The notes beneath the pieces were generated by a model. The model made no database searches. It was not told the DNA's origin and saw only the letters and a program-made list of their open reading frames with translations. The position numbers were made by a program, and so were the translations under genes. From Geothrix sp. PMB-07 (GTDB taxonomy: Bacteria > Acidobacteriota > Holophagae > Holophagales > Holophagaceae), in the NCBI RefSeq assembly GCF_030758935.1, contig NZ_CP132333.1:4092992-4156991 (forward strand): 64,000 bases of DNA, read 5' to 3'. Of this stretch, positions 1-64,000 are shown one piece after another (the first letter of the stretch is position 1; every line of letters begins with the position of its first letter).

Positions 1-502
1 AGGTCTGCATGGTGGCGGCATCGGTGAAGAAGCCATCGCAGAAGACGATATGAACATTCCCCTTGTCCCATGCATAAAAATGCGTGGTGTGGTTCAGCGA
101 GTTCGTGGGCAGCACGTCCTTTGTGTACTTGTCATAGACAGCTCGGCACTCGGGCGTCTGGTTTTCATCGCAGTCGTGGTTGCTGGTGCTCAGCAGGAAG
201 CGGCCCTTCACGAAGAGTTTGTCGATGCCCTTGACCTGGAGGGTGCGCTGCCAATCCTTCTCACCGCCCCGGTGCGTGAAATCTCCGCTATGCACCTGCA
301 CATCCCAGTCAGTGATGTCGCTGAGCAACACTGACGCGATCTGCTCTGTGGCCTGGTCCAGGTTCTCGCGGGAGTCCCCCCAGAGAGCCACCTTGACCTT
401 CGGAGCCGGAGCGGCTGCTGGCTTCTTGACGGGAATATCCGTAGCCGAAAGACTCCCGGCGAAGCAGGCCAATGAGAGTAAAAGAGCAAGTCGCTTGATC
501 AT
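1..502 (-). CDS. Calcineurin-like metallophosphoesterase, secreted (partial, C-terminus beyond the window)
   Basis: The start codon is at 502, preceded by GAGGGAGA, and the reading frame runs off the left edge after about 167 residues. A signal peptide (residues 1-20) is followed by metallophosphoesterase blocks: GDSREN (42-47), HSGD (71-74) and SNHD (107-110), which match the D-x-R / GD / NHD metal-ligand pattern of the calcineurin-like family, with Ser in place of the usual Gly before NHD. These enzymes hydrolyse phosphomono- or diesters at a two-metal centre. The gene lies 30 bases downstream of a TonB receptor gene on the same strand, so the two are probably co-transcribed and the substrate may be a phosphorylated compound handled at the cell surface; that link is inference. 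Confidence 0.8.
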   Translation of the reverse strand, partial: MIKRLALLLSLACFAGSLSATDIPVKKPAAAPAPKVKVALWGDSRENLDQATEQIASVLLSDITDWDVQVHSGDFTHRGGEKDWQRTLQVKGIDKLFVKGRFLLSTSNHDCDENQTPECRAVYDKYTKDVLPTNSLNHTTHFYAWDKGNVHIVFCDGFFTDAATMQT

Positions 503-532
503 GGAATCTCCCTCGAAATCACCGGATGTGGT

Positions 533-3349
533 CTACCAGGTCTTCTTCACGCCCACCGAGAAGGTGCGGCTGTAGAACTCGCGCTGGATGTTCCACTGGG
601 GACTGCCGTTGTAGAACCCGAACACTTCGTTGTTGAGGTTGAGGCCGCTGAGAACCACCTTGAGGCCGTTCTTGAAGGTGTAGCTGGCCTGAGCATCGAT
701 CTGCGTGTGCGGGTAGAGGTAGGTGTCGCCGTTGGGGCCGTTCAACCCGCCGTCTGCGCCGTCCTGATAGTTGTACGTGAAGATCATCGCGGAGTTGTAG
801 GTGGCGGCCAAACGGAAGGAGAATCCACTCCAATCGTAGGTGATGCCAAAATTAGCAGTGTCCGGGGCGGTGCGCTGAAGGGCCGCGGTGCCGGTGCGAC
901 CAGTGCTCGCATCGAAGGTCGCTTTGGAGCTGGTGTGGGTGTAGTTCGTGTCGATGCCCAGCCCGCTCCAGGCCCCGGGCAGGAAGCCCAGATGCTGTTT
1001 CCAGGCCACCTCAAAGCCGTAGATGTTCGCCTTGGGGCCGTTGATGGGCTGCACCTGCTTGTAACCATCGTAAAGACCGCCCACGATCTTAGTGGAGGAT
1101 CCTGCGTAGATGGGATCGCTGAGGTCCTTGTAGAACACACCCGCCGAGAGGATGCCAACCGAGGGCAGGTAACGCTCGAAGATGATGTCGTAGTTGATGC
1201 CCTTGGTCGCCTTCAGGTTCGGGTTGCCCGCATCGACTTCCTTGATGGCGACATCGGTGTTGACCTTGAGAGATGGCACGAGCTGGCCGTAGTCGGGGCG
1301 CCCAATCGCCCAGCCGTAGACCGCCCGAAGGATGGTGTCCTTGTCAATCTCGTACCGCCAGGACACGCTGGGCAAGAGGTTGGAATAATCCCTGGATCCG
1401 TCCACAGGCTCAGTGGACTGCCAGGTCCCACCCGTGGTCAGGTTGATCTTGTTCGCGGTGAAGGTGGTGCTGGTGCGCTCAAGGCGCAGGCCGTACTCCA
1501 GCTGCGCAGAATCCACCTGGCTGGTGTTCTTGACGTAGACCGCGGCCACTTTCTCCTTGGCGTCCCAGGTGTTCTGGTCGTTGCCGATGCGGTCAGCAGC
1601 GGGGTTTCTGGTGAAGGAGGCCGGGTTGGCGCGGAAGAAATCCGCAATGGTGTACAGCGCACCCAAAGGCCCCAGCTGGTAGTGGCCGCCGTAGAAACCG
1701 GAATCCGAGTAGGTATCCAGCGCCCGGTCGAGGGTGAGGCCAGGCTTGCCCTTGGCCGCCGCAAACCCATGGTCATCACTGGAACTGTTCTTATCTTCAT
1801 CCCGGAATTTCAATCCCGCCTTGAGCAGGCCGCCCTCGTAGGGAAACAGGGCATTGGCTTCGAAAGAGGTGGAACGGGTGGCGCTCGCCTCATCGGTGGT
1901 CTTGAATTTGCTGACAACCCACAGAGCGGGATTCTGGAAGGCAACGCTCCCCAGGGGCGTCAGCGTGGGGTAGTTGCCATTGCTGGAATCCACCTGGAAC
2001 CCGGCCTTGGGCCCGCTGTAGCTGCCCTGCATCTGGCCAACCACATCCTTCGAGGCATGTGAAAAGGAGAGGCTGTAGTCCAGGATGGCGCTGCCCAGGT
2101 CATGCTTCCCGCCAGCCGTGATGGAGTAGGTTTCCTCGATGGGACGGCGGTTGCCCACGGTGCCTTTGTAGCTGCCGTTCACATCCGTGGTGGTGGGCGT
2201 GAGGAAGTCCCCGGCGGTCACCGTGGTCACCCACTTGTCGCCGAAGTTCTTGAACTTGGAGTAGAAAGCCTTGAGGTAGATCGAAGAGTTGTCATCCAGG
2301 CGATAATCAAGTCCGCCTGCTGCACCAAAGCGCTTGCGGTCGTAGCGGTACAGCTGCTCGTTGTTGGAGGTGAACACGGTGGCAGAAGTGCCGCCAGGCA
2401 GGGTGACGATTTCCGGCGTGGGCTCGATGTCTTCAATGGTGCGGCCATTGCGGTCGTAAGTCGCTCCAAAGACCACACCCAACGCGTTGTTGGCCAGGTA
2501 GCGCTGGGCGAAGGTCCCTTCCACCTGGGTGTTGTACCGGCCCCCAGCTTGGGCATTGCGTCCGGCTTCGTACCCGATGCTGCTCATCCCGCCATCGGGG
2601 GCGTTCTTGGTCACCAAGTTCACCGCACCGCCGATGGCATCGCCTTCCAGATCGGCCGACACCGTCTTGTGCAGTTCGATGCTGCCCAGCAGGTCTGACG
2701 GAAAGCCATCCAGCTTGATCTGCCGCACACCGGATTCGGCGGAAGGGATACGGGTGCCATTGATGGAAACGCTGGTGAAGCGGGGCTCTAGTCCACGAAC
2801 CTGAACGTACTTGCCTTCGCCCTCGTCCCGCTCCAGCGAGACGCTGGGCAGGCGGCCAATCGCATCGGCGACATTGGCGTTGGGAAGGCTCTTGATCACT
2901 TCGGCCGGCAAAACGTTGATGATCTCCATCGAGTTCTTGGCCTGGTTCAGAGCCTCCACTTCGCCTGTCACTCGGGAATCGGACACCTCCACAACCATGC
3001 CCGGAGTCTCCTGCAGCTTGACGTTCAGGGTCTCTGTTCGACCAGCCTCGATCTGCACTTTGATCCGGTAGGGTTCCAACCCCATGTAGAGCACTTCCAC
3101 GGTGTAGGTGCCCGGAGGCAGTTCCCTTGCCACGAAATGCCCATCCCGGTCCGTCACAGTCGACGTGTTGCCGGGCTTGAGGGACACCGCCGCACCGGCG
3201 ACCGCGCGCCCTCCAGCAGTTTCCACCCTCCCGCGCAGCGTGCCATCGTGACCAGCTGCTTCTGCCGCAATGACAGGGCTGCCAAGGATCAAAAGCGTCA
3301 ACAGGGAGACAGAGCCTCCCCGTCCGGGGAAGATGCTTGCGCGGTTCAT
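533..3349 (-). CDS. TonB-dependent receptor with N-terminal carboxypeptidase-regulatory domain
   Basis: About 938 residues. Start chosen at 3349 (MNRASIF) because AGGAGAAGG sits just upstream and a signal peptide follows; an in-frame ATG at 3370 lacks this. Order: signal peptide (1-30), a carboxypeptidase-D-regulatory beta-sandwich (about 35-110, with the PPGTYTVEV turn), a TonB plug (about 120-250, containing NANVADAIGRLPSVSLERD and VQVRGLEPRF), then a 22-strand-type barrel ending in the aromatic residue W. The plug wording is that of the TonB-Xanthomonas/Caulobacter subfamily (TIGR01782), usually linked to carbohydrate or organophosphate uptake. It imports a ligand across the outer membrane using TonB energy. 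The ligand cannot be read from sequence; the downstream metallophosphoesterase hints at a phosphorylated one. Confidence 0.9.
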   Translation of the reverse strand: MNRASIFPGRGGSVSLLTLLILGSPVIAAEAAGHDGTLRGRVETAGGRAVAGAAVSLKPGNTSTVTDRDGHFVARELPPGTYTVEVLYMGLEPYRIKVQIEAGRTETLNVKLQETPGMVVEVSDSRVTGEVEALNQAKNSMEIINVLPAEVIKSLPNANVADAIGRLPSVSLERDEGEGKYVQVRGLEPRFTSVSINGTRIPSAESGVRQIKLDGFPSDLLGSIELHKTVSADLEGDAIGGAVNLVTKNAPDGGMSSIGYEAGRNAQAGGRYNTQVEGTFAQRYLANNALGVVFGATYDRNGRTIEDIEPTPEIVTLPGGTSATVFTSNNEQLYRYDRKRFGAAGGLDYRLDDNSSIYLKAFYSKFKNFGDKWVTTVTAGDFLTPTTTDVNGSYKGTVGNRRPIEETYSITAGGKHDLGSAILDYSLSFSHASKDVVGQMQGSYSGPKAGFQVDSSNGNYPTLTPLGSVAFQNPALWVVSKFKTTDEASATRSTSFEANALFPYEGGLLKAGLKFRDEDKNSSSDDHGFAAAKGKPGLTLDRALDTYSDSGFYGGHYQLGPLGALYTIADFFRANPASFTRNPAADRIGNDQNTWDAKEKVAAVYVKNTSQVDSAQLEYGLRLERTSTTFTANKINLTTGGTWQSTEPVDGSRDYSNLLPSVSWRYEIDKDTILRAVYGWAIGRPDYGQLVPSLKVNTDVAIKEVDAGNPNLKATKGINYDIIFERYLPSVGILSAGVFYKDLSDPIYAGSSTKIVGGLYDGYKQVQPINGPKANIYGFEVAWKQHLGFLPGAWSGLGIDTNYTHTSSKATFDASTGRTGTAALQRTAPDTANFGITYDWSGFSFRLAATYNSAMIFTYNYQDGADGGLNGPNGDTYLYPHTQIDAQASYTFKNGLKVVLSGLNLNNEVFGFYNGSPQWNIQREFYSRTFSVGVKKTW

Positions 3350-3607
3350 GGTCCTTCTCCTGGCGGCCATGAGAGGTCGCCGATGGGGGGGTGGGGGAGG
3401 GTTTGGGGGTAGCGCCTGGACCGATCACCGTCGGCCAGTGGACTTCCAAGCCCTGATCATCAACGGGAAGGCTGGGGCGCCCCACCTCCGCTTCGCAAAG
3501 AGGAGGTAACTTTATCGATCACACCTTGAGATGGCTCCATCTCGACTGACAGATGCGCCCCACCGAGCGCCGTCGGGGCTCGCATCCATGTTGAAGGCAG
3601 GCCCTGA

Positions 3608-4015
3608 CTAGCCCTGCGCCCCCGATTGCAGCTCCCTCAGCACGGCCAGGGCGCGCGGGCCCTCGTCCACCGGTACGAAGAGGTGGTCGTGATGAGCCCC
3701 GGCCATGACATTGCAGCTGATGCGGGCCTTGGCGAGGGCCTGCGAGAAGGCCGCGGTGAGGCCCACGGCCTCAAGATCCGAGTGGACCTTCAGGGTGATC
3801 CAGGCCGCCCGGAAGAGGATGGGCAACCTGTGGGTCTGAGCCACCGCCTCCTTCAGCACCAGGGTGAGGCCCTCATCCTCACGGAAGGTGGCCAGCGGTG
3901 CGAGCCCTTCCCAATGGGAGCCATCCGGCACGGAGACGAACACATAGACCCCTTCGTGCAGCACTGGATCCAAGGTACGGAGCAGGCGGTTCAGATCCGA
4001 GAGGGGCTGGCTCAC
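3608..4015 (-). CDS. ACT-domain protein (tandem ACT type)
   Basis: 135 residues. The sequence (start MSQPLSDLNRLL, core VYVFVSVPD, WITLKVHSDLEAVGLTAA, end LFVPVDEGPRALAVLREL) matches the small stand-alone two-ACT-domain proteins (DUF2241/ACT_7 type), which are putative small-molecule, often amino-acid, sensors without a known catalytic role. The start codon overlaps the stop of the upstream hydrolase gene by four bases (ATGA), so translation is probably coupled. It is the last gene of the minus-strand cluster that begins near 10.9 kb. Confidence 0.75.
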   Translation of the reverse strand: MSQPLSDLNRLLRTLDPVLHEGVYVFVSVPDGSHWEGLAPLATFREDEGLTLVLKEAVAQTHRLPILFRAAWITLKVHSDLEAVGLTAAFSQALAKARISCNVMAGAHHDHLFVPVDEGPRALAVLRELQSGAQG

Positions 4016-5940
4016 TTCACCACCGGCAGTTCCACGAAGCTGGCCTGGCCGGGGGCGTGATAGATGCGCTGAGTGGCGGGGCGGTAATCCTCGGGTTTCG
4101 CAAAAAAGATGTTGGGGACGAAGGTCTGGGGATTGCGGTCGTAGAGGGGGAACCAGCTGGACTGGATCTGCACCATCACGCGGTGGCCCGGCAGGAAGAC
4201 ATGGTTGGCCGTGGGCAGGGCGAAGCGGTAGACCAGGGGTGCATCGGCTTTGAGCGCCTTCGGCGCGTCGAGGCTCTCCCGGTAGCGGCCCCGGAAGATG
4301 TCCGCGGAAACCATGAGCTGGAACCCACCCATGGCCGGCTGCGCGGCCACTTCATCCGGATAGACATCGATCACCTTCACCACCCAATCGGCATCGGTGC
4401 CGCTGGTGGCAGCCACAAGGTTGGCCACCGGCTCGCCGCTGATGCGCAAGGGCGCGCTCAGGGGTTCGGAGATGAAGGCCAGGACATCGGTGCGGCCGGA
4501 GGCCTCGCGCTGATCATCCGTGAGCCACTGCGGCCAAGTATGCAGGGCGTCGTAGCCCACAGGCAGAATGGGGCGGGCTCTGAAGGGCACGGGCTTGGCG
4601 GGATTCGACACGTAGGCTTCGAAGGGAGCCTCCCCGGCCTTCGGCGGCGTGACCCTCACCTTCAGGCCCGCGCCCAGGTAGAAGGGCGTGGCCGCGATGG
4701 CGGTACCCCCGCCAGCCACAGGCCAGCCCGGCAAGCGGCGCCACGCGTTGGTGCCGGTTTCGAAGGCCGTCACCGGCGCCAGGTCGGCCTTGGGCCCCTT
4801 CTCGCGCAGGTGTTCTTCCAGGAAAGCCCGCAGCACGTTCTGGCGGAACTGCAGGCCAGTGTCCTGGCTGAATTTCAGCGGCCCCAGGCTGCTGCCATCC
4901 CCGATCTCACCGCCGTGATTCCAGGGCCCCATGGCCAGGTGCAGCAGGTTCCCACTGTCCTTGGGTTTGAGGGCCTTCCACACGGCGATGGCCCCGTAGA
5001 TGTCCTCCGCATCGTAGAGGCTGTGCACCAGCAGGGTGGGCACGGTCAGCGGTCGCTCCGCCAGCACCCGGTCCATGGCCTGCTGCTGCCAGAAGCTGTC
5101 GTAGGCAGGATGCTCGGCGACCTTCCGCCAGAAGCCCAGCTGCTCCATGCCCCGGCGGCGGGCCAATTCGCCCGTGGAGCCCGCTTGCAGGAACATGTCG
5201 TAGTCGTCGTAGTGGCTGCTCCACCACTTGGCGTCGTTGCCGCGGGTGGCCTGCTGCTCGTAGATGTAGGTCAGGTTCTGGGCGCGGAAGGCACCGTTGT
5301 GGAACCAGTCATCGCCGCGCCAGCCATCGACCATGGGGTTCATGGGCACGGCCGCCTTCAGCGCGGGATGGGGATTCACGAGGGCCATCAGGGGCAGGAA
5401 CCCGTCGTACGAGATGCCCAGGATGCCCACGCGGCCATTGCTTTCGGGCAGGTGCTTCACCAGCCAGTCGATGGTGTCGTAGGTGTCGGTGCTGTGATCC
5501 ACCGCGCTGGGGTTCAGCGGTCCCTGCAAGGGACGGTTCATGACGTACTCGCCTTCGGAACCGTATTTCCCTCGAATGTCCTGCACCACACGGATGTAAC
5601 CGCCCTCCACGATGAGATCCGCGACGTTGTCGTAGCCCTGCAGGATGGGCTCCAGGTGGGCGCTATGGGCGTGACCTGTGAGCTCCGCGGCGTTGTAGGG
5701 CGTGCGCGTGAGGAGGATCGGTGCCTCCTTGGCACCCTTCGGAATCAGGATGATGGTGCGCAGCCGAGTCCCATCCCGCATGGGAATCATCTCTTCGCGG
5801 CGGAGGTAGTCCCAGCTGTCCGTGGCCACCTTGAAGGCCGCCGGCATTTCATTGGGCTGGCTTGGTGCCTGGGCCTGGAGGCCACCCGGGACCAGAGTCA
5901 ATGTCAACGTGGCCATGGGAAGGAAACCGGATCGCAGCAT
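4012..5940 (-). CDS. CocE/NonD-family serine hydrolase (X-Pro dipeptidyl-peptidase S15 type)
   Basis: 642 residues with a signal peptide (1-24), so likely periplasmic or secreted. RBS AGGAGCGGGC precedes ATG 5940. The alpha/beta-hydrolase nucleophile is S177 in GISYDG, the family GxSYxG motif; the catalytic Asp is in HSLYDAED and the His in MGPWNHGG. The C-terminal third is the jelly-roll domain typical of the S15/CocE family. These enzymes cleave esters, amides or N-terminal X-Pro dipeptides; alpha-amino-acid ester hydrolases and glutaryl-7-ACA acylases share this fold. The exact substrate cannot be deduced. It is followed with an ATGA overlap by the ACT-domain gene and preceded at 18 bases by the AmgK-like kinase gene. 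Confidence 0.9.
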   Translation of the reverse strand: MLRSGFLPMATLTLTLVPGGLQAQAPSQPNEMPAAFKVATDSWDYLRREEMIPMRDGTRLRTIILIPKGAKEAPILLTRTPYNAAELTGHAHSAHLEPILQGYDNVADLIVEGGYIRVVQDIRGKYGSEGEYVMNRPLQGPLNPSAVDHSTDTYDTIDWLVKHLPESNGRVGILGISYDGFLPLMALVNPHPALKAAVPMNPMVDGWRGDDWFHNGAFRAQNLTYIYEQQATRGNDAKWWSSHYDDYDMFLQAGSTGELARRRGMEQLGFWRKVAEHPAYDSFWQQQAMDRVLAERPLTVPTLLVHSLYDAEDIYGAIAVWKALKPKDSGNLLHLAMGPWNHGGEIGDGSSLGPLKFSQDTGLQFRQNVLRAFLEEHLREKGPKADLAPVTAFETGTNAWRRLPGWPVAGGGTAIAATPFYLGAGLKVRVTPPKAGEAPFEAYVSNPAKPVPFRARPILPVGYDALHTWPQWLTDDQREASGRTDVLAFISEPLSAPLRISGEPVANLVAATSGTDADWVVKVIDVYPDEVAAQPAMGGFQLMVSADIFRGRYRESLDAPKALKADAPLVYRFALPTANHVFLPGHRVMVQIQSSWFPLYDRNPQTFVPNIFFAKPEDYRPATQRIYHAPGQASFVELPVVK

Positions 5941-5958
5941 GCCCGCTCCTGTGGTGAT

Positions 5959-6942
5959 TTAGCCCTTCAACAACCGGTCCTCCGCGAGCCTCAGCAGGTG
6001 CTCGCTGGTCAGGACGCCATCCTGGTGGTTCATGCGCTGGAAGTGGCCGCGGAGGTGGCGCAGGGTACGGGGTACCGCGGAAGCGAAGTGCGCCTTTTTT
6101 TTGTGCACCAGCTGGTGGCCGAAGGTGCCCAGAGCCTTGAGGCTTCGCTGCAGGGCGCTGAGATTCAGCTCCTCTGCCAAGGCATCATGGCTCCAGCCCA
6201 GTTCGTGCTGCAGCGGCTCCACGAGGGCGCGGCCCGCCTCCCGGGACCAATCCCAATAGGCGTCATAGAGCAGACTGGCCAGATCGTAAGTGGCCGCGCC
6301 CCGCCGCGCATCCTGGAAATCGATGGCCACCAGGCGGTCACCGTGGACCATGAGGTTGCGCACATGGAAATCGCGATGGACGAAGAACCGGGCGCGCGTC
6401 TCCAGACTGGCGTGCACCTCCTCCATCATGCGATCCAGCCAGCGCGGCGGTTCCTTCTGGAGGAAATCCTCGAAGAAGTTCTGACGGCAGTAGTCCCACT
6501 CGAACTCGAACTTGGCCTGATCGAAGGCCCGGCTCATAAAGAAGGTGTGGCCCGGCGCCCCCAGGGTGAGGGGGCCTGCCAAAGTGGCCAGAAGGTATCC
6601 GGCCTTTTGAGCCCAATCCATCTCTTCTTCAGGATGCTCCACCAGCCGCCGCTCCAGCGTGGTATCGCCGAGATCCTCCACCAGCAAGCAGCGATCTTCA
6701 TCATGGCTCTGCAGGATGGTGGGCACCCGCAGCAGCGGATCCAGATAGGCCTGCAGGGCGCGAAACTCGAAATAGCTGTCGTCGATCTTCTCCGCTGTGT
6801 CCAGGGGGTGCAGCACCACCAGGGCCGTGCCCACCTGCGGATGCGCCACGCGCACATACTGACGTGCGCCGGCGTCCCCCATGAGCGGCCTCGGCTCCGA
6901 CAGGTGCCAGCGATCCAGGGCGCGTTGCAGACGAACATCCAT
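5959..6942 (-). CDS. amgK: AmgK-like anomeric sugar kinase (APH fold)
   Basis: 327 residues of the aminoglycoside-phosphotransferase/choline-kinase fold. Seen: the catalytic loop FVHRDFHVRNLM (HxDxxxxN) and the metal-binding AIDFQDARRG. Together with the immediately upstream nucleotidyltransferase (4-base gap) this reproduces the AmgK-MurU pair of Pseudomonas, in which AmgK phosphorylates N-acetylmuramate/N-acetylglucosamine at C1 and MurU makes UDP-MurNAc, a peptidoglycan recycling route that bypasses de novo synthesis and fosfomycin. Function is inferred from motif plus pairing. No strong RBS is visible before ATG 6942, so translation may depend on coupling to the upstream gene. Confidence 0.75.
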   Translation of the reverse strand: MDVRLQRALDRWHLSEPRPLMGDAGARQYVRVAHPQVGTALVVLHPLDTAEKIDDSYFEFRALQAYLDPLLRVPTILQSHDEDRCLLVEDLGDTTLERRLVEHPEEEMDWAQKAGYLLATLAGPLTLGAPGHTFFMSRAFDQAKFEFEWDYCRQNFFEDFLQKEPPRWLDRMMEEVHASLETRARFFVHRDFHVRNLMVHGDRLVAIDFQDARRGAATYDLASLLYDAYWDWSREAGRALVEPLQHELGWSHDALAEELNLSALQRSLKALGTFGHQLVHKKKAHFASAVPRTLRHLRGHFQRMNHQDGVLTSEHLLRLAEDRLLKG

Positions 6943-6946
6943 GGTT

Positions 6947-7795
6947 TCAGGGTAAGCCCAAGCGCACCTGGCTGCCCCCCTCCTCGAACCAAAGGGCGTG
7001 ATGATCGGTCAGGGCCGGAGGTGGCGCGGCCTCGGGACCCAGGATGCAGGCAGTGAGACGGCCCGAGGGATGAGCACCGGGATGCACATAGCAGCCGGGC
7101 AGTCGACCCTCCTGCAGCGGGGCCAACGCTGCGGCGGCTTCGATCAGGGCCTCGGGGGTGCCCACCTCCCGCCAGGCGAAGGGATCCACCACCACGCCGA
7201 GGTGCCCGCCGGGGGTACCTGCCAGCCGGGGGCGCAGGACCTCATTCACCTCGCTGGGGCCTTCGGGCAACAAGGCCAGAGCCTCCGGCGACCAGGCGGC
7301 GGCGCCGGTAAAATGGAATGGCCCCTGGGGACCCACCACGCCCTTGGGCAGGATCCGGTTCCGTTCATCCATCCACACGGGGTTCCAGCGGCCCCCGGGG
7401 TGGGGGATGAGCAGCCAGCTCAGGGTGGCCCTGGCCGAGCGATGGGCTTCCCGCAGGCGGTCAAAGGGCACGGTCTCGGCCCATACATCGGCGTTCCACG
7501 TAAGCAGCTCAGCTTCCACGCGGCCCAAGGCGTGGCGGAGGCCCCCAGCGCTGCCCAGCAGGTGGGGTTCCTCGCAGACTTCGATGCCTTCGGCCACGGC
7601 CCGGAGCCGCTCCACGTGAAGGTGGGCATTGCAGCCCAGACGGGTGAGTCCCGCGCGGCGCATGGCGTCAGCGCCCCACTGCAGCAAAGGCCGGTCCCGC
7701 AGGGTCCAGGCGGGTTTGGGCAGGCAGCAGCTCAGGGGGCCCATGCGCAGGCCCAGCCCGGCCGCGAGCAGGAAGCCATCGAGCGGCTCAGGCAT
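6947..7795 (-). CDS. murU: MurU-like nucleotidyltransferase (N-acetylmuramate-1-P uridylyltransferase candidate)
   Basis: 282 residues from ATG 7795; longer upstream readings lack homology and lie inside the previous gene. The N-terminus LLAAGLGLRMGPLS followed by LPKPA is the sugar-1-phosphate nucleotidyltransferase signature (LAAGxGxRMxPLT...KP), with the usual NADVW metal-site segment (here WNADVWAE). The start overlaps the end of the CorC-type gene by eight bases and the stop is four bases from the AmgK-like start, so these form one transcription unit. Pairing with an APH-type kinase favours MurU over the glucose-1-phosphate thymidylyltransferase or mannose-1-phosphate guanylyltransferase relatives, but specificity is not readable from motifs alone. 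Confidence 0.75.
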   Translation of the reverse strand: MPEPLDGFLLAAGLGLRMGPLSCCLPKPAWTLRDRPLLQWGADAMRRAGLTRLGCNAHLHVERLRAVAEGIEVCEEPHLLGSAGGLRHALGRVEAELLTWNADVWAETVPFDRLREAHRSARATLSWLLIPHPGGRWNPVWMDERNRILPKGVVGPQGPFHFTGAAAWSPEALALLPEGPSEVNEVLRPRLAGTPGGHLGVVVDPFAWREVGTPEALIEAAAALAPLQEGRLPGCYVHPGAHPSGRLTACILGPEAAPPPALTDHHALWFEEGGSQVRLGLP

Positions 7796-9101
7796 CGGGC
7801 TCCACCGGTTCTGGGGGCAGGGGCTTGAGCAGGAACTGGTTCGGGGCCAACCCACGCATGGACAGCACCCGGATGCGCCAGCCCTGCAAGCGCAACTCGT
7901 CGCCGGGGCGCAACACCCGGCCCAGCTGCTCCTGGAAGAAGCCACCCAGGCTCACGGAACCCGCCTCGGTTTCCAGGTTCAGCTGCAGGTGATCTTCCAG
8001 TTGCTCTAGCAGCACGTTGCCCTGGGCCAGCCAGGCCCCGCCCCGGGTGCGGCGCAATTGGATGGCCTCGCGGTCGAACTCATCCTGGATTTCGCCCACC
8101 AGTTCTTCGAGCACATCCTCCAGCGTCACCAGCCCATCCACGCCGCCGTGCTCATTCACCACCAGCGCGAGATGCTGCTTGCGCTGCTGGAATTCCAGCA
8201 GCAGGCCCTGGATGGGCTTCATCTCCGGCACGAAGAAGGCCGGTCGGGCCAGGCTACGCAGATCCACGGCGCCGTCTTGATCCTGCATGGCCCAGAGCAG
8301 TTCCTTGATGTGAATGACACCCACGACACGATCAAGATCACCTTCCACCAGGGGAATGCGGGTGTGGGGCGTGGTACGGGCCAGGGCCAGGTTGTCTGCC
8401 AGGCTGCGGGTGAGGTCAAAGCAGACCACGCGGGCCCGCGGCACGGAGATCTCTTTCACCATGCGGCGGCTGAAATCGAAGACATTTTCGATGAGTTCCT
8501 TGCGGTCCAGCTCCAGGTGGCCCTCCGCCTGGCTGCGTTCCAGCATGCGGCGGAACTCGGCTTCAGAAGGCAGCAGGTCCTCGGCGTCGGCGTCGGGCCG
8601 CACGCCGAATACGCCCAGCACCAGGTGGCTCAGTTTCGTCAGCCCCCAGGTGAGGGGCCGCACCAGGCGCGACCAGGCCAGCAGCGGTGTGGCCGTGCGC
8701 AGGGCCCAGGGCAGGGCCGCGCGGATGGCGAGGCTGCGGGGCACCAGCTCCGCCAGCACCACATGCAGGGTGGTCATCACCAGCAGGGCCAGGCCAGTAC
8801 TGAAGGGCAGCACCAGGCGGGGCCAGGGCAGATGGCCGAACAGGGCCCGGAACGGGTGGCTGAACAGCTCCTCACCCACGGCACCCAGGGCCAGGGCGCA
8901 AAGCACGATGCCTGCTTGGATGGCCGAGAGGTGGTGGGAGAGCCCGCGGTGCACCTCCATGGCGCGGTGGGCTCGCGAATCCGAATCCGCCAGGGCCTCC
9001 AGTTGGGTCATGCGCACGCGCACGGCGGCGAATTCCGCCATGACGAAAAAACCGCTGAGGAGGATGAGGGCGGCGCAGACGAGGGCCGCAGCGAGGGTCA
9101 C
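7788..9101 (-). CDS. CorC/HlyC-type CNNM membrane protein with CBS pair
   Basis: 437 residues, GTG start at 9101 with AGGGG in front, overlapping tightly with the upstream gene (stop at 9107). Order: CNNM/DUF21 transmembrane domain (about 1-190; opening AALILLSGFFVMAEFAAVR is characteristic), a CBS-domain pair (about 215-335, containing TRIPLVEGDLDRVVGVIHIKE), and a C-terminal CorC_HlyC domain (about 350-430). The family functions in Mg2+/Co2+ transport or efflux and magnesium homeostasis; older annotations call it hemolysin-like. It is embedded between the receiver/coiled-coil gene and the MurU/AmgK pair. Confidence 0.88.
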   Translation of the reverse strand: MTLAAALVCAALILLSGFFVMAEFAAVRVRMTQLEALADSDSRAHRAMEVHRGLSHHLSAIQAGIVLCALALGAVGEELFSHPFRALFGHLPWPRLVLPFSTGLALLVMTTLHVVLAELVPRSLAIRAALPWALRTATPLLAWSRLVRPLTWGLTKLSHLVLGVFGVRPDADAEDLLPSEAEFRRMLERSQAEGHLELDRKELIENVFDFSRRMVKEISVPRARVVCFDLTRSLADNLALARTTPHTRIPLVEGDLDRVVGVIHIKELLWAMQDQDGAVDLRSLARPAFFVPEMKPIQGLLLEFQQRKQHLALVVNEHGGVDGLVTLEDVLEELVGEIQDEFDREAIQLRRTRGGAWLAQGNVLLEQLEDHLQLNLETEAGSVSLGGFFQEQLGRVLRPGDELRLQGWRIRVLSMRGLAPNQFLLKPLPPEPVEPDA

Positions 9102-9106
9102 GGCGA

Positions 9107-10852
9107 TCAGCCCCTGGCCAGATCCGAACCGCGCCGCAGCTTGTCCTGGATGTCCTGAAGCAAGCTGTCCAGGTTCTGAAGTCGATCCTTGTGCTCGGAG
9201 AGCTGCCCATGAACGGCCTGCTTTTCACGCTCGAGGGTGGCGTGCGCATCCTGCTGATCCCCCAAGGCGCGGTGGAGCCGGTTGATCTCCGCCTCCTTCT
9301 GGTCGAGGCCACTCATCAATTCCAGCCGTTCGCCATCATGCTGGATCTTGGCTGCGTCGAGATCCAGGTGCGCCGTGTTCAGCCGGGCGGACAACTGGGT
9401 GATCTCCTCCTGGTGCTGGTGGATGATCTCCTGCTGGGCGAGCAGCTTTTGCTCACGATCCGTCAGCTCGGTGCGGCTGGCATCCCGTTCGGCTTCCACC
9501 TGCTTCAGCCGCAGGCCCAGCTCCGCCAGATCCCGGCCTTGACCGCGCATGGTGGCTTCCACCCCGGCCAGTTCCATCTGGGTGGTATGGACCTTCTCCA
9601 CCTGGTTCGTCAGCTCCAGGAGGGTCGACTGGTGGAGGGCCTCCAGGTTGGCCTGCTGCTGCACCATGCCTTCGAGGGTGGCATTCAGCTGGTTCTGGGC
9701 ACTCTGGGCGTTTTCCAGCTCCCTCCGGAGAGAGGCCAGGGCTTCCTCTTTCTGGTTTAGGGCAGCCTCCCGGTCACGGTCTTTGGCAGCAAGGGCCTCG
9801 GCCATCTCGCGTGCTTTGGCCGTCAGCGCCTCTTCCAAGTCCTTGGTCTTGGCCCGGAAGGGTTCGAGGTCCATGTTTTCGCGCAGCAGACGATCCCGCT
9901 CCTTGAGGAGTTCAATGGCGCGCTGGGATTTCTCACCCACCTGATGGTTGAGGGACTCCACCTGCAGGATCAAATCGGTGCGCTCGGTGAGGGCCTCCTT
10001 CAGCTGCGCCTTGAGGGTTTCCAGGCTCTCCCCTTCCCGGCCGCGGCTTTCCTCCAGAGCCTTCAATGCGGCTTCCGTTTCAGCCAAGCGGGTTTTCAGC
10101 GCTTCCGATTCCCGGTTGCTGCGCTCCAGTTCATCCAGGTTCAGGGTGACGGAATTCAGCTGACGCTGGATCTGCTGGGCCTCGGCCTCGGCCTTCTGAA
10201 GGCGCTGCTCGGTGGCCGCCAGGCGCTGATCCTTGAGGCGCATCTCTTCGTGCAGCGAAGCGATCTGGTCTTCCAGCAGCTTCATGTGGCGGGAATCCGG
10301 CGGCACGTCTCCCGAAGGGGCATCCAGATGGGTGGTCTGGGCCGGGGAGGAGGGGCGCACTCCGAAAACGGGGGCGGAGGGTGAGCCCTGGTTATCCAGG
10401 TTGGATTTCAGGCTGTCCAGCCAGTCATCGCCCAGTTCCGTATCCACCAATTCGCCAAAGGGGTTGTCGGGGTCCAGGGTCCGTCCCGGAACCAGCGGCG
10501 TCAGGGCCGCCACCAGGGCGCTGGGTGCAATGGGTTTGTGGAGGTAGACATCTGCGCGACCCTTGAGGCTCTGGTGCCGCCGGTATTCCTCCTCGGTGGC
10601 CTTGCCGCTGATGAGAACGATCTTCACGCCATCCAGCTTGGCGTTCTTCCGAATGGAGGAGCACAGCGCGTAGCCCTTGTTGTCGGCCACTTCCACGCAA
10701 ATGAACACGGCGGCGAAATCGCCACTTTCCAACCGGGAGAGCACACCCTCCGGGGAGGAGGCCACCTCCAGGTCGAAGGCCGCTTCCAGGCTGACTTGGT
10801 GCTCTTTGAGGAAGCTCCGGTCGCTGTCCACAAGGAGAAGGCGTTGGCCCAT
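9107..10852 (-). CDS. Atypical receiver domain fused to a long coiled coil (AglZ-like architecture)
   Basis: 581 residues. Residues 1-120 form a CheY-like receiver: acidic D9/D11, the switch Ser in LISGKA and the conserved Lys in YLHKP are present, but the position of the phospho-accepting Asp carries C52 (VFICVEVADNKGY), so ordinary phosphorylation is unlikely. Residues about 185-575 are almost uninterrupted heptad-rich coiled coil. This receiver-plus-coiled-coil layout resembles Myxococcus AglZ and other polarity/scaffold proteins; the resemblance is architectural, not proven orthology. RBS AAGGACC precedes ATG 10852. It heads the minus-strand cluster down to about 3.6 kb and is isolated from the degP gene by a strong terminator. 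Confidence 0.8.
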   Translation of the reverse strand: MGQRLLLVDSDRSFLKEHQVSLEAAFDLEVASSPEGVLSRLESGDFAAVFICVEVADNKGYALCSSIRKNAKLDGVKIVLISGKATEEEYRRHQSLKGRADVYLHKPIAPSALVAALTPLVPGRTLDPDNPFGELVDTELGDDWLDSLKSNLDNQGSPSAPVFGVRPSSPAQTTHLDAPSGDVPPDSRHMKLLEDQIASLHEEMRLKDQRLAATEQRLQKAEAEAQQIQRQLNSVTLNLDELERSNRESEALKTRLAETEAALKALEESRGREGESLETLKAQLKEALTERTDLILQVESLNHQVGEKSQRAIELLKERDRLLRENMDLEPFRAKTKDLEEALTAKAREMAEALAAKDRDREAALNQKEEALASLRRELENAQSAQNQLNATLEGMVQQQANLEALHQSTLLELTNQVEKVHTTQMELAGVEATMRGQGRDLAELGLRLKQVEAERDASRTELTDREQKLLAQQEIIHQHQEEITQLSARLNTAHLDLDAAKIQHDGERLELMSGLDQKEAEINRLHRALGDQQDAHATLEREKQAVHGQLSEHKDRLQNLDSLLQDIQDKLRRGSDLARG

Positions 10853-10891
10853 GGCTGGTCCTTAGGCTGGGTTGAACCCCCAAGTCTAGCG

Positions 10892-10932
10892 GAATGAAGG
10901 AAGCCCCGGTATTCCCGGGGCTTCCTTCATTC
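10892..10932 (-). terminator. Strong 18-bp inverted-repeat terminator
   Basis: Perfect 18-bp stem (10892-10909 with 10915-10932) around a 5-base loop, 25 bases downstream of the degP stop codon. The stem starts and ends in AATGAAGGAAG/CTTCCTTCATT, so it would work mainly as an intrinsic terminator of the degP transcript and shields the receiver/coiled-coil cluster from read-through. Confidence 0.75.
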
Positions 10933-10957
10933 ACATCTTGTGCACTCGAGCTTGGGT

Positions 10958-12460
10958 TCAGCGGGGCGGAATGGCCAACGTGACCTTCTGGCTCCCGTTG
11001 GGCGTCTGGACGAAAAGCAGCAGGGGCCGCCCACCGGCCTTCTTCACCTGGGCATTGAACTCCGCCAGGTTGTTCACGGGCTGGCGGCCCACTTCCGTGA
11101 TGATCACGCCCGGCGCCAAGCCCCGGTCCGCGGCCGGGGAACGGGGATCCACGGTGGTCACCACCACACCCTTGAGCCGGTTCTTGGCATCTGCAAGTTC
11201 AACCGTGAAGCCGTAGGTCTTCTCCAGATTGACGGTCTTCGGGTCGCCCTGGGATTTCTGGGCCGGTTCATCCTCGGGCTCTTCGCCCGCATCGCGGCGG
11301 CGCTGATCCTCGATGGCCTTGCGGTCGCCCAGGGTGGCCGTCAGGGTGAGGGTCTTCCCGTCCCGCTGGACCGTGAGCTTGATGGTCTCGCCGGCGCGGC
11401 GGCCTGAAACCGCGGCCACCAGTTCATCCGGGCTGTTGACGGTCTGGCCATCCACGGCGCTGATGACATCCAGGCGCTGCAGGCCGGCCTTGTCCGCGGC
11501 CTGGCCCTTCTCCACCGCACTGACCACCACGCCCTGCTTGCTGCCCAAGGCTTCCTGATAGGCCTGGTCCAGATCCTGGGGGGTGATTCCCAGGTAGCCG
11601 CGGCTGACGGGCTTGCCGCTACGCAGGTCCTTCAGGATGCGGTTCACCATGCTGATGGGCACCGCGAAGCCGATGTTCTGGCCAGCGGGATTGATGGCGG
11701 TGTTGATGCCCACCACCTCGCCCCGCAGGTTCAGCAGGGGACCGCCCGAGTTGCCGCGGTTGATGGCGGCGTCGGTCTGCAGGAAGGAACTGACACCCGG
11801 ATCGAGCTTGCGGCCCTTGGCACTGATGATGCCCTGGGTGACGGTATGTTCCAGACCGAAGGGGTTGCCGATGGCCACCACCCACTCGCCGATGCGCAGG
11901 GAATCGGACTCACCCAGCTTGGCGAAGGGCAGGTGGGCCGCATCGATCTTGATGAGCGCAATGTCCAGTTCCTTGTCCTTGCCCAGCACGGTGGCCTTGT
12001 AGGTCTTCCCGTCGCTGGTCTTCACTTCCAACGTGTTGTCGCCGCCCATGCTGGCGATGACGTGGTGGTTCGTGAGGATCTCGCCCGAGGCCGAGATGAT
12101 CACGCCAGAGCCCGAAGAGGCCGCCTTCTGCTCGTCATCCCCGCCCCGGGGCGTGCGCCGCTGCTGGGGCCCGCCGGGGCCGAAGAAGAAATCGAAGAAA
12201 TCCTGGCCGCCCACAGATGGGTGATCAAACCCCCGGCGGTTCTTCACAAAGCTGGTGTTGGTGATGGCCACCACCGTGGGGTTCAGCTTTTCGGCCACAT
12301 CGGCGATGGGCGGCAGGCGGTCGAGCCCCTTCGCATCCACCACCACGGGCTTTTCTTCCTGGGCCGAAACCACCCAACCGTGGCTGAGACCCATGCCCAG
12401 AGCCATGCACCCGGCCGCGAAGGCCGACAACCCCAGAACCTGTTTCACCTGACGATTCAT
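10958..12460 (-). CDS. degP: DegP/DegQ-type periplasmic serine protease (Do family)
   Basis: 500 residues. Start at 12460 chosen because GAGGAG lies directly upstream and a signal peptide (about 1-33) follows; an in-frame ATG further upstream (12568) would overlap the tRNA promoter region. Trypsin-like catalytic triad: H133 (TNHHV), D166 (ELDIAL) and S238 (RGNSGG), followed by two PDZ domains (about 300-385 and 415-490). The product degrades or refolds damaged envelope proteins. A glycine/proline-rich insertion (about 93-112, after FFDFFFG) is the LA-loop region usual in this family. The gene is apparently monocistronic, ended by the terminator at 10892-10932. Confidence 0.93.
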   Translation of the reverse strand: MNRQVKQVLGLSAFAAGCMALGMGLSHGWVVSAQEEKPVVVDAKGLDRLPPIADVAEKLNPTVVAITNTSFVKNRRGFDHPSVGGQDFFDFFFGPGGPQQRRTPRGGDDEQKAASSGSGVIISASGEILTNHHVIASMGGDNTLEVKTSDGKTYKATVLGKDKELDIALIKIDAAHLPFAKLGESDSLRIGEWVVAIGNPFGLEHTVTQGIISAKGRKLDPGVSSFLQTDAAINRGNSGGPLLNLRGEVVGINTAINPAGQNIGFAVPISMVNRILKDLRSGKPVSRGYLGITPQDLDQAYQEALGSKQGVVVSAVEKGQAADKAGLQRLDVISAVDGQTVNSPDELVAAVSGRRAGETIKLTVQRDGKTLTLTATLGDRKAIEDQRRRDAGEEPEDEPAQKSQGDPKTVNLEKTYGFTVELADAKNRLKGVVVTTVDPRSPAADRGLAPGVIITEVGRQPVNNLAEFNAQVKKAGGRPLLLFVQTPNGSQKVTLAIPPR

Positions 12461-12570
12461 GGAACTCCTCACTTGGCCGGATCCCCGGCGTATCTGTTCG
12501 ATGACCACAGTCCCCCGAAGGTTCCCGCTGGTCATCCTGGGCCGACCAGGATAATCTGGGTGGTCCAACG

Positions 12571-12647
12571 GCGGCTGTAGCTCAGTTGGTTAGAGTACTG
12601 GATTGTGATTCCAGGTGTCGCCGGTTCGAGTCCGGTCAGCCGCCCCA
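12571..12647 (+). tRNA. tRNA-His (GTG), CCA encoded
   Basis: Cloverleaf with acceptor stem GCGGCTG/CAGCCGC, anticodon stem CTGGA/TCCAG and 7-base loop with GTG at 12605-12607, T-arm CGCCGGTTCGAGTCCGG. G at 12570 can pair with C at 12644, giving the extra G-1:C73 pair that identifies histidine tRNA. CCA is encoded at 12645-12647. A possible -10 box (GATAAT) lies at 12550-12555; no good -35 box is seen. Confidence 0.97.
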
Positions 12648-12686
12648 GAATGAAAAGGCCCCCGAATGGGGGCTTTTTCATTCTGG
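12645..12686 (+). terminator. Intrinsic terminator fused to the tRNA-His CCA end
   Basis: A 19-bp stem with one G-T wobble-type mismatch and a GAAT loop; the left arm begins with the CCA of the tRNA itself and the right arm contains TTTTT. It therefore ends the tRNA transcript immediately at the mature 3' end. The symmetric A and T runs make it usable in both directions. Confidence 0.7.
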
Positions 12687-12790
12687 GACAAGCCAAAGGA
12701 CTCGAACCGGCGACAGTGGGCTTGCGGAGGCCTTCCGGGGGAAGGCCGGGAGCAAGACCGGCAGACCGCCAAGCGGGCTGCGGCCGGTCA
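12687..12790 (+). repeat. tRNA-linked structured element, His copy
   Basis: An exact 18-nt inverted copy (12698-12715) of the T-arm of tRNA-His (12616-12633) is followed by GTGGGCTTGCGGAG (12716-12729), an 8-bp stem with a GGG loop (12729-12747), GGGAGCAAGACCGG (12748-12761) and a second hairpin (CCGC-CAA-GCGG, 12766-12776, extendable to 12757-12789). The same layout follows tRNA-Arg and tRNA-Pro in this window, with different stem sequences but conserved pairing. CTTGC and GCAAG flanking the hairpin can pair as an outer stem. No protein is encoded. Function unknown. Confidence 0.75.
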
Positions 12791-12811
12791 TTCTCCGTCC
12801 ACTCTCACCTA

Positions 12812-12831
12812 ATTACACTCACCCGTGTAAT
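12812..12831 (+). promoter_or_regulatory. Perfect inverted-repeat operator before the ArsR gene
   Basis: ATTACAC-N6-GTGTAAT, ending 10 bases before the arsR-type start codon. Position and symmetry are those of an autoregulatory ArsR/SmtB operator, so release of the repressor by metal would open the whole efflux operon. The very short spacing leaves little room for a 5' leader or RBS. Confidence 0.65.
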
Positions 12832-12841
12832 AATACCCCCG

Positions 12842-13243
12842 ATGGCCGCATCCACCCCGACACCCTGCCCCCCCAAGGCACCCCTCCAGGCGCGCCCGCT
12901 GCTGGACGCGCCCCTGGCCAAGGAGCTGGCGGACCTCTTCGACGTGCTGGCCTCGGGTACCCGGCTGCGGCTGCTCCACGCGCTGGTGCGGCTGGACGAT
13001 CCCTGCATGGGCGATCTGGCGGAGGCCGTGGGCATGAAGCCCCAGGCCGTCTCCAACCAGCTGCGGCGGCTGGTGGATCTGGGCATCCTCGCCACCCGCC
13101 GCCACGGCACCCACATCCACTACCGCATCGTCGATCCCTGCCTGACCCGGCTGCTGCACCATGCCCTCTGTCTCCGCGAGGAGACTCACGCCCTCTGCCT
13201 CCACGAGGAAACCCGTGGCCAAGCCCCCATGGGCCAGCCATGA
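12842..13243 (+). CDS. ArsR/SmtB-family metal-responsive repressor
   Basis: 133 residues. The winged-helix HTH (about 22-100: LADLFDVLASGTRLRLLHAL, MKPQAVSNQLRRLVDLGI, RHGTHIHYRI) is typical of ArsR. One Cys lies in the position near the recognition helix (DDPCMGDL) and further Cys/His residues are in the C-terminus (CLTRLLHHALCLREETHALCLHEE), a plausible metal site different from the classic CVC of ArsR. Start ATG 12842 chosen because the homology and the operator fit it; longer readings run through the tRNA element. Its stop overlaps the next start (ATGA). It probably represses the efflux operon 12842-18967. Confidence 0.88.
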   Translation: MAASTPTPCPPKAPLQARPLLDAPLAKELADLFDVLASGTRLRLLHALVRLDDPCMGDLAEAVGMKPQAVSNQLRRLVDLGILATRRHGTHIHYRIVDPCLTRLLHHALCLREETHALCLHEETRGQAPMGQP

Positions 13244-13509
13244 GGCGCTGGATCGCCATCCTCCTGCTCTGTTTGGCTTCCGTGTATCTGGGCGCCACCA
13301 GCCTCGATCAGTGCGCCGAAGGCCCCGGAGACGACTGCGCCCCCATCTGCCACATCCTCTGCGCCGATGGCTGCGGCACGGTGCCGGTGCCCGAGACGCC
13401 CCGGCCCCCCGCCGCGGATCCCCTGCCGGATCCCGCTTTCCTGGCGGAACAAAGCGCCGACCTGATCAGCCTCGACATCGAACCCGAGAAGGAGCCGCCC
13501 CGGGCCTGA
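13240..13509 (+). CDS. Small Cys-rich exported protein of the efflux operon
   Basis: 89 residues, not recognised as a named family. An N-terminal hydrophobic signal (RRWIAILLLCLASVYLGA) is followed by five cysteines at 25, 33, 37, 41 and 45 with His38, then a Pro-rich acidic tail. The spacing C-x7-C-x3-C-x3-C-x3-C suggests metal binding or disulfides in the periplasm. Its start is coupled to the end of the ArsR gene and it lies just before the OMF-MFP-RND genes, the place where small periplasmic metal-handling proteins (CusF- or CzcI-like roles) are often found; that role is inferred only from context. Confidence 0.7.
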   Translation: MRRWIAILLLCLASVYLGATSLDQCAEGPGDDCAPICHILCADGCGTVPVPETPRPPAADPLPDPAFLAEQSADLISLDIEPEKEPPRA

Positions 13510-13579
13510 GGCTCTGAGCGCCTAGATCCGCGGCCGGGCCTCGCCCTGCCTCGCCTTCTCCAGTCCTTTCGAGGTTCCC

Positions 13580-14755
13580 ATGCGTGCCCTCCTTCTGGGG
13601 GCTCTGCCCGGCCTGCTCCTGGCCCAGGCTCCGCCTCTTTCTTATGACGACATTCTCCAGCGGGCTCGAACCAGCCCGAGCCAACTTCGCACCGAAGCCC
13701 TGCTGGCCGAACGGCACCGCGCCCTGAGCGCCAGTCGCGGTTTCCTGCGGGATAGTCCTTCCCTGGCCGCGGCCGCGGGCCCCCGCACGCGACCCGGAGT
13801 TTCCAGCACCAGCGATCAGTCTCTGGACCTGGACCTGCCTCTCTTCCTGTCACCCGCCGTTCGCCAGCGCCTGGAGACAACCCTTGGACAGGCGGATCCC
13901 GCCTTGCGGGAAGCCACCCGCATCGAGGACCGGTTCCGCCTGCGGCAGGCCTACCTGGAGGCCTGGCTGGCAGAACGGCAGCTGCAGCTTCGGGAGGCGG
14001 ATCTCGCCACGGTTCAGACCTGGCTGAAGGCCGCCCGGGCCCGCCTGGAAGCCGGGGCTGATCCCGCCTTCCAGGTGAGTCTGGTGGAAGGCGAAACCCT
14101 GCGGGCCCTGGCGGATCTGGACGAGGCCCGGCGCCAGCGGTTGGCCGTCTGGGCGACCCTTCAGGCTCTGGCCGAGGTGCCTTCCCAGCCCGTTCCGTTG
14201 GCGGATCCCGGGGAGCCGTCCGCACTCCCCGTCGCGGAACTTCCCGCCCGATTTCAGGCCGGGGTGCTGAGGCGGGCGCTCCAGACCCGGCTGAGCCTCG
14301 ATGAACAGGCCCTCCGCCACCAGGAGGCCCTGGCCACCAGCCGCTGGAGCCTGCGGGGCAGCTATGCCCGGGAAGGTGAGGAGCGCATCGGCAAGGTCGG
14401 CCTGGCCTACCGCTTTTCGCGCCCTGGGGAAACCCAGGCCATCCGCCGCGATACCGAGGCTTCGCTCCAGGTCGCCACTCGCGAAACAGACATCGCTCTG
14501 CTGAACCTCGACGCCCGCTTTCAATCCGCCCTTACCCGGGCCCAGGAAGCGATGCCGCCCCTTCCTTTTCTTGGCTTCAGTTCGGCCCTCAAGGCCATCC
14601 AGCTTCGCCTGGAGGAAGGCCGGGAGCGGCCGTCCGAGGCCCTGCCCATCCGCCGCCAATTGCTCGAGGCCCAGGCCGCGTCCTACCGGCGCCTCCAGGC
14701 GGCCCACCTGCTCAGCGCCGAGCTCGAAGCCCTCACGCAAGGAGTGAATCCATGA
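13580..14755 (+). CDS. TolC/CusC-type outer-membrane efflux protein
   Basis: 391 residues, signal peptide 1-16, then alternating long helices and short strands of the OEP family (repeat 1 about 20-200 containing YDDILQRARTSPS; repeat 2 about 210-385). It is somewhat shorter than the usual 420-470. It should form the trimeric outer-membrane channel of the tripartite pump. The stop overlaps the next start by four bases. No good TolC-family alternative start is visible; ATG 13580 is preceded by TCGAGGTTCCC. Confidence 0.85.
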   Translation: MRALLLGALPGLLLAQAPPLSYDDILQRARTSPSQLRTEALLAERHRALSASRGFLRDSPSLAAAAGPRTRPGVSSTSDQSLDLDLPLFLSPAVRQRLETTLGQADPALREATRIEDRFRLRQAYLEAWLAERQLQLREADLATVQTWLKAARARLEAGADPAFQVSLVEGETLRALADLDEARRQRLAVWATLQALAEVPSQPVPLADPGEPSALPVAELPARFQAGVLRRALQTRLSLDEQALRHQEALATSRWSLRGSYAREGEERIGKVGLAYRFSRPGETQAIRRDTEASLQVATRETDIALLNLDARFQSALTRAQEAMPPLPFLGFSSALKAIQLRLEEGRERPSEALPIRRQLLEAQAASYRRLQAAHLLSAELEALTQGVNP

Positions 14756-15882
14756 CCCGCTTGCTTCGCCATTCCCTGCTGTCCCTGACGCTGGTGGCCA
14801 GCACAGCCTGTGGACGCAAGGCCGCCACAATTGAAGCCAAGGAGTCCCACGGAGCGGCAACGGGTCACGAGGCCGCCGACGCCCGACTGCCCCTGAAGGA
14901 CATCCGGGGCCTCCACTTCGTGGTCGTGCCCGAGCCCAGGCCCGAGGGCGCCTGGTACCCCGCCGAGGCCATCGGCGATGAATCCGCCCAGGCCCTGCTC
15001 AGCAGCCCCGTGAAGGGCATCGTCTCCGCGGTGCGGGTGCCACCCGGACAGCGCGTGAGCCCCGGCACGGTACTGCTGGCCATCCAGAGCCCGGAGCTGG
15101 CCCGGCTCAAGGCGGACTGGCTGTCCGCCCGGGCCCGACGGGAGCGCACCGAGGCCGAACTGGCCCGTGAGCAGCGGCTCTTCCAGGCCCAGGCAGGCTC
15201 CCGTCGAGAGCTGGAGACCGCGGGCAGCGAAGCCGCCACGGCCCGGGCCGAGGAGGACGCCGCCCGCCTGGCCCTGGAAGCCCGAGGCCTCAGTCCGGAA
15301 GCCGCCGGAGCCATGCTGAGCCTGCGCGCGCCAAGGGGCGGATCGGTCACCGCCTACACCGTGCAGCTGGGGCAGGGGGTCGAAGCGGGCCAGGAACTGG
15401 GCCGCTTCCAGACGGCTTCCGCGGCCATCGCACGGCTGGAGCTGCCGCTGCCCGCCCCACAGGACTGGCAGCCCGGCACCCTCACCGAGGTGCGCAAGAG
15501 TGACGGCCAGCGCTGGCAGGCACGCCTGGAGGGCACACCCGCGGCCCTCAGCACCGACACGCGCCGACTGAGCTACCGCCTGCGCCTGCTGGGTGCCACC
15601 CTGCCGCTGCCGGGCACGCCCCTGGAAGTCCGCGTGCCGTTGGCGACCTCCGTGGTGTTGCCCCAGAGCGCCCTTCAGCAGGTGGAGGGGACCTGGGGCG
15701 TCTTCGTGAAAGTCGGCGAGGCGGCGGAATTCCGGCCCGTGCGCCGCGGCCCGGAACTGGGCACGGACGTGATGGTGCTGAGTGGCGTGAAGCCCGGCGA
15801 AAGCGTGGCCGGAGAAGGCGCCTACCTGCTCAAGTCGCTCCAGATCAAGCGCAAGAGCGGAGGGGATGACCATGACCACTGA
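14752..15882 (+). CDS. RND efflux periplasmic adaptor (HlyD/CzcB family), likely lipoprotein
   Basis: 376 residues. N-terminus ends in a lipobox-like STAC (Cys20), suggesting lipid anchoring. Lipoyl-like half-motifs (SPVKGIVSAVRVPPGQRVSPGTVL and RAPRGGSVTAYTVQLGQGVEAG, positions about 85 and 190) flank an alpha-helical hairpin (about 110-175), and a beta-barrel plus membrane-proximal domain follows. The C-terminus ends in DDHDH, a possible metal-contact tail. Overlaps both neighbours, so it is co-translated with the OMF and RND subunits. Confidence 0.88.
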   Translation: MTRLLRHSLLSLTLVASTACGRKAATIEAKESHGAATGHEAADARLPLKDIRGLHFVVVPEPRPEGAWYPAEAIGDESAQALLSSPVKGIVSAVRVPPGQRVSPGTVLLAIQSPELARLKADWLSARARRERTEAELAREQRLFQAQAGSRRELETAGSEAATARAEEDAARLALEARGLSPEAAGAMLSLRAPRGGSVTAYTVQLGQGVEAGQELGRFQTASAAIARLELPLPAPQDWQPGTLTEVRKSDGQRWQARLEGTPAALSTDTRRLSYRLRLLGATLPLPGTPLEVRVPLATSVVLPQSALQQVEGTWGVFVKVGEAAEFRPVRRGPELGTDVMVLSGVKPGESVAGEGAYLLKSLQIKRKSGGDDHDH

Positions 15883-18800
15883 AAATGTCCTGCCCACAGC
15901 AACCCATCACCAGAGCCTGATGCGCCGCTGGTTCGACTGGATGCTCCCCCGCAAGGGCTGGGTCTTCGCCCTGGCCCTGCTATGGGGTGCCGCGGGTCTC
16001 GCCAGCTTCCTGACCCTGAAGCGCGATCTCTTCCCGGACCTCTCCCTGCCCAGCCTCAATCTGCTCATCCAGAGCCCGGGCCGCGCCGCCACAGAGTTGG
16101 AACTCACCGTCGCCCAGCCGGTGGAACAGGCCCTCGGCGGCCTTCCGGGCGTCAAGCGCGTGGTGAGCACGTTACAAGCAGAAGTGGTGCAGATCGTGGT
16201 CTCCTTCGAGGGCGACACCGATCCCTGGCGGGCCCGGCAGCTGGTGGCTGAGCGGCTGGCCGGCATCCTTGGCAGCTTCCCGGAAGGCACCCGGGCCCCC
16301 CTGGTTTCCAGCGCGGCGGGGCGGCTGCAGGAAATCATGGAGATCGTGCTCGAAGGCCCGGCCGCGGATCCCATTCGGTTGCGCGATCACGCAGAACAGG
16401 TGCTGATCCCCCGGTTGCAGGCGGTACCCGGCGTGGCGCGGGTGGAACGCCTGGGCGGCGAGGAACGCCAGCTCCAGGTCATCGTCCAACCCGAGCGCAT
16501 GCGCCTGCAGGGCGTGAGCCTGGACCAGATCCTGGAGGCCCTGGACGGCAGCCATCAGGACAGTGCCGCCGGTGTCATGGAGATCCAGGACAAGGGTTGG
16601 TTCATCACCGTGGGCAGCCTGGCCGCCGGACCCGAAACCGTGAAACAGCTGCGCCTGAAGACGCCCCAGGGCGCCATTCTTCTGGGCGATGTCGCCGATG
16701 TCCGCGAGGGTGCCGCCTTCCGGCGCGGCCTCGCACGGCATCAGGGCCACCAGGATGTGAGCCTGCGGGTGGTGCGCCAGCCCTCAGCGGAAACCCTGAC
16801 CGTGGCCAAGGCCACGCGCCAAGCGCTGGACGAACTGCGCCAAAGCCTGCCCCAGGGCATGGAACTCACCCTGATGTACGACCAGGGCACCCTGGTGAAT
16901 CACGCCCTGGATGGCGTCACCCTGGCCCTCCTGCTGGGAGGGGTCTTCGTGGCCCTCGTCCTGGTGCTGCTCCTCGGCAACCTGCGGGCGGCCCTCATCG
17001 TCATCGTGGTGCTGCCCCTGGCCACCCTCGGGGCGGCCATCCCCCTGAAAGCTGCGGGTCTGGGCCTCAACGCGATGACCCTGGGCGGCCTCGCCATCGC
17101 CGTGGGTCTGTTGGTGGATGCAGCCGTCATCATGGTGGAGAACCTGGCGCACCGCCTGAATGAGCAGCGAGATCCAGGAGCCTCCCGCCAGGCGGCCCTC
17201 ACGCGAGCGGCCGCCGAAGTGGGCCTGCCCATCCTCACGGCGGTGCTGGTGATCCTCGCCGTCTTCATCCCGCTGCTGGCCCTGGGTGGCCTCGCGGGGC
17301 GCCTCTACGCGCCGCTGGCCCTGGCCATCGCCAGTGCCATGACCCTCAGCCTGCTGCTGAGCTTCACCCTGGTGCCCGCCCTGGTGGAGCGCTTCCTTCC
17401 TCCTGGCGCCAGCCTCGAGGAACCCCGATTGGTTCAGGCCCTCAAGCGGATCTACCGTCCCGCCCTGACTTGGGCCATGGCCCACGGCGCCCTCGTGCGG
17501 GTGTTCGCCCTGGGCCTGACGATTCCCAGCCTGTGGCTGGCCCTGAACCTGGGCAGCAACTTCCTGCCGACCCTCGATGAAGGGGCCCTGCTGCTCAACA
17601 GCATCCTGCCCGCGGAAACCAGCCTCGCCGCCGTGGACGAGGCCAATTTCCAGCTGGAGCAGAAGCTGGTGGACCTGCCCGGCGTGGCCTCTGTCTACCG
17701 CCGCACGGGCCGTTCCGAACTCACCGAAGACCCCATGCCCCACACCATCTCCGATGTGCTCGTGGTGCTGGACGGCACCCGGCGGACCGCGCTGGTGCAG
17801 AAGGATGTGGCTGAGCGCATCGAGGATCTGCCCTTTCCCGTGGAGCTGACCACCCCCATGCAGATGCGCATCGCCGAGGGCATCGGCGGCACGCCCGCCG
17901 ACATCCAGGTGAAGCTCTTCCATCCCGACCTGGCGGCGCTCCAGGCGCGGCTGCCGACCCTCCAGGAAGCCCTGGCCAAGGTGCCGGGGGTGGCCTCCCT
18001 CACGCCGGAAGGGGCGGGCGCCCTGCCGAAATGGACCGTGGTGCCCGACGAGGACGCCCTGCGCCGCCTCGACGTGCCCCGCACCCTCATCGCGAAGACG
18101 CTGAAGGCGGCCCTGCAGGGCCAGGAAACGGCGCCCCGCTTCGTCGGCCCGCAGCGCATCGAGCGGGTGGTGCGCTTCCCCGACGATGGCCGCACCAGCC
18201 CCGAATCCCTCAAGCGCCTGCCCCTGGTGCTGGGAGATGGCCGCGTGGTGGACCTGGGCCAGGTGGCCCACTTCCAGGAGGCCAGCACCCCCAGCCTGAT
18301 CCGCCGCGAGGCCGCTCAGCGGCGCCTGGCCCTGAACATCCGCACCGACGGAGATCTGGGCGGCACCGCGAAGCGCCTCGAGCAGGCTCTGAAAGGGTTC
18401 GATCTGCCCAAGGGCACGGTGGTGAAGCTGGGCGGCAAGATCGAAGAGGCCCGGGACACCCAGCAGCGGTTGCGGCTCGCCATCGGCGCAGCCCTGATCC
18501 TGGTGGTGGGGCTGCTCTACATGGCTCTGCGCCGCTGGCGCGAGGTCATGGTGGTGGTGCTCACCCTACCCGATGCGTTCGCGGGCGGCCTCTTCGCCCT
18601 CTGGCTGGCGGGGGAGACCTGGAACATCAGCTCCATCGTGGGAATGATCGGCCTCTTCGGCGTGGCCGTGCAGAACAGCCTCGTGCTCATTTCCCAGGCC
18701 AAGCAGCTCATGGTCGCGGGTCTGCCCTTTGAAGAGGCGCTGAAGGAGGCCAGCCTCGGCCGGGTGCGCCCCAAGCTCATGACCGCAGGCAGTGCCATCC

Positions 18801-18967
18801 TGGGCCTGATGCCCATGCTGCTGGGCCTGGGAGGCAGTGAGCTGGAGCGGCCCCTCGCCATCGTCATGGTGGGCGGCCTCATCACCAGCACCCTCTTCAC
18901 CCTGCTGGCCCTGCCCAGTTTCTATGCGTGGGTGGGCCGCCCGCACACCGAGGAACCGGCTTCGTAA
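15866..18967 (+). CDS. RND-family inner-membrane efflux transporter
   Basis: 1033 residues, normal RND size. Seen: N-terminal TM1, large porter loops, the TM4 proton-relay segment GLLVDAAVIMVEN, and a repeat after about residue 520. The heavy-metal CzcA signature normally reads DGAV at this point and HAE pumps usually DDAI, so the DAAV here is intermediate. The first ATG (15866) overlaps the adaptor gene; ATG 15872 is an equally good start with AGGGG ahead. ArsR control and the Cys-rich protein argue for a metal substrate (Cu, Zn, Co, Cd or As); sequence alone does not fix which. Confidence 0.9.
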   Translation: MTMTTENVLPTATHHQSLMRRWFDWMLPRKGWVFALALLWGAAGLASFLTLKRDLFPDLSLPSLNLLIQSPGRAATELELTVAQPVEQALGGLPGVKRVVSTLQAEVVQIVVSFEGDTDPWRARQLVAERLAGILGSFPEGTRAPLVSSAAGRLQEIMEIVLEGPAADPIRLRDHAEQVLIPRLQAVPGVARVERLGGEERQLQVIVQPERMRLQGVSLDQILEALDGSHQDSAAGVMEIQDKGWFITVGSLAAGPETVKQLRLKTPQGAILLGDVADVREGAAFRRGLARHQGHQDVSLRVVRQPSAETLTVAKATRQALDELRQSLPQGMELTLMYDQGTLVNHALDGVTLALLLGGVFVALVLVLLLGNLRAALIVIVVLPLATLGAAIPLKAAGLGLNAMTLGGLAIAVGLLVDAAVIMVENLAHRLNEQRDPGASRQAALTRAAAEVGLPILTAVLVILAVFIPLLALGGLAGRLYAPLALAIASAMTLSLLLSFTLVPALVERFLPPGASLEEPRLVQALKRIYRPALTWAMAHGALVRVFALGLTIPSLWLALNLGSNFLPTLDEGALLLNSILPAETSLAAVDEANFQLEQKLVDLPGVASVYRRTGRSELTEDPMPHTISDVLVVLDGTRRTALVQKDVAERIEDLPFPVELTTPMQMRIAEGIGGTPADIQVKLFHPDLAALQARLPTLQEALAKVPGVASLTPEGAGALPKWTVVPDEDALRRLDVPRTLIAKTLKAALQGQETAPRFVGPQRIERVVRFPDDGRTSPESLKRLPLVLGDGRVVDLGQVAHFQEASTPSLIRREAAQRRLALNIRTDGDLGGTAKRLEQALKGFDLPKGTVVKLGGKIEEARDTQQRLRLAIGAALILVVGLLYMALRRWREVMVVVLTLPDAFAGGLFALWLAGETWNISSIVGMIGLFGVAVQNSLVLISQAKQLMVAGLPFEEALKEASLGRVRPKLMTAGSAILGLMPMLLGLGGSELERPLAIVMVGGLITSTLFTLLALPSFYAWVGRPHTEEPAS

Positions 18968-19003
18968 ATGAGAGCTGGCTGGGGGGCGTCCCGCGGATGC
19001 CCC

Positions 19004-20002
19004 TCAGTCGGCGTAGCCCTCGGGATGCTGGCGCCGCCAGTCCCATGCGCTCTGCACAATGGCTTCCAGGCTGGGATGCCGTGGCACCCAGCCCAGCTCC
19101 CGGCGGATCTTGTCGCTGGAGGCCACCAGCACCGCCGGGTCGCCCGCCCGGCGGGGCTCGGCTTCCACGGGAATGGGGTGGCCCGTGACCTTCCGCGCCA
19201 CTTCGACGACCTCGCGCACCGAGTAGCCCTGGCCATTGCCCAGGTTGTAGATGAGCGGGGATGCCTGGCCTTCGCCCTGCTCCAGGGCGCGAAGGGCCAG
19301 CAGGTGGGCGCTGGCCAGATCTTCCACGTGGATGTAGTCGCGGATGCAGGTGCCATCGGGCGTCGGGTAGTCTTCGCCGAAGAGCTTGATGGAGGCTCTG
19401 CGCCCTGCCGCCACATCGAGGATGAGGGGGATGAGGTGGGTCTCCGGGTGGTGATCCTCCCCCAGGCGCTCCGAGCACCCGGCGGCGTTGAAGTAGCGCA
19501 GGGCCGCGTAGCTCAGTCCCCGCAGCCGGTGCATCCAGTCGAGGGCGCCCTCCACCAGCAGCTTGGCGTAGCCGTAGGCGTTGGTCGGCTGCTGCGGATG
19601 AGCCTCGTCGATGGGCGTGTACTGGGGCTCACCGTAGGTCGCTGCGGTGGAGCTGAACACAAACCGCTTCACGCCCGCCCGGAGCATCGCATCCAGCAGC
19701 ACCAGCGGGCGGGCCGTGTTGTTCACGAAGAAGCGCTCTGGCTGCTGCATGGATTCGCCCGCCTCGATGTAGGCGGCGAAGTGGAGTACCGCATCCACGG
19801 CCCGCTCGGCGAAGACCTCATCCAGCAGAGCTGCGTCGCCACAATCGCCTTGGACGAAGGTCGCCTGCGGGTGCACCACCGAGCGGTGCCCCTTTTCCAG
19901 GCTGTCCAGCACGGTCACGGCGTAGCCTTCGCGAATAAGCAGGTCCACCGTATGGCTGCCAATGAAACCGGCGCCGCCGGTGATGAGGACATGTCTGGTC
20001 AT
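19004..20002 (-). CDS. galE: UDP-glucose 4-epimerase
   Basis: 332 residues. NAD-binding GGAGFIGS (9-16), catalytic S118/T119 region (FSSTAATYG) and Y143-x3-K147 (YGYAK) are all present, with the sugar-site motifs RYFNAAGC and RDYIHVEDLA typical of bacterial GalE. It interconverts UDP-galactose and UDP-glucose, the last step of the Leloir pathway, and is the last gene of the galactose operon. It is convergent with the RND gene. Confidence 0.95.
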   Translation of the reverse strand: MTRHVLITGGAGFIGSHTVDLLIREGYAVTVLDSLEKGHRSVVHPQATFVQGDCGDAALLDEVFAERAVDAVLHFAAYIEAGESMQQPERFFVNNTARPLVLLDAMLRAGVKRFVFSSTAATYGEPQYTPIDEAHPQQPTNAYGYAKLLVEGALDWMHRLRGLSYAALRYFNAAGCSERLGEDHHPETHLIPLILDVAAGRRASIKLFGEDYPTPDGTCIRDYIHVEDLASAHLLALRALEQGEGQASPLIYNLGNGQGYSVREVVEVARKVTGHPIPVEAEPRRAGDPAVLVASSDKIRRELGWVPRHPSLEAIVQSAWDWRRQHPEGYAD

Positions 20003-20038
20003 GGGTGCTCCCGATTCAATCTCGTCGTACTCGTCCTG

Positions 20039-20060
20039 CTTTCGGCATCAGGGCCGAAAG
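20039..20060 (-). promoter_or_regulatory. Hairpin between alpha-galactosidase and galE genes
   Basis: CTTTCGGC-N6-GCCGAAAG, 12 bases after the alpha-galactosidase stop codon. It lacks a T run, so it is more likely an mRNA-processing or attenuation element than a full terminator; galE follows 37 bases later. Confidence 0.35.
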
Positions 20061-20072
20061 GTTCAGACTCCA

Positions 20073-22247
20073 TCAATCCACCCGCACCAGCTCGAACACG
20101 GCGGAGTCGTACTCGTGGTCCAGCGTCAGGGGAAGCCCCAGCTGCATGAGGGTCTGGCCCGTGAAGGACTTCCCATCCCAGGAACTGTGTGATCGCTTAG
20201 GCAGGGAATTGAGTTCGCCGATCCGGTAGTGCGCCGCCGGATCCAGGCCCTGGAGCCGCAACTCCGTCAAGTCTTGGCCCTGGAGGTTGCGGAGGCAATA
20301 GCCAAACACCACGGCGCGGGATCGGTTCTCCGTCACGTGCATCAGTGCCGCGTAGGGTCCCTCGAAGGGAGAGAGCAGCCGGAAGAGATCCCCCTGTTGA
20401 ACGACGGGTCGGATGCCCTTGTAGGCTGCCACCGCAGCTTTGCTGAAAGCCACATCTTCCGCGCTCATCTTGGCGGGATCCAGCTCAAAGCCCAGGCGGC
20501 CGCCCATGGCCACATCAAAGCGGAACTTCAGGGGCACCGTCCGGCCTGTCTGGTGATTCGGCACCACGGTCACATGGGAAGCCATGGCGTTGGCGGGATA
20601 AATGTGGCTGGCACTCCATTGGATGAACAGGCGTTCGAGCGCGTCGGTGTTGTCACTGGTCCAGAATTCATGCGCATAGGCCAGGTTCCCGTAGTCCATG
20701 CGGCCGCCTCCCGAGGCGCAGTCCTTGAACTGAACCCCCGGATGCTTGGCCTGGATGCGGCTCAGCACAGCGTACAAACCGCGGGTGTACTCCACCCAGA
20801 GATGACTCTGGTCCTTGGCCCCGAGGTAGGTCGATCCCAGGTTCAGGAAGTCGGCATTGGCATCCCACTTGATGTAGGCGATGCCAGGCGTGTCGCTCAG
20901 CAGCCTGTCCAGGAAGCCCACGATGAAATCCTGCACCTTGGGATTGCAGAGATCCAGCACCACCTGGGAGCCGCCCCGGCCCTTGTTGAGGGGCCGCCCA
21001 TGGGTCTGTAGCACCCAATCCGGATGATCTTTCACCAACTGGCTTTCTGTGTTGGCCATCTCAGGCTCCACCCAAAGCCCGAACTTCAGGCCCCGCGCCT
21101 CGGCCTCCTTGGCCAGGAAGGCCAGCCCCCGTGGAAGCTTCTTGGCATTCACCTGCCAGTCACCCAGGCCCCGCTTGTCGTCATCGCGCGCAAAGGGCCC
21201 GTTGCCGAACCAGCCATCATCCAGCACGAACATCTCGCCGCCCATGGCCTTCACGCCATCCATCATCTTGAGCAGGCGTTCCTCGTTGAAGTTGAAGTAG
21301 GCTCCCTCCCAGCTGTTGAGAAGGATGGGCCGCAGGGCATGACCATCGCGCAGGCCAGAGGTCCGGGCCCACCGGTGCAGGTTGCGGCTGGCCTGACCCT
21401 TGCCGCAGGCGCTGTAGGTAAACAGGAAGTGTGGTGTCTCAAAGGGGATGCCCGGTTTCAGGTGGTATTGAAGGTTCGCGGCGTTGAGGCCCGCTTCCAG
21501 AGAGAGGCGGCCAGAGACCTCGCGGCGAAGGGTGATGTGCCAGGCACCGCTCCAGGCCAGGGCTCCCGCGATCACGCGGCCGCTGGTTTCCGAGGGGCGC
21601 CCGTCGAGCGACAGCATGAAGGAAGGGTTCGCCCCGAAGGCACCCCGCACGCCACCCCGATTCTCCAGGGTCACGCCGCGCTCAGTCCCTAGGGCCGTTT
21701 CAGAGCACTGGCCTTCGGAGGCCCAAGCCGAGGGGAAGGATGTGAGCCAGGCGGTGTCCGGCATGTGCTCGAAGAGCATCGCGGCCGAGTCGGCGCGATG
21801 CAGGGTGAGGGCGCCCTTCTCCTCATGGCGGATGCGAGTCCAGGTCTCAAAGGTGTCCGATTCCGCGTGTGTGCGAATGAACACGGTCAACTCAAAGGGA
21901 TGAACCCGATCCTTGTAGGTCAGTGTTGTGAGGCTCTTGCCTGCGCCTTCTTGCGCCGAGGCCCTGCCCGTGCAGACGAGATCCAGCGTGGGGTCGCCGT
22001 CATCATGGGTGACCGCCAGTCCGCCGAAGGGATTCTTGTCCCCATAGGCCACATGGAAGGCGCCCTCACCCAGGGCCAGGGCGCTCAGATCCCCATCCGC
22101 GAGACGCGGGCCGAAGTAGCGGAGGCGGACTTGCTCATCCTGTTGCAGAAACAGCGTCGTGTGAGCGGTGTGGAGGGCCACGGGCTGCGGTTCACCGGCT
22201 CCGAGCAGGAGCGTGACCATCGCAATCGAGACGCAGCGCAGGGACAT
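20073..22247 (-). CDS. Alpha-galactosidase, GH36, secreted
   Basis: 724 residues. Start ATG 22247 with GGAAGG six bases upstream and a signal peptide (about 1-18) is preferred over an upstream GTG (22262). GH36 signatures: YIKWDANADF carries the catalytic nucleophile Asp, and CASGGGRMD the acid/base Asp; the N-terminal beta-supersandwich and the VLDDGWFG segment are also typical. It releases galactose from alpha-galactosides such as melibiose or raffinose, presumably in the periplasm, feeding the symporter and Leloir enzymes encoded next to it. Confidence 0.93.
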   Translation of the reverse strand: MSLRCVSIAMVTLLLGAGEPQPVALHTAHTTLFLQQDEQVRLRYFGPRLADGDLSALALGEGAFHVAYGDKNPFGGLAVTHDDGDPTLDLVCTGRASAQEGAGKSLTTLTYKDRVHPFELTVFIRTHAESDTFETWTRIRHEEKGALTLHRADSAAMLFEHMPDTAWLTSFPSAWASEGQCSETALGTERGVTLENRGGVRGAFGANPSFMLSLDGRPSETSGRVIAGALAWSGAWHITLRREVSGRLSLEAGLNAANLQYHLKPGIPFETPHFLFTYSACGKGQASRNLHRWARTSGLRDGHALRPILLNSWEGAYFNFNEERLLKMMDGVKAMGGEMFVLDDGWFGNGPFARDDDKRGLGDWQVNAKKLPRGLAFLAKEAEARGLKFGLWVEPEMANTESQLVKDHPDWVLQTHGRPLNKGRGGSQVVLDLCNPKVQDFIVGFLDRLLSDTPGIAYIKWDANADFLNLGSTYLGAKDQSHLWVEYTRGLYAVLSRIQAKHPGVQFKDCASGGGRMDYGNLAYAHEFWTSDNTDALERLFIQWSASHIYPANAMASHVTVVPNHQTGRTVPLKFRFDVAMGGRLGFELDPAKMSAEDVAFSKAAVAAYKGIRPVVQQGDLFRLLSPFEGPYAALMHVTENRSRAVVFGYCLRNLQGQDLTELRLQGLDPAAHYRIGELNSLPKRSHSSWDGKSFTGQTLMQLGLPLTLDHEYDSAVFELVRVD

Positions 22248-22270
22248 GGTGGATCCTTCCACAGGTGAGT

Positions 22271-23308
22271 TCAGCGGATCTGCTTGTAGTGGATCTCGGA
22301 CATCTCGCGGAGCCGCGCTGCCGCCAGCTCCGGCGTGATGTCACGACCGGGCATGCCCAGCATTTCAAACCCGACCATGTACTTCCGCACCGTGGCGCTG
22401 CGCAGCAGGGGCGGGTAGAAGTGCATGTGCAGCAGCCACTCCTCGTGGGCCTCTCCATCGAAGGGCGCCTGGTGGAAGCCCATGCTGTAGGGGAAGCTGA
22501 TCTCGAAGAGGTTGTCATAGCGGGTGGTGAGCCGCTTGATCAGGTCGGCCAGCAGGTGGCGATCCCGGGCGTCCAGATCGAGCAGGGTGCGCAGCGGCTT
22601 CCTCGGCAGCACCAGGGTCTCGAAGGGCCACTGGGCCCAGAAGGGCACCAGGGCCACAAAGCCCTCGTTCGCCACCACGATGCGCTCTCCCTGCCGCAGC
22701 TCCTCATCCAGAACATCCATCAGCAGCGGCCGTCCGTGCCTGGCGAAATGGGCGCGCTGCTGGAGCAGTTCCTTGGCCGATTCGTTGGGCAGGTGCTCCG
22801 TGGCCCAGATCTGGCTGTGCGGATGGGGGTTCGAGCAGCCCATGAGCTCGCCCTTGTTCTCGAAGACCTGCACGCACTGGATGTCGGGGCGAGCACCCAA
22901 CTCGCGGCTTTCCGCCGTCCAGGCCTCCAGCACCGACTCCAACTCGGGCAGACTCATCTCGGGCAGGCTCAGGTCGTGACGCGGACTGAAGCAGAGCACC
23001 TTGCAGAGGCCGCTCACCGGTTCGGCCTGCAGCAGGCCCCCCGAGGACGAGGGCTGGGTGGCTTCCCCTTTGGGTGAAAGGGCCGCGAAATCATTATCAA
23101 AGACGAAGGTGCTTTCGTAGGGCGGGTTGCGATGGCCGCCAGCCCGGGCGTTGCCCGGACAGAGGTAGCAGCCCGGATCGTAAGGAGGGCGCAGGGCTTC
23201 TTCCACGCGCTCGACCTTGCCCTGCCAGGGCCGCTGGGTGCGATGCGGACTGACCAGGACATATTCCCCGGTCAGGAGGTTCAGACGCCGATGGGAACGA
23301 TCAAACAA
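22271..23308 (-). CDS. galT: Galactose-1-phosphate uridylyltransferase
   Basis: 345 residues with the HIT-fold catalytic NPHPHSQIW (HPHxQ) and the N-terminal [19 protein letters not shown] expected at the very start of GalT. The best start is a TTG at 23308 with AGGAG eight bases upstream, overlapping the end of galK; the upstream ATG (23359) would add 17 residues without homology. Transfers UMP from UDP-glucose to galactose-1-phosphate. The TTG/overlap arrangement suggests galT is translated by coupling to galK. Confidence 0.93.
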
Positions 23309-24485
23309 GGAGGGCTCCTGCTTCGACAATCTCAGTGCCACCCGTGAGGCGGCAGACATGAATGAGGGGTTCGCGCTTCAGGTCCTGCCGGTAGGCCTTG
23401 GCCATCTCGGCCTCGAAGCGCTCCAGCTCAGCCTCACGGACAAGGTTGATGGTGCAGCCGCCGAAACCGGCTCCCATCATGCGGCTGCCGAGCACGCCTG
23501 GAAGGGCCTGAGCCCGCTCAGCCAGCACATCCAGTTCCGGGCAGGACACTTCGTACCCATCGCGTAGGCCCGCATGGCTTTCGTTCATCCGCTGTCCGAA
23601 GGCTTCGTAATCCCCGCGGCTCAAGGAATCACAGGCGTCCAGCACCCGCTGGTTCTCTTTCACAATGTAGGCGCAGCGCTGGAAGACGCTGGGATCCATC
23701 TCATCCCGCTGAGTCTCCAGCAGATCGAGGCTGGCATCGCGCAGGCTCTGCACCTCGGGATGCCGGGCCTGAAGGTGGGCGACACCCGCCTCGCACTGGG
23801 CTCGCCGCGCGTTGTATTCGCCGCCTGCGGCCAGGGAACGGCGGACCCGCGTGTCGCAGAGAACCAGGACCAGTCCCGGATCCTCAAAGGGAATGAAGGC
23901 ATGGCTGAGATCGCGGCAGTCCAGGCGGATCAGGCGCTGATCACGGCCCAAAACGGAAGCGAACTGATCCATGATGCCGCAGTTCACGCCCACGAAGCGG
24001 TTCTCCGCCCGCTGACCCAACTGCGCCAGTTCCAGACGGTCATAGCCCAGTTGGAAGAGCTCGTTGAGGCCGAAGGCGAAGCCGCATTCCAGGGCCGCCG
24101 AGGAGGACATGCCGCTGCCGATGGGCACATCCCCACCGAAGACGCAGTCCACGCCCCGGGGGAACCGTCCATCCGCCGCCATCTCCGAGTAAACCCCCAG
24201 CAGGTAGTTCGGCCAGCGCAGATCTGACGACGCCCGCTCGGAAGTGCGAACCTCGCACGAGGCGTTGAGATCCACCGCGTGGAAGCGGCAGAGGTCGTCA
24301 GTCCGGGGCCGCAGGGCCAGCCAGATGGCCTTGTCCACGGCGGCCGGCAGCACGAAGCCCAGGTTGAAGTCGGTGTGCTCCCCGATGAGGTTCACGCGAC
24401 CCGGCCCCCGCACCACGAGCCCCGGCTCGCCGAAGGTGCCTTTGAACGCGCGACGGATGCGCTGGTACTGCTCTGCTCCGGTCAC
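23301..24485 (-). CDS. galK: Galactokinase
   Basis: 394 residues of the GHMP kinase family: [13 protein letters not shown] (substrate signature), [15 protein letters not shown] (ATP-binding glycine-rich loop) and GGCTINLV near the C-terminus. GTG start at 24485 chosen because AGGAGGT precedes it and the GHMP homology begins there; it overlaps the stop of the small membrane protein by four bases (GTGA). Phosphorylates galactose at C1. Confidence 0.95.
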
Positions 24486-24700
24486 GGGCGACCTCCTGCG
24501 GAGGCGGCGCGCCGGGCCCGGAGCGCGAAGGTCAGCATGACGGCGCCGAAGGCCAGGATGACGAGGCCCCACCAGAGGTTCATGTTGAGGCCCAGGGAGG
24601 TGCGGTACAGCTCGGCGGGGGTCAGCAGCCCGAAGACGCTCAGCAGGAGGCCCAGCAGGCTGAAGAGCAGGCCGATGGGAAGACGCAGGTCGAAGGTCAT
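24482..24700 (-). CDS. Small two-helix membrane protein between symporter and galK
   Basis: 72 residues: two hydrophobic helices (about 7-27 and 43-62) joined by a short loop (ELYRTSLGLNMNLWW) and an Arg/Ala-rich end. AGGGG precedes ATG 24700. Ten bases from the symporter gene and GTGA-coupled to galK, so part of the operon. No named family recognised; position suggests an accessory subunit of the sodium/sugar symporter. Confidence 0.75.
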   Translation of the reverse strand: MTFDLRLPIGLLFSLLGLLLSVFGLLTPAELYRTSLGLNMNLWWGLVILAFGAVMLTFALRARRAASAGGRP

Positions 24701-24709
24701 GGCTGCCCC

Positions 24710-26452
24710 TCAGGCGAACAGGATGTTGAGAACGAGGGCCGCGGCGAGGATGAGGGCGCCCAGGTAGATGGGGCGCTGGTACCAGGGCAGGTGCCCCTCG
24801 TCATGACGCTCCGTGAGGCTGTAGACCAGGCCGCGCAGGTCGCCATCGCTCTTGGTGCGCGGGGTCAGCAGGCTGATCAGGATCGTCACCAGGAAGCAGG
24901 TACTCCAGGACCAGATGGCCGTCCAGAAGTTCTGGGCCATCTCGCTGGGGTAGACGTGCAGCACATGGCCCAGCCAGCCGCCCTTGAAGAGGCTCTCCGC
25001 CCCCACCGGGATACTGAGACCATGGTGCAGCGCCGCGGCTGCGGTGCCCGAGAGCAAACCGAAGAAGGCGCCATGGCCCGTGGTGCGCTTCCAGAACATG
25101 CCCAAGAGGAAGGTGGCGAACAACGGCGCGTTCACGAACGCGAAGATGAGCTGCAGCATGTCCATGATGTTGTTGAAGTGGACCGCCATGTAGGCCGTGA
25201 GGATCGAGAGCAGGATGCCGCCCACCGTGGCCATGCGGCCCATCCAGAGGTAGTGGCTGTCGCTCTTGTCCTTCGCAATGTGGCTCTGGTAGATGTCGTA
25301 GGTCCATACGGTGTTGAAGGCCGTGACATTGCCCGCCATGCCGCTCATGAAGGAGGCCATGAGCGCCGTGAGCCCCAGGCCCAGCAGGCCCGTGGGGAAG
25401 TAGTGCTTGAGCATGAGGGGGATGGTCATGTCGTAGTCGAAGGCGTTGCCCTTCACGGGCAGCGCGAAGCCGCTCTGGCCCGCCTTGTAGGTGAGGCCGA
25501 TGGCGATCATGCCCGGCAGGATCACCAGGAAGGGGAAGAGCATCTTGGGCACGGCGGCGATGAGGGGCACCTTGCGGGCGGCCGTCTCGTTCTCGGCCAC
25601 CATGGCGCGCTGCACCACGAGGAAGTCCGTGCACCAGTAGCCGAAGGAGAGCACGAAGCCCAGGCCCATGGCCATGCCGAACCACTCCACGCCCATGGGG
25701 TTGGCCCCCGGCGTGCCCATGTGCTTCCAGGCGCTCACCCAGGCACCGGGCGCGTAGGCCTGGCCCTGCAGGTTGTGGCTCTGACTGGCCACGAGGTGCA
25801 GGCGCTGCACCAGGCCCGACCAGCCGCCGCAGTCGCGCAGGCCCAGGAAGACCAGGGGCGCGAAGCCCAGCACGATGAGGAAGAACTGCATCACCTCGTT
25901 GTAGATGGCCGAGGTGAGCCCGCCCAGGAAGATGTAGGCCAGCACGATGGCGGCGCTGATCCAGAGGCTCATGTTGAAGTTCCAGCCCAGGAGCAGGTTC
26001 AGCAGCTTGGCCATGGCATACATCGAGATGCCGCTGGAGAAGACCGTCATGATGGCGAAGCTGAAGGCGTTGAAGGTGCGCGTCTTTTCATCGAAGCGCA
26101 GCTTCAGGTACTCCGGCACGCTGCGGGCCTTGGAGCCGTAGTAGAAGGGCATCATGAAGACGCCCACGAACACCATGGCCGGCACCGCCCCCACCCAGTA
26201 GAAGTGGGCGGTCATCATGCCGTATTTGGCGCCCGAGGCCGCCATGCCCATGACCTCCTGGGCACCCAGGTTGGCGCTGAGGAAGGCCAGGCCCGCGATC
26301 CAGGCCGGGATGGCGCGACCCGACAGGAAGAAATCCGTCGAGCTCTTCATGCCGCGCTTCAGCACCACGCCGATGCCCACCACGAAGGAAAAGTAGAGAA
26401 CCAGGATCGTCCAGTCGACGGGGCCTAGATGGATGCTCGGGATGCTACTCAT
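24710..26452 (-). CDS. Sodium:solute symporter (SSS), probable Na+/galactose transporter
   Basis: 580 residues with about 14 membrane helices. SSS features include the N-terminal VDWTILVLYFSFVVGIGV, the unwound-helix segment AFLSANLGAQEVMGMAASG in TM1/TM3 and ALMASFMSGMAGNVTAFNTVW in the Na+ site region, closely resembling SglT/SGLT sugar transporters. It probably imports galactose (or glucose) with Na+. Located between a galM-like gene and galK in one minus-strand run. Confidence 0.88.
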   Translation of the reverse strand: MSSIPSIHLGPVDWTILVLYFSFVVGIGVVLKRGMKSSTDFFLSGRAIPAWIAGLAFLSANLGAQEVMGMAASGAKYGMMTAHFYWVGAVPAMVFVGVFMMPFYYGSKARSVPEYLKLRFDEKTRTFNAFSFAIMTVFSSGISMYAMAKLLNLLLGWNFNMSLWISAAIVLAYIFLGGLTSAIYNEVMQFFLIVLGFAPLVFLGLRDCGGWSGLVQRLHLVASQSHNLQGQAYAPGAWVSAWKHMGTPGANPMGVEWFGMAMGLGFVLSFGYWCTDFLVVQRAMVAENETAARKVPLIAAVPKMLFPFLVILPGMIAIGLTYKAGQSGFALPVKGNAFDYDMTIPLMLKHYFPTGLLGLGLTALMASFMSGMAGNVTAFNTVWTYDIYQSHIAKDKSDSHYLWMGRMATVGGILLSILTAYMAVHFNNIMDMLQLIFAFVNAPLFATFLLGMFWKRTTGHGAFFGLLSGTAAAALHHGLSIPVGAESLFKGGWLGHVLHVYPSEMAQNFWTAIWSWSTCFLVTILISLLTPRTKSDGDLRGLVYSLTERHDEGHLPWYQRPIYLGALILAAALVLNILFA

Positions 26453-26467
26453 GGGGCCTCGCTAGGG

Positions 26468-27409
26468 TTAGGACCGTGAATGGAGGTGATGTGATCGGAG
26501 ACGCAGGCTCCAGGCAGCTCGCCCTCCAGGCGGCAGCATGAGGCAGGTGCCCCCTTCCGCCGCCTCGTCCAGGCGGTCCGGCAGGCCCGTGCAGGGTTCC
26601 AAGGCCACCGTGAGGTGGCCGGGGCGGCCATCGTCGGGCCACCCCCCATAGCACAGCCAGAGGCCCAGATGGGGCAGCTCCGCCTGATTCCAGGTGAAGG
26701 TCAGCGCCTCTCCACTCTGAGGCTCGAGAATCCCGCAGGTGCCTTCCTGCACCCGCGGAAAGAAGACCTTCACGGCCCGGCCAAGGCTCCGGGGTTGAAC
26801 CGTGGAGAAATCCACCCCGGGGAGCAACTCGGGCCATGGACGCGCCTCGCCGTGGCTTCCGAAGGCAGGGTCCGATGGCGCGTTCAGGAAGGCTGACCCT
26901 GGCGAGCCCGGCAGCCACAGCTTCATTCCCGGGCTCACCTTCAGCAGGGGATGAGCACTCCAGAGGTTCGGGAAGGGACGGTCCGCGCGGTTATCCAGGG
27001 TGTAGTCCAGGCAGAGGGTGTCGCCCTCCAGGGAAACCCGACGGCTGAAGGTGTAGGGCCAGGCTTGTCCGTCGATCCGCGCCAGCAGGCTTGCACCCTC
27101 TCGCGTCACCTCCCAGGGGCGGCTCCAGAGTTCCCCGTGATCGGGCCACTGGATGTCCATCCCCGGGGCCTTGCAGGCAGATACGGTGGGGAAGCAGTCA
27201 TCAAAGCCCGAGGTGTCAAAGCGGCTGAAGTCATCGCCGCAGGTGGGCTGGAGGTAGACGCCACCTGGCAGCTGGCTGGGGATCAGCCAGTCCCGGCCCG
27301 TCCGGCGGTCGAGGAGGGAACACAGTTTCGCCCCCTGGCCCGGCCGCAACCGGACCGATAGCTGCTCGTTCTCGAGCGACAGGGTGTCAGTGAGCGCAGC
27401 AGGAGACAT
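26468..27409 (-). CDS. Aldose 1-epimerase family protein (GalM-like)
   Basis: About 313 residues from ATG 27409 (MSPAALTD); an earlier ATG at 27484 would add an unlikely tail. Galactose-mutarotase beta-supersandwich features: GAKLCSLLDRRTGRDWL, the FDDCFPTV segment and GSPGSAFLN; the canonical GalM His residues are not obvious, so this is a divergent member, perhaps acting on another sugar. First gene of the galactose operon, 15 bases before the symporter gene. Its promoter must lie in 27410-27505. Confidence 0.75.
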   Translation of the reverse strand: MSPAALTDTLSLENEQLSVRLRPGQGAKLCSLLDRRTGRDWLIPSQLPGGVYLQPTCGDDFSRFDTSGFDDCFPTVSACKAPGMDIQWPDHGELWSRPWEVTREGASLLARIDGQAWPYTFSRRVSLEGDTLCLDYTLDNRADRPFPNLWSAHPLLKVSPGMKLWLPGSPGSAFLNAPSDPAFGSHGEARPWPELLPGVDFSTVQPRSLGRAVKVFFPRVQEGTCGILEPQSGEALTFTWNQAELPHLGLWLCYGGWPDDGRPGHLTVALEPCTGLPDRLDEAAEGGTCLMLPPGGRAAWSLRLRSHHLHSRS

Positions 27410-27505
27410 GTCCGGAACCTGGGGAAGGAACTGGACAGCAGCATAGGGTGCCTGGCGCCCCTGGCCCAGAAGGGCCCCGGTCAATTTTGTAAGAAATCAG
27501 GTCAA

Positions 27506-29266
27506 TCACTTTGAAGCCGAAGGCCCCTGCAGATACTCATGCATGAGCAGCAGGTCAACAGCGGATGTCCACGCAAAGCCGCGACACCGAAGGCCCTGGC
27601 CCGAGAGCGAGTCGTAGTTTTCGTAGTGACCGCCCGCCCGGGCCACCATGTCGCAAAACCGCCTGGCAATGAGACGTGAGAGATCCGGTCGTCCACCCCG
27701 ACGGAGGCCATCGGCCAGCAGGTAGGTGGTGGGCGCCCAGATCGGACCGCGCCAGTAGCCGTCGGAGCGGTAATGGGGACTCATGGGGTCTTCCGTGGCG
27801 AGGCCAAAGGGGGTGAGAAACCTGCCCTCCAGCTCCTTCGCCAGGGCATGGAACACGGCCTTGTCCAGGTGTTCCCCCAGCACCAGGGGCATGAGGTTGA
27901 GCAAAGAGGTCGGCTCGGGATCCACGGTCGCCTGTCCCACCCTTCGCACCACGAAATGCTGGCCATTCCAGAACTGGGTCATGAGCAGCTTCAGATGCCC
28001 CTCGGCCCGGCGATCCCAGTCCTCAGCCTCGGTGGGCCGTCCCAGCTCCCGGGCCACGCGGGCCAGAGCCTTCATCTGAAGCACGAGGTAGGCCTGAAGG
28101 TCCGGCGATTCATAGGCCGCCTTCTTGTCGCCGAGACCGCTGGCATTGTCCCAACCACTCTCCCAGCCGGAATGCTCCCCCGCGTACTCGGGGATGCCGT
28201 TGTGGTTGGCATCCCGGTGCTTGAACCAAAACTCCGTCCACTTCACCAACTTCGGGTACACCTGCTCCAGCTGCGCCCGGCTGAAGGGGTGCCAGTCCAT
28301 GAGCTTCATGAGCGCCCAGCCGTGGATGGGCGGCTTGGTGACGCCCCGGTACATGACGTCCGGCGCGGTTTCATCGGGCAATTGCCCCCGCTCATCCGCG
28401 TTGAGGAAGGGCAGGAGGAACTGTTCCAACCCCGCGTCCAGATCCGTTCGCCCCAGCGCCAGGGCCGGGAAGCAGTGGTCCCAGGGCCATACCGCATTCA
28501 TGTCGGCCTTGGCCACCAGCACCGCCCGGGTGGGGAAGTTCGTATCCGGCGGCGCATAGAGGCTCCACAGATTCCACCAGGCCCCTTCGGCCATGACCAT
28601 CCGCTCTGCGGGAACGGCTGGCATCTTCGCCCGGAAGGCTTCCCAATCGCGCGTGATGGCGGCCATGTCCGCCGTGGGATCTGGTTCCAGTCGAGGCATG
28701 GAGGGGTTGGCCGCGCCCTGATGCATGCGCAGCGCCACCCGCAGCCGACCCTTCTCGGCCTTCAGCCGCCACGCCAGACCAGCCCGCTCGGCGTGGCCCT
28801 GAAGCACCTGGACATTCAGAGTCCAACCTTCGGCTGTGAGTGGAAACTGAGCCACTGATCCACTGGGCGGCCTCCCCAGATCCAGGCCGGCCTTCACACC
28901 GGTCAACGACACATCCATGCCCCAGGCCTCGATCACCGCATCGAAACGGCCCGTCAGGTAGACCTGGGCCCGAGGGGCGCCGCTCCCGCCGGCACTCACC
29001 TGCACATGGCTGGCGGTGGCTGTGATGGCCGCGGGGCGGAGGTTGCCCTCCACCAGGAAACCCAGATCCAGCCATGGCCCCTTTTCCTCCAGCATGCGGC
29101 TGAACACGTACCGCAAAGTGGCTGGTTGATCGGTGGGGTGCAGGGCGATCCAGGAATCGCGGCGACTGAAAAACGTGTGCCGCAGATCCACGGGAAATTC
29201 GGCCCCAACGCTGAGCGAACAAAGGCTGGCCAGGAGGACATTCCGCAAGGCTGTGACTGACCGCAT
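27506..29266 (-). CDS. Secreted GH63-like (alpha,alpha)6 glycoside hydrolase
   Basis: 586 residues from ATG 29266 (AGGGGG upstream; signal peptide about 1-21). The C-terminal two thirds form an (alpha/alpha)6 barrel with WPWDHCFPALAL, DETAPDVMYRG, HSGWESGWDNA and GYWRGPIWAPTTYLL, the pattern of GH63 mannosyl-oligosaccharide-glucosidase-like and trehalase-like enzymes. The likely acid is in WDHC and the base Glu in the CEHSGWE-type segment (here EHSGWESGWDN). Substrate: an alpha-glucoside or alpha-mannoside; not determinable. It is transcribed toward the galactose operon and may be its upstream member. Confidence 0.85.
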   Translation of the reverse strand: MRSVTALRNVLLASLCSLSVGAEFPVDLRHTFFSRRDSWIALHPTDQPATLRYVFSRMLEEKGPWLDLGFLVEGNLRPAAITATASHVQVSAGGSGAPRAQVYLTGRFDAVIEAWGMDVSLTGVKAGLDLGRPPSGSVAQFPLTAEGWTLNVQVLQGHAERAGLAWRLKAEKGRLRVALRMHQGAANPSMPRLEPDPTADMAAITRDWEAFRAKMPAVPAERMVMAEGAWWNLWSLYAPPDTNFPTRAVLVAKADMNAVWPWDHCFPALALGRTDLDAGLEQFLLPFLNADERGQLPDETAPDVMYRGVTKPPIHGWALMKLMDWHPFSRAQLEQVYPKLVKWTEFWFKHRDANHNGIPEYAGEHSGWESGWDNASGLGDKKAAYESPDLQAYLVLQMKALARVARELGRPTEAEDWDRRAEGHLKLLMTQFWNGQHFVVRRVGQATVDPEPTSLLNLMPLVLGEHLDKAVFHALAKELEGRFLTPFGLATEDPMSPHYRSDGYWRGPIWAPTTYLLADGLRRGGRPDLSRLIARRFCDMVARAGGHYENYDSLSGQGLRCRGFAWTSAVDLLLMHEYLQGPSASK

Positions 29267-29706
29267 GGTTCCCCCTGGCGATGCATGGGTGCTGACTTTT
29301 CGCGCGTTGCGGCCAGGCTGTTCAACGGGCATTCCGGGCCACTCCAGAACGATCATGCGCAGGGGCCCTTCAAAGCGGAATGGGTTGACCGAATCCCTTC
29401 CAAGATTGACCCGCAGCCTCCTGTCCCATGCGCACGGCGGACCTTATGCTCTCTCTGGAAATCCCCCAACCACCCAACCTGCTCATAGACCTGATCACCA
29501 CCTCCCGTTTCTGACCGCTTCCTGAATCCGGACCGCTGCCGGTCCACACAACCCCTCCCATCCGCCCAGAGCAGCCCTCCGATGGGCTGGCCGCACGGCT
29601 GACACCCCGTGACGCCACGGGGTGGCCCCAGTTCTACCTCCTTGCCGATCGGAGCTCCGATGGCCTTCCCCCCCTCCCCCCAACCAACTTCTTGAAGGTG
29701 GCCCCC
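29267..29706. other. Divergent intergenic region
   Basis: 440 bases between the GH63-like gene (leftward) and the barrel/TonB-receptor trio (rightward). No convincing gene. An 8-bp inverted repeat ACCCCGTG-N4-CACGGGGT at 29604-29623 lies about 84 bases before the rightward start and could be an operator or 5'-leader hairpin. Both promoters must be here but no clear -35/-10 pair was found. Confidence 0.5.
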
Positions 29707-30432
29707 ATGTTCCGACCCACCCTCCGGCTGGCCCTCGCCGCCAGCCTCTTCAGCCTTCCAGCCCTCGCGGCGGAATCGCCCATCCAGCTGGGCCTGGCCC
29801 TGCGCACCGGCTACAGCCTCACCAAGCAGGACAACCTCAACGCCAACCTCCTCGGCCTGGGCGTCTCCGGTGACTACGCCCTGGGGACCGATCTGGCCCT
29901 CCGGGGTGAGCTGGCCTATTTCTACACGCCAGGCCGCACCTATCGCGCCGACCTGCAGGCGCCCGCGACAGGCCAGACCGCGCCCGACCCCCTGCGCTCT
30001 GCGGATACGCGGAAGAACAAGCTGGAGGGTCTGGTGCTGCGGTTCAGCGCGATCCGTGCCATCCAATCCGGCTGGTCCCTGCAGGGGGGCCTGCAGGTCG
30101 GCAACAGCCGCTTCACCCAGGAATACGTGGGCAACACCATCAACAGCAGCCGCAGCTATCAGGACACCTACAACGGCGTGCCCACCAAATCGGCCCTGAG
30201 CCTGAGCCCCTTCGCCGGTCTCCAGTACGACGTGGACCGCGACGGGGCCCTGGAGCTGAACCTGATTGGCCAGTCTTACAAGGCCATTGATTTCCGCCAC
30301 ACCCCGGGAGCTCCCCTGGTGTCTGGCGATCCCGCCAAGTCGGGTTCTCACCTCGTCTACGCGGGCGACCACCTGGAGGAACAGTCCCGGATTCGCCTGG
30401 CCGTCGAGTTCAGCTACCGCTTCCGCTTCTGA
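29707..30432 (+). CDS. Outer-membrane beta-barrel protein
   Basis: 241 residues, signal peptide about 1-21 (ending ALA-A), then alternating amphipathic strands with aromatic girdle residues and a C-terminal YRFRF, the C-terminal aromatic signature for Bam insertion. Start 29707 follows GAAGG; a GTG/ATG 15 bases upstream is less likely. No named family recognised. First gene of a trio with a TonB receptor (15-base gap) and another small barrel. Confidence 0.75.
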   Translation: MFRPTLRLALAASLFSLPALAAESPIQLGLALRTGYSLTKQDNLNANLLGLGVSGDYALGTDLALRGELAYFYTPGRTYRADLQAPATGQTAPDPLRSADTRKNKLEGLVLRFSAIRAIQSGWSLQGGLQVGNSRFTQEYVGNTINSSRSYQDTYNGVPTKSALSLSPFAGLQYDVDRDGALELNLIGQSYKAIDFRHTPGAPLVSGDPAKSGSHLVYAGDHLEEQSRIRLAVEFSYRFRF

Positions 30433-30447
30433 GCCCAGGGAGAACCC

Positions 30448-33400
30448 ATGTTGCGCAACCGTCTCTTCCCCATCTCCAGCAGCGTCCTCTTTCTGCTGGT
30501 GGGTTCCAGCCTCCAGGCCCAGGAAAGCGGCATCCTCCACGGCGTCGTCAAGGGCCCTGATGGCCAGGCCATCCCAGAGGCCAGGATCACCCTCGAATCC
30601 CCGGCCCTCTTCAGTCCTCGCGTACTCTTCACCAACCGGAATGGTGAGTGGCGGGCCCCGCTGCTGCCCATCGGCAGTTTCAAGGTAACGGTCACCAAGG
30701 AGGGTTTCGACTCCACCTACCGCAGCGACATCCGGGTGGGCATCGGCAGCAACGTCCGCATCGACCTGGCCCTGGCGCCCATCAAATCCGCCGTGGTCGA
30801 AGTGATCGGCACCCACAACGCCGTCATCGACAAGACCCAGGTCAACTCCGGGGCCAACTTCTCGGCCGAGGCCATGGGCGAGCTGCCCCTGGTGGACCGG
30901 AATTTCTACGGCGCCCTGGACATGACGGCCGGCACCTCATCCAGCATCGACGGCTCGTACATCATCCGCGGCGGCGCCGCCACCTACACCAACTTCCGCG
31001 TGAACGGCGCGGAGGTGAAGGACGACTACGCCAACGGCCTGGGCGCCACCTGGGCCATCGACGACAACATCGAGGATGCCCAGGTGGTTACCTCCCAGGT
31101 GAACGTGCGCTTCGGGCGCGCTTTGGGCGGCGCCGTGAACATTGTCACCAAGAGCGGCAGCAACACCTTCGAGGGCTCGCTGCGCGTCAAGCTCTCCCGC
31201 GACGACTGGAAAGCCCGCACCCCCGACACCACCGCCGATGCCAAGTGGTCCGACACCCTCAACCGCGAGTACGACGTCACCCTGCGCGGCCCCATCCTCA
31301 AGGACCGCCTCTGGTTCGCGGTGGGCACCATCCTCAAGCCCAACCAGGCCTGGAGCAACAGCCTCGGCCTCTTCCCAGCTGAAGCCAACGCCCCCATGCA
31401 GACCGGCGTTGCGGGCGTCGATGCCTTGTTGAATGCGGGCCCCGGCAATGGCTACCAGATCGCGGCCTTCGATAACGGAAAGTACTACACCGAAAAGTTC
31501 GATTCCCACTACTACGAGGGCAAACTCACGGGCGCCCTCACGAACGATCACATCGTGGAGTTGAGCTTCGTGGACCAGAAGCAGGTCTACTCCAACGATG
31601 ACGCCTCGGGGCAGGCCCTGAGTCTGGCCTCCCTGGGCAGCCGCTACAACAAGTACCAAATGGCAGGCCTCAACTACAAGGGCATCCTCAGCTCCATGGC
31701 CTTCCTGGAAGCCCGGTACACCACCAGCAAGACCACCTGGGGCCAGGACACGGGCGATCCGGCCTATGGCGGCCAGGAAGGTGTTTACGTCCAAGTGGGC
31801 CAGGCGGGTTCCCCGGACAACGGCCTGCAGGGTTTCGGCCTGCCCTTCGGCTTCGCGCTCGGGGCCACCCCGGAAGTGCATGGCAATGTCAGCGCGGCCC
31901 TGAACCTCAACCTGGCCCCCCAGGCCGCCGGTTCCCACGACATCGACATGGGCTTCGAATATTTTGACAGCTACACCGACAACGGCGAGGACTGGGGCAA
32001 GCGCAGCCTTCGCTTCGATGTGGGCGGCGCCTACTACAACCCCCAAACCCGGGGCTACCTCTTCCCCACGGTCAACTACCCGAACAATCCCTCGGACTAC
32101 TACGTCTACCATTCCCCCGATGACGGCCACAGCTACGGTGCCGCACCCTTCGTGCGTCAGGCGCTGGGTCCCAAGGGCCGGGCCCACTGCAGCCAGCTGG
32201 GCTGGTACCTCAACGAGACCTGGACCCTCAATCCCAACTTCATGATGGGGTCGGGCCTCCGCATCGACACCAACACCGCCAAGGATGTGGACGGCCGAAC
32301 GATGGCGAAGTCCACGGATCCGACCTATTCCTTCATCTTCCGCTGGGATCCCAAGGGCGACAGCACCCACCTGGTGACCTTCACCGCCGCCAACAACGCG
32401 GGCAACTTCAACCAGGCCCTCTTCGGCCAGTTCACCGCCAAGAAGACCACCGTCGAGGTAGATCGCGGCTGGGGTTCCAATGCGGCGGATCTCGGAGCCG
32501 GAACGCCAGGCCAGGTGGTGCGGTTCGTGGACTACCAGACGCTGGTGGACCTGAAGAACTACAACCGGGTGGTGTCGTTCGTGGATCAGTCCACCCGCAA
32601 CGTCCTGGCCTCGGATCTGCGTCCCCCTCGCACCCAGGAATTCACCCTGGGCTACAAGCGCGGCTACACCGACCAGTCCCGCGTCGGCATCACGTTCGTC
32701 TACCGCAAGTGGCTGGACATGTGGGCCCAGCGCTGGGATTTCGCCGATCCCTACGTCATCACCGTGCAGGACCCTTCGCATTCCGGCCTGCCCGCCATGC
32801 AGGACATCACGCGGCGCTACGACAACAGCAACGACCTCACCCGCGAATACAAGGCCGTCGAAGTGGAGTTCGTCAAGAATTTCGGGCCCCGCTGGAGCGT
32901 GCAGGGCAACTACACCTACAGCCGACTCACCGGCAACAACGATGATGGCGACATCGCCTGGGGCGGGTGGCGCAACAACGACCCCACCATGGGCACGATC
33001 ATGTGGAATCCCATCGTGCTCAAGAACATGGGCCTGAGCCCCTCGGACTACGGCGCCTCCGGCCTGCTCGCCAACAACCAGAGCCAGAAGGCCCGCCTGG
33101 CCCTGCTCCACGTCCTGCCGCTCGGAAAGAACGGCCGCATGACCCTCGCCCTCATGGCCAGCTATGACAGCGGCAAGCCCTGGAGCGCCCGGAACTATGC
33201 CGCCATCGACCAGAGCAAGTGGGGCGTGGACCTGAACGCGAAGTACCCCAGCCTCGGCGTGTCCCCCGATGCGGTCTACCGCCAGTACTACTCGGCCCTG
33301 GGCGCCTACTCCTACAACGACACCTACAACGTGGATTTCAAGGCCACCTGGGATGTGCCCTTGAGCTTCACCAATGTCCACTTCATCGGCGACGCCAGCG

Positions 33401-33585
33401 TTTCCAATGTCTTCAACGTGACCATGCCCGCTTCCACCTACGGCAGCTTCACCAACGACTCGTCCAACGGGCGCACCCAGCTCTTCATGAAGAACCCGGC
33501 CTACTGGGGCACCTCCCACGTCACCGGCTCCTCCTACTACACCGCCGGCCGCTCGGCGAAGTTCAGCTGCGGCTTCCGCTTCTAG
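30448..33585 (+). CDS. TonB-dependent receptor, Oar-like, with carboxypeptidase-regulatory domain
   Basis: 1045 residues. Signal peptide (1-26, ending LQAQ), carboxypeptidase-D-regulatory domain (about 28-108), plug (about 115-240, with YIIRGGAATYTNFRVNGAEV and RFGRALGGAVNIVTKSG), and a large barrel ending in CGFRF. This is the Oar/OmpA-related TonB receptor class common in Acidobacteriota and Myxococcota. RBS AGGGAGAACCC. Ligand unknown; the two flanking barrel genes may serve the same system. Confidence 0.9.
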   Translation: MLRNRLFPISSSVLFLLVGSSLQAQESGILHGVVKGPDGQAIPEARITLESPALFSPRVLFTNRNGEWRAPLLPIGSFKVTVTKEGFDSTYRSDIRVGIGSNVRIDLALAPIKSAVVEVIGTHNAVIDKTQVNSGANFSAEAMGELPLVDRNFYGALDMTAGTSSSIDGSYIIRGGAATYTNFRVNGAEVKDDYANGLGATWAIDDNIEDAQVVTSQVNVRFGRALGGAVNIVTKSGSNTFEGSLRVKLSRDDWKARTPDTTADAKWSDTLNREYDVTLRGPILKDRLWFAVGTILKPNQAWSNSLGLFPAEANAPMQTGVAGVDALLNAGPGNGYQIAAFDNGKYYTEKFDSHYYEGKLTGALTNDHIVELSFVDQKQVYSNDDASGQALSLASLGSRYNKYQMAGLNYKGILSSMAFLEARYTTSKTTWGQDTGDPAYGGQEGVYVQVGQAGSPDNGLQGFGLPFGFALGATPEVHGNVSAALNLNLAPQAAGSHDIDMGFEYFDSYTDNGEDWGKRSLRFDVGGAYYNPQTRGYLFPTVNYPNNPSDYYVYHSPDDGHSYGAAPFVRQALGPKGRAHCSQLGWYLNETWTLNPNFMMGSGLRIDTNTAKDVDGRTMAKSTDPTYSFIFRWDPKGDSTHLVTFTAANNAGNFNQALFGQFTAKKTTVEVDRGWGSNAADLGAGTPGQVVRFVDYQTLVDLKNYNRVVSFVDQSTRNVLASDLRPPRTQEFTLGYKRGYTDQSRVGITFVYRKWLDMWAQRWDFADPYVITVQDPSHSGLPAMQDITRRYDNSNDLTREYKAVEVEFVKNFGPRWSVQGNYTYSRLTGNNDDGDIAWGGWRNNDPTMGTIMWNPIVLKNMGLSPSDYGASGLLANNQSQKARLALLHVLPLGKNGRMTLALMASYDSGKPWSARNYAAIDQSKWGVDLNAKYPSLGVSPDAVYRQYYSALGAYSYNDTYNVDFKATWDVPLSFTNVHFIGDASVSNVFNVTMPASTYGSFTNDSSNGRTQLFMKNPAYWGTSHVTGSSYYTAGRSAKFSCGFRF

Positions 33586-33598
33586 AGAGGACTTGACC

Positions 33599-34195
33599 AT
33601 GTTCCGAACTTTCCGTCCCTCACTCCTCGCCCTCACGGCCGGATGCCTGCCCATCTTCGCCCAGGAAGCTGGCGCCTTTTCGGCCTCCCTGAACCTGGCC
33701 AATGGCACTGCTGCCCTGAAGGAGGTCACAGGTGCCAGCACCGGCTTCACCCTGGATGGGGCCTGGGATTCCCCGGCTCAGGCCCTGCCTTTCCGGGTGG
33801 GCCTCTCGGTATCGACGTTTTCGGACGGCACCCACACTCGCGGCCTGGGGTTGGATGCCAACGGAGATCCCCAGGCCGATCTCACGCTCAAGGGCCCGGC
33901 CCTCACCACATACCAAGCCTACGGGGCCATGCGGTTTGATCTGGCCAAGGACCTCCGCCTGTACTTCGGGCTTTCGGCCAACCGCCACCACCTCGCCTCG
34001 GACCTCCTGGACCAAGGGGGAGGTCAGTACGTGCGCGGCACCAAGATTGGCACCCGAGCCGATCTGGAATACCGAGCCACGCCCCACCTTTCCGTGGTGG
34101 GCGCCTTCCAGTGGGTGGAGCTGGGGCCCGGGCCCTCGGGCAGCCAGTTCCTGAACCCCAGCTGGTTCCAGGCCGGGATTCGGTACGCGTTCTAG
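33599..34195 (+). CDS. Small outer-membrane beta-barrel protein
   Basis: 198 residues from ATG 33599 (GAGAGGACTTGACC upstream). Signal peptide (1-22) then about eight strands ending GIRYAF, suggesting an 8-stranded barrel of the OmpW/OmpX size class. Third gene of the trio; its stop codon overlaps that of the convergent GntR gene in the palindrome CTAG. Confidence 0.7.
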   Translation: MFRTFRPSLLALTAGCLPIFAQEAGAFSASLNLANGTAALKEVTGASTGFTLDGAWDSPAQALPFRVGLSVSTFSDGTHTRGLGLDANGDPQADLTLKGPALTTYQAYGAMRFDLAKDLRLYFGLSANRHHLASDLLDQGGGQYVRGTKIGTRADLEYRATPHLSVVGAFQWVELGPGPSGSQFLNPSWFQAGIRYAF

Positions 34196-34896
34196 ATCAC
34201 GCCAACCACGGACCGCGTGAAACTTTCGAGGAAGTCCAGCAGGGCGTCAGAGGCACGCCCTGCGGCTTCCTCGTCGCCGTCAGCCACGGCCTCCATGAGG
34301 CGGGCGTGCTTCTCCGCCGATTGGAGCAGGTCCGCCGGGCGGCTGTACGAGCACCAGATGCGCCGGCAATGGGAATAGAGTGGGGACAGGGCGTCCACGG
34401 CGAAGGGATTGTGGGCCGCGGCAGTGACGATCTGATCGCAGGCGTGATCGCACAGCAGGTAGGCGTGTTTGTCGCCCTTCTTCGCGGCGTCCAGCATGCC
34501 CTTGGCGGCCTTCCGTAAGGCGGTGCGCTGCGGCTCCGTGGCCCAGCGCGCCGCCTTGGTGGCCAGCAGGCGGTCGAGGGGCCGCATCACTTCCAACAGC
34601 GCGAAGTGTTCGGCCACATTCATCTCGCGCACCAATAATCCACGGCGGGGCACGCTGGTGACCAGCCGCTGGATCTCCAACCGCTTGAGGGCCTCGCGGA
34701 TGGGCGTGCGCCCGATGCCCATGAGGGCGCTGAGGCTGGCCTCCGAGAGCACCGAGCCCGGCGCCAGCTCCAGGGTGACGATCATCTCTTCAAGTTGCTG
34801 GTAGGCCCGCTCCGCCAGACTCTGGGGGCCTTCAGCGGGCGGAGTGACGGCCAGGCGGGTGCGGCTGGGCGAGGGAGTCTTGGGCTTTGCAGGCAT
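34192..34896 (-). CDS. GntR-family regulator, FCD (FadR-type) subgroup
   Basis: About 234 residues from ATG 34896; ATG 34974 (MEMMEEL) is an alternative that would add 26 residues over a possible promoter. Winged-helix HTH (about 25-90: LAERAYQQLEEMIV, GIGRTPIREALKRLE) and an all-helical FCD ligand domain with metal-site candidates in CDHACDQ, SHCRRI and EKHARL. FCD regulators sense carboxylates or amino-acid-related acids. It probably represses the divergent SDR-gcvP operon through ACTGGTATACCAGT at 35040-35053; a related half-site-like GATATACCC lies in its own 5' region. Confidence 0.85.
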   Translation of the reverse strand: MPAKPKTPSPSRTRLAVTPPAEGPQSLAERAYQQLEEMIVTLELAPGSVLSEASLSALMGIGRTPIREALKRLEIQRLVTSVPRRGLLVREMNVAEHFALLEVMRPLDRLLATKAARWATEPQRTALRKAAKGMLDAAKKGDKHAYLLCDHACDQIVTAAAHNPFAVDALSPLYSHCRRIWCSYSRPADLLQSAEKHARLMEAVADGDEEAAGRASDALLDFLESFTRSVVGVI

Positions 34897-35022
34897 GGGG
34901 GCATCTCGGTGCAGGGCTCTTTGGCGAGCACTGGCATACAAGGGTATATCACGCAACTCCTCCATCATTTCCAATTGACGGAAGGCTTTTTAGTCAAGCC
35001 ATAGACACCTCAAAAAATACTT

Positions 35023-35053
35023 TTGACCCGTTGAGAGATACTGGTATACCAGT
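35023..35053 (+). promoter_or_regulatory. Promoter with overlapping 14-bp palindromic GntR operator
   Basis: TTGACC (35023-35028), 16-base spacer, TATACC (35045-35050). The -10 box sits inside the perfect palindrome ACTGGTATACCAGT (35040-35053), which matches the TGGTATACCA-type sites of FCD-GntR regulators. Binding there would block RNA polymerase, so repression and induction by the FCD ligand is the simplest model for the SDR-gcvP operon. Confidence 0.7.
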
Positions 35054-35110
35054 GACACGACATTGATACTTCAGATATCCCCCGCCCCGTTTCCAACCTT
35101 TGAGGTTCCC

Positions 35111-35902
35111 ATGGCGCTTTCTCCTGCCCTCTCCGACCTGCTCTCTCTGGAAGGCCAGGTGGCCCTGGTCACGGGCGCCGCCTCGGGCATCGGCCGCGGC
35201 ACGGCCCTGCGCCTGGCCGAGGCCGGGGCGGCTGTGCTCGTGCTGGACATCAATGAAGCGGGCGGGCAGGAGACCGCGCGCCTCATCGAGGCCGCCGGGG
35301 GACGCGCCGCCTTCCAGCGCTGCGATGTGCGCCAGGAGGCCGACTGCAAGGCGGCGGCCGAGGCCGCCATGGCCCGCTTCGGCCGCATCGACATCCTGTT
35401 CAACAATGCGGGCATCGCCATCCGCAAGAACGCCCTCGACCTGCTTGAATCGGAATGGGATCTGGCCCTGGGCGTGATGCTCAAGGGCGTCTACCTGCTC
35501 ACGCGCCAGGTGGTGCCCTTCATGATTCAGGGCGGGCGCGGCGGCAGCATCATCAACACCGGCTCGGGCTGGGCCCTCAAGGGTGGCCCCGATGCCCTCT
35601 CCTACTGCGCGGCCAAGGGCGGCGTGTGGAACATGACCCGCGCCATGGCCATCGACTTCGGCAGGCACCGCATCCGCGTGAACGCCGTCTGCCCCGGCGA
35701 CATCGACACGCCCATGCTGCGCAGCGAGTGCGCCCAGCTGGGCGGGGATGAAGCGCGTTTCATGGAAGAGGCCGCCGCCCGTCCCCTGCACCGCGTGGGC
35801 ACCCCGCAGGATGTGGCCAACACGGTGCTCTTCCTCGCCTCGGGCTTGTCCGCCTGGGTGACAGGCACGCATGTCGTCGTCGACGGCGGCGGCATCGCCT
35901 AG
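35111..35902 (+). CDS. Short-chain dehydrogenase/reductase
   Basis: 263 residues; ATG 35111 after TGAGGTTCCC. Classical SDR: TGAASGIGRG cofactor loop (about 21-30), NNAG (about 97-100), catalytic Ser in NTGSGWA and YxxxK in SYCAAKGG. An acidic residue after beta2 (LDINEAGG) favours NAD+ over NADP+. It oxidises or reduces a hydroxy/keto substrate, possibly the step that leads to or from the amino acid used by the adjacent GcvP-like enzyme. First gene of an operon with 34 bases to the next. Confidence 0.88.
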   Translation: MALSPALSDLLSLEGQVALVTGAASGIGRGTALRLAEAGAAVLVLDINEAGGQETARLIEAAGGRAAFQRCDVRQEADCKAAAEAAMARFGRIDILFNNAGIAIRKNALDLLESEWDLALGVMLKGVYLLTRQVVPFMIQGGRGGSIINTGSGWALKGGPDALSYCAAKGGVWNMTRAMAIDFGRHRIRVNAVCPGDIDTPMLRSECAQLGGDEARFMEEAAARPLHRVGTPQDVANTVLFLASGLSAWVTGTHVVVDGGGIA

Positions 35903-35936
35903 GCCCTCCCATCCGATCCTCTTCACGGAGTCATTC

Positions 35937-37340
35937 ATGACCGTCCCGGCCCGGCGGGCCCATCCCTACATCCCCAATTCCGAACCCGGCGTGAAGGCCG
36001 CCATGCTCGCGGCCGTGGGCGCCGCAAGCATGGACGAGCTCTACGGCGACATCCCCGAGGCCCTGCGCTTCCGCGGCGCCCTGAACCTGCCCGAGGCCAT
36101 CCCCGCCGAGGCCCAGCTCAAGCGCACCGTTGAGCGCCTCCTGGCGAAGAACACCTCCTGCGAGGAGGCCACCAGCTTCCTGGGGGCCGGCTGCTACAAC
36201 CACTACGTGCCCGCCATCTGCGATGAGATCACCCGCCGCGCGGAATTCCTCACGGCCTACGCCGGCGAGCCCTACGAGGACTTCGGCCGCTTCCAGACCC
36301 TCTGGGAGTACGAAAGCCTCATGGCCGAACTGCTGGACATGGACATCTGCAACGTCCCCACCTTCGACTGGTTCCAGGCCGCGGCGACTTCTCTGCGCAT
36401 GGCGGGCCGCTACACCAGCCGCCCGGTGGCCCTGGTGGCGGGCCACATCAGTCCCGATCGCCTCGCCGCCATCCGCAACTACTGCGAGCCCGTGATGCGG
36501 CTCGAACTGCTGGCCTGGGACCCGAAGACCGGCCAGCTGGATCTGGCGGACCTGAAGGCCAAGCTGGGCGATCAGGTCGCCGCCGTCTACTTCGAGAACC
36601 CGGGCTACCTGGGTTGTCTGGAGACTCAAGGCCAGGCCATCGCCGACCTGGCCCACGGGAACGGCAGCCTGCTGGTGGTGGGCACCGATCCCAACGCCCT
36701 GGGCCTCCTTGCCCCGCCCAGCCACTTCGGCGCCGACATCGTCTGCGGCGACATCCACACCCTGGGCAACCACATGCACTTCGGCGGCGGCATGGGCGGC
36801 TTCATCGCCACCCGCGACGAGGAGAAGCTGGTCATGGAATACCCCAGCCGCCTCTTCGGCATCAGCACCACCGATGTTCCCGGCGAGTACGGCTTCGGTG
36901 ACGTGGCCTATGACCGCACCTCCTTCGCCCACCGCGAGCAGGGCAAGGAGTTCGTGGGCACGGCCTCAGCCCTGCACGGCATCGCCGCGGCGGTCTACCT
37001 CTCCCTCATGGGCCCCGTGGGCATGAAGGAGCTGGGTCTGCATATCCTGCAGAAGGCCCAGTACCTGGCCCAGGAACTGAGCAAGCTCCCCGGCGTGAAG
37101 GCGCCGGCCTTCGAGGCCCCCTTCTACAAAGAGCTAGTGGTCGATTTCACCGCCACGGGCCGCAGCGTCGCCGACATCAACGAGTCCTTGTTGAAGGCGA
37201 ACATTTTTGGCGGCAAGGATCTCTCCGCCGAGTTCCCGGCCCTGGGCCAGAGCGCCCTCTGGGCCGTCACCGAGCTGGTGAGCCAGGAGGAGATCGACCT
37301 CACCATCGCCACGCTCCGCGCGTTCCTGGGAGGGAACTGA
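35937..37340 (+). CDS. GcvPA-like PLP-enzyme subunit (divergent glycine-decarboxylase subunit 1)
   Basis: 467 residues; ATG 35937 with GGAG upstream. Clear GcvPA family: YIPNSEPGVKAAMLAAVG at the start and TSFLGAGCYNHYVPA. However the stretch that in glycine dehydrogenases reads TPYQPEISQGTLQ is replaced by AGEPYEDFGRFQTLWEYES, and SMYDGATA by PTFDWFQAAA, both near the active site. A changed substrate is therefore likely. No gcvT, gcvH or lpd gene is nearby. One base separates it from the GcvPB-like gene, so the two surely form a heterodimer. Confidence 0.85.
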   Translation: MTVPARRAHPYIPNSEPGVKAAMLAAVGAASMDELYGDIPEALRFRGALNLPEAIPAEAQLKRTVERLLAKNTSCEEATSFLGAGCYNHYVPAICDEITRRAEFLTAYAGEPYEDFGRFQTLWEYESLMAELLDMDICNVPTFDWFQAAATSLRMAGRYTSRPVALVAGHISPDRLAAIRNYCEPVMRLELLAWDPKTGQLDLADLKAKLGDQVAAVYFENPGYLGCLETQGQAIADLAHGNGSLLVVGTDPNALGLLAPPSHFGADIVCGDIHTLGNHMHFGGGMGGFIATRDEEKLVMEYPSRLFGISTTDVPGEYGFGDVAYDRTSFAHREQGKEFVGTASALHGIAAAVYLSLMGPVGMKELGLHILQKAQYLAQELSKLPGVKAPAFEAPFYKELVVDFTATGRSVADINESLLKANIFGGKDLSAEFPALGQSALWAVTELVSQEEIDLTIATLRAFLGGN

Positions 37341-37341
37341 C

Positions 37342-38913
37342 ATGGCCAGCCAGCATCCCTTGAAGCGCCCTCTCAAAGTCCGCACGGCCTTCCACCAGGC
37401 CAAGTGGGATGAAGAACTGATCTTCGAGCTGCACAAGCCGGGCGAGGTCGGCGTGGCCGTGGCCCCCGTGGAGGGCGGCATCGCCAGCGCCGTCCCGGGC
37501 ACCGCGGCCCTGCCCGCGCACCTGATCCGAACCAGCGCCCCGGCCCTGCCGGAGGTGGGCCAGATGCGCGTGCTCAAGCACTTCCTCCGCCTCTCCCAGC
37601 AGACCCTGGGCGCCGACTTCACCATCGACATCGGCCAGGGCACCTGCACCATGAAGTACAGCCCCAAGATCAACGACGTGCTGGCCGCCAGCCCCAAGAT
37701 GGCGCGCCTGCATCCCCTGCAGGATGAGCGCACCGTGCAGGGCATCCTGCAGATCATGTACGAGCTGGATGTCTACCTGCGCGAGATCTCGGGCCTGGAT
37801 GCGTTCAGCATGCAGCCCGCCTCGGGATCCGCCGCCATCCTGGGCATGGTCTCCGTCATCCAGGCCTACCACGCTTCCCGGGGTGAAACCCACCGCGACG
37901 AGATCATCACCACCATCTTCAGCCACCCCTCGGATGCCGCCGCCGCCGCCGTGAAAGGCTACAAGGTCATCACCCTCATGCAGGGCGAGGACGGCCTGCC
38001 CACGGTGGAGGACCTGCAGAAGGTGGTGGGCCCCCGCACCGCGGGCCTGCTCATCACCAATCCGGAGGACACCGGCATCTTCAACCCGCAGATCCGCGAG
38101 TTCACCCGACTCGTCCACGAGGCCGGGGGCCTCTGCGGCTACGATCAGGCCAACCTCAACGGCATCATGGGCATCACCCGGGCCAAGGAAGCCGGCTTCG
38201 ACCTCTGCTTCTTCAACCTGCACAAGACCTTCAGCACGCCCCATGGCTGCGGTGGCCCCGCCGGTGGCGCCCTGGGCGTGGTGCAGAAGCTCCGCGCCTT
38301 CCTGCCCAAGCCTCTGGTTGTCAAGGACGGCGATCGCTACCGTCTGGACTTCGACCTCGCCCACTCCATCGGCAAGCTGCGCGCCTTCTGGGGCACGGCC
38401 CAGGTGCAGCTGCGCGCCTATGCCTGGATCCGCGCTCTGGGCGCCGAGGGCCTCAAAGAGGCCGCCGAGATCGCCGTGCTGAACAACAACTACCTGCTGA
38501 AGCAGATCACCCGCATCAGAGGCGCCTCGGCCCCCTACGCGGTGGGGCGCCGCCGCATCGAGCAGGTGCGCTACAGCTGGGAGCAGCTCCACCGGGAGAC
38601 GGGCGTGAGCACCGAGGACATCGCCGTGCGCATGGCCGACTTCGGCATGCACCTCTGGAGCAGCCACCACCCCTTCATCGTGCCCCAGCCCTTCACCATC
38701 GAACCCACCGAGTCCTATTCCCGGGAGGAGCTGGACGAGTACGTGGGCGTACTGGAGCAGATCTCCAAAGAGGCCTACAGCGAACCGGCTACCGTGAAGA
38801 CAGCGCCCCACCGGAGCGTCTGCCACCACATCCATCATGATGACTTCGACGACCCCAAGCGCTGGGCCATCACCTGGCGCCTCTACCAGCGGAAGCACCT
38901 CGCCAAGGCCTGA
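37342..38913 (+). CDS. GcvPB-like PLP-enzyme subunit (divergent glycine-decarboxylase subunit 2)
   Basis: 523 residues. The PLP-binding lysine is in FFNLHKTFSTPHG, as in true GcvPB, but the following glycine-rich loop reads CGGPAGGALG instead of the usual GGGPGSGPVG, again differing at the substrate/PLP phosphate pocket. The C-terminus carries IEPTESYSREELD, typical of GcvPB. It carries the catalytic centre for a PLP-dependent decarboxylase reaction of the P-protein kind. GH42 follows after a single base, an unusual partner. Confidence 0.88.
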   Translation: MASQHPLKRPLKVRTAFHQAKWDEELIFELHKPGEVGVAVAPVEGGIASAVPGTAALPAHLIRTSAPALPEVGQMRVLKHFLRLSQQTLGADFTIDIGQGTCTMKYSPKINDVLAASPKMARLHPLQDERTVQGILQIMYELDVYLREISGLDAFSMQPASGSAAILGMVSVIQAYHASRGETHRDEIITTIFSHPSDAAAAAVKGYKVITLMQGEDGLPTVEDLQKVVGPRTAGLLITNPEDTGIFNPQIREFTRLVHEAGGLCGYDQANLNGIMGITRAKEAGFDLCFFNLHKTFSTPHGCGGPAGGALGVVQKLRAFLPKPLVVKDGDRYRLDFDLAHSIGKLRAFWGTAQVQLRAYAWIRALGAEGLKEAAEIAVLNNNYLLKQITRIRGASAPYAVGRRRIEQVRYSWEQLHRETGVSTEDIAVRMADFGMHLWSSHHPFIVPQPFTIEPTESYSREELDEYVGVLEQISKEAYSEPATVKTAPHRSVCHHIHHDDFDDPKRWAITWRLYQRKHLAKA

Positions 38914-38914
38914 C

Positions 38915-41038
38915 ATGCGGAATCGAAATCGCGTTCTCACAGCCCTGCTTGCAGCCTTCCTGGGTTGGCCCAGCCCCGCCCAGGGGCCCGCGAGGCCGAA
39001 GGCCTTCTTCCCCAAGGCCGACCTCATGCCCGTGGGGGTCTACTACTACCCTGAGCAGTGGCCCCGTGAGCAGTGGGCGCGGGATCTGCGGAACATCCGC
39101 AAGCTGGGCTTTGATTTCACGCACTTCGCCGAATTTGCCTGGACCTACCTGGAACCCAGCGAGGGGCACTTCGACTTCACCTGGCTGGACACGGCCATCG
39201 CCGAAGCCCATGCCGCGGGCCTCAAGGTGATCCTCTGCACCCCGTCCCCGGCGCCCCCCGCCTGGCTGGGCGAGAAGCACCCGGACATCTACCTGGTGGG
39301 CCCGGATGGACGGCGCCGGGAGCACGGCACCCGGGCCAACTGTTCGCTTTCCAACCCCCGCTTCAATGCCTCGGTGGATCGCATCGTCACGGCCCTGGCC
39401 CGACGCTATGGACACGACCCGCGCATCTGGGGCTGGCAGGTGGACAACGAGCCCGGTGCCGAGCCGGACTTCAGCCCCTCGGCCCGGCTGGCCTTCCAGC
39501 GCTGGCTGAAGCAGCGGTACGGCACGGTGGCCAAGCTCAATGAGGCCTGGGGCGGCAGCTTCTGGAGCCTGCGGTACGCCTCCTTCGGCGAGGTGCGCCC
39601 GCCCTCCGGCGTGGCCGGAGAGGACAAGCCCAGCCCCCACGCCCTGCTGGATTTCCAGCGCTTCACCGCCGACACCCAGGCCGCCTTCCTGGACCGCCAG
39701 GCCGCCCTCCTGAAGCGCCACTGCCTGCCCACCCAGTGGGTGACCACCAACTACACCAATGTGACCCAGGGCAGCGATCCGCGCCGCACACGCACCATCG
39801 ACTTCCCCACCTTTACCTTCTACCCCGTCTCCGGCAGCAACGCCCTGGGCGGTGAGACTTTCCGGCTCGGAAACCCCTACCGCATGGCCGAGGCCCTGGA
39901 CTATTTCCGGCCCATCGCCGGCACCACGGGCGTCATGGAGCTGCAGCCCGGGCAGGTGAACTGGGCACCCACCAACCCCAAGCCCGCGCCCGGGGCCGTC
40001 CGCATGTGGATCTGGCACGCCTTCGGGGGCGGCGGTTCTTTCGTGTGCACCTACCGCTACCGCCAGCCCCGCTTCGGCAGCGAGATGTACCACGAGGGCA
40101 TCGTGGGCCTGGATGGCCTCACTCCCAGTCAAGGTGGCGCGGAATTCATCCAGGCCATGCAGGAGCTGCAGGCACTGAAGCCTGAATTCGACACCTCGGC
40201 CGCACTGCCCCCGAAGCTCGCCGCTCGGCGCACGGCCCTGCTCTGGAGCCACGACAACTTCTGGGATCTCGAGCTGCAAAAGCAGAGCGAGGGCTGGTCC
40301 ACCTGGCGGCACCGCAGCCTCTACGCCGTCGCCGTGAAATCCACCGGGGCGCCCATGGATTTCATCCGCGAGACCGACGACTTCAGCGCCTACCCCTTCC
40401 TCGTGGCCCCTGCTTACCAGCTGGCCAGCGCCTCGCTCATCGACAAGTGGCGGCACTACGTGGAAGGCGGCGGCCACCTCATCCTCAGCTGCCGCACTGC
40501 CCAGAAAAACGAGCTGGGCCAGTTCCCCGAAGCCCTCCTGGGCAGCCGCCTGGACAGCCTCATCGGGGCCCGCCTCCAGGGGTTCGACATGCTGCCCGGC
40601 AACGCCACCGGCAGCGTGCGCTCCGAGGGTCAGGCCCACACCTGGCGCGCCTGGGGCGACCTGCTCCGGCCCGCGGAGGGTACGACCTCCCTGGCCACCT
40701 ATGCCGACGCGTTCTACGCCGGTGCTTCGGCTGCCACCACCCAACGCCTGGGCAAGGGCACAGTCACCTACATCGGCGTGGAATCCCTCGAAGGCGCCCT
40801 GGAGCGCAGCCTGGTGCGGGGTGTCTACCAACGTGCGGGCGTGGCCATCGACAACCTGCCCAAGGGAGTCTATGTGGAATGGCGGGATGGCTTCTTCGTC
40901 GGGGTGAACTATGCCGCCAGCGCGGCGGCGCTTCCCCTCCCTGCTGGCAGCCGTGTGCTTCTTGGCCAGAATCCCCTCGAACCCTCGCAGGTATTGGTGT
41001 GGAAAGAGGTCGCCCCTTCCCCGGCCGGGTCGCCATGA
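38915..41038 (+). CDS. Beta-galactosidase, GH42, exported
   Basis: 707 residues, ATG 38915 directly after the GcvPB stop. Signal peptide (about 1-24, ending PSPAQG) is unusual for GH42, which is mostly cytoplasmic. TIM barrel starts VGVYYYPEQWP; acid/base Glu in GWQVDNEPG, nucleophile Glu in GVMELQPGQVNW; then the trimerisation (about 420-630) and short C-terminal domains. Hydrolyses beta-galactosides; products could enter the Leloir operon at 19-27 kb. Its stop overlaps the start of the regulator gene (ATGA). Confidence 0.92.
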   Translation: MRNRNRVLTALLAAFLGWPSPAQGPARPKAFFPKADLMPVGVYYYPEQWPREQWARDLRNIRKLGFDFTHFAEFAWTYLEPSEGHFDFTWLDTAIAEAHAAGLKVILCTPSPAPPAWLGEKHPDIYLVGPDGRRREHGTRANCSLSNPRFNASVDRIVTALARRYGHDPRIWGWQVDNEPGAEPDFSPSARLAFQRWLKQRYGTVAKLNEAWGGSFWSLRYASFGEVRPPSGVAGEDKPSPHALLDFQRFTADTQAAFLDRQAALLKRHCLPTQWVTTNYTNVTQGSDPRRTRTIDFPTFTFYPVSGSNALGGETFRLGNPYRMAEALDYFRPIAGTTGVMELQPGQVNWAPTNPKPAPGAVRMWIWHAFGGGGSFVCTYRYRQPRFGSEMYHEGIVGLDGLTPSQGGAEFIQAMQELQALKPEFDTSAALPPKLAARRTALLWSHDNFWDLELQKQSEGWSTWRHRSLYAVAVKSTGAPMDFIRETDDFSAYPFLVAPAYQLASASLIDKWRHYVEGGGHLILSCRTAQKNELGQFPEALLGSRLDSLIGARLQGFDMLPGNATGSVRSEGQAHTWRAWGDLLRPAEGTTSLATYADAFYAGASAATTQRLGKGTVTYIGVESLEGALERSLVRGVYQRAGVAIDNLPKGVYVEWRDGFFVGVNYAASAAALPLPAGSRVLLGQNPLEPSQVLVWKEVAPSPAGSP

Positions 41039-42288
41039 CTGGCGGCCGACGACGACCCGCCATCCCGGACGCGGCGCCCCCCGCTCCGGAGCTGGTACCA
41101 GTGCGTACTCCCCGCATCGCCCTGCTGGTGGAGACCTCCCTGGCCTCGGGCCGGGACATCCTGTGCGGCATTGCCAAGTACGCCCGCCACCACGGCCCTT
41201 GGGCCCTCTACCACGAGCCCCGCAGCCTGGCCGAGGGGTTGCCCGCCTGGCTCCGCCATTGGCAGGGCGACGGCATCATCGTGCGCGTGCAGGACGCCAC
41301 CATCGCCGAGGCCGTGCAGGCCACAGGCCTGCCCGTAGTGGACGTGCTGGGCCTGGTGCCTGACACCGGCCTGCCTCTGGTGCACGTGGATGACCGGCGC
41401 ATCGCCGGACTGGCGGCCTCCCATCTCATCGAGCGGGGCTTCCATCATTTCGCCTTCCTGGGCATCCAGGCAGAGAACTGGTCTGAGCAGCGGCGGGAGG
41501 GCTTCCGCCTGTCCCTGCCCGGCGCCCCGGACCAGCTCCCCTGCTTTGAAGTGCCGCGCCAGCTCATGGATCGCACCCCCTGGGAAACCCAGCTCGAGGC
41601 CCTGGCGCGCTGGCTGACTCAGTTGCCCAAGCCCATCGGCATCATGGTGGCCAGCGATCAGCTGGGTCACCACCTGCTGGAGGCCTGCCGCAGGGCCCGC
41701 ATCCTGGTGCCGGATGATGTGGCCGTGGTCAGCGTCGACAACGACGAGACCCTCTGCGAAGTCTGCAACCCGGCGCTGTCTTCGGTGGAGGCCGGTCACC
41801 GCCTGGTGGGCTACAAGGCCGCCGAGCTGCTGGACCGCCTGCTGCGGGGCGAGGCCGTCCCTTCCCAACCCGAGCGGGTGGAACCCCACGGCGTCATCGT
41901 CCGCGCCTCCTCGGATGTGCTGGCCACCCCGGACCGCCAGGTGGCCACCGCCCTGCGCATCATTCGGGACCAGGCCTGCACCGGCCTGTCGGCCGCCGCC
42001 CTCGTCGCGCGCATCCCCACCTCGCGCAGCGTGCTGCAGCGGCGCTTCCGCACCGAGACCGGGCGATCCATCCAGCAGGAGATCATCCAGGTGCGCCTGA
42101 ACCACGCCCGGCGCCTGCTGGCGGAAACGGACCTGCCCCTGGTGGAGGTGGCCGAGCGCTCCGGCTTCAAGCACCGCGAGTACCTGGGCGCCATCTTCAA
42201 GGCCCACCTCGGGAAATCCCCCGCCGAGTACCGCCGCGAGGTGGCCCTCAAGGGGGCCGAGGGCCTGCGCCTCGCCGAAGGCGATTGA
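41035..42288 (+). CDS. XylR-like regulator: LacI-type sensor fused to AraC DNA-binding domain
   Basis: 417 residues; ATG 41035 overlaps the GH42 stop. Residues about 22-285 resemble the periplasmic-binding-protein/LacI sensor fold (RIALLVETSLASGRDILCGIAKYAR; VAVVSVDNDETLCE; LSSVEAGHRLVGYKAAELL), residues about 305-405 are two AraC HTH motifs (LSAAALVARIPTSRSVLQRRF; LPLVEVAERSGFKHREYLGAIFK). This is the E. coli XylR arrangement. It likely senses a sugar and activates the beta-galactosidase or galactose genes. Confidence 0.88.
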   Translation: MTGGRRRPAIPDAAPPAPELVPVRTPRIALLVETSLASGRDILCGIAKYARHHGPWALYHEPRSLAEGLPAWLRHWQGDGIIVRVQDATIAEAVQATGLPVVDVLGLVPDTGLPLVHVDDRRIAGLAASHLIERGFHHFAFLGIQAENWSEQRREGFRLSLPGAPDQLPCFEVPRQLMDRTPWETQLEALARWLTQLPKPIGIMVASDQLGHHLLEACRRARILVPDDVAVVSVDNDETLCEVCNPALSSVEAGHRLVGYKAAELLDRLLRGEAVPSQPERVEPHGVIVRASSDVLATPDRQVATALRIIRDQACTGLSAAALVARIPTSRSVLQRRFRTETGRSIQQEIIQVRLNHARRLLAETDLPLVEVAERSGFKHREYLGAIFKAHLGKSPAEYRREVALKGAEGLRLAEGD

Positions 42289-42310
42289 GCTTGGCCGAAA
42301 GCGATTCAAC

Positions 42311-43135
42311 TCAGCCCCGCTGCCCCTGGAGCCAGGCCCGGGGGGACTGGCCTGTGAGCTCGCGGAAGGCGCGTGACAGCGCCGTGGAGCTGCCATAGCC
42401 CACATCGAAAGCCACCACCTTCAACGGAATGCCACGCGCCAGGCGCTCCTGGGCGGTGGCGATGCGGAAGCGGGCGAGGTGCTCGCCGGGCGTGAGGCCC
42501 AGGGTCTGTTTGAACAGGGCCGCGAAGGCGCTGCGCGACATGCCCGCCGTGGCCGCCAGATCCTCCAGGCTCCAATCCCGCGCGGGCTCGGCGTGCACCG
42601 CCATCAGGGCATTCCGCAACTGAGGGTGAACGAGGCCCGCCAGCAGGCCCGCGTGGGTGTGCCCGGCCAGGAGCGCCTGGCGGACAAAGTGCACCATCAC
42701 CACCTCGCAGAGGCGGTCCACCACCGCCTGTCGGCCCTCCGCGCCCGCGAAGGCTTCCTGGAAGATCAGCTCGGCCAGCGGCCCCACGCGATCCACCCCC
42801 AGGTGCATCACCTCGGGCAGCGCCAGGGCCAGGGGGCAGCCCACGCCAGTGCCAAAGGTGATGGTGGCGCAGACGAGGTCGAGCCCCTCCGGGCCCTCTG
42901 GAACGAGGTGGTGCGGGAGGTTGCGAGGGTAGAAGAGCAGCCCCGGGCCCTCGATGCGCAGGGCCTTGCGGCCGCCCTGGTAGCGGATCTCGCCCCGGCC
43001 CGCCTTCACCAGATGCAGGTGCCCGTGGTCCTTGGGCTGGTCGAAGCTGGCCACGGCGCAGAGGTTGCCCGTGAAGAAGGTCTGGGCGTGGAGGCGGAAG
43101 CGCTCGAAGAGGGGCTGGAGGGCGTCGGACGACAT
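42311..43135 (-). CDS. AraC-family regulator with cupin sensor domain
   Basis: 274 residues from ATG 43135. N-terminal cupin-like domain (AraC_binding/cupin_6 type, about 15-170: HLHLVKAGRGEIRYQGG), C-terminal AraC HTH pair (about 180-272: WSLEDLAATAGMSRSAFAALFKQTLGLTPGEHL; VGYGSSTALSRAFRELTGQSPRAW). This class usually controls the divergent oxidoreductase or AhpD-like gene, which here is the case (43241). Convergent with the XylR-like gene. Confidence 0.88.
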   Translation of the reverse strand: MSSDALQPLFERFRLHAQTFFTGNLCAVASFDQPKDHGHLHLVKAGRGEIRYQGGRKALRIEGPGLLFYPRNLPHHLVPEGPEGLDLVCATITFGTGVGCPLALALPEVMHLGVDRVGPLAELIFQEAFAGAEGRQAVVDRLCEVVMVHFVRQALLAGHTHAGLLAGLVHPQLRNALMAVHAEPARDWSLEDLAATAGMSRSAFAALFKQTLGLTPGEHLARFRIATAQERLARGIPLKVVAFDVGYGSSTALSRAFRELTGQSPRAWLQGQRG

Positions 43136-43205
43136 GCCTGGACTCCGGGTCTGCTTTCTCGGACCCTCAGTCACCTTCGGGTGGAACCAGGGTGCCACTT
43201 TTGGA

Positions 43206-43222
43206 GGGTGCACGGTGCACCC
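43206..43222. promoter_or_regulatory. Inverted repeat GGGTGCAC-G-GTGCACCC in the divergent promoter
   Basis: A perfect 8-bp inverted repeat around a single base between the AraC-type regulator and the AhpD-like gene, 19 bases before the latter's start. Candidate binding site for the adjacent regulator or another dimeric factor; AraC proteins more often bind direct repeats, so the identity of the binder is open. Confidence 0.5.
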
Positions 43223-43240
43223 CATTCCCCAGGAGCCGCC

Positions 43241-43786
43241 ATGGCCACCATCTCCCCCCTCGATTCCACCCAGGCCACCCCCGAGGTCGCCGCCATCCTC
43301 CAGGCCGTGAAGGCCAAGCTGGGCCGCGTGCCCAACCTCTTCCTCACCCTCGCCAAGGCCCCCGCCGCGCTCAAAGCGTATCTCGGCGCTTCCGAAGCCA
43401 TCGGCACCGGTCGCCTGGACGCCCCCCAGCGCGAGGTCATCGCCCTGGCCGTGGCCGAGGCCAACGGCTGCGACTACTGCCTGGCGGCCCACAGCGCCAT
43501 CGGCAAGATGGTGGGCCTGGATGCCGACACCCTGCTGCAGGCGCGGTCCGGCGTGCCCGCCAACCCGCGCCACGCGGCCCTGGCAGCCTTCTCCCGCGCC
43601 GTGGTCCGCGAGCGCGGCCAGGTCTCCGCCCTGGATGTGCAGGCCGCCCGTGAAGCTGGCCTGGACGACCAGGACCTGCTGGAAGTCGTGGCCAACGTGG
43701 CGGTGAACATCCTCACCAACTACACCAACCATGTGGCGGGCACCGAGGTGGACTTCCCCAAGCCCGCCGCGCTGACCCACGCCTGA
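43241..43786 (+). CDS. AhpD-like / carboxymuconolactone decarboxylase family protein
   Basis: 181 residues, AGGAG seven bases before ATG 43241. All-helical CMD fold with the redox pair CDYC followed by His (NGCDYCLAAHSA), the AhpD signature, and the upstream KLGRVPNLFLTLAK typical of uncharacterised peroxidase-related enzymes. Likely a peroxidase-type antioxidant. A hairpin after the stop separates it from the PNPOx-like gene. Confidence 0.88.
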   Translation: MATISPLDSTQATPEVAAILQAVKAKLGRVPNLFLTLAKAPAALKAYLGASEAIGTGRLDAPQREVIALAVAEANGCDYCLAAHSAIGKMVGLDADTLLQARSGVPANPRHAALAAFSRAVVRERGQVSALDVQAAREAGLDDQDLLEVVANVAVNILTNYTNHVAGTEVDFPKPAALTHA

Positions 43787-43799
43787 GGCTTGCCCCACC

Positions 43800-43830
43800 G
43801 GGCCCCTCCACCCCTGGAGGGGCCCGCTTT
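43800..43830 (+). terminator. GC-rich hairpin, partial terminator
   Basis: 11-bp stem GGGCCCCTCCA / TGGAGGGGCCC (43800-43810 with 43815-43825) followed by GCTTT. The T run is short, so read-through into the PNPOx-like gene is probable. Confidence 0.5.
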
Positions 43831-43846
43831 CCCAGGAGGACGGACC

Positions 43847-44443
43847 ATGGCATCCCGCTTCATGGACCTCATGCTCACCCCGGACGTGAAGGCCGCCCAG
43901 GCTCGCTACTACGGGCGCAGCCAGTCCCGACCCACCACCACCGGGCCCGATCCCCTGGGCCCGGACGAGGCCGCCTTCATCGCCGAGCTCGACAGCTTCT
44001 ACCTGGCTTCGGTCAACCCGGAGGGCTGGCCCTATGTGCAGCACCGGGGCGGCGCCAAGGGGTTCCTGAAGGTGCTGGGCCCACATGAACTGGGCTTCGC
44101 CGACCTGAAGGGCAACCGACAGCTGCTCACCACCGGCCACGTCTCGCGCGATGCGCGGGTCTGTCTCTTCCTCATGAGCTACCCCCTGCAGGCCCGACTG
44201 AAGATCCTAGGCCGGGCCGAGGTGCTCAGCGCCCAGGAGCACCCCGAGCTGGCCAAGACCCTCATCCCCGCGGGCCTGGAACGGGCCACCGAGCGACTGT
44301 TCCGGATCCGGGTGGAAGCCTTCGACTGGAACTGCCCCCAGCACATCACCCGCCGCTTCACCGAGGCCGAGATCCAGCAGGCCATCCGCCCCTTGCAGGC
44401 GCGCATCACGGAACTGGAGGCCCAACTGGCCCAACGGATGTGA
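43847..44443 (+). CDS. Pyridoxamine 5'-phosphate oxidase-like FMN-binding protein
   Basis: 198 residues, AGGAGG in front of ATG 43847. Split-barrel flavin fold: FYLASVNPEGWPYVQHRGG and FADLKGNRQLLTTGHVSRDARVCLFLMSYP are characteristic of the PNPOx-like putative oxidoreductase group. A C-terminal coiled segment (ITELEAQLAQR) follows. Substrate unknown; association with AhpD-like and AraC genes suggests an electrophile or redox-stress role. Confidence 0.85.
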   Translation: MASRFMDLMLTPDVKAAQARYYGRSQSRPTTTGPDPLGPDEAAFIAELDSFYLASVNPEGWPYVQHRGGAKGFLKVLGPHELGFADLKGNRQLLTTGHVSRDARVCLFLMSYPLQARLKILGRAEVLSAQEHPELAKTLIPAGLERATERLFRIRVEAFDWNCPQHITRRFTEAEIQQAIRPLQARITELEAQLAQRM

Positions 44444-44546
44444 TGCCCGCCCACGGGCCCCTGTGGAAGAATCCTGAGATCCATCCTGACGGCGCCTCAC
44501 CCAGCCCTTCCGTCTGGATGCCTGGATCCTTCCCTGCGAGGTCCCC

Positions 44547-45839
44547 ATGTTGCGCCGCACCATCGACGTCGACGAGCGCCTGCCCCTGGCGCAGACCCTT
44601 CCCCTGAGCCTCCAGCACCTGTTCGCCATGTTCGGCGCCACGGTGCTGGTGCCCTTTCTGTTCAAGGTGAACCCCGCCACCTGCCTGCTCATGAACGGCA
44701 TCGGTACGCTGATCTACCTCATCGTGGCCAAGGGCCGCATCCCGGCCTACCTGGGTTCGAGCTTCGCGTTCCTCTCCCCCGTATTCGCCGTGCTGGCGGC
44801 GGGGCTGAGCTATTCCGCCGCCCAAGGCGGCTTCATCGTCTTTGGCCTCATCTTCATCCTGCTGTCACAGGTCGTGCGCTTCGTGGGCACCCGCTGGATC
44901 GACATCATCTTCCCGCCCGCGGCCATGGGCGCCATCGTGGCCATCATCGGCCTGGAACTGGCCCCCGTAGCCACCAACATGGCCGGTCTCACGGCGGGTC
45001 CCGCCGTGCTGGGCATGCCGCTGCGTCTGGCCCTGGTGGTGTCGCTCTCCACCCTGGCGGTGACCATCCTGGCCTCCGTGCTGCTGCGGGGCTTCCTCGC
45101 CGTGATTCCGGTGCTGCTGGGCGTCATCGCGGGCTATGTCCTGTCTCTGGGCCTGGGTGTGGTGGACCTGCAGACGGTCCGAACGGCGCCCTGGTTCCAG
45201 GTGCCCACCCTGTATGCGCCCACCTACAACCTGCAGGCCATTCTGCTCATCCTGCCTGCAGCCCTGGTGGTGCTGGCCGAACACGTGGGCCACCTCGTGG
45301 TCACCGGCAACATCGTGGGCAAGGATCTGATGAAGGACCCAGGCCTGCACCGTTCCCTGCTCGGGGACGGCCTCTCCAACGTGTTGTCGGGGCTGGTGGG
45401 CGCCACACCCAACACCACCTACGGTGAGAACATCGGCGTCATGGCCATCACCAAGGTCTACAGCGTGTGGGTGATCGGCGGCACGGCCTGCATCGCCATC
45501 CTGGTGTCCTTCTCCGGCAAACTGGCGGCCCTCATCCGCAGCATCCCCGTGCCGGTCATGGGCGGCGTCTGCATCCTGCTCTTCGGCGTCATCGCGGCGG
45601 CGGGCATCCGCATGCTCATTGAGAAGAAGGTGGACTACACCCAGTCCCGCAACCTCATCCTCACCTCCGTGGTGCTCATCAGCGGCATCAGCGGGGCCGC
45701 CGTGAAGCTGGGGGCGGTCGAGCTCAAGGGCATGGCCCTGGGCACGGTGGTGGCCATCGCTTTGAGCCTGCTGTTCTGGGCCTTCGACCGCCTGGGCCTC
45801 AGCCAGGACCAGGTGGAACCCTCTGACACGCAGCACTGA
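44547..45839 (+). CDS. uraA: Uracil permease, UraA-type (NCS2)
   Basis: 430 residues, about 14 helices. Very close to E. coli UraA over the whole length, including LPLSLQHLFAMFGATVLVP near the N-terminus, the substrate Glu in LAEHVGHLVV and the second Glu in TTYGENIGVMA, and TPNTTYGEN. Imports uracil with H+. First gene of a nucleobase uptake operon, 27 bases before the next. No purine riboswitch-like structure is visible upstream. Confidence 0.93.
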   Translation: MLRRTIDVDERLPLAQTLPLSLQHLFAMFGATVLVPFLFKVNPATCLLMNGIGTLIYLIVAKGRIPAYLGSSFAFLSPVFAVLAAGLSYSAAQGGFIVFGLIFILLSQVVRFVGTRWIDIIFPPAAMGAIVAIIGLELAPVATNMAGLTAGPAVLGMPLRLALVVSLSTLAVTILASVLLRGFLAVIPVLLGVIAGYVLSLGLGVVDLQTVRTAPWFQVPTLYAPTYNLQAILLILPAALVVLAEHVGHLVVTGNIVGKDLMKDPGLHRSLLGDGLSNVLSGLVGATPNTTYGENIGVMAITKVYSVWVIGGTACIAILVSFSGKLAALIRSIPVPVMGGVCILLFGVIAAAGIRMLIEKKVDYTQSRNLILTSVVLISGISGAAVKLGAVELKGMALGTVVAIALSLLFWAFDRLGLSQDQVEPSDTQH

Positions 45840-45866
45840 TTCCCTTTCCCATTTCCGGAGGACGAC

Positions 45867-47285
45867 ATGGAACGGTTGTTCGGACTGAAAGCCAAGGGCA
45901 CCACGGTGGCCACGGAGGTGCTGGCCGGCACCACCACGTTCATCTCCATGGCCTACGTGATCTCGCTCATCCCCAACGCCTTCCTCAAGGTGGCGGGCAT
46001 CGCACCGGCGCAGGGCTTCACGGCCTTCCTGGTCTGCGCCATCCTCTCGACCCTCATCGGCGCCTTCTACGCGAACCTGCCCATCGCCTTCGCCTCGGGC
46101 ATCGGCCTCTCCGCCTTCTTCGCGTTCACGGTGTGCGCCCCGGCCAACCAGGGCGGCATGGGCTACACCATCCAGGTGGCGCTCACGGCCCTGCTGCTGG
46201 AGGGCATCGTCTTCATCTTCCTCAGCGCCATGAAAGTGCGCGAGGCCTTCATGGACGCCATCCCCTTCTCGCTGAAGAAGGGAATATCGGTGGGCATCGG
46301 GCTCTTCATCGCCATCATCGGTTTCGTGGATTCCGGCGTCACCCAGGTGGGTCTGAAGTTCGACGCGGACACCATCTTTCCCGTGCTGAAGAACGATCCG
46401 GCGGCCCTCTTCGGCTTGCACGACGTGAACAACCTGTTCATCGCGAAATTCTGGGATCACGGTCACCTGACCCCGGCCTTCTGGAGCGTGGTGGGCCTCT
46501 TCCTCATCGCCGTACTGGTGGCCCGGCGCGTGAAGGGCGCCATCCTGCTGGGCATCCTGGCCATCACCCTGGTGGGCCTGCTGCCCGTCTCCTTTGGCGG
46601 CGGCTTCACCCACCTCCCCACGGGCACCCTCTTCCAGCTGCCCGCCTGGCCCAAAATGTTCCAGTACGACTGGAGCTGGACGAAGTCCCTGGGCGGCATG
46701 GTGAACATCTTCATCATCCTGTTCACCCTGCTCTTCGTGGACATGTTCGACACCATCGGCACGCTCATGGGGATCGGGGCCCAGGGCAAGCTGCTCGACA
46801 AGGAGGGCCGCTTCCCCGGTGCTTCCAAGGCCTTCATGGCCGATGCCGTGGGCACCACCTTCGCCTCCATGTTCGGCACCACCGCCATCACCGCTTACAT
46901 CGAGAGCGCCTCGGGCGTGGCCGAGGGCGGCAAGACCGGCCTCACGGCCCTGGTGGTCGCGGGCTGGCTGGCCCTGGCCCTCTTCCTATCCCCCCTCTTC
47001 CTCATGGTGCCCCTGCAGGCCACGGCCCCGGCCCTGATGATGATCGGGTTCTTCATGCTGTCGGAGATCAAGGAGATCGCCTTCGACGACATCACGGATG
47101 CCATCCCCGCCTACCTCGCCGTCATCGTGATGCCCTTCACCTTCTCCATCGTCAACGGCATCGCCCTGGGCATGATCGCCCACACCGTGCTGAAGGCTGC
47201 CACCGGGCGCTTCAAGGAGGTCAACGGCATCGTCCTCGCGCTGTCCCTGGTGTTCCTGCTCAAGCTCCTCTTCCTGTCGGCCTAG
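45867..47285 (+). CDS. Purine nucleobase permease (PbuG/AzgA type, NCS2)
   Basis: 472 residues, GGAGGACGAC before ATG 45867. Family hallmarks: N-terminal ERLFGLKAKGTTVATEVLAGTTTF..AYVIS, ASGIGLSAFFAF, and LFVDMFDTIGTLMG with GTTAITAYIESASGVAEGGKTGL. These are adenine/guanine/hypoxanthine permeases. The choice among purines is not readable. Follows uraA and precedes a Tsx-like channel gene. Confidence 0.9.
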   Translation: MERLFGLKAKGTTVATEVLAGTTTFISMAYVISLIPNAFLKVAGIAPAQGFTAFLVCAILSTLIGAFYANLPIAFASGIGLSAFFAFTVCAPANQGGMGYTIQVALTALLLEGIVFIFLSAMKVREAFMDAIPFSLKKGISVGIGLFIAIIGFVDSGVTQVGLKFDADTIFPVLKNDPAALFGLHDVNNLFIAKFWDHGHLTPAFWSVVGLFLIAVLVARRVKGAILLGILAITLVGLLPVSFGGGFTHLPTGTLFQLPAWPKMFQYDWSWTKSLGGMVNIFIILFTLLFVDMFDTIGTLMGIGAQGKLLDKEGRFPGASKAFMADAVGTTFASMFGTTAITAYIESASGVAEGGKTGLTALVVAGWLALALFLSPLFLMVPLQATAPALMMIGFFMLSEIKEIAFDDITDAIPAYLAVIVMPFTFSIVNGIALGMIAHTVLKAATGRFKEVNGIVLALSLVFLLKLLFLSA

Positions 47286-47303
47286 TCCCCTTCCGGAGTT
47301 CCC

Positions 47304-48137
47304 ATGACCAAGCTCGCCCTCACCCTGCTCGTCCTTGCGGCACTGCCCCTGTCGGCCTCCGACTGGAGCGACACCCTCATCGGCTACCGCACCAGCAGCC
47401 AGTTCCGGGAACCCGGCATCGACGGCACCCTGAACAAGGACATCCTCCAGCTCAGCCACGCCAGCGGCTGGGCCTATGGATCGAACTTCTTCAATGTGGA
47501 CATGCTCATGTCCGACAAGAACGATCCCGCCGCCAACGGCAAGACCGGCGCCAACGAAGTCTACGTGGCCTACCGCGGCGCCCTGAGCTTCGGCAAACTC
47601 AGCGGCAAGGACCTCTCCTTCGGTCCCGTGCGCGACATCTCCGTCACGGCGGGCTTCGACTTCAACTCGAAGGACAACGCCTTCGCCTCGAAGAAGCGCT
47701 TCCTGGTCTTCGGGCCCACCTTCAACCTGAAGGCCCCGAGCGGCTTCCTCGATCTGGGCCTCTGGGCCTGCCACGAGCAGAACCAGAACGGCATCGTGGG
47801 CAAGGCCGTGGACTACAAGACCACCTACTACATCTCGGCGGCCTGGGGCATGCCTTTCGAGCTGGGCGGCGTGGGTGCCGAGTTCAAGGGCTTCGCCAAC
47901 TATGAAGGCGCCAAGGGCAAGGATGGCTTCGGCGTGGACACCAAACCGGAAACCCTGGCCAACCTCTTCCTCATGTTCGACGTGAGCCCCGTCTTCGGCG
48001 CCAAGAAGAAGGTCTACATCGGAGGCGGCCTCGAATACTGGAACAACAAGTTCGGCGTCCCCAACAGCGACGCCCCCGCCCCCGGCACCAACAAGCGCGT
48101 CACCGCCCCCATGCTGCAGGTGCAGGTCCACTTCTGA
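47304..48137 (+). CDS. Tsx-like nucleoside-specific outer-membrane channel
   Basis: 277 residues, signal peptide 1-18 (ending LSA-S). N-terminal WSDTLIGYRTSSQFREPG and DILQLSHASGWAYGSNFFNVDMLMSD match the Tsx-like 12-strand barrel family; C-terminal LQVQVHF ends in the aromatic insertion signal. With the two inner-membrane permeases it gives a complete outer-to-inner membrane path for nucleosides and bases. The tRNA-Arg gene starts 25 bases downstream. Confidence 0.88.
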   Translation: MTKLALTLLVLAALPLSASDWSDTLIGYRTSSQFREPGIDGTLNKDILQLSHASGWAYGSNFFNVDMLMSDKNDPAANGKTGANEVYVAYRGALSFGKLSGKDLSFGPVRDISVTAGFDFNSKDNAFASKKRFLVFGPTFNLKAPSGFLDLGLWACHEQNQNGIVGKAVDYKTTYYISAAWGMPFELGGVGAEFKGFANYEGAKGKDGFGVDTKPETLANLFLMFDVSPVFGAKKKVYIGGGLEYWNNKFGVPNSDAPAPGTNKRVTAPMLQVQVHF

Positions 48138-48162
48138 CCGAACCCGCTAAACTATCCCCTGC

Positions 48163-48239
48163 GCGCCCATAGCTCAGGTGGATAGAGCAGCAGCCTTCTA
48201 AGCTGCAGGTCGCTGGTTCGAGTCCAGCTGGGCGCACCA
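48163..48239 (+). tRNA. tRNA-Arg (TCT), CCA encoded
   Basis: Acceptor GCGCCCA/TGGGCGC, anticodon stem GCAGC/GCTGC with loop CTTCTAA (TCT, arginine AGA/AGG), T-arm CTGGTTCGAGTCCAG and CCA at 48237-48239. 77 nt. The DNA just after it is an almost perfect inverted copy of its own 3' third. Confidence 0.97.
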
Positions 48240-48347
48240 AGTGCGCCCAGCTGGACTCGGGCCAGCGAGTGGGCTTGTGGAGACAGCGCAGGGCGCTGTC
48301 GGAGCAAGACCGGTGGCTGGCGCAGCCAGACACAGTTCGAGGCCAGC
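48240..48347 (+). repeat. tRNA-linked structured element, Arg copy
   Basis: 48241-48267 is an inverted copy (25 of 27 matches) of tRNA-Arg 48211-48237, i.e. T-arm plus acceptor 3' strand, with a 3-base loop. Then GTGGGCTTGTGGAG (48269-48282), hairpin GACAGCGC-AGG-GCGCTGTC (48282-48300), GGAGCAAGACCGG (48301-48313), hairpin TGGCTG-GCG-CAGCCA (48314-48328), and a direct T-loop copy GTTCGAGGCCAGC (48335-48347). Same plan as the His and Pro copies, different stem sequences. The conserved flanks can pair CTTGT/GCAAG with a G-U wobble. Confidence 0.78.
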
Positions 48348-48911
48348 GCGACATGGGTCGGCGCCCATCACGCGCTCAGCGGAGCCTGGACCAACTGCTG
48401 GAATCGCGGAGACAGCGGGGGAGCGGCGTCATGCTGCACCCATCCGTGCATCAGGCCCTCCCCTTCTCCCCGAAGGCCTGCTCCAGCAGCTTGCGTGCGT
48501 CCACACAGATGGGGCAAAGGCAAATCGACCGCGAGGCCGACTTCGCATGCTCCATCATGAATCGCCGCAGCAGGGCCAGCAGCTTGGCATTCGGAATGGA
48601 TTCCGGGGACACAGCAACTCCGTGGGCGGGCGCAACAAACCAGGACCCAGCCTTCATCCTGGCAGCAGGCAGGCCGTGCCTGACACATGTGTTCTGTTGC
48701 AGAAGGGATGCCAAGCCTCTGGCAGCGCCCTTTTCGGGCGGACTTCACCCAGCAACACGTAGACGATCCGGGCCTCTTTCATCAACCGGATGTGTTCGTT
48801 CCACCACCACCTCATGCATTCGTTTCCACACCGACATGCCTCCGCATATTCCAGGCAGGCTGTTGCCGCAGAATGGCCAGAAGCACAGTCAAGGCGCGAT
48901 TCCCTGAACGC
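48348..48911. other. Long intergenic region, no convincing gene
   Basis: Codon-position GC bias typical of the neighbours is absent, and short open frames on either strand (e.g. 48451-48714 minus) show no recognisable domain or RBS. It contains a 16-base palindrome ATGGGTCGGCGCCCAT (48353-48368) and a degenerate TCGCGGAG...GGGAGCG segment near 48414-48436 that resembles a decayed second unit of the tRNA-linked element. Probably a graveyard of an inserted element. Confidence 0.45.
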
Positions 48912-48941
48912 AGAGAAGCCCGGCATCCGCCGGGCCTCTCT
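48912..48941 (-). terminator. Terminator of the 4-hydroxybutyrate/etf operon
   Basis: 13-base arms (48912-48924 and 48929-48941, one mismatch) with a 4-base loop and CTTCTCT on the 3' side, 18 bases after the etfA stop codon on the minus strand. Confidence 0.65.
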
Positions 48942-48959
48942 GGTCATCCATCGATCCTG

Positions 48960-49931
48960 CTATTTGGCCTTCTGAATCTGCTCGGTGAGTTCGGGAAGCA
49001 GTTCCAGGAGGTCGGCCACGACACCCACCTGGGCCGCCTGGAAAATGGGGGCTTTGGGGTTCTTGTTCACGGCCACGATGAAGGGGCTGCCCTTGAGGCC
49101 GCCGAGATGCTGGAAGGCGCCGCTGATGCCCAGGGCCAGGTAGATCTTGGGCTTGACGGTCTGGCCCGAGGTGCCGACCTGGCGGCCCTTGTCCAGCCAC
49201 TTGGCATCCACGATGGGACGGGAGCAGCAGACGGTGGCGCCCATGGCTTCGGCCAGTTCCTCCACCAGCGACAGGTTGTCCTGCTCGCCGATGCCGCGGC
49301 CCACGGACACGAGCACGTCCTCACGGGTGATGTCCACGTCGCCCGCTTCGGCCTGAACCACTTCCAGGAAGCGGCGGCGGGCGGTGAGCCCCGCGGCCTC
49401 GGCGGATTTGTCCACCACGGTGCCGGAGGCCGAAGCCGGGGCCGGCGCGAAAGAGCCGGGACGGAAGCTGATGACCAGGCCCTTGGAGGCGTCGGCCTGC
49501 ACGTGGGCCGAAACCTGGCCAGCGAATTCCTGGCGCACGACCTTGACCAGAGAACCCTCGACGCCATCCGCGCCCACCACGTCAGGCAGGTAGGCGGCGC
49601 CCAGCTTCACGGAGAGGCCAGGGCCCAGGTCGATGCCCAGCGTGCTGTGGGACAGCATCACCACGGCACCTGCGGGCAAGACCTTCGTCAATAGAGGGCG
49701 GATCAGCTCGGCATTGGGGTAAGCCAGGGATTCCTGGTTGAAGCTCCAGACCTCAGGGAAAGCCGCGGCCACTTCGGTGGCAACGGCGCTGAGGGTGGGG
49801 CCCGAACCCAGGACGAGCGCCGTGGGAGTGCAGCCGGGGAAAAGGGTCTGGGCAGCGCTGAGCAGTTCCAGGGCAGCGTCATCGGCCTTGCCACCGGCGT
49901 GGGGAATGAGTGCGAAAACTTGGGTAGCCAT
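48960..49931 (-). CDS. etfA: Electron transfer flavoprotein alpha subunit
   Basis: 323 residues. C-terminal FAD domain is clear: SRPIVDAKW, TSGQTVKPKIYLALGISGAFQH and AVNKNPKAPIFQAAQVGVV. It binds FAD and with EtfB carries electrons between acyl-CoA dehydrogenase and the membrane Fe-S oxidoreductase encoded just upstream. Its start shares one base with the etfB stop. Last gene of the operon. Confidence 0.95.
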   Translation of the reverse strand: MATQVFALIPHAGGKADDAALELLSAAQTLFPGCTPTALVLGSGPTLSAVATEVAAAFPEVWSFNQESLAYPNAELIRPLLTKVLPAGAVVMLSHSTLGIDLGPGLSVKLGAAYLPDVVGADGVEGSLVKVVRQEFAGQVSAHVQADASKGLVISFRPGSFAPAPASASGTVVDKSAEAAGLTARRRFLEVVQAEAGDVDITREDVLVSVGRGIGEQDNLSLVEELAEAMGATVCCSRPIVDAKWLDKGRQVGTSGQTVKPKIYLALGISGAFQHLGGLKGSPFIVAVNKNPKAPIFQAAQVGVVADLLELLPELTEQIQKAK

Positions 49932-50719
49932 CAGTTGATCCCTCCCTTGGCCTTGAGGAGCTCCACCAGCTGGGCGGCCACTTCCTTGGTGCTGCCCGTC
50001 AGCATCTCAGCGCCGGCACCGGCCACGGGGACGAAGTAGTCCACGCGCCGCACCTTGGCGGCAGCCTGACCCACGGCGGCGGCATCCACGCCCAAAGCGG
50101 CGGCGTCGAGCACCGGGATTTCCACAGAAGCCACCTTGCGGATGCCGCGGAGGCCCACGTAGCGGGGCTCGTTGATGCCGGTCTGGATGGAAAGGACGCA
50201 GGGGGTGTCGATCTCGTTCAGCTCCTGGCTGCCGCCTTCGATCTCGCGGCCGATGCGCAGGGTCTTGCCCGCCACTTCCACCTTGTTGACCAGGGAGGCG
50301 TAGGGGTAGTCCAGCAGGGCCGCCAGCATGCCGCCCACCTGGGCCGCACCGTCATCGGCCTGAGCGCCGGTGAGGACGAGGTCGTAGCTGCCCTTCTGCA
50401 CGGCGGCCTTCAGGATGGTGGCCACGCCGAGACCATCGGAACCGGCGAAGGCGTCATCGACCAGCATGAGGCCCTGCTCGGCACCCATGGCCATTTCGCG
50501 GCGCACGGATTCCTCGATCTCCGAGTCGCCCAAGGCGACCACGGTCACGGAGCCGCCTTCGCGCTCCACGATCTGGATGGCCTCTTCCACCGCGTAGTTG
50601 TCCCACTCGTTGACGGCGTAGACCAGGTCCTCGCGGCTGATGTCAGCCCCGCCAGCGGCCACGCTGATCTCGTTCTCCGCCGAATCGGGAACGCGTTTCA
50701 CACACACCAGAATGTCCAT
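49931..50719 (-). CDS. etfB: Electron transfer flavoprotein beta subunit
   Basis: 262 residues beginning MDILVCVKRVPDSAENEI; AMP-binding features GSVTVVALGDSE, TGAQADDGAAQVGGMLA and the typical IDTPCVLSIQTGINEPRYVGLRGI are present. Partner of EtfA. Separated from the membrane Fe-S oxidoreductase gene by about 120 bases holding a strong hairpin. Because the neighbours include a membrane quinone-linked oxidoreductase, this ETF is more likely non-bifurcating, although the sequence alone does not settle it. Confidence 0.95.
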   Translation of the reverse strand: MDILVCVKRVPDSAENEISVAAGGADISREDLVYAVNEWDNYAVEEAIQIVEREGGSVTVVALGDSEIEESVRREMAMGAEQGLMLVDDAFAGSDGLGVATILKAAVQKGSYDLVLTGAQADDGAAQVGGMLAALLDYPYASLVNKVEVAGKTLRIGREIEGGSQELNEIDTPCVLSIQTGINEPRYVGLRGIRKVASVEIPVLDAAALGVDAAAVGQAAAKVRRVDYFVPVAGAGAEMLTGSTKEVAAQLVELLKAKGGIN

Positions 50720-50746
50720 GCGGTGTCCTCCTTACGTTTGAGTCTG

Positions 50747-50779
50747 ACGCAGCGGCTGGGCTTCGCCCAGTCGCTGCGT
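50747..50779 (-). promoter_or_regulatory. Intercistronic hairpin between the Fe-S oxidoreductase gene and etfB
   Basis: Near-perfect 15-bp stem (ACGCAGCG.CTGGGC with GCCCAG.CGCTGCGT) and a 3-base loop, without a T run. Likely stabilises or processes the mRNA and lets etfBA be expressed at a level different from the upstream genes. Confidence 0.45.
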
Positions 50780-50840
50780 GGGGGGTTCCGGGGGGGACAT
50801 CGCGAGCGACTGCGAGCAGGCGGTCCCGCCCCGGATCATG

Positions 50841-52895
50841 TCAATGCTGCAACTGCCCGTCGACCAACTCACACAGGTCGATGGCTTCCATCTGGCCTTC
50901 GAGACCCGCCACCTTGATGGCGTCCTCCATGTTAGTAAGGCAGAAGGGGCAGGCGGTGATGATCACATTGGCCCCGGCTTCCTTGGCCATGTTGACGCGA
51001 AGCACACCCATGCGCTGCTCTTCCTCGGGCTCATAGAAGAGGCCCAGGCCGCCACCGCCGCAGCAGAAGGAGCGGTCTTTGCACGCGCCGGTCATCTCCA
51101 CCCGCTTGAGGCCAGGGATGGCGTCGATGGCCACGCGGGGCGCGTCATACATGTTGTTGTGGCGGCCCAGGTAGCAGGGGTCGTGGTAGGTGTAAGTCTT
51201 GGAGGGATCGGCCAGGGGGCTGAACTTGAGCTTGCCCTTCTCGACGCCCGCGGCGATGACTTCACTGACGTGCTCGACCGGCGGCAGGCCCGCGTAGTCG
51301 TTCTTCAGGGCGTTGTAGGCGTGGGGATCGCTGGTCACGATGCGCTTGGCGCCGGTCTCCAGGATGGCCTCGGTGTTCTGCTCCTTCAGGCTCTGGAAGA
51401 GCATCTCCTCTCCGTAGCGCCGTACTTCGTGGCCGCTGTCCTTCTCCTCCTTGCCCAGGGCCAGGAAGTCCACATCGGCCTTGGTGAGGATGCGGGCGGT
51501 GGCCTGCGCGATCTTCTGCATGCGGTCGTCATAGGACGTCATGCTGTCCACGAAGTAGAGGGTCTCGGCCTCGTCGCCCTTCTCGGCCAGCTTCACCTCG
51601 AAGCCTTCGCCCACACCGGCGGCCCAGTCGGCCCGCTTCTTCTCCAGCTTGCCCCAGGGGTTGCCCCGCTTTTCCAGGGCGCTGAGGGGCTTCTGCAGGG
51701 ACTGGGGCACCATGCCCTCATCCACCATGCCGCGTCGCAGATCCACGATCTTGTCGATGTACTCGATGCCGATGGGGCATTCCTCTTCGCAGGCGCCGCA
51801 GGTGGTGCAGGACCAGATCTCGTCTTCGCTGTAGATGCCGCCGATCAGAGGCTCCGCTTCCGTCTTGTCCGCGCCGAAGATGGGGTAGCGCTGGTAGAGG
51901 TGGTCGCGGCCCTTGATGCTGATGAAGCGGGGCGACAGGGGGCGCTTCACCCGGTTGGCGGGGCAGTTGTCTGAGCAGCGACCGCAATCGGCGCAGCTGT
52001 AGAAGTCCAGCTGGTGCTTCCAGGTGAAGTCTTCGATGGTCTTCACGCCGAAGGACTTCAGCTCATCGAGGCCCTTGTCATCCACGCCGTACTTCACGGG
52101 CTTCACGTTCCCCGGCTTCAGGCGCATGAAGTAGACGTTGAAGAGCGAGGTGATCACATGGAAGTGCTTGCCCATGGGCAGCAGGCACAGGAAGTAGAAA
52201 AATGTCAGGTCATGGATGGCATAGCTGGCCACATTGATTCGCGCCAGCACCGGCGTGGACAGCCCGGTGAAGAGATGCTGGAAGCCCCAGGCCAAGGTGT
52301 AGGGTGTGGCGTTTCCGTGGGTGCCCACGGCCAGAAGGCTGCCCTCGAAGGCACTTTCGGACAGGAGCAGGGTGCCGATGAGGCCCAGCACCAGGATGGC
52401 TTCGCCGGTGTGATCCTTGCCGAGTTCCTTGGGCACCGCGTAGCGGGCCGGACGGACGATGCCGCGCCGGTAGGCCAGCACCACCACGGAGAGGAAGACG
52501 GCCGTGGCGGCGTAGTCCTTGGCCACGTTGTAGGCCGCCCCCAGGGACCCGCCGAAGCCCGGCAGGGTGAAGTGCTCCATGAAGCCCAGGAAGATCAGCT
52601 GGAAAGAGCGCAGGCCCAGCACCAGGAAACCGAGGAACAGCACGATGTGCAGCACGCCCGCCAGCATGTAGCGCGGGTGGCGCCACTGGGCCAGCCAGAC
52701 CTTGAGCACGAGGATCGTACGCTCGCCGATGTTGTCGAAGCGGGAATCCGGCGCAGCCTTCAGAAGGGGCGCCATGCGGCGGACCATCATCCAGGCGAAA
52801 CAGGCCACACCGACCAGGGGGATCAGCAGGAACAGCAGGCGGGCAGGAACCCCCGCCAGCGAGGCTGTGGCGGGGGAAAAGGGCAGGGCGTGCAT
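50841..52895 (-). CDS. Membrane Fe-S oxidoreductase linking ETF to the quinone pool (EMO type)
   Basis: 684 residues. N-terminal half: about six membrane helices of the nitrate-reductase gamma/heme-b type (about 15-260). Then two 4Fe-4S clusters (CADCGRCSDNCP; CTTCGACEEECP, about 300-395) and two CCG/DUF224 domains (HDPCYLGRHNN; RSFCCGGGG; TACPFCLTN). This is the ETF:(methyl)menaquinone oxidoreductase layout found beside etfAB in acyl-CoA-oxidising anaerobes. It should pass electrons between EtfAB and menaquinone. RBS CACGGAG before ATG 52895. Confidence 0.9.
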   Translation of the reverse strand: MHALPFSPATASLAGVPARLLFLLIPLVGVACFAWMMVRRMAPLLKAAPDSRFDNIGERTILVLKVWLAQWRHPRYMLAGVLHIVLFLGFLVLGLRSFQLIFLGFMEHFTLPGFGGSLGAAYNVAKDYAATAVFLSVVVLAYRRGIVRPARYAVPKELGKDHTGEAILVLGLIGTLLLSESAFEGSLLAVGTHGNATPYTLAWGFQHLFTGLSTPVLARINVASYAIHDLTFFYFLCLLPMGKHFHVITSLFNVYFMRLKPGNVKPVKYGVDDKGLDELKSFGVKTIEDFTWKHQLDFYSCADCGRCSDNCPANRVKRPLSPRFISIKGRDHLYQRYPIFGADKTEAEPLIGGIYSEDEIWSCTTCGACEEECPIGIEYIDKIVDLRRGMVDEGMVPQSLQKPLSALEKRGNPWGKLEKKRADWAAGVGEGFEVKLAEKGDEAETLYFVDSMTSYDDRMQKIAQATARILTKADVDFLALGKEEKDSGHEVRRYGEEMLFQSLKEQNTEAILETGAKRIVTSDPHAYNALKNDYAGLPPVEHVSEVIAAGVEKGKLKFSPLADPSKTYTYHDPCYLGRHNNMYDAPRVAIDAIPGLKRVEMTGACKDRSFCCGGGGLGLFYEPEEEQRMGVLRVNMAKEAGANVIITACPFCLTNMEDAIKVAGLEGQMEAIDLCELVDGQLQH

Positions 52896-52919
52896 GGCGA
52901 ACTCCGTGGAACCGGGAAC

Positions 52920-54734
52920 TTACTTGCCGCCGAAGGCGTCTTCGGAGATGTCATTGGCAACGCTGCTGGCTCCCAGCACTGTCTCCATGTGGCCCAGGGT
53001 CACGGGCAGCATGTTCCGGCTGAAGAAGTCGGCGCTCATGATCTGGCCTTCGTAGAAGGCGGCGTCCTTCTCCTTGGCACCGGCCTTGAGGGCGGCGGCG
53101 GCCACATTGGCGCGCCAGAGGAGCATCCAGCCCATGACCATGTCGCCCACCGCTTCCAGGAAGCTGAAGGCATGGGCCGAGCCCGTCATGGGATCGGACT
53201 GCATGGTGGCGGTCATGTGGGCGGCGGTGGCTTCCAGGCGGGCGATGGCCGGAGCCACCCGTGCCGCGATGGGGGCCACGCGCTCGAGGCCCTGGGCGGT
53301 GTTGAGGACATCCTTCATCTGGGCGAAGAGATCCTGGATGGCCTGGCCGTTGTTCTGGCTGAGCTTCCGGCCGATGAGATCCAGAGCCTGAATGCCGTTG
53401 GTGCCTTCGTAGATGGCGGTGATGCGCACGTCCCGGAGCAGCTGCTCGACAGGGAACTCGCGGCAGTAGCCGTAGCCTCCGTAGACCTGCACACCCAGGC
53501 TGCAGACCTGGAAGGCACGATCCGTCACGTAGCCCTTGGCGACGGGGATCAGCAGATCGACCATGGCCTGGGTGCGAGCCTTCTCATCGGCGTTGGTCGC
53601 GATGTGGATGCGGTCCATGCAGTGGGAGATGAAGTAGCCCAGGCTGCGCATGCCTTCCACGTAGCTCTTCATGACCATGAGCATGCGGCGCACATCGGGG
53701 TGCTGGATGATGGCCACCGAGGGGGCACTCTTGTCGGCACCCTTCAGCAGGTGGCGGCTCTGCACGCGGGTGCGGGCATAGTTCACGGCGTAGAGGTAGG
53801 AGGCGCTGGCGCAGGCCAGGCCCTCGGCGCCGACCATGAGGCGGGCCTCATTCATCATCATGAACATGCCGCGCATGCCCTTGTTGGGCTCGCCCAGCAG
53901 GGTGCCGATGCACTGGCCCTTGCTGCCCAGGGACAGGGAGCAGGTGGCGTTGCCGTGGATGCCCATCTTCTCTTCAATGCCGGTGCAGACGACATCGTTG
54001 AATTCGCCGAGGCTGCCGTCATCGTTCACCCGGTACTTGGGCACCAGGAACATGGAGATGCCAGCGGTGCCCGCGGGCGCGCCTTCGATGCGGGCCAGCA
54101 CCGGGTGGATGATGTTCTCCACCAGGTCGTGCTCGCCTGCGGAAATGAAGATCTTGTTCCCCGTGATGGAATAGGTGCCATCGGGGTTCAGCGTGGCCGT
54201 GGCGGTGAGCGCGCCCACGTCGGAACCGGCGTCGGCCTCGGTGAGCAGCATGGTGCCGCCCCATTCGCCGCTGTAGATCTTCTTGAGGTAGAGGTCCTTC
54301 TGCTTCTGGGTGCCCAGCTTCTCCACCAGCTTGCCAGCGCCGTGGGTAAGGCCAGCGGTCAGCATGAAGGCGAAGTTGGCGGCCATGAGGTAATCCGTGG
54401 CGGCGCTGGCGACGGTGTGGGGCATGCCCTGGCCACCCCATTCCGGATCGTCGCTCATGGCCAGCCACTCGCCCTCGGTCAGCGCCTTCCAGGCCTTGTG
54501 GAAGGACTGGGGCATGGTGACGGCGCCATTGGCGAAGTGGGCCCCGATGCGATCCCCATCCACCTGGGTGGGCAGAATTTCCTTCACGGCCAGATTCCTG
54601 GCTTCATTGACGATGAGATCGACGGCCTTGCGGTTGAAATCGGCGAAGTGCTTGTTCTTCGCGAGTTCATCCACCTTGAACTGCTCGTAGAGGACAAAGT
54701 CGATGTCGCGGCGGTCAGCAAGAATCTGGGCCAT
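52920..54734 (-). CDS. Acyl-CoA dehydrogenase, long (about 600-residue) subfamily
   Basis: 604 residues from ATG 54734 (GGAGG six bases ahead). MLLTEADAGSDVGALTATA, the FAD/substrate segments EEKMGIHGNATCSL and the catalytic Glu in AIYEGTNGIQALDLIGRK identify an ACAD with the extra C-terminal helical domain seen in DmdC/FadE-type enzymes. In this operon the natural reaction would be butyryl-CoA/crotonyl-CoA interconversion using EtfAB. Chain-length preference is not visible; the long form is not classical Bcd. Confidence 0.9.
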   Translation of the reverse strand: MAQILADRRDIDFVLYEQFKVDELAKNKHFADFNRKAVDLIVNEARNLAVKEILPTQVDGDRIGAHFANGAVTMPQSFHKAWKALTEGEWLAMSDDPEWGGQGMPHTVASAATDYLMAANFAFMLTAGLTHGAGKLVEKLGTQKQKDLYLKKIYSGEWGGTMLLTEADAGSDVGALTATATLNPDGTYSITGNKIFISAGEHDLVENIIHPVLARIEGAPAGTAGISMFLVPKYRVNDDGSLGEFNDVVCTGIEEKMGIHGNATCSLSLGSKGQCIGTLLGEPNKGMRGMFMMMNEARLMVGAEGLACASASYLYAVNYARTRVQSRHLLKGADKSAPSVAIIQHPDVRRMLMVMKSYVEGMRSLGYFISHCMDRIHIATNADEKARTQAMVDLLIPVAKGYVTDRAFQVCSLGVQVYGGYGYCREFPVEQLLRDVRITAIYEGTNGIQALDLIGRKLSQNNGQAIQDLFAQMKDVLNTAQGLERVAPIAARVAPAIARLEATAAHMTATMQSDPMTGSAHAFSFLEAVGDMVMGWMLLWRANVAAAALKAGAKEKDAAFYEGQIMSADFFSRNMLPVTLGHMETVLGASSVANDISEDAFGGK

Positions 54735-54755
54735 GGGGGCCTCCAAGGGTTCAAA

Positions 54756-54790
54756 GGCGCAGGATGAGGCAGGCTCTGGCGTCCTGCGCC
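54756..54790 (-). promoter_or_regulatory. Intercistronic hairpin before the acyl-CoA dehydrogenase gene
   Basis: GGCGCAGGA with TCCTGCGCC, 9-bp perfect stem and a 17-base loop, in the 87-base gap between sucD and the dehydrogenase gene. No T run. Possibly an mRNA processing or stability site. Confidence 0.4.
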
Positions 54791-54821
54791 GGATGGGGAT
54801 CGTGGGTTGGTCGCCTGCCGT

Positions 54822-56177
54822 CTAGGCGAAAGCGGGCTCTGCCATGGCCGCCGCCGCCTTCTTCTTGGTGGTGGAGGCGATGCGGGTGACGTTGAGCAGG
54901 TGCTTGTAGGTGAAGTTCTCGGAGATGGAGTTGCCGCCCCAGCTGCCGCAGCCCAGGGTGTTGGTGAAGGCCAGGCCGCCCTCGACGGAACCGCCGGCGG
55001 TGGTGGCGCATGGGGCGTTCACGATCACGCGCGAGACCGGGATCATGCTGCCGGCCATGGCGATGTGCTCCTGGTTGTTGGAGTGAATGCCAGCGGTGTG
55101 GCCGCTGCCTTCCAGCAGGAGGTTCGTGGTGGCGATGTGGATGGCCTCCTCGAAGGTCTTGTAGGAGAAGGCAGCCAGCACGGGGCACATCTTTTCTTTG
55201 CAGATGATGTCGGCGGTGCCGATGCCCTTGGCTTCCAGCACCAGCACCTTCGTGCCCTGGGGCACGGTGATGCCGGCCTTGGCGGCGATGAAGTTGACGG
55301 ACTGGCCGACCGTCTCGCGGGCCAGGGCGCCGTTCTCGAAGATGGCGTCGACCACCTGCTGCCGCTCGGAATCAGGCACGAGGTAGGCGCCCTGCTCCAC
55401 GAAGGCCTTCATCACTTCGGCGCGGTCGTCTTCGTGGTAGATGAAGGACTGCTCGCCCGAGCAGATGATGCCGTTGTCGAACTTCCGGCCCGTGATGACC
55501 TTGCCCGCGGCTTCCATGAAGTTGATGTTGCGGTCGAGGATCACCTGCACGTTGCCGGCGCCGACGCCGAAGGAGGGCTTGCCGGAGGAGTAGGCCGCCT
55601 TCACCATGGCCATGCCACCCGTGGCGACCACCACGTCGCAGGACTTCATGAGTTCCTGGGTCTTCTCGACGGAGGGATCCTTCACGACCTGGATGAGGCC
55701 CTCGGGAATCTTGAAGGGCTCCAGGGCCTTGCAGATCATCTCGACGGTGAGGCCGGAGCACTTCTCGGCCTTCGGGTGGGGCGCGATGATGATGGCGTTC
55801 TTGGTCTTGAGGGCGAACATGATCTTGGACATGGGGGTGACCACGGGGTTGGTCATGGGCGTGATGCCCGCCACCACGCCGATGGCCTTGCCGATCTCGA
55901 TGAGGTCGGTCTTCTCGTCCACCCGCAGAATGCCCATGGACTTCTTGCCCTTCAGGTCGTGCCAGACGCCCTTGGACTTCCCGTGGCACTTGGCGATCTT
56001 GTCTTCCAGCACGCCCATGCCCGTCTCTTCCACGGCCAGCTTGGACAGCTCGTAGGCGTTGTCGTGCACCGTCTTGGCAACGGTCTTCACGATCTCATCC
56101 ACCTCATCCTGGTTGAAGTTCTTCTCGAAGTAGCTCTGTGCCTTGCGAGCCTTGGCGACCATGCTCTTGATGTCCAT
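54822..56177 (-). CDS. sucD: CoA-acylating succinate-semialdehyde dehydrogenase
   Basis: 451 residues. Aldehyde-dehydrogenase fold of the CoA-acylating group with C239 in FDNGIICSGEQS, cofactor loop VATGGMAMVKAAYSSGKPS and GVGAGN; the N-terminus and size match SucD of Clostridium kluyveri rather than EutE or PduP. It interconverts succinyl-CoA and succinate semialdehyde. A truncated alternative (acetaldehyde dehydrogenase) is less likely because 4-hydroxybutyrate genes follow. AGAGAGGATGAG precedes ATG 56177. Confidence 0.88.
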   Translation of the reverse strand: MDIKSMVAKARKAQSYFEKNFNQDEVDEIVKTVAKTVHDNAYELSKLAVEETGMGVLEDKIAKCHGKSKGVWHDLKGKKSMGILRVDEKTDLIEIGKAIGVVAGITPMTNPVVTPMSKIMFALKTKNAIIIAPHPKAEKCSGLTVEMICKALEPFKIPEGLIQVVKDPSVEKTQELMKSCDVVVATGGMAMVKAAYSSGKPSFGVGAGNVQVILDRNINFMEAAGKVITGRKFDNGIICSGEQSFIYHEDDRAEVMKAFVEQGAYLVPDSERQQVVDAIFENGALARETVGQSVNFIAAKAGITVPQGTKVLVLEAKGIGTADIICKEKMCPVLAAFSYKTFEEAIHIATTNLLLEGSGHTAGIHSNNQEHIAMAGSMIPVSRVIVNAPCATTAGGSVEGGLAFTNTLGCGSWGGNSISENFTYKHLLNVTRIASTTKKKAAAAMAEPAFA

Positions 56178-56209
56178 GAACTCATCCTCTCTTTGGAATT
56201 GGGGGTGGG

Positions 56210-57325
56210 TTAGAAAAGGGATTGGTAGATGTCGCGGATCTCGTCCCGAGACAGTGCGACGTAGTTGTTGGCCAGCAACCGCGTCTGCTTCTGCATGACG
56301 GTGTCGGCGAAGGATTCGATCTCCGCAGGCTTCATGCCGTAGGAGCTGAGCTTGTTCTTGGAGAGCAGCTTGCCGAAGACCTCGTCCAGCTGCTCATACA
56401 CGCGGGAGGCATCCACCTTGAGGATGGCAGCCAGCAGGGTGTTCAGTTCCTGGATGCGGCCCACGGGCTGCTTCTCCTGGTAGCGCTTGAACACGGCCGT
56501 AAAGAACTGGTAGTTGGCCTCGCCATGGGGCACATGGTAGGTGCCACCCAGCGGATAGGACAGCGCGTGGACCGCGCCCACACCCGTGTTGCCGAAGGCG
56601 ATGCCCGCAAAGTTGCTGGCGATGAGCATGTCCTCCAGCCGCTCGTACCGATACTCGGGGCCCTGCTCGATGATCCGGCCAAACACATCCAGAATCAGTT
56701 CGATGGCCGCCTTGCAGTAGAGCTTCGTGTAGGGATTCGACTTCGGGGAGACGTAGGATTCCACCGCGTGGATGAAGGCATCGATGGCGCTGTAGACGTA
56801 GAACTTGAAGGGCAGGCCCTTGAGCAGCTCAGGGATGATCACGGCTTCGTCAGCCAGGATCGCGTCATCGGCCAGGCCCATCTTGGTGTGCTTGGAGGTG
56901 ATCTCGGCGATGGAGAGGTTGGTGACTTCACTGCCCGTACCGCAGGTGGTGGGCACGATGACCAGCTGCTTGGCCTTCACGATGGGGATGCTGCGCTCAA
57001 ACGCCTGCACCACATCCTCCAGGCCATCCAGCACGAAGAGCTTGGCGATGTCGATGACCGTGCCACCGCCAATGGCGATCACGCGGTCGTACACCTGGCC
57101 TTTCACGTCGCCCAGGATGCTGTTCATCATCACATCGGAGGGCTCGCCCGCGCCGTAGTGCTCCTGCATGACGAAGTGGCAGCGGAGGTCCAGCGCCTTC
57201 ATGAAGGGGGCATGGAGGAACTCATGGGTGATGACGAGATCCCGCTCCGAGAGCTTGAATTCCTGGGCGAAGGCCGCGAAGGTATCGAAGCGGCTCAGGC
57301 GGGTTTTGAGAGAGAAAAGCTGCAT
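56210..57325 (-). CDS. 4hbD: 4-hydroxybutyrate dehydrogenase (iron-type alcohol dehydrogenase)
   Basis: 371 residues of the Fe-containing ADH family: GGGTVIDIAKL, PTTCGTGSEVTNLSI and the metal His residues in DAFIHAVESYVS, VHALSYPLGGTYHVPHGEAN. The last block and the length match 4HbD of C. kluyveri and Porphyromonas. Reduces succinate semialdehyde to 4-hydroxybutyrate (or the reverse). One base from the CoA-transferase stop codon. Confidence 0.88.
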   Translation of the reverse strand: MQLFSLKTRLSRFDTFAAFAQEFKLSERDLVITHEFLHAPFMKALDLRCHFVMQEHYGAGEPSDVMMNSILGDVKGQVYDRVIAIGGGTVIDIAKLFVLDGLEDVVQAFERSIPIVKAKQLVIVPTTCGTGSEVTNLSIAEITSKHTKMGLADDAILADEAVIIPELLKGLPFKFYVYSAIDAFIHAVESYVSPKSNPYTKLYCKAAIELILDVFGRIIEQGPEYRYERLEDMLIASNFAGIAFGNTGVGAVHALSYPLGGTYHVPHGEANYQFFTAVFKRYQEKQPVGRIQELNTLLAAILKVDASRVYEQLDEVFGKLLSKNKLSSYGMKPAEIESFADTVMQKQTRLLANNYVALSRDEIRDIYQSLF

Positions 57326-57326
57326 G

Positions 57327-58640
57327 TCAAACTCCGGCGGGCGCGGCAGCGGGGGCGAAGCGGCGGTGGAACTCCTCCATCAGGCTTTCCCGGAAGTCGG
57401 GATGCGCGATGGCGATGAGGTTCAGCGCCCGCTGGCGCAGGGTGAGGCCCTTGAGGGGGGCGATGCCGTACTCAGTGACGATGTAATCCACATCGTTGCG
57501 GGAGGTCGATACCGCCGCGCCATGGGCCAGGAAGGGCACGATGCGCGAGACCTTGCCGCCCGCCGCGGTGGCGGGGGTGGCGATGATGGACTTGCCGCCT
57601 TCCGCCATGCTGACGCCGCGCACGAAATCCACCTGGCCGCCGACGCCGCTGAACTGCTTGAGGCCGATGGATTCCGAGGCCACCTGGCCCATGAGATCCA
57701 CCTCGATGCAGGAGTTGATGGAGACCATCTTGTGGTTCTGCATCACCACGCAGGGGTGGTTCACGTGGTTGACGGGGTACATCTTCACGAGGGGGTTGTT
57801 GTTCACGAAATCGTAGAGGCGCTGGCTGCCCATGAGGAAGGTGGCGACCAGCTCGCCCTGGTGCAGGCTCTTCTGGCGGCCATTCACCACACCCAGTTCC
57901 ACCAGGTCGATGAGGCCATCGGAGAACATCTCGGAATGGATGCCCAGATCCTTCTTGTCCTTGAGGAACATGAGCACGGCGTCGGGGATGGCGCCGATGC
58001 CCAGCTGCAGGGTGGAGCCATCCTCCACCAGGGACGCGACGTACTCGCCCAGCTTCTTTTCCGTCTCGCCGATCTTCGGCAGAGGCAGCTCGAGGATGGG
58101 AACGGAGGTTTCCACGATGTGGGTGAGCTTGGAGACGTGGATGAGGTTGTCGCCACCGATGTAGGGCATGCGGTCGTTGGCTTCGGCGATGACGACCTTG
58201 GCCAGCTCGGCGGCGGGTTTGGTGTAGTCGCAGGACACGCCGAAGCTGCAGAAGCCGTTCTCATCGGGGCGGCTCACCTGGATGAGGGCCACGTCCACGG
58301 GCAGCTGCTTCTGGAAGAGCTTGGGGAACTCGTGGAAGAAGCAGGGGGTGTAGTCGCCCCGGCCCTCTTCCACGGCCTTGCGGTTGTTGGCGCCCACGAA
58401 GATGCCGTTGAAGCGGAAGTGCTCCTCCATCCCTTCACCGAGGTAGCCGCCGTCCCCCAGGCAGAGCATGTGGACCATCTCCACGCCCTGGTAGCGCTCC
58501 TTCTGGGCCACCATGGCCTTGAGGAGTTGCTGGGGGGCGCCGGCGGCGTGGCCCACCACCACCCGCTGGCCGCTCTGGATGGCCCGCACGGCCTCTTCGG
58601 CGCTGGTGAGCTTGCTCTGGTAGATGCTCTGCCAATCCAT
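57327..58640 (-). CDS. cat2: 4-hydroxybutyrate CoA-transferase
   Basis: 437 residues, AGGAG before ATG 58640. CoA-transferase family I features: SGQRVVVGHAAGAPQQLL, LQLGIGAIPDAVL and the active-site Glu in LGIHSEMFSDG, followed by YIVTEYGIAPLKGLTLRQRA. Matches AbfT/Cat2, which moves CoA from acetyl-CoA to 4-hydroxybutyrate. Context fully supports the assignment. Confidence 0.9.
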   Translation of the reverse strand: MDWQSIYQSKLTSAEEAVRAIQSGQRVVVGHAAGAPQQLLKAMVAQKERYQGVEMVHMLCLGDGGYLGEGMEEHFRFNGIFVGANNRKAVEEGRGDYTPCFFHEFPKLFQKQLPVDVALIQVSRPDENGFCSFGVSCDYTKPAAELAKVVIAEANDRMPYIGGDNLIHVSKLTHIVETSVPILELPLPKIGETEKKLGEYVASLVEDGSTLQLGIGAIPDAVLMFLKDKKDLGIHSEMFSDGLIDLVELGVVNGRQKSLHQGELVATFLMGSQRLYDFVNNNPLVKMYPVNHVNHPCVVMQNHKMVSINSCIEVDLMGQVASESIGLKQFSGVGGQVDFVRGVSMAEGGKSIIATPATAAGGKVSRIVPFLAHGAAVSTSRNDVDYIVTEYGIAPLKGLTLRQRALNLIAIAHPDFRESLMEEFHRRFAPAAAPAGV

Positions 58641-58727
58641 GACTTCTCCTCCCGCCCCCGGATGGGGCAGCCTGCTTGCCGTGCTGTGGGGGTGCCCCCG
58701 CTTGTCTGGTGAACCGGGCGCCCCGGC

Positions 58728-60179
58728 CTACTTCTGCTCCTTCAACTTCGCAATCTTCTTGGCCAGCGCCTTCTTGAGCTCAAGGTTCGACTGGCGGGCG
58801 ATCATGATGCGCTGGGCCTGCGGGGAACCCGCGCCGTGCATGGATTCGGTGCGGTAGCCCACGGCCGCGGTGCCCAACGTGATGTTCTCGATGAGCCGCA
58901 GCACGCGCAGGCGGTTCTCAGTGCTCACGCTGGCGACGCCCTTCAGATACTTCTTCACGTAGGGGCCCAGCTTGGCGTCGCGGCAATCGGCCTCGGAAGG
59001 CATGGTCACCATGAGGCCGCCGGCGATGTCTTCGGCCAGGCGGGCGATCTCATAGGGGAAGCGGGTGACGTTCTGCTTGCAGACGTTGGCCAGCAGGTTG
59101 TCGATCTGGTAGTTGCCGGCGGCGGTCTTGCAGCCCTCGGCGGAGCAGGCGATGCCGCAGGCGTAGAGGGTCTCATTGAGATGGGTCATCTCGATGAGCT
59201 TGTCCTTGATGTGGGTGGCCTTCGCCGCGCCGTTGTAGTCCGCGGCCAGGGCAGCGGCCCCGATGAGCACATCGCCCACGCCGGTCTTGCAGCCGCCGTA
59301 GGACTGGCGGTGGTAGCCCGCGAAGCGCTCCACCATCATCCCGGCGAACTCCCACTCCTTGCACATGAACACGCGCTCCCAGGGCACGAACACGTCCTCG
59401 AAGATCACGAGGGCTTCGTGGCCGCCGAATTCGGAATTGCCCAGGTCGATGTCGGCGCCTTCTTCCAGCTTGCGGGTATCGCAGGACTGGCGGCCATAGA
59501 TCATGAACACGCCTTCAGCATCCGAGGGCACGGCGAAGGACACGGCGTAGTCCTTGTCCTCCTCCTTCATGGCCTGGGTGGGCATGATGAGGTGCTCATG
59601 GGAGTTCACGGCGCCGGTCTGGTGGGCCTTGGCGCCGCGCACCACGATGCCGTCCTTGCGCTCCTCCACGATGTGGAGATACATGTCCGGGTCTTCCTGC
59701 TTGCTGGGGGAAAGGGAACGGTCGCCCTTGGGGTCGGTCATGGCACCGTCCACCACCAGGTCATTCTCCTGCACGAACTTCATGTACTCCGTGAAGCGCT
59801 TGTGGTACTCGGTGCCGCACTTCGCGTCCATCTCGAAGGTGGTCGAGTAGATGGCGTTGAAGGCATCCATGCCCACGCAGCGCTGGAAGCAGGAGGCAGT
59901 CTTCTGGCCCAGCAGGCGCTGCATCTTCACCTTCTTCACCAGGTCTTCGGTGTTCTGGTGCAGGTGGCAGAAGCGGTTCACCTTCTTGCCCGTCAGGTTC
60001 GACGTGGCCGTCATCAGGTCCTTGTACTCCTCCTGCTCGGCCAGCTCATAGGTCATGGCGACGGAGTTCAGGGAGGGGCGGATCATCGGGTGGTCGACCG
60101 GATTCTCGACCAGCTTACCGAACAGGTAGACCTTCAGGTTCAGCTTGCGGAGGCTAGCGATGTATTGGTCTTTGTTCAT
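58728..60179 (-). CDS. abfD: 4-hydroxybutyryl-CoA dehydratase / vinylacetyl-CoA delta-isomerase
   Basis: 483 residues from ATG 60179. The [4Fe-4S] ligands are visible at C97 and C101 (ASCFQRC), H290 and C297 (HRQSYGGC), i.e. the Clostridium aminobutyricum set C99/C103/H292/C299 shifted by two, and K298 follows. FAD-binding fold as in acyl-CoA dehydrogenases. Converts 4-hydroxybutyryl-CoA to crotonyl-CoA by a ketyl-radical mechanism, oxygen-sensitive in most hosts. First gene of the operon; the upstream 130 bases carry an inverted repeat that may control it. Confidence 0.94.
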   Translation of the reverse strand: MNKDQYIASLRKLNLKVYLFGKLVENPVDHPMIRPSLNSVAMTYELAEQEEYKDLMTATSNLTGKKVNRFCHLHQNTEDLVKKVKMQRLLGQKTASCFQRCVGMDAFNAIYSTTFEMDAKCGTEYHKRFTEYMKFVQENDLVVDGAMTDPKGDRSLSPSKQEDPDMYLHIVEERKDGIVVRGAKAHQTGAVNSHEHLIMPTQAMKEEDKDYAVSFAVPSDAEGVFMIYGRQSCDTRKLEEGADIDLGNSEFGGHEALVIFEDVFVPWERVFMCKEWEFAGMMVERFAGYHRQSYGGCKTGVGDVLIGAAALAADYNGAAKATHIKDKLIEMTHLNETLYACGIACSAEGCKTAAGNYQIDNLLANVCKQNVTRFPYEIARLAEDIAGGLMVTMPSEADCRDAKLGPYVKKYLKGVASVSTENRLRVLRLIENITLGTAAVGYRTESMHGAGSPQAQRIMIARQSNLELKKALAKKIAKLKEQK

Positions 60180-60308
60180 GTCAGCACCGTTGAAAAGGGC
60201 CGGATTTTTCAATGAAGGGCAATGCAGACCTCTCCTCACCGGGGGTCTATCCCTCCCGGCTTGCTCTTCATGCTTCTTCAACCCGGCGTTGATGGATCGA
60301 GAAGGCAA

Positions 60309-60335
60309 ATCGGTAAATCGTTACCGATCGGTCAA
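60309..60335 (-). promoter_or_regulatory. Candidate operator and -35 box of the 4-hydroxybutyrate operon
   Basis: ATCGGTAA-ATCG-TTACCGAT (60309-60328), a perfect 8-bp inverted repeat about 130 bases before abfD. On the minus strand TTGACC (60335-60330) lies directly upstream, a good -35 box, so a dimeric repressor bound here would cover the promoter. No regulator gene lies next to the operon. Confidence 0.5.
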
Positions 60336-60952
60336 GTAAAGATCCATCCACCGGTGCCCGTCAATGGCCTTCCGCGCCCGGGATTGAACACCACGTCTTC
60401 CGAATAGCCGTATTTTTACCATTAAAACAAAGCACCACAGCCACTTTTAAGCATTCGTATCAATTCCGCAAGTTGATTTTGAGGCGAATGGGGTTGTGTC
60501 GTAGATCACCATAGATTACCGTTACATCATCATTTTTTGACCCCAGTGTTTCCGCGTCTCGAGCTGAGGAATCTCCGTTCCCGGTACAGACGCCGGGGTC
60601 GTCTGCGCTTTCCCTTTGGATGCGCCCCTCCCCCGCATACAGGCGTGGTGGCTGAATCTGCGAAGACCACCCTGGTTTCCATTTCAATGGGGAGGATCTG
60701 AAACCCTCCCCCTTGAACGTCTCCTCCGCGCGTGAACGGGCGGGGTTCTTCAAGGCCAGGAGCTGGTGGTGCCCAGCCCTGCGCCGATGCAGCCGAGACG
60801 CGACGCTCCGCCGAAGCCCAGCCAATGCCACCTCGCGCCTCCACACGGGAAGCGGGCCGAGCCTCTGCTCGGCCCGCTCGGACCCACCGGGAGGGCGATG
60901 CCGTTCAAGGCGTTGAACAGGAAGGAGGGATGAACCCGTGAAGCCCACCGCC
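60336..60952. other. Intergenic region upstream of the abfD promoter
   Basis: About 600 bases between the operon promoter and the end of the M28 peptidase gene. The part from 60400 to 60540 is markedly A/T-richer than its surroundings and contains GGTAA/TTACC motifs like the operator (e.g. ATTACCGTTAC near 60516). An 11-bp perfect hairpin AGCGGGCCGAG-N6-CTCGGCCCGCT lies at 60851-60878. No coding sequence with an RBS and domain was found on either strand. Confidence 0.5.
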
Positions 60953-62332
60953 TCAGGAAGGATCGCGGGGTACATGCGGAAGGCGCGGCCCGTTCAGGAG
61001 GCCCCAGGCCAGGATGGCCATCACCTGGGTGGCCTGTTCGAGATCCTCTCCGCTCACGCGGTCCACTTCATCGATCCGGGTGTGCTGCACATGGGTGTCG
61101 TATTCGCGGGATTCCTGCCGCGGCGCGAAGGCTGGAATGCCCGCCCGCCGGAAGGTGTCATGGTCGCTGCCCCTCGGGCGGGCATAGACCACATCCTGGG
61201 CCCCAAGCGCTTCCGCCGGCTTCAGCGCCGCCTGCAGTGCCTCGGCCCAGGCATCCACTTCGCCATCGGCCATCGCCGAGATGCGACCGCTCCCGGAATC
61301 CATCACAAGCACGGCCTGGATCTTCTCCGTCTCCTCTGCGTGGGCCGCGAGGTAGGCTCGACTGCCCAGCAGACCCTGTTCCTCACCTGAGAACAGCACC
61401 ACCCGCAGCGTGCGGCGCAGGGGCAGACCGGAAGCCTTCATGGCCCGCAGCACCTCGAGAAAGGCCACCACACCGGCGCCGTTGTCGGCGGCACCCGTGG
61501 CCAGATCCCAACTGTCCAGGTGCGCACCCAGGATCACCACCTCTTCGGGATGTTCCGTGCCGCGCAGTTCTCCGACGACATTGTGGGCCTGCACCGGTTC
61601 CATCCCGAAGCCGCCGCCCAGAAAGGCCTCTATCTCCGGCTTGGCGCCGCGGGCCAGCAGGCGCTTGAGGAGCCGCGCCTGGCCTTCGGCGATGAAGGCC
61701 GCGGCAGACGAGTACGGCAGATCGGGGCCTCCCGCCATGTCCAGCAGGCCTGACTCCTTTTCCGAGGGCACCAGCACCAGGGCTGTCCGCGCGGCACGCC
61801 AGGCGCGGCGAAGCCTGGCCCGGTAGGCCTTCATATCCTTCCGCTCCGTCTCCGTGGCTCTGGGGCGGACATCGACCAGTACCACCTTGCCCGCCAATGC
61901 CGGCGCCTGCGCCTCCAGCGTCGCCACCGTGGGGGCTTCCATCCGCACCACTGTGCCCCGCACCACACCCCTGGTGCCCTCGGTCCATCCCCACTGGGCG
62001 ATGTCCAGGGGCCGGTCCAACTTCTGTGCGCCCAAGCGGCTCAGCCGCGCCCAGGCCTTCCCCCGGTGCCACGGCCTGCCCAGCACGTAGGCTTCCGCGT
62101 GGACGTTCTCGGCGCCGGACGCACGCAGGGTGTCCATGGCCCAGGCCTCGGCCCTCTCCAGGTTGGCCGAACCGGTCAAACGGGGGCCGATCCCATCACA
62201 GAGGGCCTCGAGGTTTGGCATGAGGCGGGAATTCGTTTTGATTTCCCGCACCAGCAGATCCGGCGGGGCTCCCTGCGCTCCAAGTCCCAAGGCCAGGAGG
62301 CCCGCCAGCAAGAAACCCGCGGGGCGCCTCAT
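60953..62332 (-). CDS. M28-family zinc aminopeptidase, secreted
   Basis: 459 residues from ATG 62332. Signal peptide (about 1-20, LLALGLGAQG). A PA-like insert (about 130-260) is followed by the di-zinc peptidase: HLDSWDLATGAADNGAG (His and Asp ligands), FSGEEQGLLGS (catalytic Glu and ligand Glu), a later Asp in VMDSGSGR and RGSDHDTFRRAGIPAF (final His). Cleaves N-terminal amino acids or dipeptides outside the cytoplasm. Start overlaps the stop of the upstream small gene (ATGA). Confidence 0.9.
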   Translation of the reverse strand: MRRPAGFLLAGLLALGLGAQGAPPDLLVREIKTNSRLMPNLEALCDGIGPRLTGSANLERAEAWAMDTLRASGAENVHAEAYVLGRPWHRGKAWARLSRLGAQKLDRPLDIAQWGWTEGTRGVVRGTVVRMEAPTVATLEAQAPALAGKVVLVDVRPRATETERKDMKAYRARLRRAWRAARTALVLVPSEKESGLLDMAGGPDLPYSSAAAFIAEGQARLLKRLLARGAKPEIEAFLGGGFGMEPVQAHNVVGELRGTEHPEEVVILGAHLDSWDLATGAADNGAGVVAFLEVLRAMKASGLPLRRTLRVVLFSGEEQGLLGSRAYLAAHAEETEKIQAVLVMDSGSGRISAMADGEVDAWAEALQAALKPAEALGAQDVVYARPRGSDHDTFRRAGIPAFAPRQESREYDTHVQHTRIDEVDRVSGEDLEQATQVMAILAWGLLNGPRLPHVPRDPS

Positions 62333-62844
62333 CGGGACTTCGGATAGAGGCCCGCCACAAACGCGGGGAAGGTTCCGGCTTTCAGCTGCGCCAGGGCCTC
62401 GTCGAAAGCCGCCGAGCGGTTCTCGGGTTTCTTGTCCCGCAGGGCCTCGTAGGCGCGCACCACGCCCTCTAGGGCGGCCTGGTGCACGGCCACACCGCGG
62501 TCCGGCGCCTTGCGGGCATCCTGCAGCCCGTGGGCCAGCATGTGGGCCACGCCGCTCAGCATGTACTTCGGGATTGCGACTCGGCGCAGATCCCCCTTGG
62601 CCTCCTTCTCCATCCAGCGCGCGGGCGCCTCGGGGCCGAAGGTCACATCCGGCACGTCGTCCAGCCACTTGGTGAACCAGCGCCCCTCGGGTGTGAGCAG
62701 CTTGAGGGGATCCTGGTCGGTCTCGGCAGCGAGGCGCTGGACCCGCGCCCGCTCCTCGGGCGTGGAGGGGCCACGCTCGGCGCGGAGGGGAACGATGGCG
62801 AGGCAGACAAGTGCCGCGGGAACGATGCAGGTGGGCGAGGTCAT
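62329..62844 (-). CDS. Small secreted protein of unknown function, coupled to M28 peptidase
   Basis: 171 residues from ATG 62844 (AAGGAG upstream), signal peptide about 1-22 (CIVPAALVCLAIVPLRA). The remainder is helical and charged (ERARVQRLAAETDQDPLKLLTPEGRWFTKWLDDVPDV) with no cysteine pairs or recognisable domain. The 4-base overlap with the peptidase gene argues for joint function, perhaps as a chaperone, propeptide-like partner or substrate-related protein; nothing in the sequence decides. Confidence 0.7.
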   Translation of the reverse strand: MTSPTCIVPAALVCLAIVPLRAERGPSTPEERARVQRLAAETDQDPLKLLTPEGRWFTKWLDDVPDVTFGPEAPARWMEKEAKGDLRRVAIPKYMLSGVAHMLAHGLQDARKAPDRGVAVHQAALEGVVRAYEALRDKKPENRSAAFDEALAQLKAGTFPAFVAGLYPKSR

Positions 62845-63037
62845 GGTGACTCCTTGAGGCAGGGCAGAGCCGACCGCGTCGACAGCGGCGGGCAGTGAAT
62901 GGGAAGAGGGCATCCCCGGATGGTGCGGGGTCCTTGGGGCCGCGTCCTGCACGTCAGGAACTCGGATCACCCATGGAAGAAAGGACGCAGGCGTCCTATG
63001 AAGGTTCGCTGATTCTTTGCCGAAACGGGCGGGGGGC

Positions 63038-63571
<534 letters not shown>

Positions 63572-63588
63572 AAGGGGACAGTGTATCG

Positions 63589-64000
63589 CTACTTGGCGCC
63601 GATGGCGACGCTGCGGAGGTTGAGGCCGGCGCGCTGGAGGTCGAAGATCTTGGCGGCCAGGCCCACGAGGAGCTGGGTTTCCATCTCTTCACGGCCGCGC
63701 TTGGTGGCGCCCGCGGGGGGGATGGCGGTGATGTCGGCGGCGGTGCGGGTCTTGGACCAGTTCAGGTCCATGGCAAAGGAGACCTTCTTGTCCTGGCTGG
63801 CCAGTTCGCCGGCCACGTTCGACATGCGCCCCTCGCTGCCGTAGCCCACCCGCAGCCAGCCCGGGCCCTCGAAGCCGCGGCTGCTGTTGTTGATGTTCAC
63901 GGACTGCAGGCGGTTGTTGGCGGCATAGCTGAAATCCATGCGGGTGTGGACACCCTGCTCGTCGTTGCGGAAATCCAGGCGGATGGGCTGCTTGCTGGTC
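63589..64000 (-). CDS. Unknown protein (partial, N-terminus beyond the window)
   Basis: The C-terminal 136 residues are visible, ending in [14 protein letters not shown]. The visible part is rich in alternating polar/hydrophobic strands ([32 protein letters not shown]) and lacks cysteines, so it could be a beta-sheet-rich or lipoprotein-type domain. No named family recognised. Strand, codon use and its spacing of 17 bases before tRNA-Pro suggest possible co-transcription with the tRNA. Confidence 0.6.

Follow-up and report, generated by a model that had tools for sequence, protein, structure and literature searches.

Behind several of its tRNA genes, Geothrix sp. PMB-07 carries a small structured element that opens with an arm antisense to that very tRNA and continues into a folded core. 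Its position, its covariation-based structure, a match to its own tRNA that tracks changes in the T-stem, mismatches biased toward G-U and a predicted anti-tRNA fold are shown below.

Core structure and placement behind tRNA genes

The window, a stretch of 64,000 nucleotides of this genome, holds five cores at three tRNA genes, with the following parts.

12571-12647, + strand: tRNA-His (GTG); ARAGORN and Rfam RF00005
12644-12687, + strand: palindrome of the tRNA-His CCA end, trailer and terminator-like hairpin; sequence and computed fold
12698-12715, + strand: His antisense arm, 18 nt complementary to tRNA-His 45-62; 16/16 for 47-62
12715-12761, + strand: His core (P2 and hp1, with GGA/GGGA internal loop); cmsearch with R2, 69 bits
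12762-12780, + strand: His second hairpin, hp2, with CAA loop; sequence, fold and consensus
12780-12790, + strand: degenerate sense copy of the tRNA-His 3' part (GCGGCCGGTCA); by eye, 5/10 to the T-loop
48163-48239, + strand: tRNA-Arg (TCT); ARAGORN
48243-48268, + strand: Arg antisense arm, complementary to tRNA-Arg 47-72, with two G-U at U54 and U55
48268-48313, + strand: Arg core; cmsearch with R2, 67.1 bits
48314-48328, + strand: Arg second hairpin, hp2, with GCG loop; sequence and fold
48335-48347, + strand: sense copy of part of the tRNA-Arg T-loop (GTTCGAGGCCAGC); 9/10
63495-63571, - strand: tRNA-Pro (TGG); ARAGORN
63426-63438, - strand: antisense arm of Pro-TGG copy 1, 13 nt, to tRNA 47-59; sequence
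63380-63426, - strand: core of Pro-TGG copy 1; cmsearch with R2, 70.7 bits
63337-63360, - strand: sense copy of the tRNA-Pro 3' end (53-76 with CCA), closing copy 1; 10/10 in the T-loop, 19/19 through CCA
63268-63280, - strand: antisense arm of Pro-TGG copy 2; sequence
63222-63268, - strand: core of Pro-TGG copy 2, in a 158-bp unit; cmsearch with R2, 66.1 bits
63179-63202, - strand: sense copy of the tRNA-Pro 3' end, closing copy 2; sequence
63110-63122, - strand: antisense arm of Pro-TGG copy 3; sequence
63064-63110, - strand: core of Pro-TGG copy 3; cmsearch with R2, 67.3 bits
63028-63044, - strand: degenerate sense copy of the tRNA-Pro 3' end, closing copy 3; sequence

These five cores are the sole matches in the window below E = 3 with covariance model R2, the next best having E = 3.6. 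Rfam at gathering score returned the three tRNAs and no other family in the window. The Arg arm begins 3 nt past CCA, and neither the scan nor the fold gave a terminator in between. At the His locus (L035) the inverted match of the palindrome across CCA is 13/14; the terminator scan flagged this palindrome on the - strand only, and no + sense terminator was flagged at any of the three window loci. The label "terminator" is accordingly our reading of the hairpins, inferred from sequence and unsupported by the scan at these loci. No sigma-70-like site was found around the three loci, in a scan that does not cover other promoters.

The core is 47 nt long and follows the plan A-GTGGG-NNNG(C/T)-GGA, an 8-bp stem with a 3-base loop, GGGA, the helix partner and GACCGG or AACCGG, after which comes the second hairpin. 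The initial annotation had described an element recurring after tRNA-His, tRNA-Arg and tRNA-Pro, with an 8-bp hairpin closed by a 3-base loop, a second hairpin and co-varying flanks (TTGC/GCAA, TTGT/GCAA and TCGC/GCGA); all of this held, for three tRNAs and five cores. Its claim that the inner stems have no common sequence between loci failed: GACAGCGC, from the Arg locus, reappears at Pro-CGG, and genus-wide a few hp1 sequences reappear at different tRNAs. The GGA/GGGA internal loop, held to be constant, is partly so, that of Arg being GGA/GGA, one base shorter. A further correction is that the third Pro copy reads GGAGTGAAACCGG. It had also missed the sense copy of the own-tRNA T-loop that lies behind the second hairpin.

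We built covariance model R1 from seven copies of the Geothrix sp. PMB-07 genome, and R2 from 150 copies. In the alignment of the seven copies (A3, six of them distinct), 84 of 84 cells pair, and six pairs are changed on both sides. The 150 copies, spread over 95 loci, were fitted to the model in alignment A5 (127 distinct rows), where 98.1% of cells pair and 12 of the 14 model pairs show double-sided changes. Cells with a double change number 386 against a shuffled mean of 116; none of 500 shuffles was as high on any measure, and slid structures collapse. As a guard against circularity, 68 of the 79 distinct first copies were aligned without structure (A6). From this alignment RNAalifold recovered hp2 as well as both helices, outer and inner, and 14 of the 16 pairs carry changes on both sides; in the hp1 columns a pair is broken in up to 14 of the 68 sequences, where 3- and 5-base loops were cross-aligned. 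The P2 helix occurs as TCGC/GCGA, CCGC/GCGG, TTGC/GCAA, TCGT/ACGA, TTTC/GAAA, CTGC/GCAG, TTCT/AGAA and others. Selection for the structure of the core, as had been proposed, is thus supported by model-fitted alignments, structure-blind alignments and shuffles.

On the strand read, the non-Watson-Crick cells of the stems comprise 35 G-U against 14 A-C, besides 36 other non-pairs that partly reflect mis-set registers. Because G-U exceeds A-C in the stems, the tRNA strand is the likelier folding strand. Of the 150 copies, 121 have GGA on each side of the internal loop; a CCGA/GAA variant replaces GGA/GGA at four loci (L052, L056, L070 and L126).

Some copies are further elaborated. Extra hairpins are nested in the hp1 loop at L042, L080, L095 and L096, and the motif CCCTGAGCCG.CAGGCGAAGGG recurs in L080 and L096. 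At some tRNA-His loci (L318, L324, L328 and L341) we observed a variable extra hairpin domain, GTCGCGAC...GGGTGACG...CGAAGTCGGG, placed either in the second unit or in the stretch that separates the arm from a diverged core.

An intact tRNA lies upstream on the same strand for 134 of the 150 copies (95 loci), within 110 nt for 83 of them, at 111-400 nt for 48 and at 402-476 nt for 3. The tRNAs served are those for Pro (three anticodons), His, Arg (two), Met, Asp, Thr, Asn and Ser (two), twelve by anticodon. Sixteen of the 150 copies have no intact upstream tRNA. Eight of these stand behind the 3' part of a tRNA, either immediately or as units further along (L063, L104 twice, L109, L113 and L118 three times), most such parts beginning in the anticodon loop. 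Five more (L039, L051, L052 twice and L065) have merely 10-220 nt of upstream DNA, L032 is a copy beyond an insertion at Pro-GGG, and the two copies of L076 are preceded by a Pro-type antisense arm, the tRNA being unresolved. By eye, the lone copy in genus g9 (L136) stands behind the 3' half of a tRNA-Arg. The tRNA 3' parts at L104, L109, L113, L118, L063 and L136 resemble, and may be, what is left at the far end when an island integrates in a tRNA, here tRNA-His, -Pro, -Met and -Arg. Many loci give a single match; the window Pro-TGG locus gives three and L041 at least 4.

With a covariance model at hand, the genome and its relatives were searched, which gave nine copies in the genome and many beyond it. 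In the 4.24-Mb genome of Geothrix sp. PMB-07, the nine copies that R1 finds at E up to 1 belong to Pro-TGG (three), Pro-CGG, Pro-GGG (two), His, Arg-TCT and Arg-CCG. All nine stand beside a tRNA or a tRNA 3' fragment, and none elsewhere; the two Pro-GGG copies flank a 16-kb prophage-like insertion. Asp, Met and Ser-GGA carry elements that R1 misses.

Within the family, R1 is positive in 44 of 77 genomes: Geothrix, the genus of the window, accounts for 40 (of 47 genomes), and the other genera together for 4 of 30 (2/2, 1/4 and 1/6 in three genera, 0/18 in the remaining genomes). R2 is positive in 27 of the 396 genomes of a phylum sample, all within Holophagaceae. A pattern scan of named genomes (84,980 species) returned 50 stretches, of which 49 are titled Geothrix, Holophagaceae or Acidobacteria. 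Within what was searched, the core is a family of the Geothrix clade. Viral contigs were scanned with a 14-base pattern, which has too few bases, and a viral reservoir is not excluded. L294, labelled Ca. Nomurabacteria, was considered as a copy outside the family and is read as a chance match: it has no tRNA in 8 kb and, by eye, neither an antisense arm nor a palindrome at hp1. The single short pattern GTGGGMTYGYGGAG was also rejected, as a definition of the element. It has nine exact matches; of these, L002 is spurious, with no tRNA in its 3-kb locus and no hp1 palindrome, and the real copy L036, which needs one mismatch, is missed.

In related genera, the antisense arm behind some tRNA-His genes leads into a body of another kind. 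At L394 the stem is longer but bears a head of the same type (GGA, 7-8 bp, AGT loop and again GGA), and whole tRNA 3' ends lie between the tandem units. L396 has a shifted core, L397 an arm, and L403, L409 and L410 another body; no arm was seen at L395, L399, L400, L402, L404 and L405 in the stretch inspected. More broadly, L394, L396, L403, L407, L409 and L410, from other Holophagaceae, show arms behind tRNA-His or tRNA-Phe with very different structured bodies.

A separate observation concerns prophages. The left end of a Mu-like prophage has three occurrences in the genome of PMB-07 (exact 20-mer, up to 2 mismatches allowed), all just behind a tRNA: behind Pro-CGG and Pro-GGG, both inside the element, and about 95 nt behind Ser-TGA (L421, position 622480). 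The Mu-like prophage loci of this genome are L027 (3089800-3108800), with an rve and Mu-transpos_C transposase and a TniB-like ATPase, and L028 (1305500-1325400). The insertion at Pro-CGG has a CTGGC duplication, and a similar prophage end cuts a copy of the element in another genus (L116). DNA behind tRNAs appears to be a target of Mu-like prophages, with or without the element. The same genome has two adjacent RVT_1 reverse transcriptase matches at 2527951-2529880, possibly a defence system or a retron pair.

The antisense arm and the predicted anti-tRNA fold

The sequence that precedes the core is complementary to the own tRNA in 83 first copies, from position 47 onward in 72 of them. The complement of position 47 coincides with the first base of the core model in 60 cases and is set off by a 2-nt spacer in 12. 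The remaining 11 of the 83 arms lie at other offsets, some with an inserted hairpin. Later copies in arrays have arms that often retain only part of the match.

We compared own with other tRNAs over positions 47-62 in 48 distinct tRNA/arm pairs, with 15 tRNA sequences and Ser dropped. The own tRNA is strictly best in 44 of the 48 pairs and best or tied in all 48. The mean arm match is 14.75/16 to the own tRNA against 11.41 to the other tRNAs of the set, and in the T-stem 4.90/5 against 2.91. As the arm position was picked by the best own match, there is some bias toward the own tRNA; the background of the search is 8-11/16. Within an isoacceptor, the arm tracks differences between species, with four T-stems for Pro-TGG, three for His and two each for Pro-CGG and Arg-CCG.

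The 46 distinct tRNAs of the PMB-07 genome were searched for the antisense of their own positions 47-62 within 250 nt. His reaches 16/16, Asp and Met 15, and Arg-TCT, Arg-CCG, Pro-CGG, Pro-GGG and Pro-TGG 14/16. Val, at 13/16, is the shadow of the neighbouring tRNA-Asp; Tyr and Ser-GGA are at 12, and the other 35 tRNAs at 8-11. The best 16-mer of Ser-GGA is not its arm, which on sequence inspection is antisense to the 3' part of the tRNA beyond about position 57. In all, nine of the 46 tRNAs bear an arm.

The mismatches between arm and tRNA at positions 49-62 are 28 G-U, 3 A-C and 14 other. Opposite a tRNA U, the arm has G in place of A in 24 of 166 cases; opposite a tRNA A, it has C in place of U in 1 of 98 (Fisher 1e-4). 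These wobble statistics are uncorrected for relatedness. Because G-U far exceeds A-C, we infer pairing of RNA (or of single strands) on the tRNA strand, since fold-back copying of DNA should not prefer the wobble of one strand. An RNA of the antisense strand was also considered, as the palindrome gives the reverse strand a tRNA-like 3' half end; the wobble counts favour the tRNA strand.

Behind the second hairpin, 67 of 82 first copies have a sense copy of the T-loop with 9-10 of 10 nt matching. In 6 of the 82, the window Pro-TGG among them, this sense copy extends to the end of CCA, 18-19 of the last 19 nt being the same, whereas the other 76 have 8-14/19. At two loci the arm follows the tRNA and the sense copy does not (Pro-CGG, TCGCGAGTTCAACTCT; Pro-TGG, TCGCGAG), and on the strength of these discordant loci we reject the idea that the match was caused by the arm pairing with the sense copy in the same element. 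A palindrome across the CCA end (at least 11/14) includes the arm at 49 of 79 loci; in the genome of PMB-07 such a palindrome is found at 2 of the 9 tRNAs with an arm and at 0 of the 37 without.

In folds computed from the tRNA through the arm, the arm captures positions 47-62 with P > 0.5 at 78 of 79 loci, failing only at the window Pro-TGG, and the acceptor stem is retained in 0 of 79. When the 46 tRNAs of the PMB-07 genome were folded with a 75-nt tail, positions 47-62 were taken by the tail in seven (P >= 0.84): His, Met, Asp, Arg-TCT, Pro-CGG, Arg-CCG and Ser-GGA (0.84), each of which has an element or a diverged one. Tail pairing in the other 39, of which 37 have no arm, reaches a P of at most 0.28. 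The tail of the window Pro-TGG refolds weakly (P 0.12) and does not take the T-arm (0.04), and the Pro-GGG arm lies beyond the 75-nt tail. Loss of the acceptor stem is non-specific, 6 of the 37 tRNAs without an arm also falling below 0.5. The computed folds ignore co-transcriptional folding and tRNA modification. The anti-fold cannot be a simple off switch, because at the Arg-TCT loci nothing stands between tRNA and arm, so that the tRNA must usually escape the arm and be made; likewise, E. coli tyrV must make its tRNA despite a tail that refolds in silico.

Returning to the initial annotation, the inverted copy of the own T-arm that it reported held and is refined, the arm being antisense to the tRNA from position 47; its claim that each copy matches its own tRNA also held, the own tRNA being best or tied in every distinct pair. 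The tRNA-dependent targeting or generation that it inferred is not established, and there is no evidence for an enzyme that targets the element via the tRNA. Whether the match of arm and tRNA arises by targeting, by copying or by selection for pairing is undecided; the wobble pattern of the mismatches favours pairing of RNA (or of single strands) as the force that at least maintains it. Three outcomes would have refuted the element, namely no further copies, unpaired stems or a placement unrelated to tRNA, and none occurred. A chance origin is rejected on the genome placement, the background of the arm search, the shuffles and the own-tRNA match.

Proposed role and rival explanations

Transcription, termination, processing, refolding in cells and function are all inferred from sequence alone, without expression data. 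The reading that we favour, without holding it to be quite probable, is a structured RNA akin to the tRNA-linked repeats (TLRs) of E. coli, located in the read-through part of the pre-tRNA transcript, with an arm that forms an anti-tRNA fold. Transcription would proceed past the first terminator-like hairpin (at Arg-TCT, simply past the tRNA), which would make the element the tail of the pre-tRNA transcript. The first arm, an anti-T-arm, would pair with positions 47-62 of its own tRNA, and often with more, giving one long hairpin rather than a cloverleaf. The core hairpins and hp2 would form the body of a stable RNA, which would probably be set free when the transcript is processed at two places, the hairpin and the tRNA-like sequence further downstream. 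Its most likely use would be to remove read-through precursors from the tRNA pool, to supply a small RNA in step with tRNA transcription, or both. If the anti-tRNA fold is real, individual tRNAs would be controlled from inside their own transcripts.

A bolder reading, which is possible, is that of a tRNA-specific refolding switch, with cis-acting "anti-T-arm" RNAs in at least two phyla (relatives of Geothrix, and E. coli tyrT/tyrV). Termination or read-through would then decide between a working tRNA and a long hairpin with a small RNA. If true, such a switch would explain the purpose of tRNA-linked repeats.

A tRNA-anchored mobile or selfish DNA element is a possible alternative. The arm and the sense copy would be its inverted end repeats, spread between T-arms by a recombinase or by T-loop recombination; units would multiply in tandem, and the hairpins would be recognised as folded single-stranded DNA. 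In its favour, the arm and the sense copy do form inverted ends (e.g. GGATTCGAAC / GTTCGAATCC), tandem arrays hold from 1 to at least 4 copies (L041), hp1 sequences are shared between tRNAs (GGCCCTCC, for one, by those for Met, Arg, His and Pro), related genera have several unlike cores behind the same type of arm, and hairpins are nested in hp1 loops. Folded single DNA strands would also give a bias of G-T over A-C. Against it, 17 of the 20 tRNA-His loci of the genus with downstream DNA inspected, from a sample of 30, have the arm with the core or a diverged core, as expected of an old resident, although synteny was not compared. The units contain no gene, no copy in the own genome lies away from tRNAs or tRNA 3' fragments, and the arm tracks the tRNA even where the sense copy departs from it. 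No Y1_Tnp gene comes closer to a copy than 11.7 kb and the RVT_1 pair lies hundreds of kb off, other recombinases being outside the search; a local reverse transcriptase or Y1 transposase was therefore rejected as a candidate, each being present in the genome and adjoining no copy.

It is less likely that the element is in essence a trans-acting small RNA, whose stable body would serve, for example, as a sink for a GGA-binding regulator, as reported for E. coli rrB and CsrA, and whose arm would merely aid processing or bind free tRNA fragments; there are no CsrA-binding data. GGA on both sides of the loop in 121/150 copies, multiplied by the arrays, speaks for this view, as does the binding of CsrA and Hfq by E. 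coli rrA, rrB and rrF (PMC8144298). Against it stand the CCGA/GAA variant (L052, L056, L070, L126), the absence of a sigma-70-like site at the three window loci, other promoters not being covered, and the scoring of tRNA-type TLRs as unlikely CsrA ligands (PMC8144298). Also unlikely is a neutral by-product: template switching during replication, at the palindrome of the terminator, would generate an inverted copy of the tRNA 3' half and keep it in step with the tRNA, and the arm would have no role. The inverted copy is continuous with the palindrome across CCA in 49/79 loci, as fold-back copying would give. However, this explanation accounts for neither the common end point at position 47, nor the covarying core, nor the G-U bias of the mismatches, and the other 37 tRNAs of the own genome have no arm, several of them with terminator-like hairpins behind (by eye).

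Comparison with known systems

In the literature searched, no report of the element was seen; relevant are a study of E. coli TLRs (PMC8144298) and its editorial (PMC9245011), and PMC5217627 describes an unrelated palindrome behind Methanopyrus tRNAs. REP/RAYT palindromes are short hairpins with a preceding GGAG-like tetranucleotide that recur in intergenic DNA. Unlike them, the Geothrix element is tRNA-bound, has few copies and carries arms to its own tRNA; no RAYT-type neighbour was found among the 7 Y1_Tnp matches of the own genome, the nearest being 11.7 kb from a copy. The guide RNA of IscB-type systems has about 16 nt complementary to the target, directly followed by a conserved folded scaffold. 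Here, in contrast, such a guide would point at an intact tRNA gene of the cell itself, and a guide RNA for DNA targeting is judged unlikely because it would aim at the own tRNA. Compared with an integrative element, the tandem units of Pro-TGG are bounded by direct repeats, and a unit of about 120-170 bp is too small for a gene.

The E. coli TLRs comprise 22 repeats in ten loci, one to five in each, and their last 18-19 bp equal the end of the upstream tRNA or 5S; they have been known since 1978 and have no known function (PMC8144298). The rrA, rrB and rrF repeats arise by read-through and bind Hfq as well as CsrA, and rrB sits between two terminators, is read through and is processed (PMC8144298). 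The 19 tRNA-type TLRs were scored by algorithm as unlikely CsrA ligands (PMC8144298). An antisense arm to the tRNA is not mentioned in the passages of PMC8144298 consulted.

We re-found the 3'-end copies in E. coli, at 18-19/19, after tyrT, tyrV, argQ, argZ and argV. The repeats of tyrT and tyrV (NC_000913.3) also have a 22-nt arm antisense to the 3' half of their own tRNA, with 19 matches each (0/300 shuffles). Such an arm is not significant at argQ (77/300 shuffles), argZ (285/300) and rrfB (143/300), and is weak at argV (11/300); a match at argY (2/300) is the next tRNA gene and was discarded. In silico, the tyrT and tyrV tails refold, whereas those of argQ, argZ and argV hardly do.

RtT (RF00391) has no match in 6 element loci at E up to 1. 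This model finds four E. coli tyrT/tyrV repeats and not the arg or rrn ones, and is thus no test for all TLRs. Searched against the whole of Rfam at E up to 1, the same 6 loci gave no non-tRNA family that reaches gathering score. The Geothrix element differs from TLRs in its core and its phylum; its antisense arm is general, and the whole sense 3' end through CCA is as a rule absent. Like the TLRs (rtT/RttR of tyrT, the argV, argZ and argQ repeats, and rrA/rrB/rrF), it stands directly behind tRNA (for TLRs, or 5S), in tandem and rich in hairpins. It is therefore best described as TLR-like rather than as a member of the TLRs, no homology having been detected. It makes up a second, larger set of tRNA-tailing repeats, spanning twelve tRNA species and 44 genomes of a single family, in which two features are constant: the folding of the core, and the arm's complementarity to the own tRNA, which is kept as that tRNA changes.
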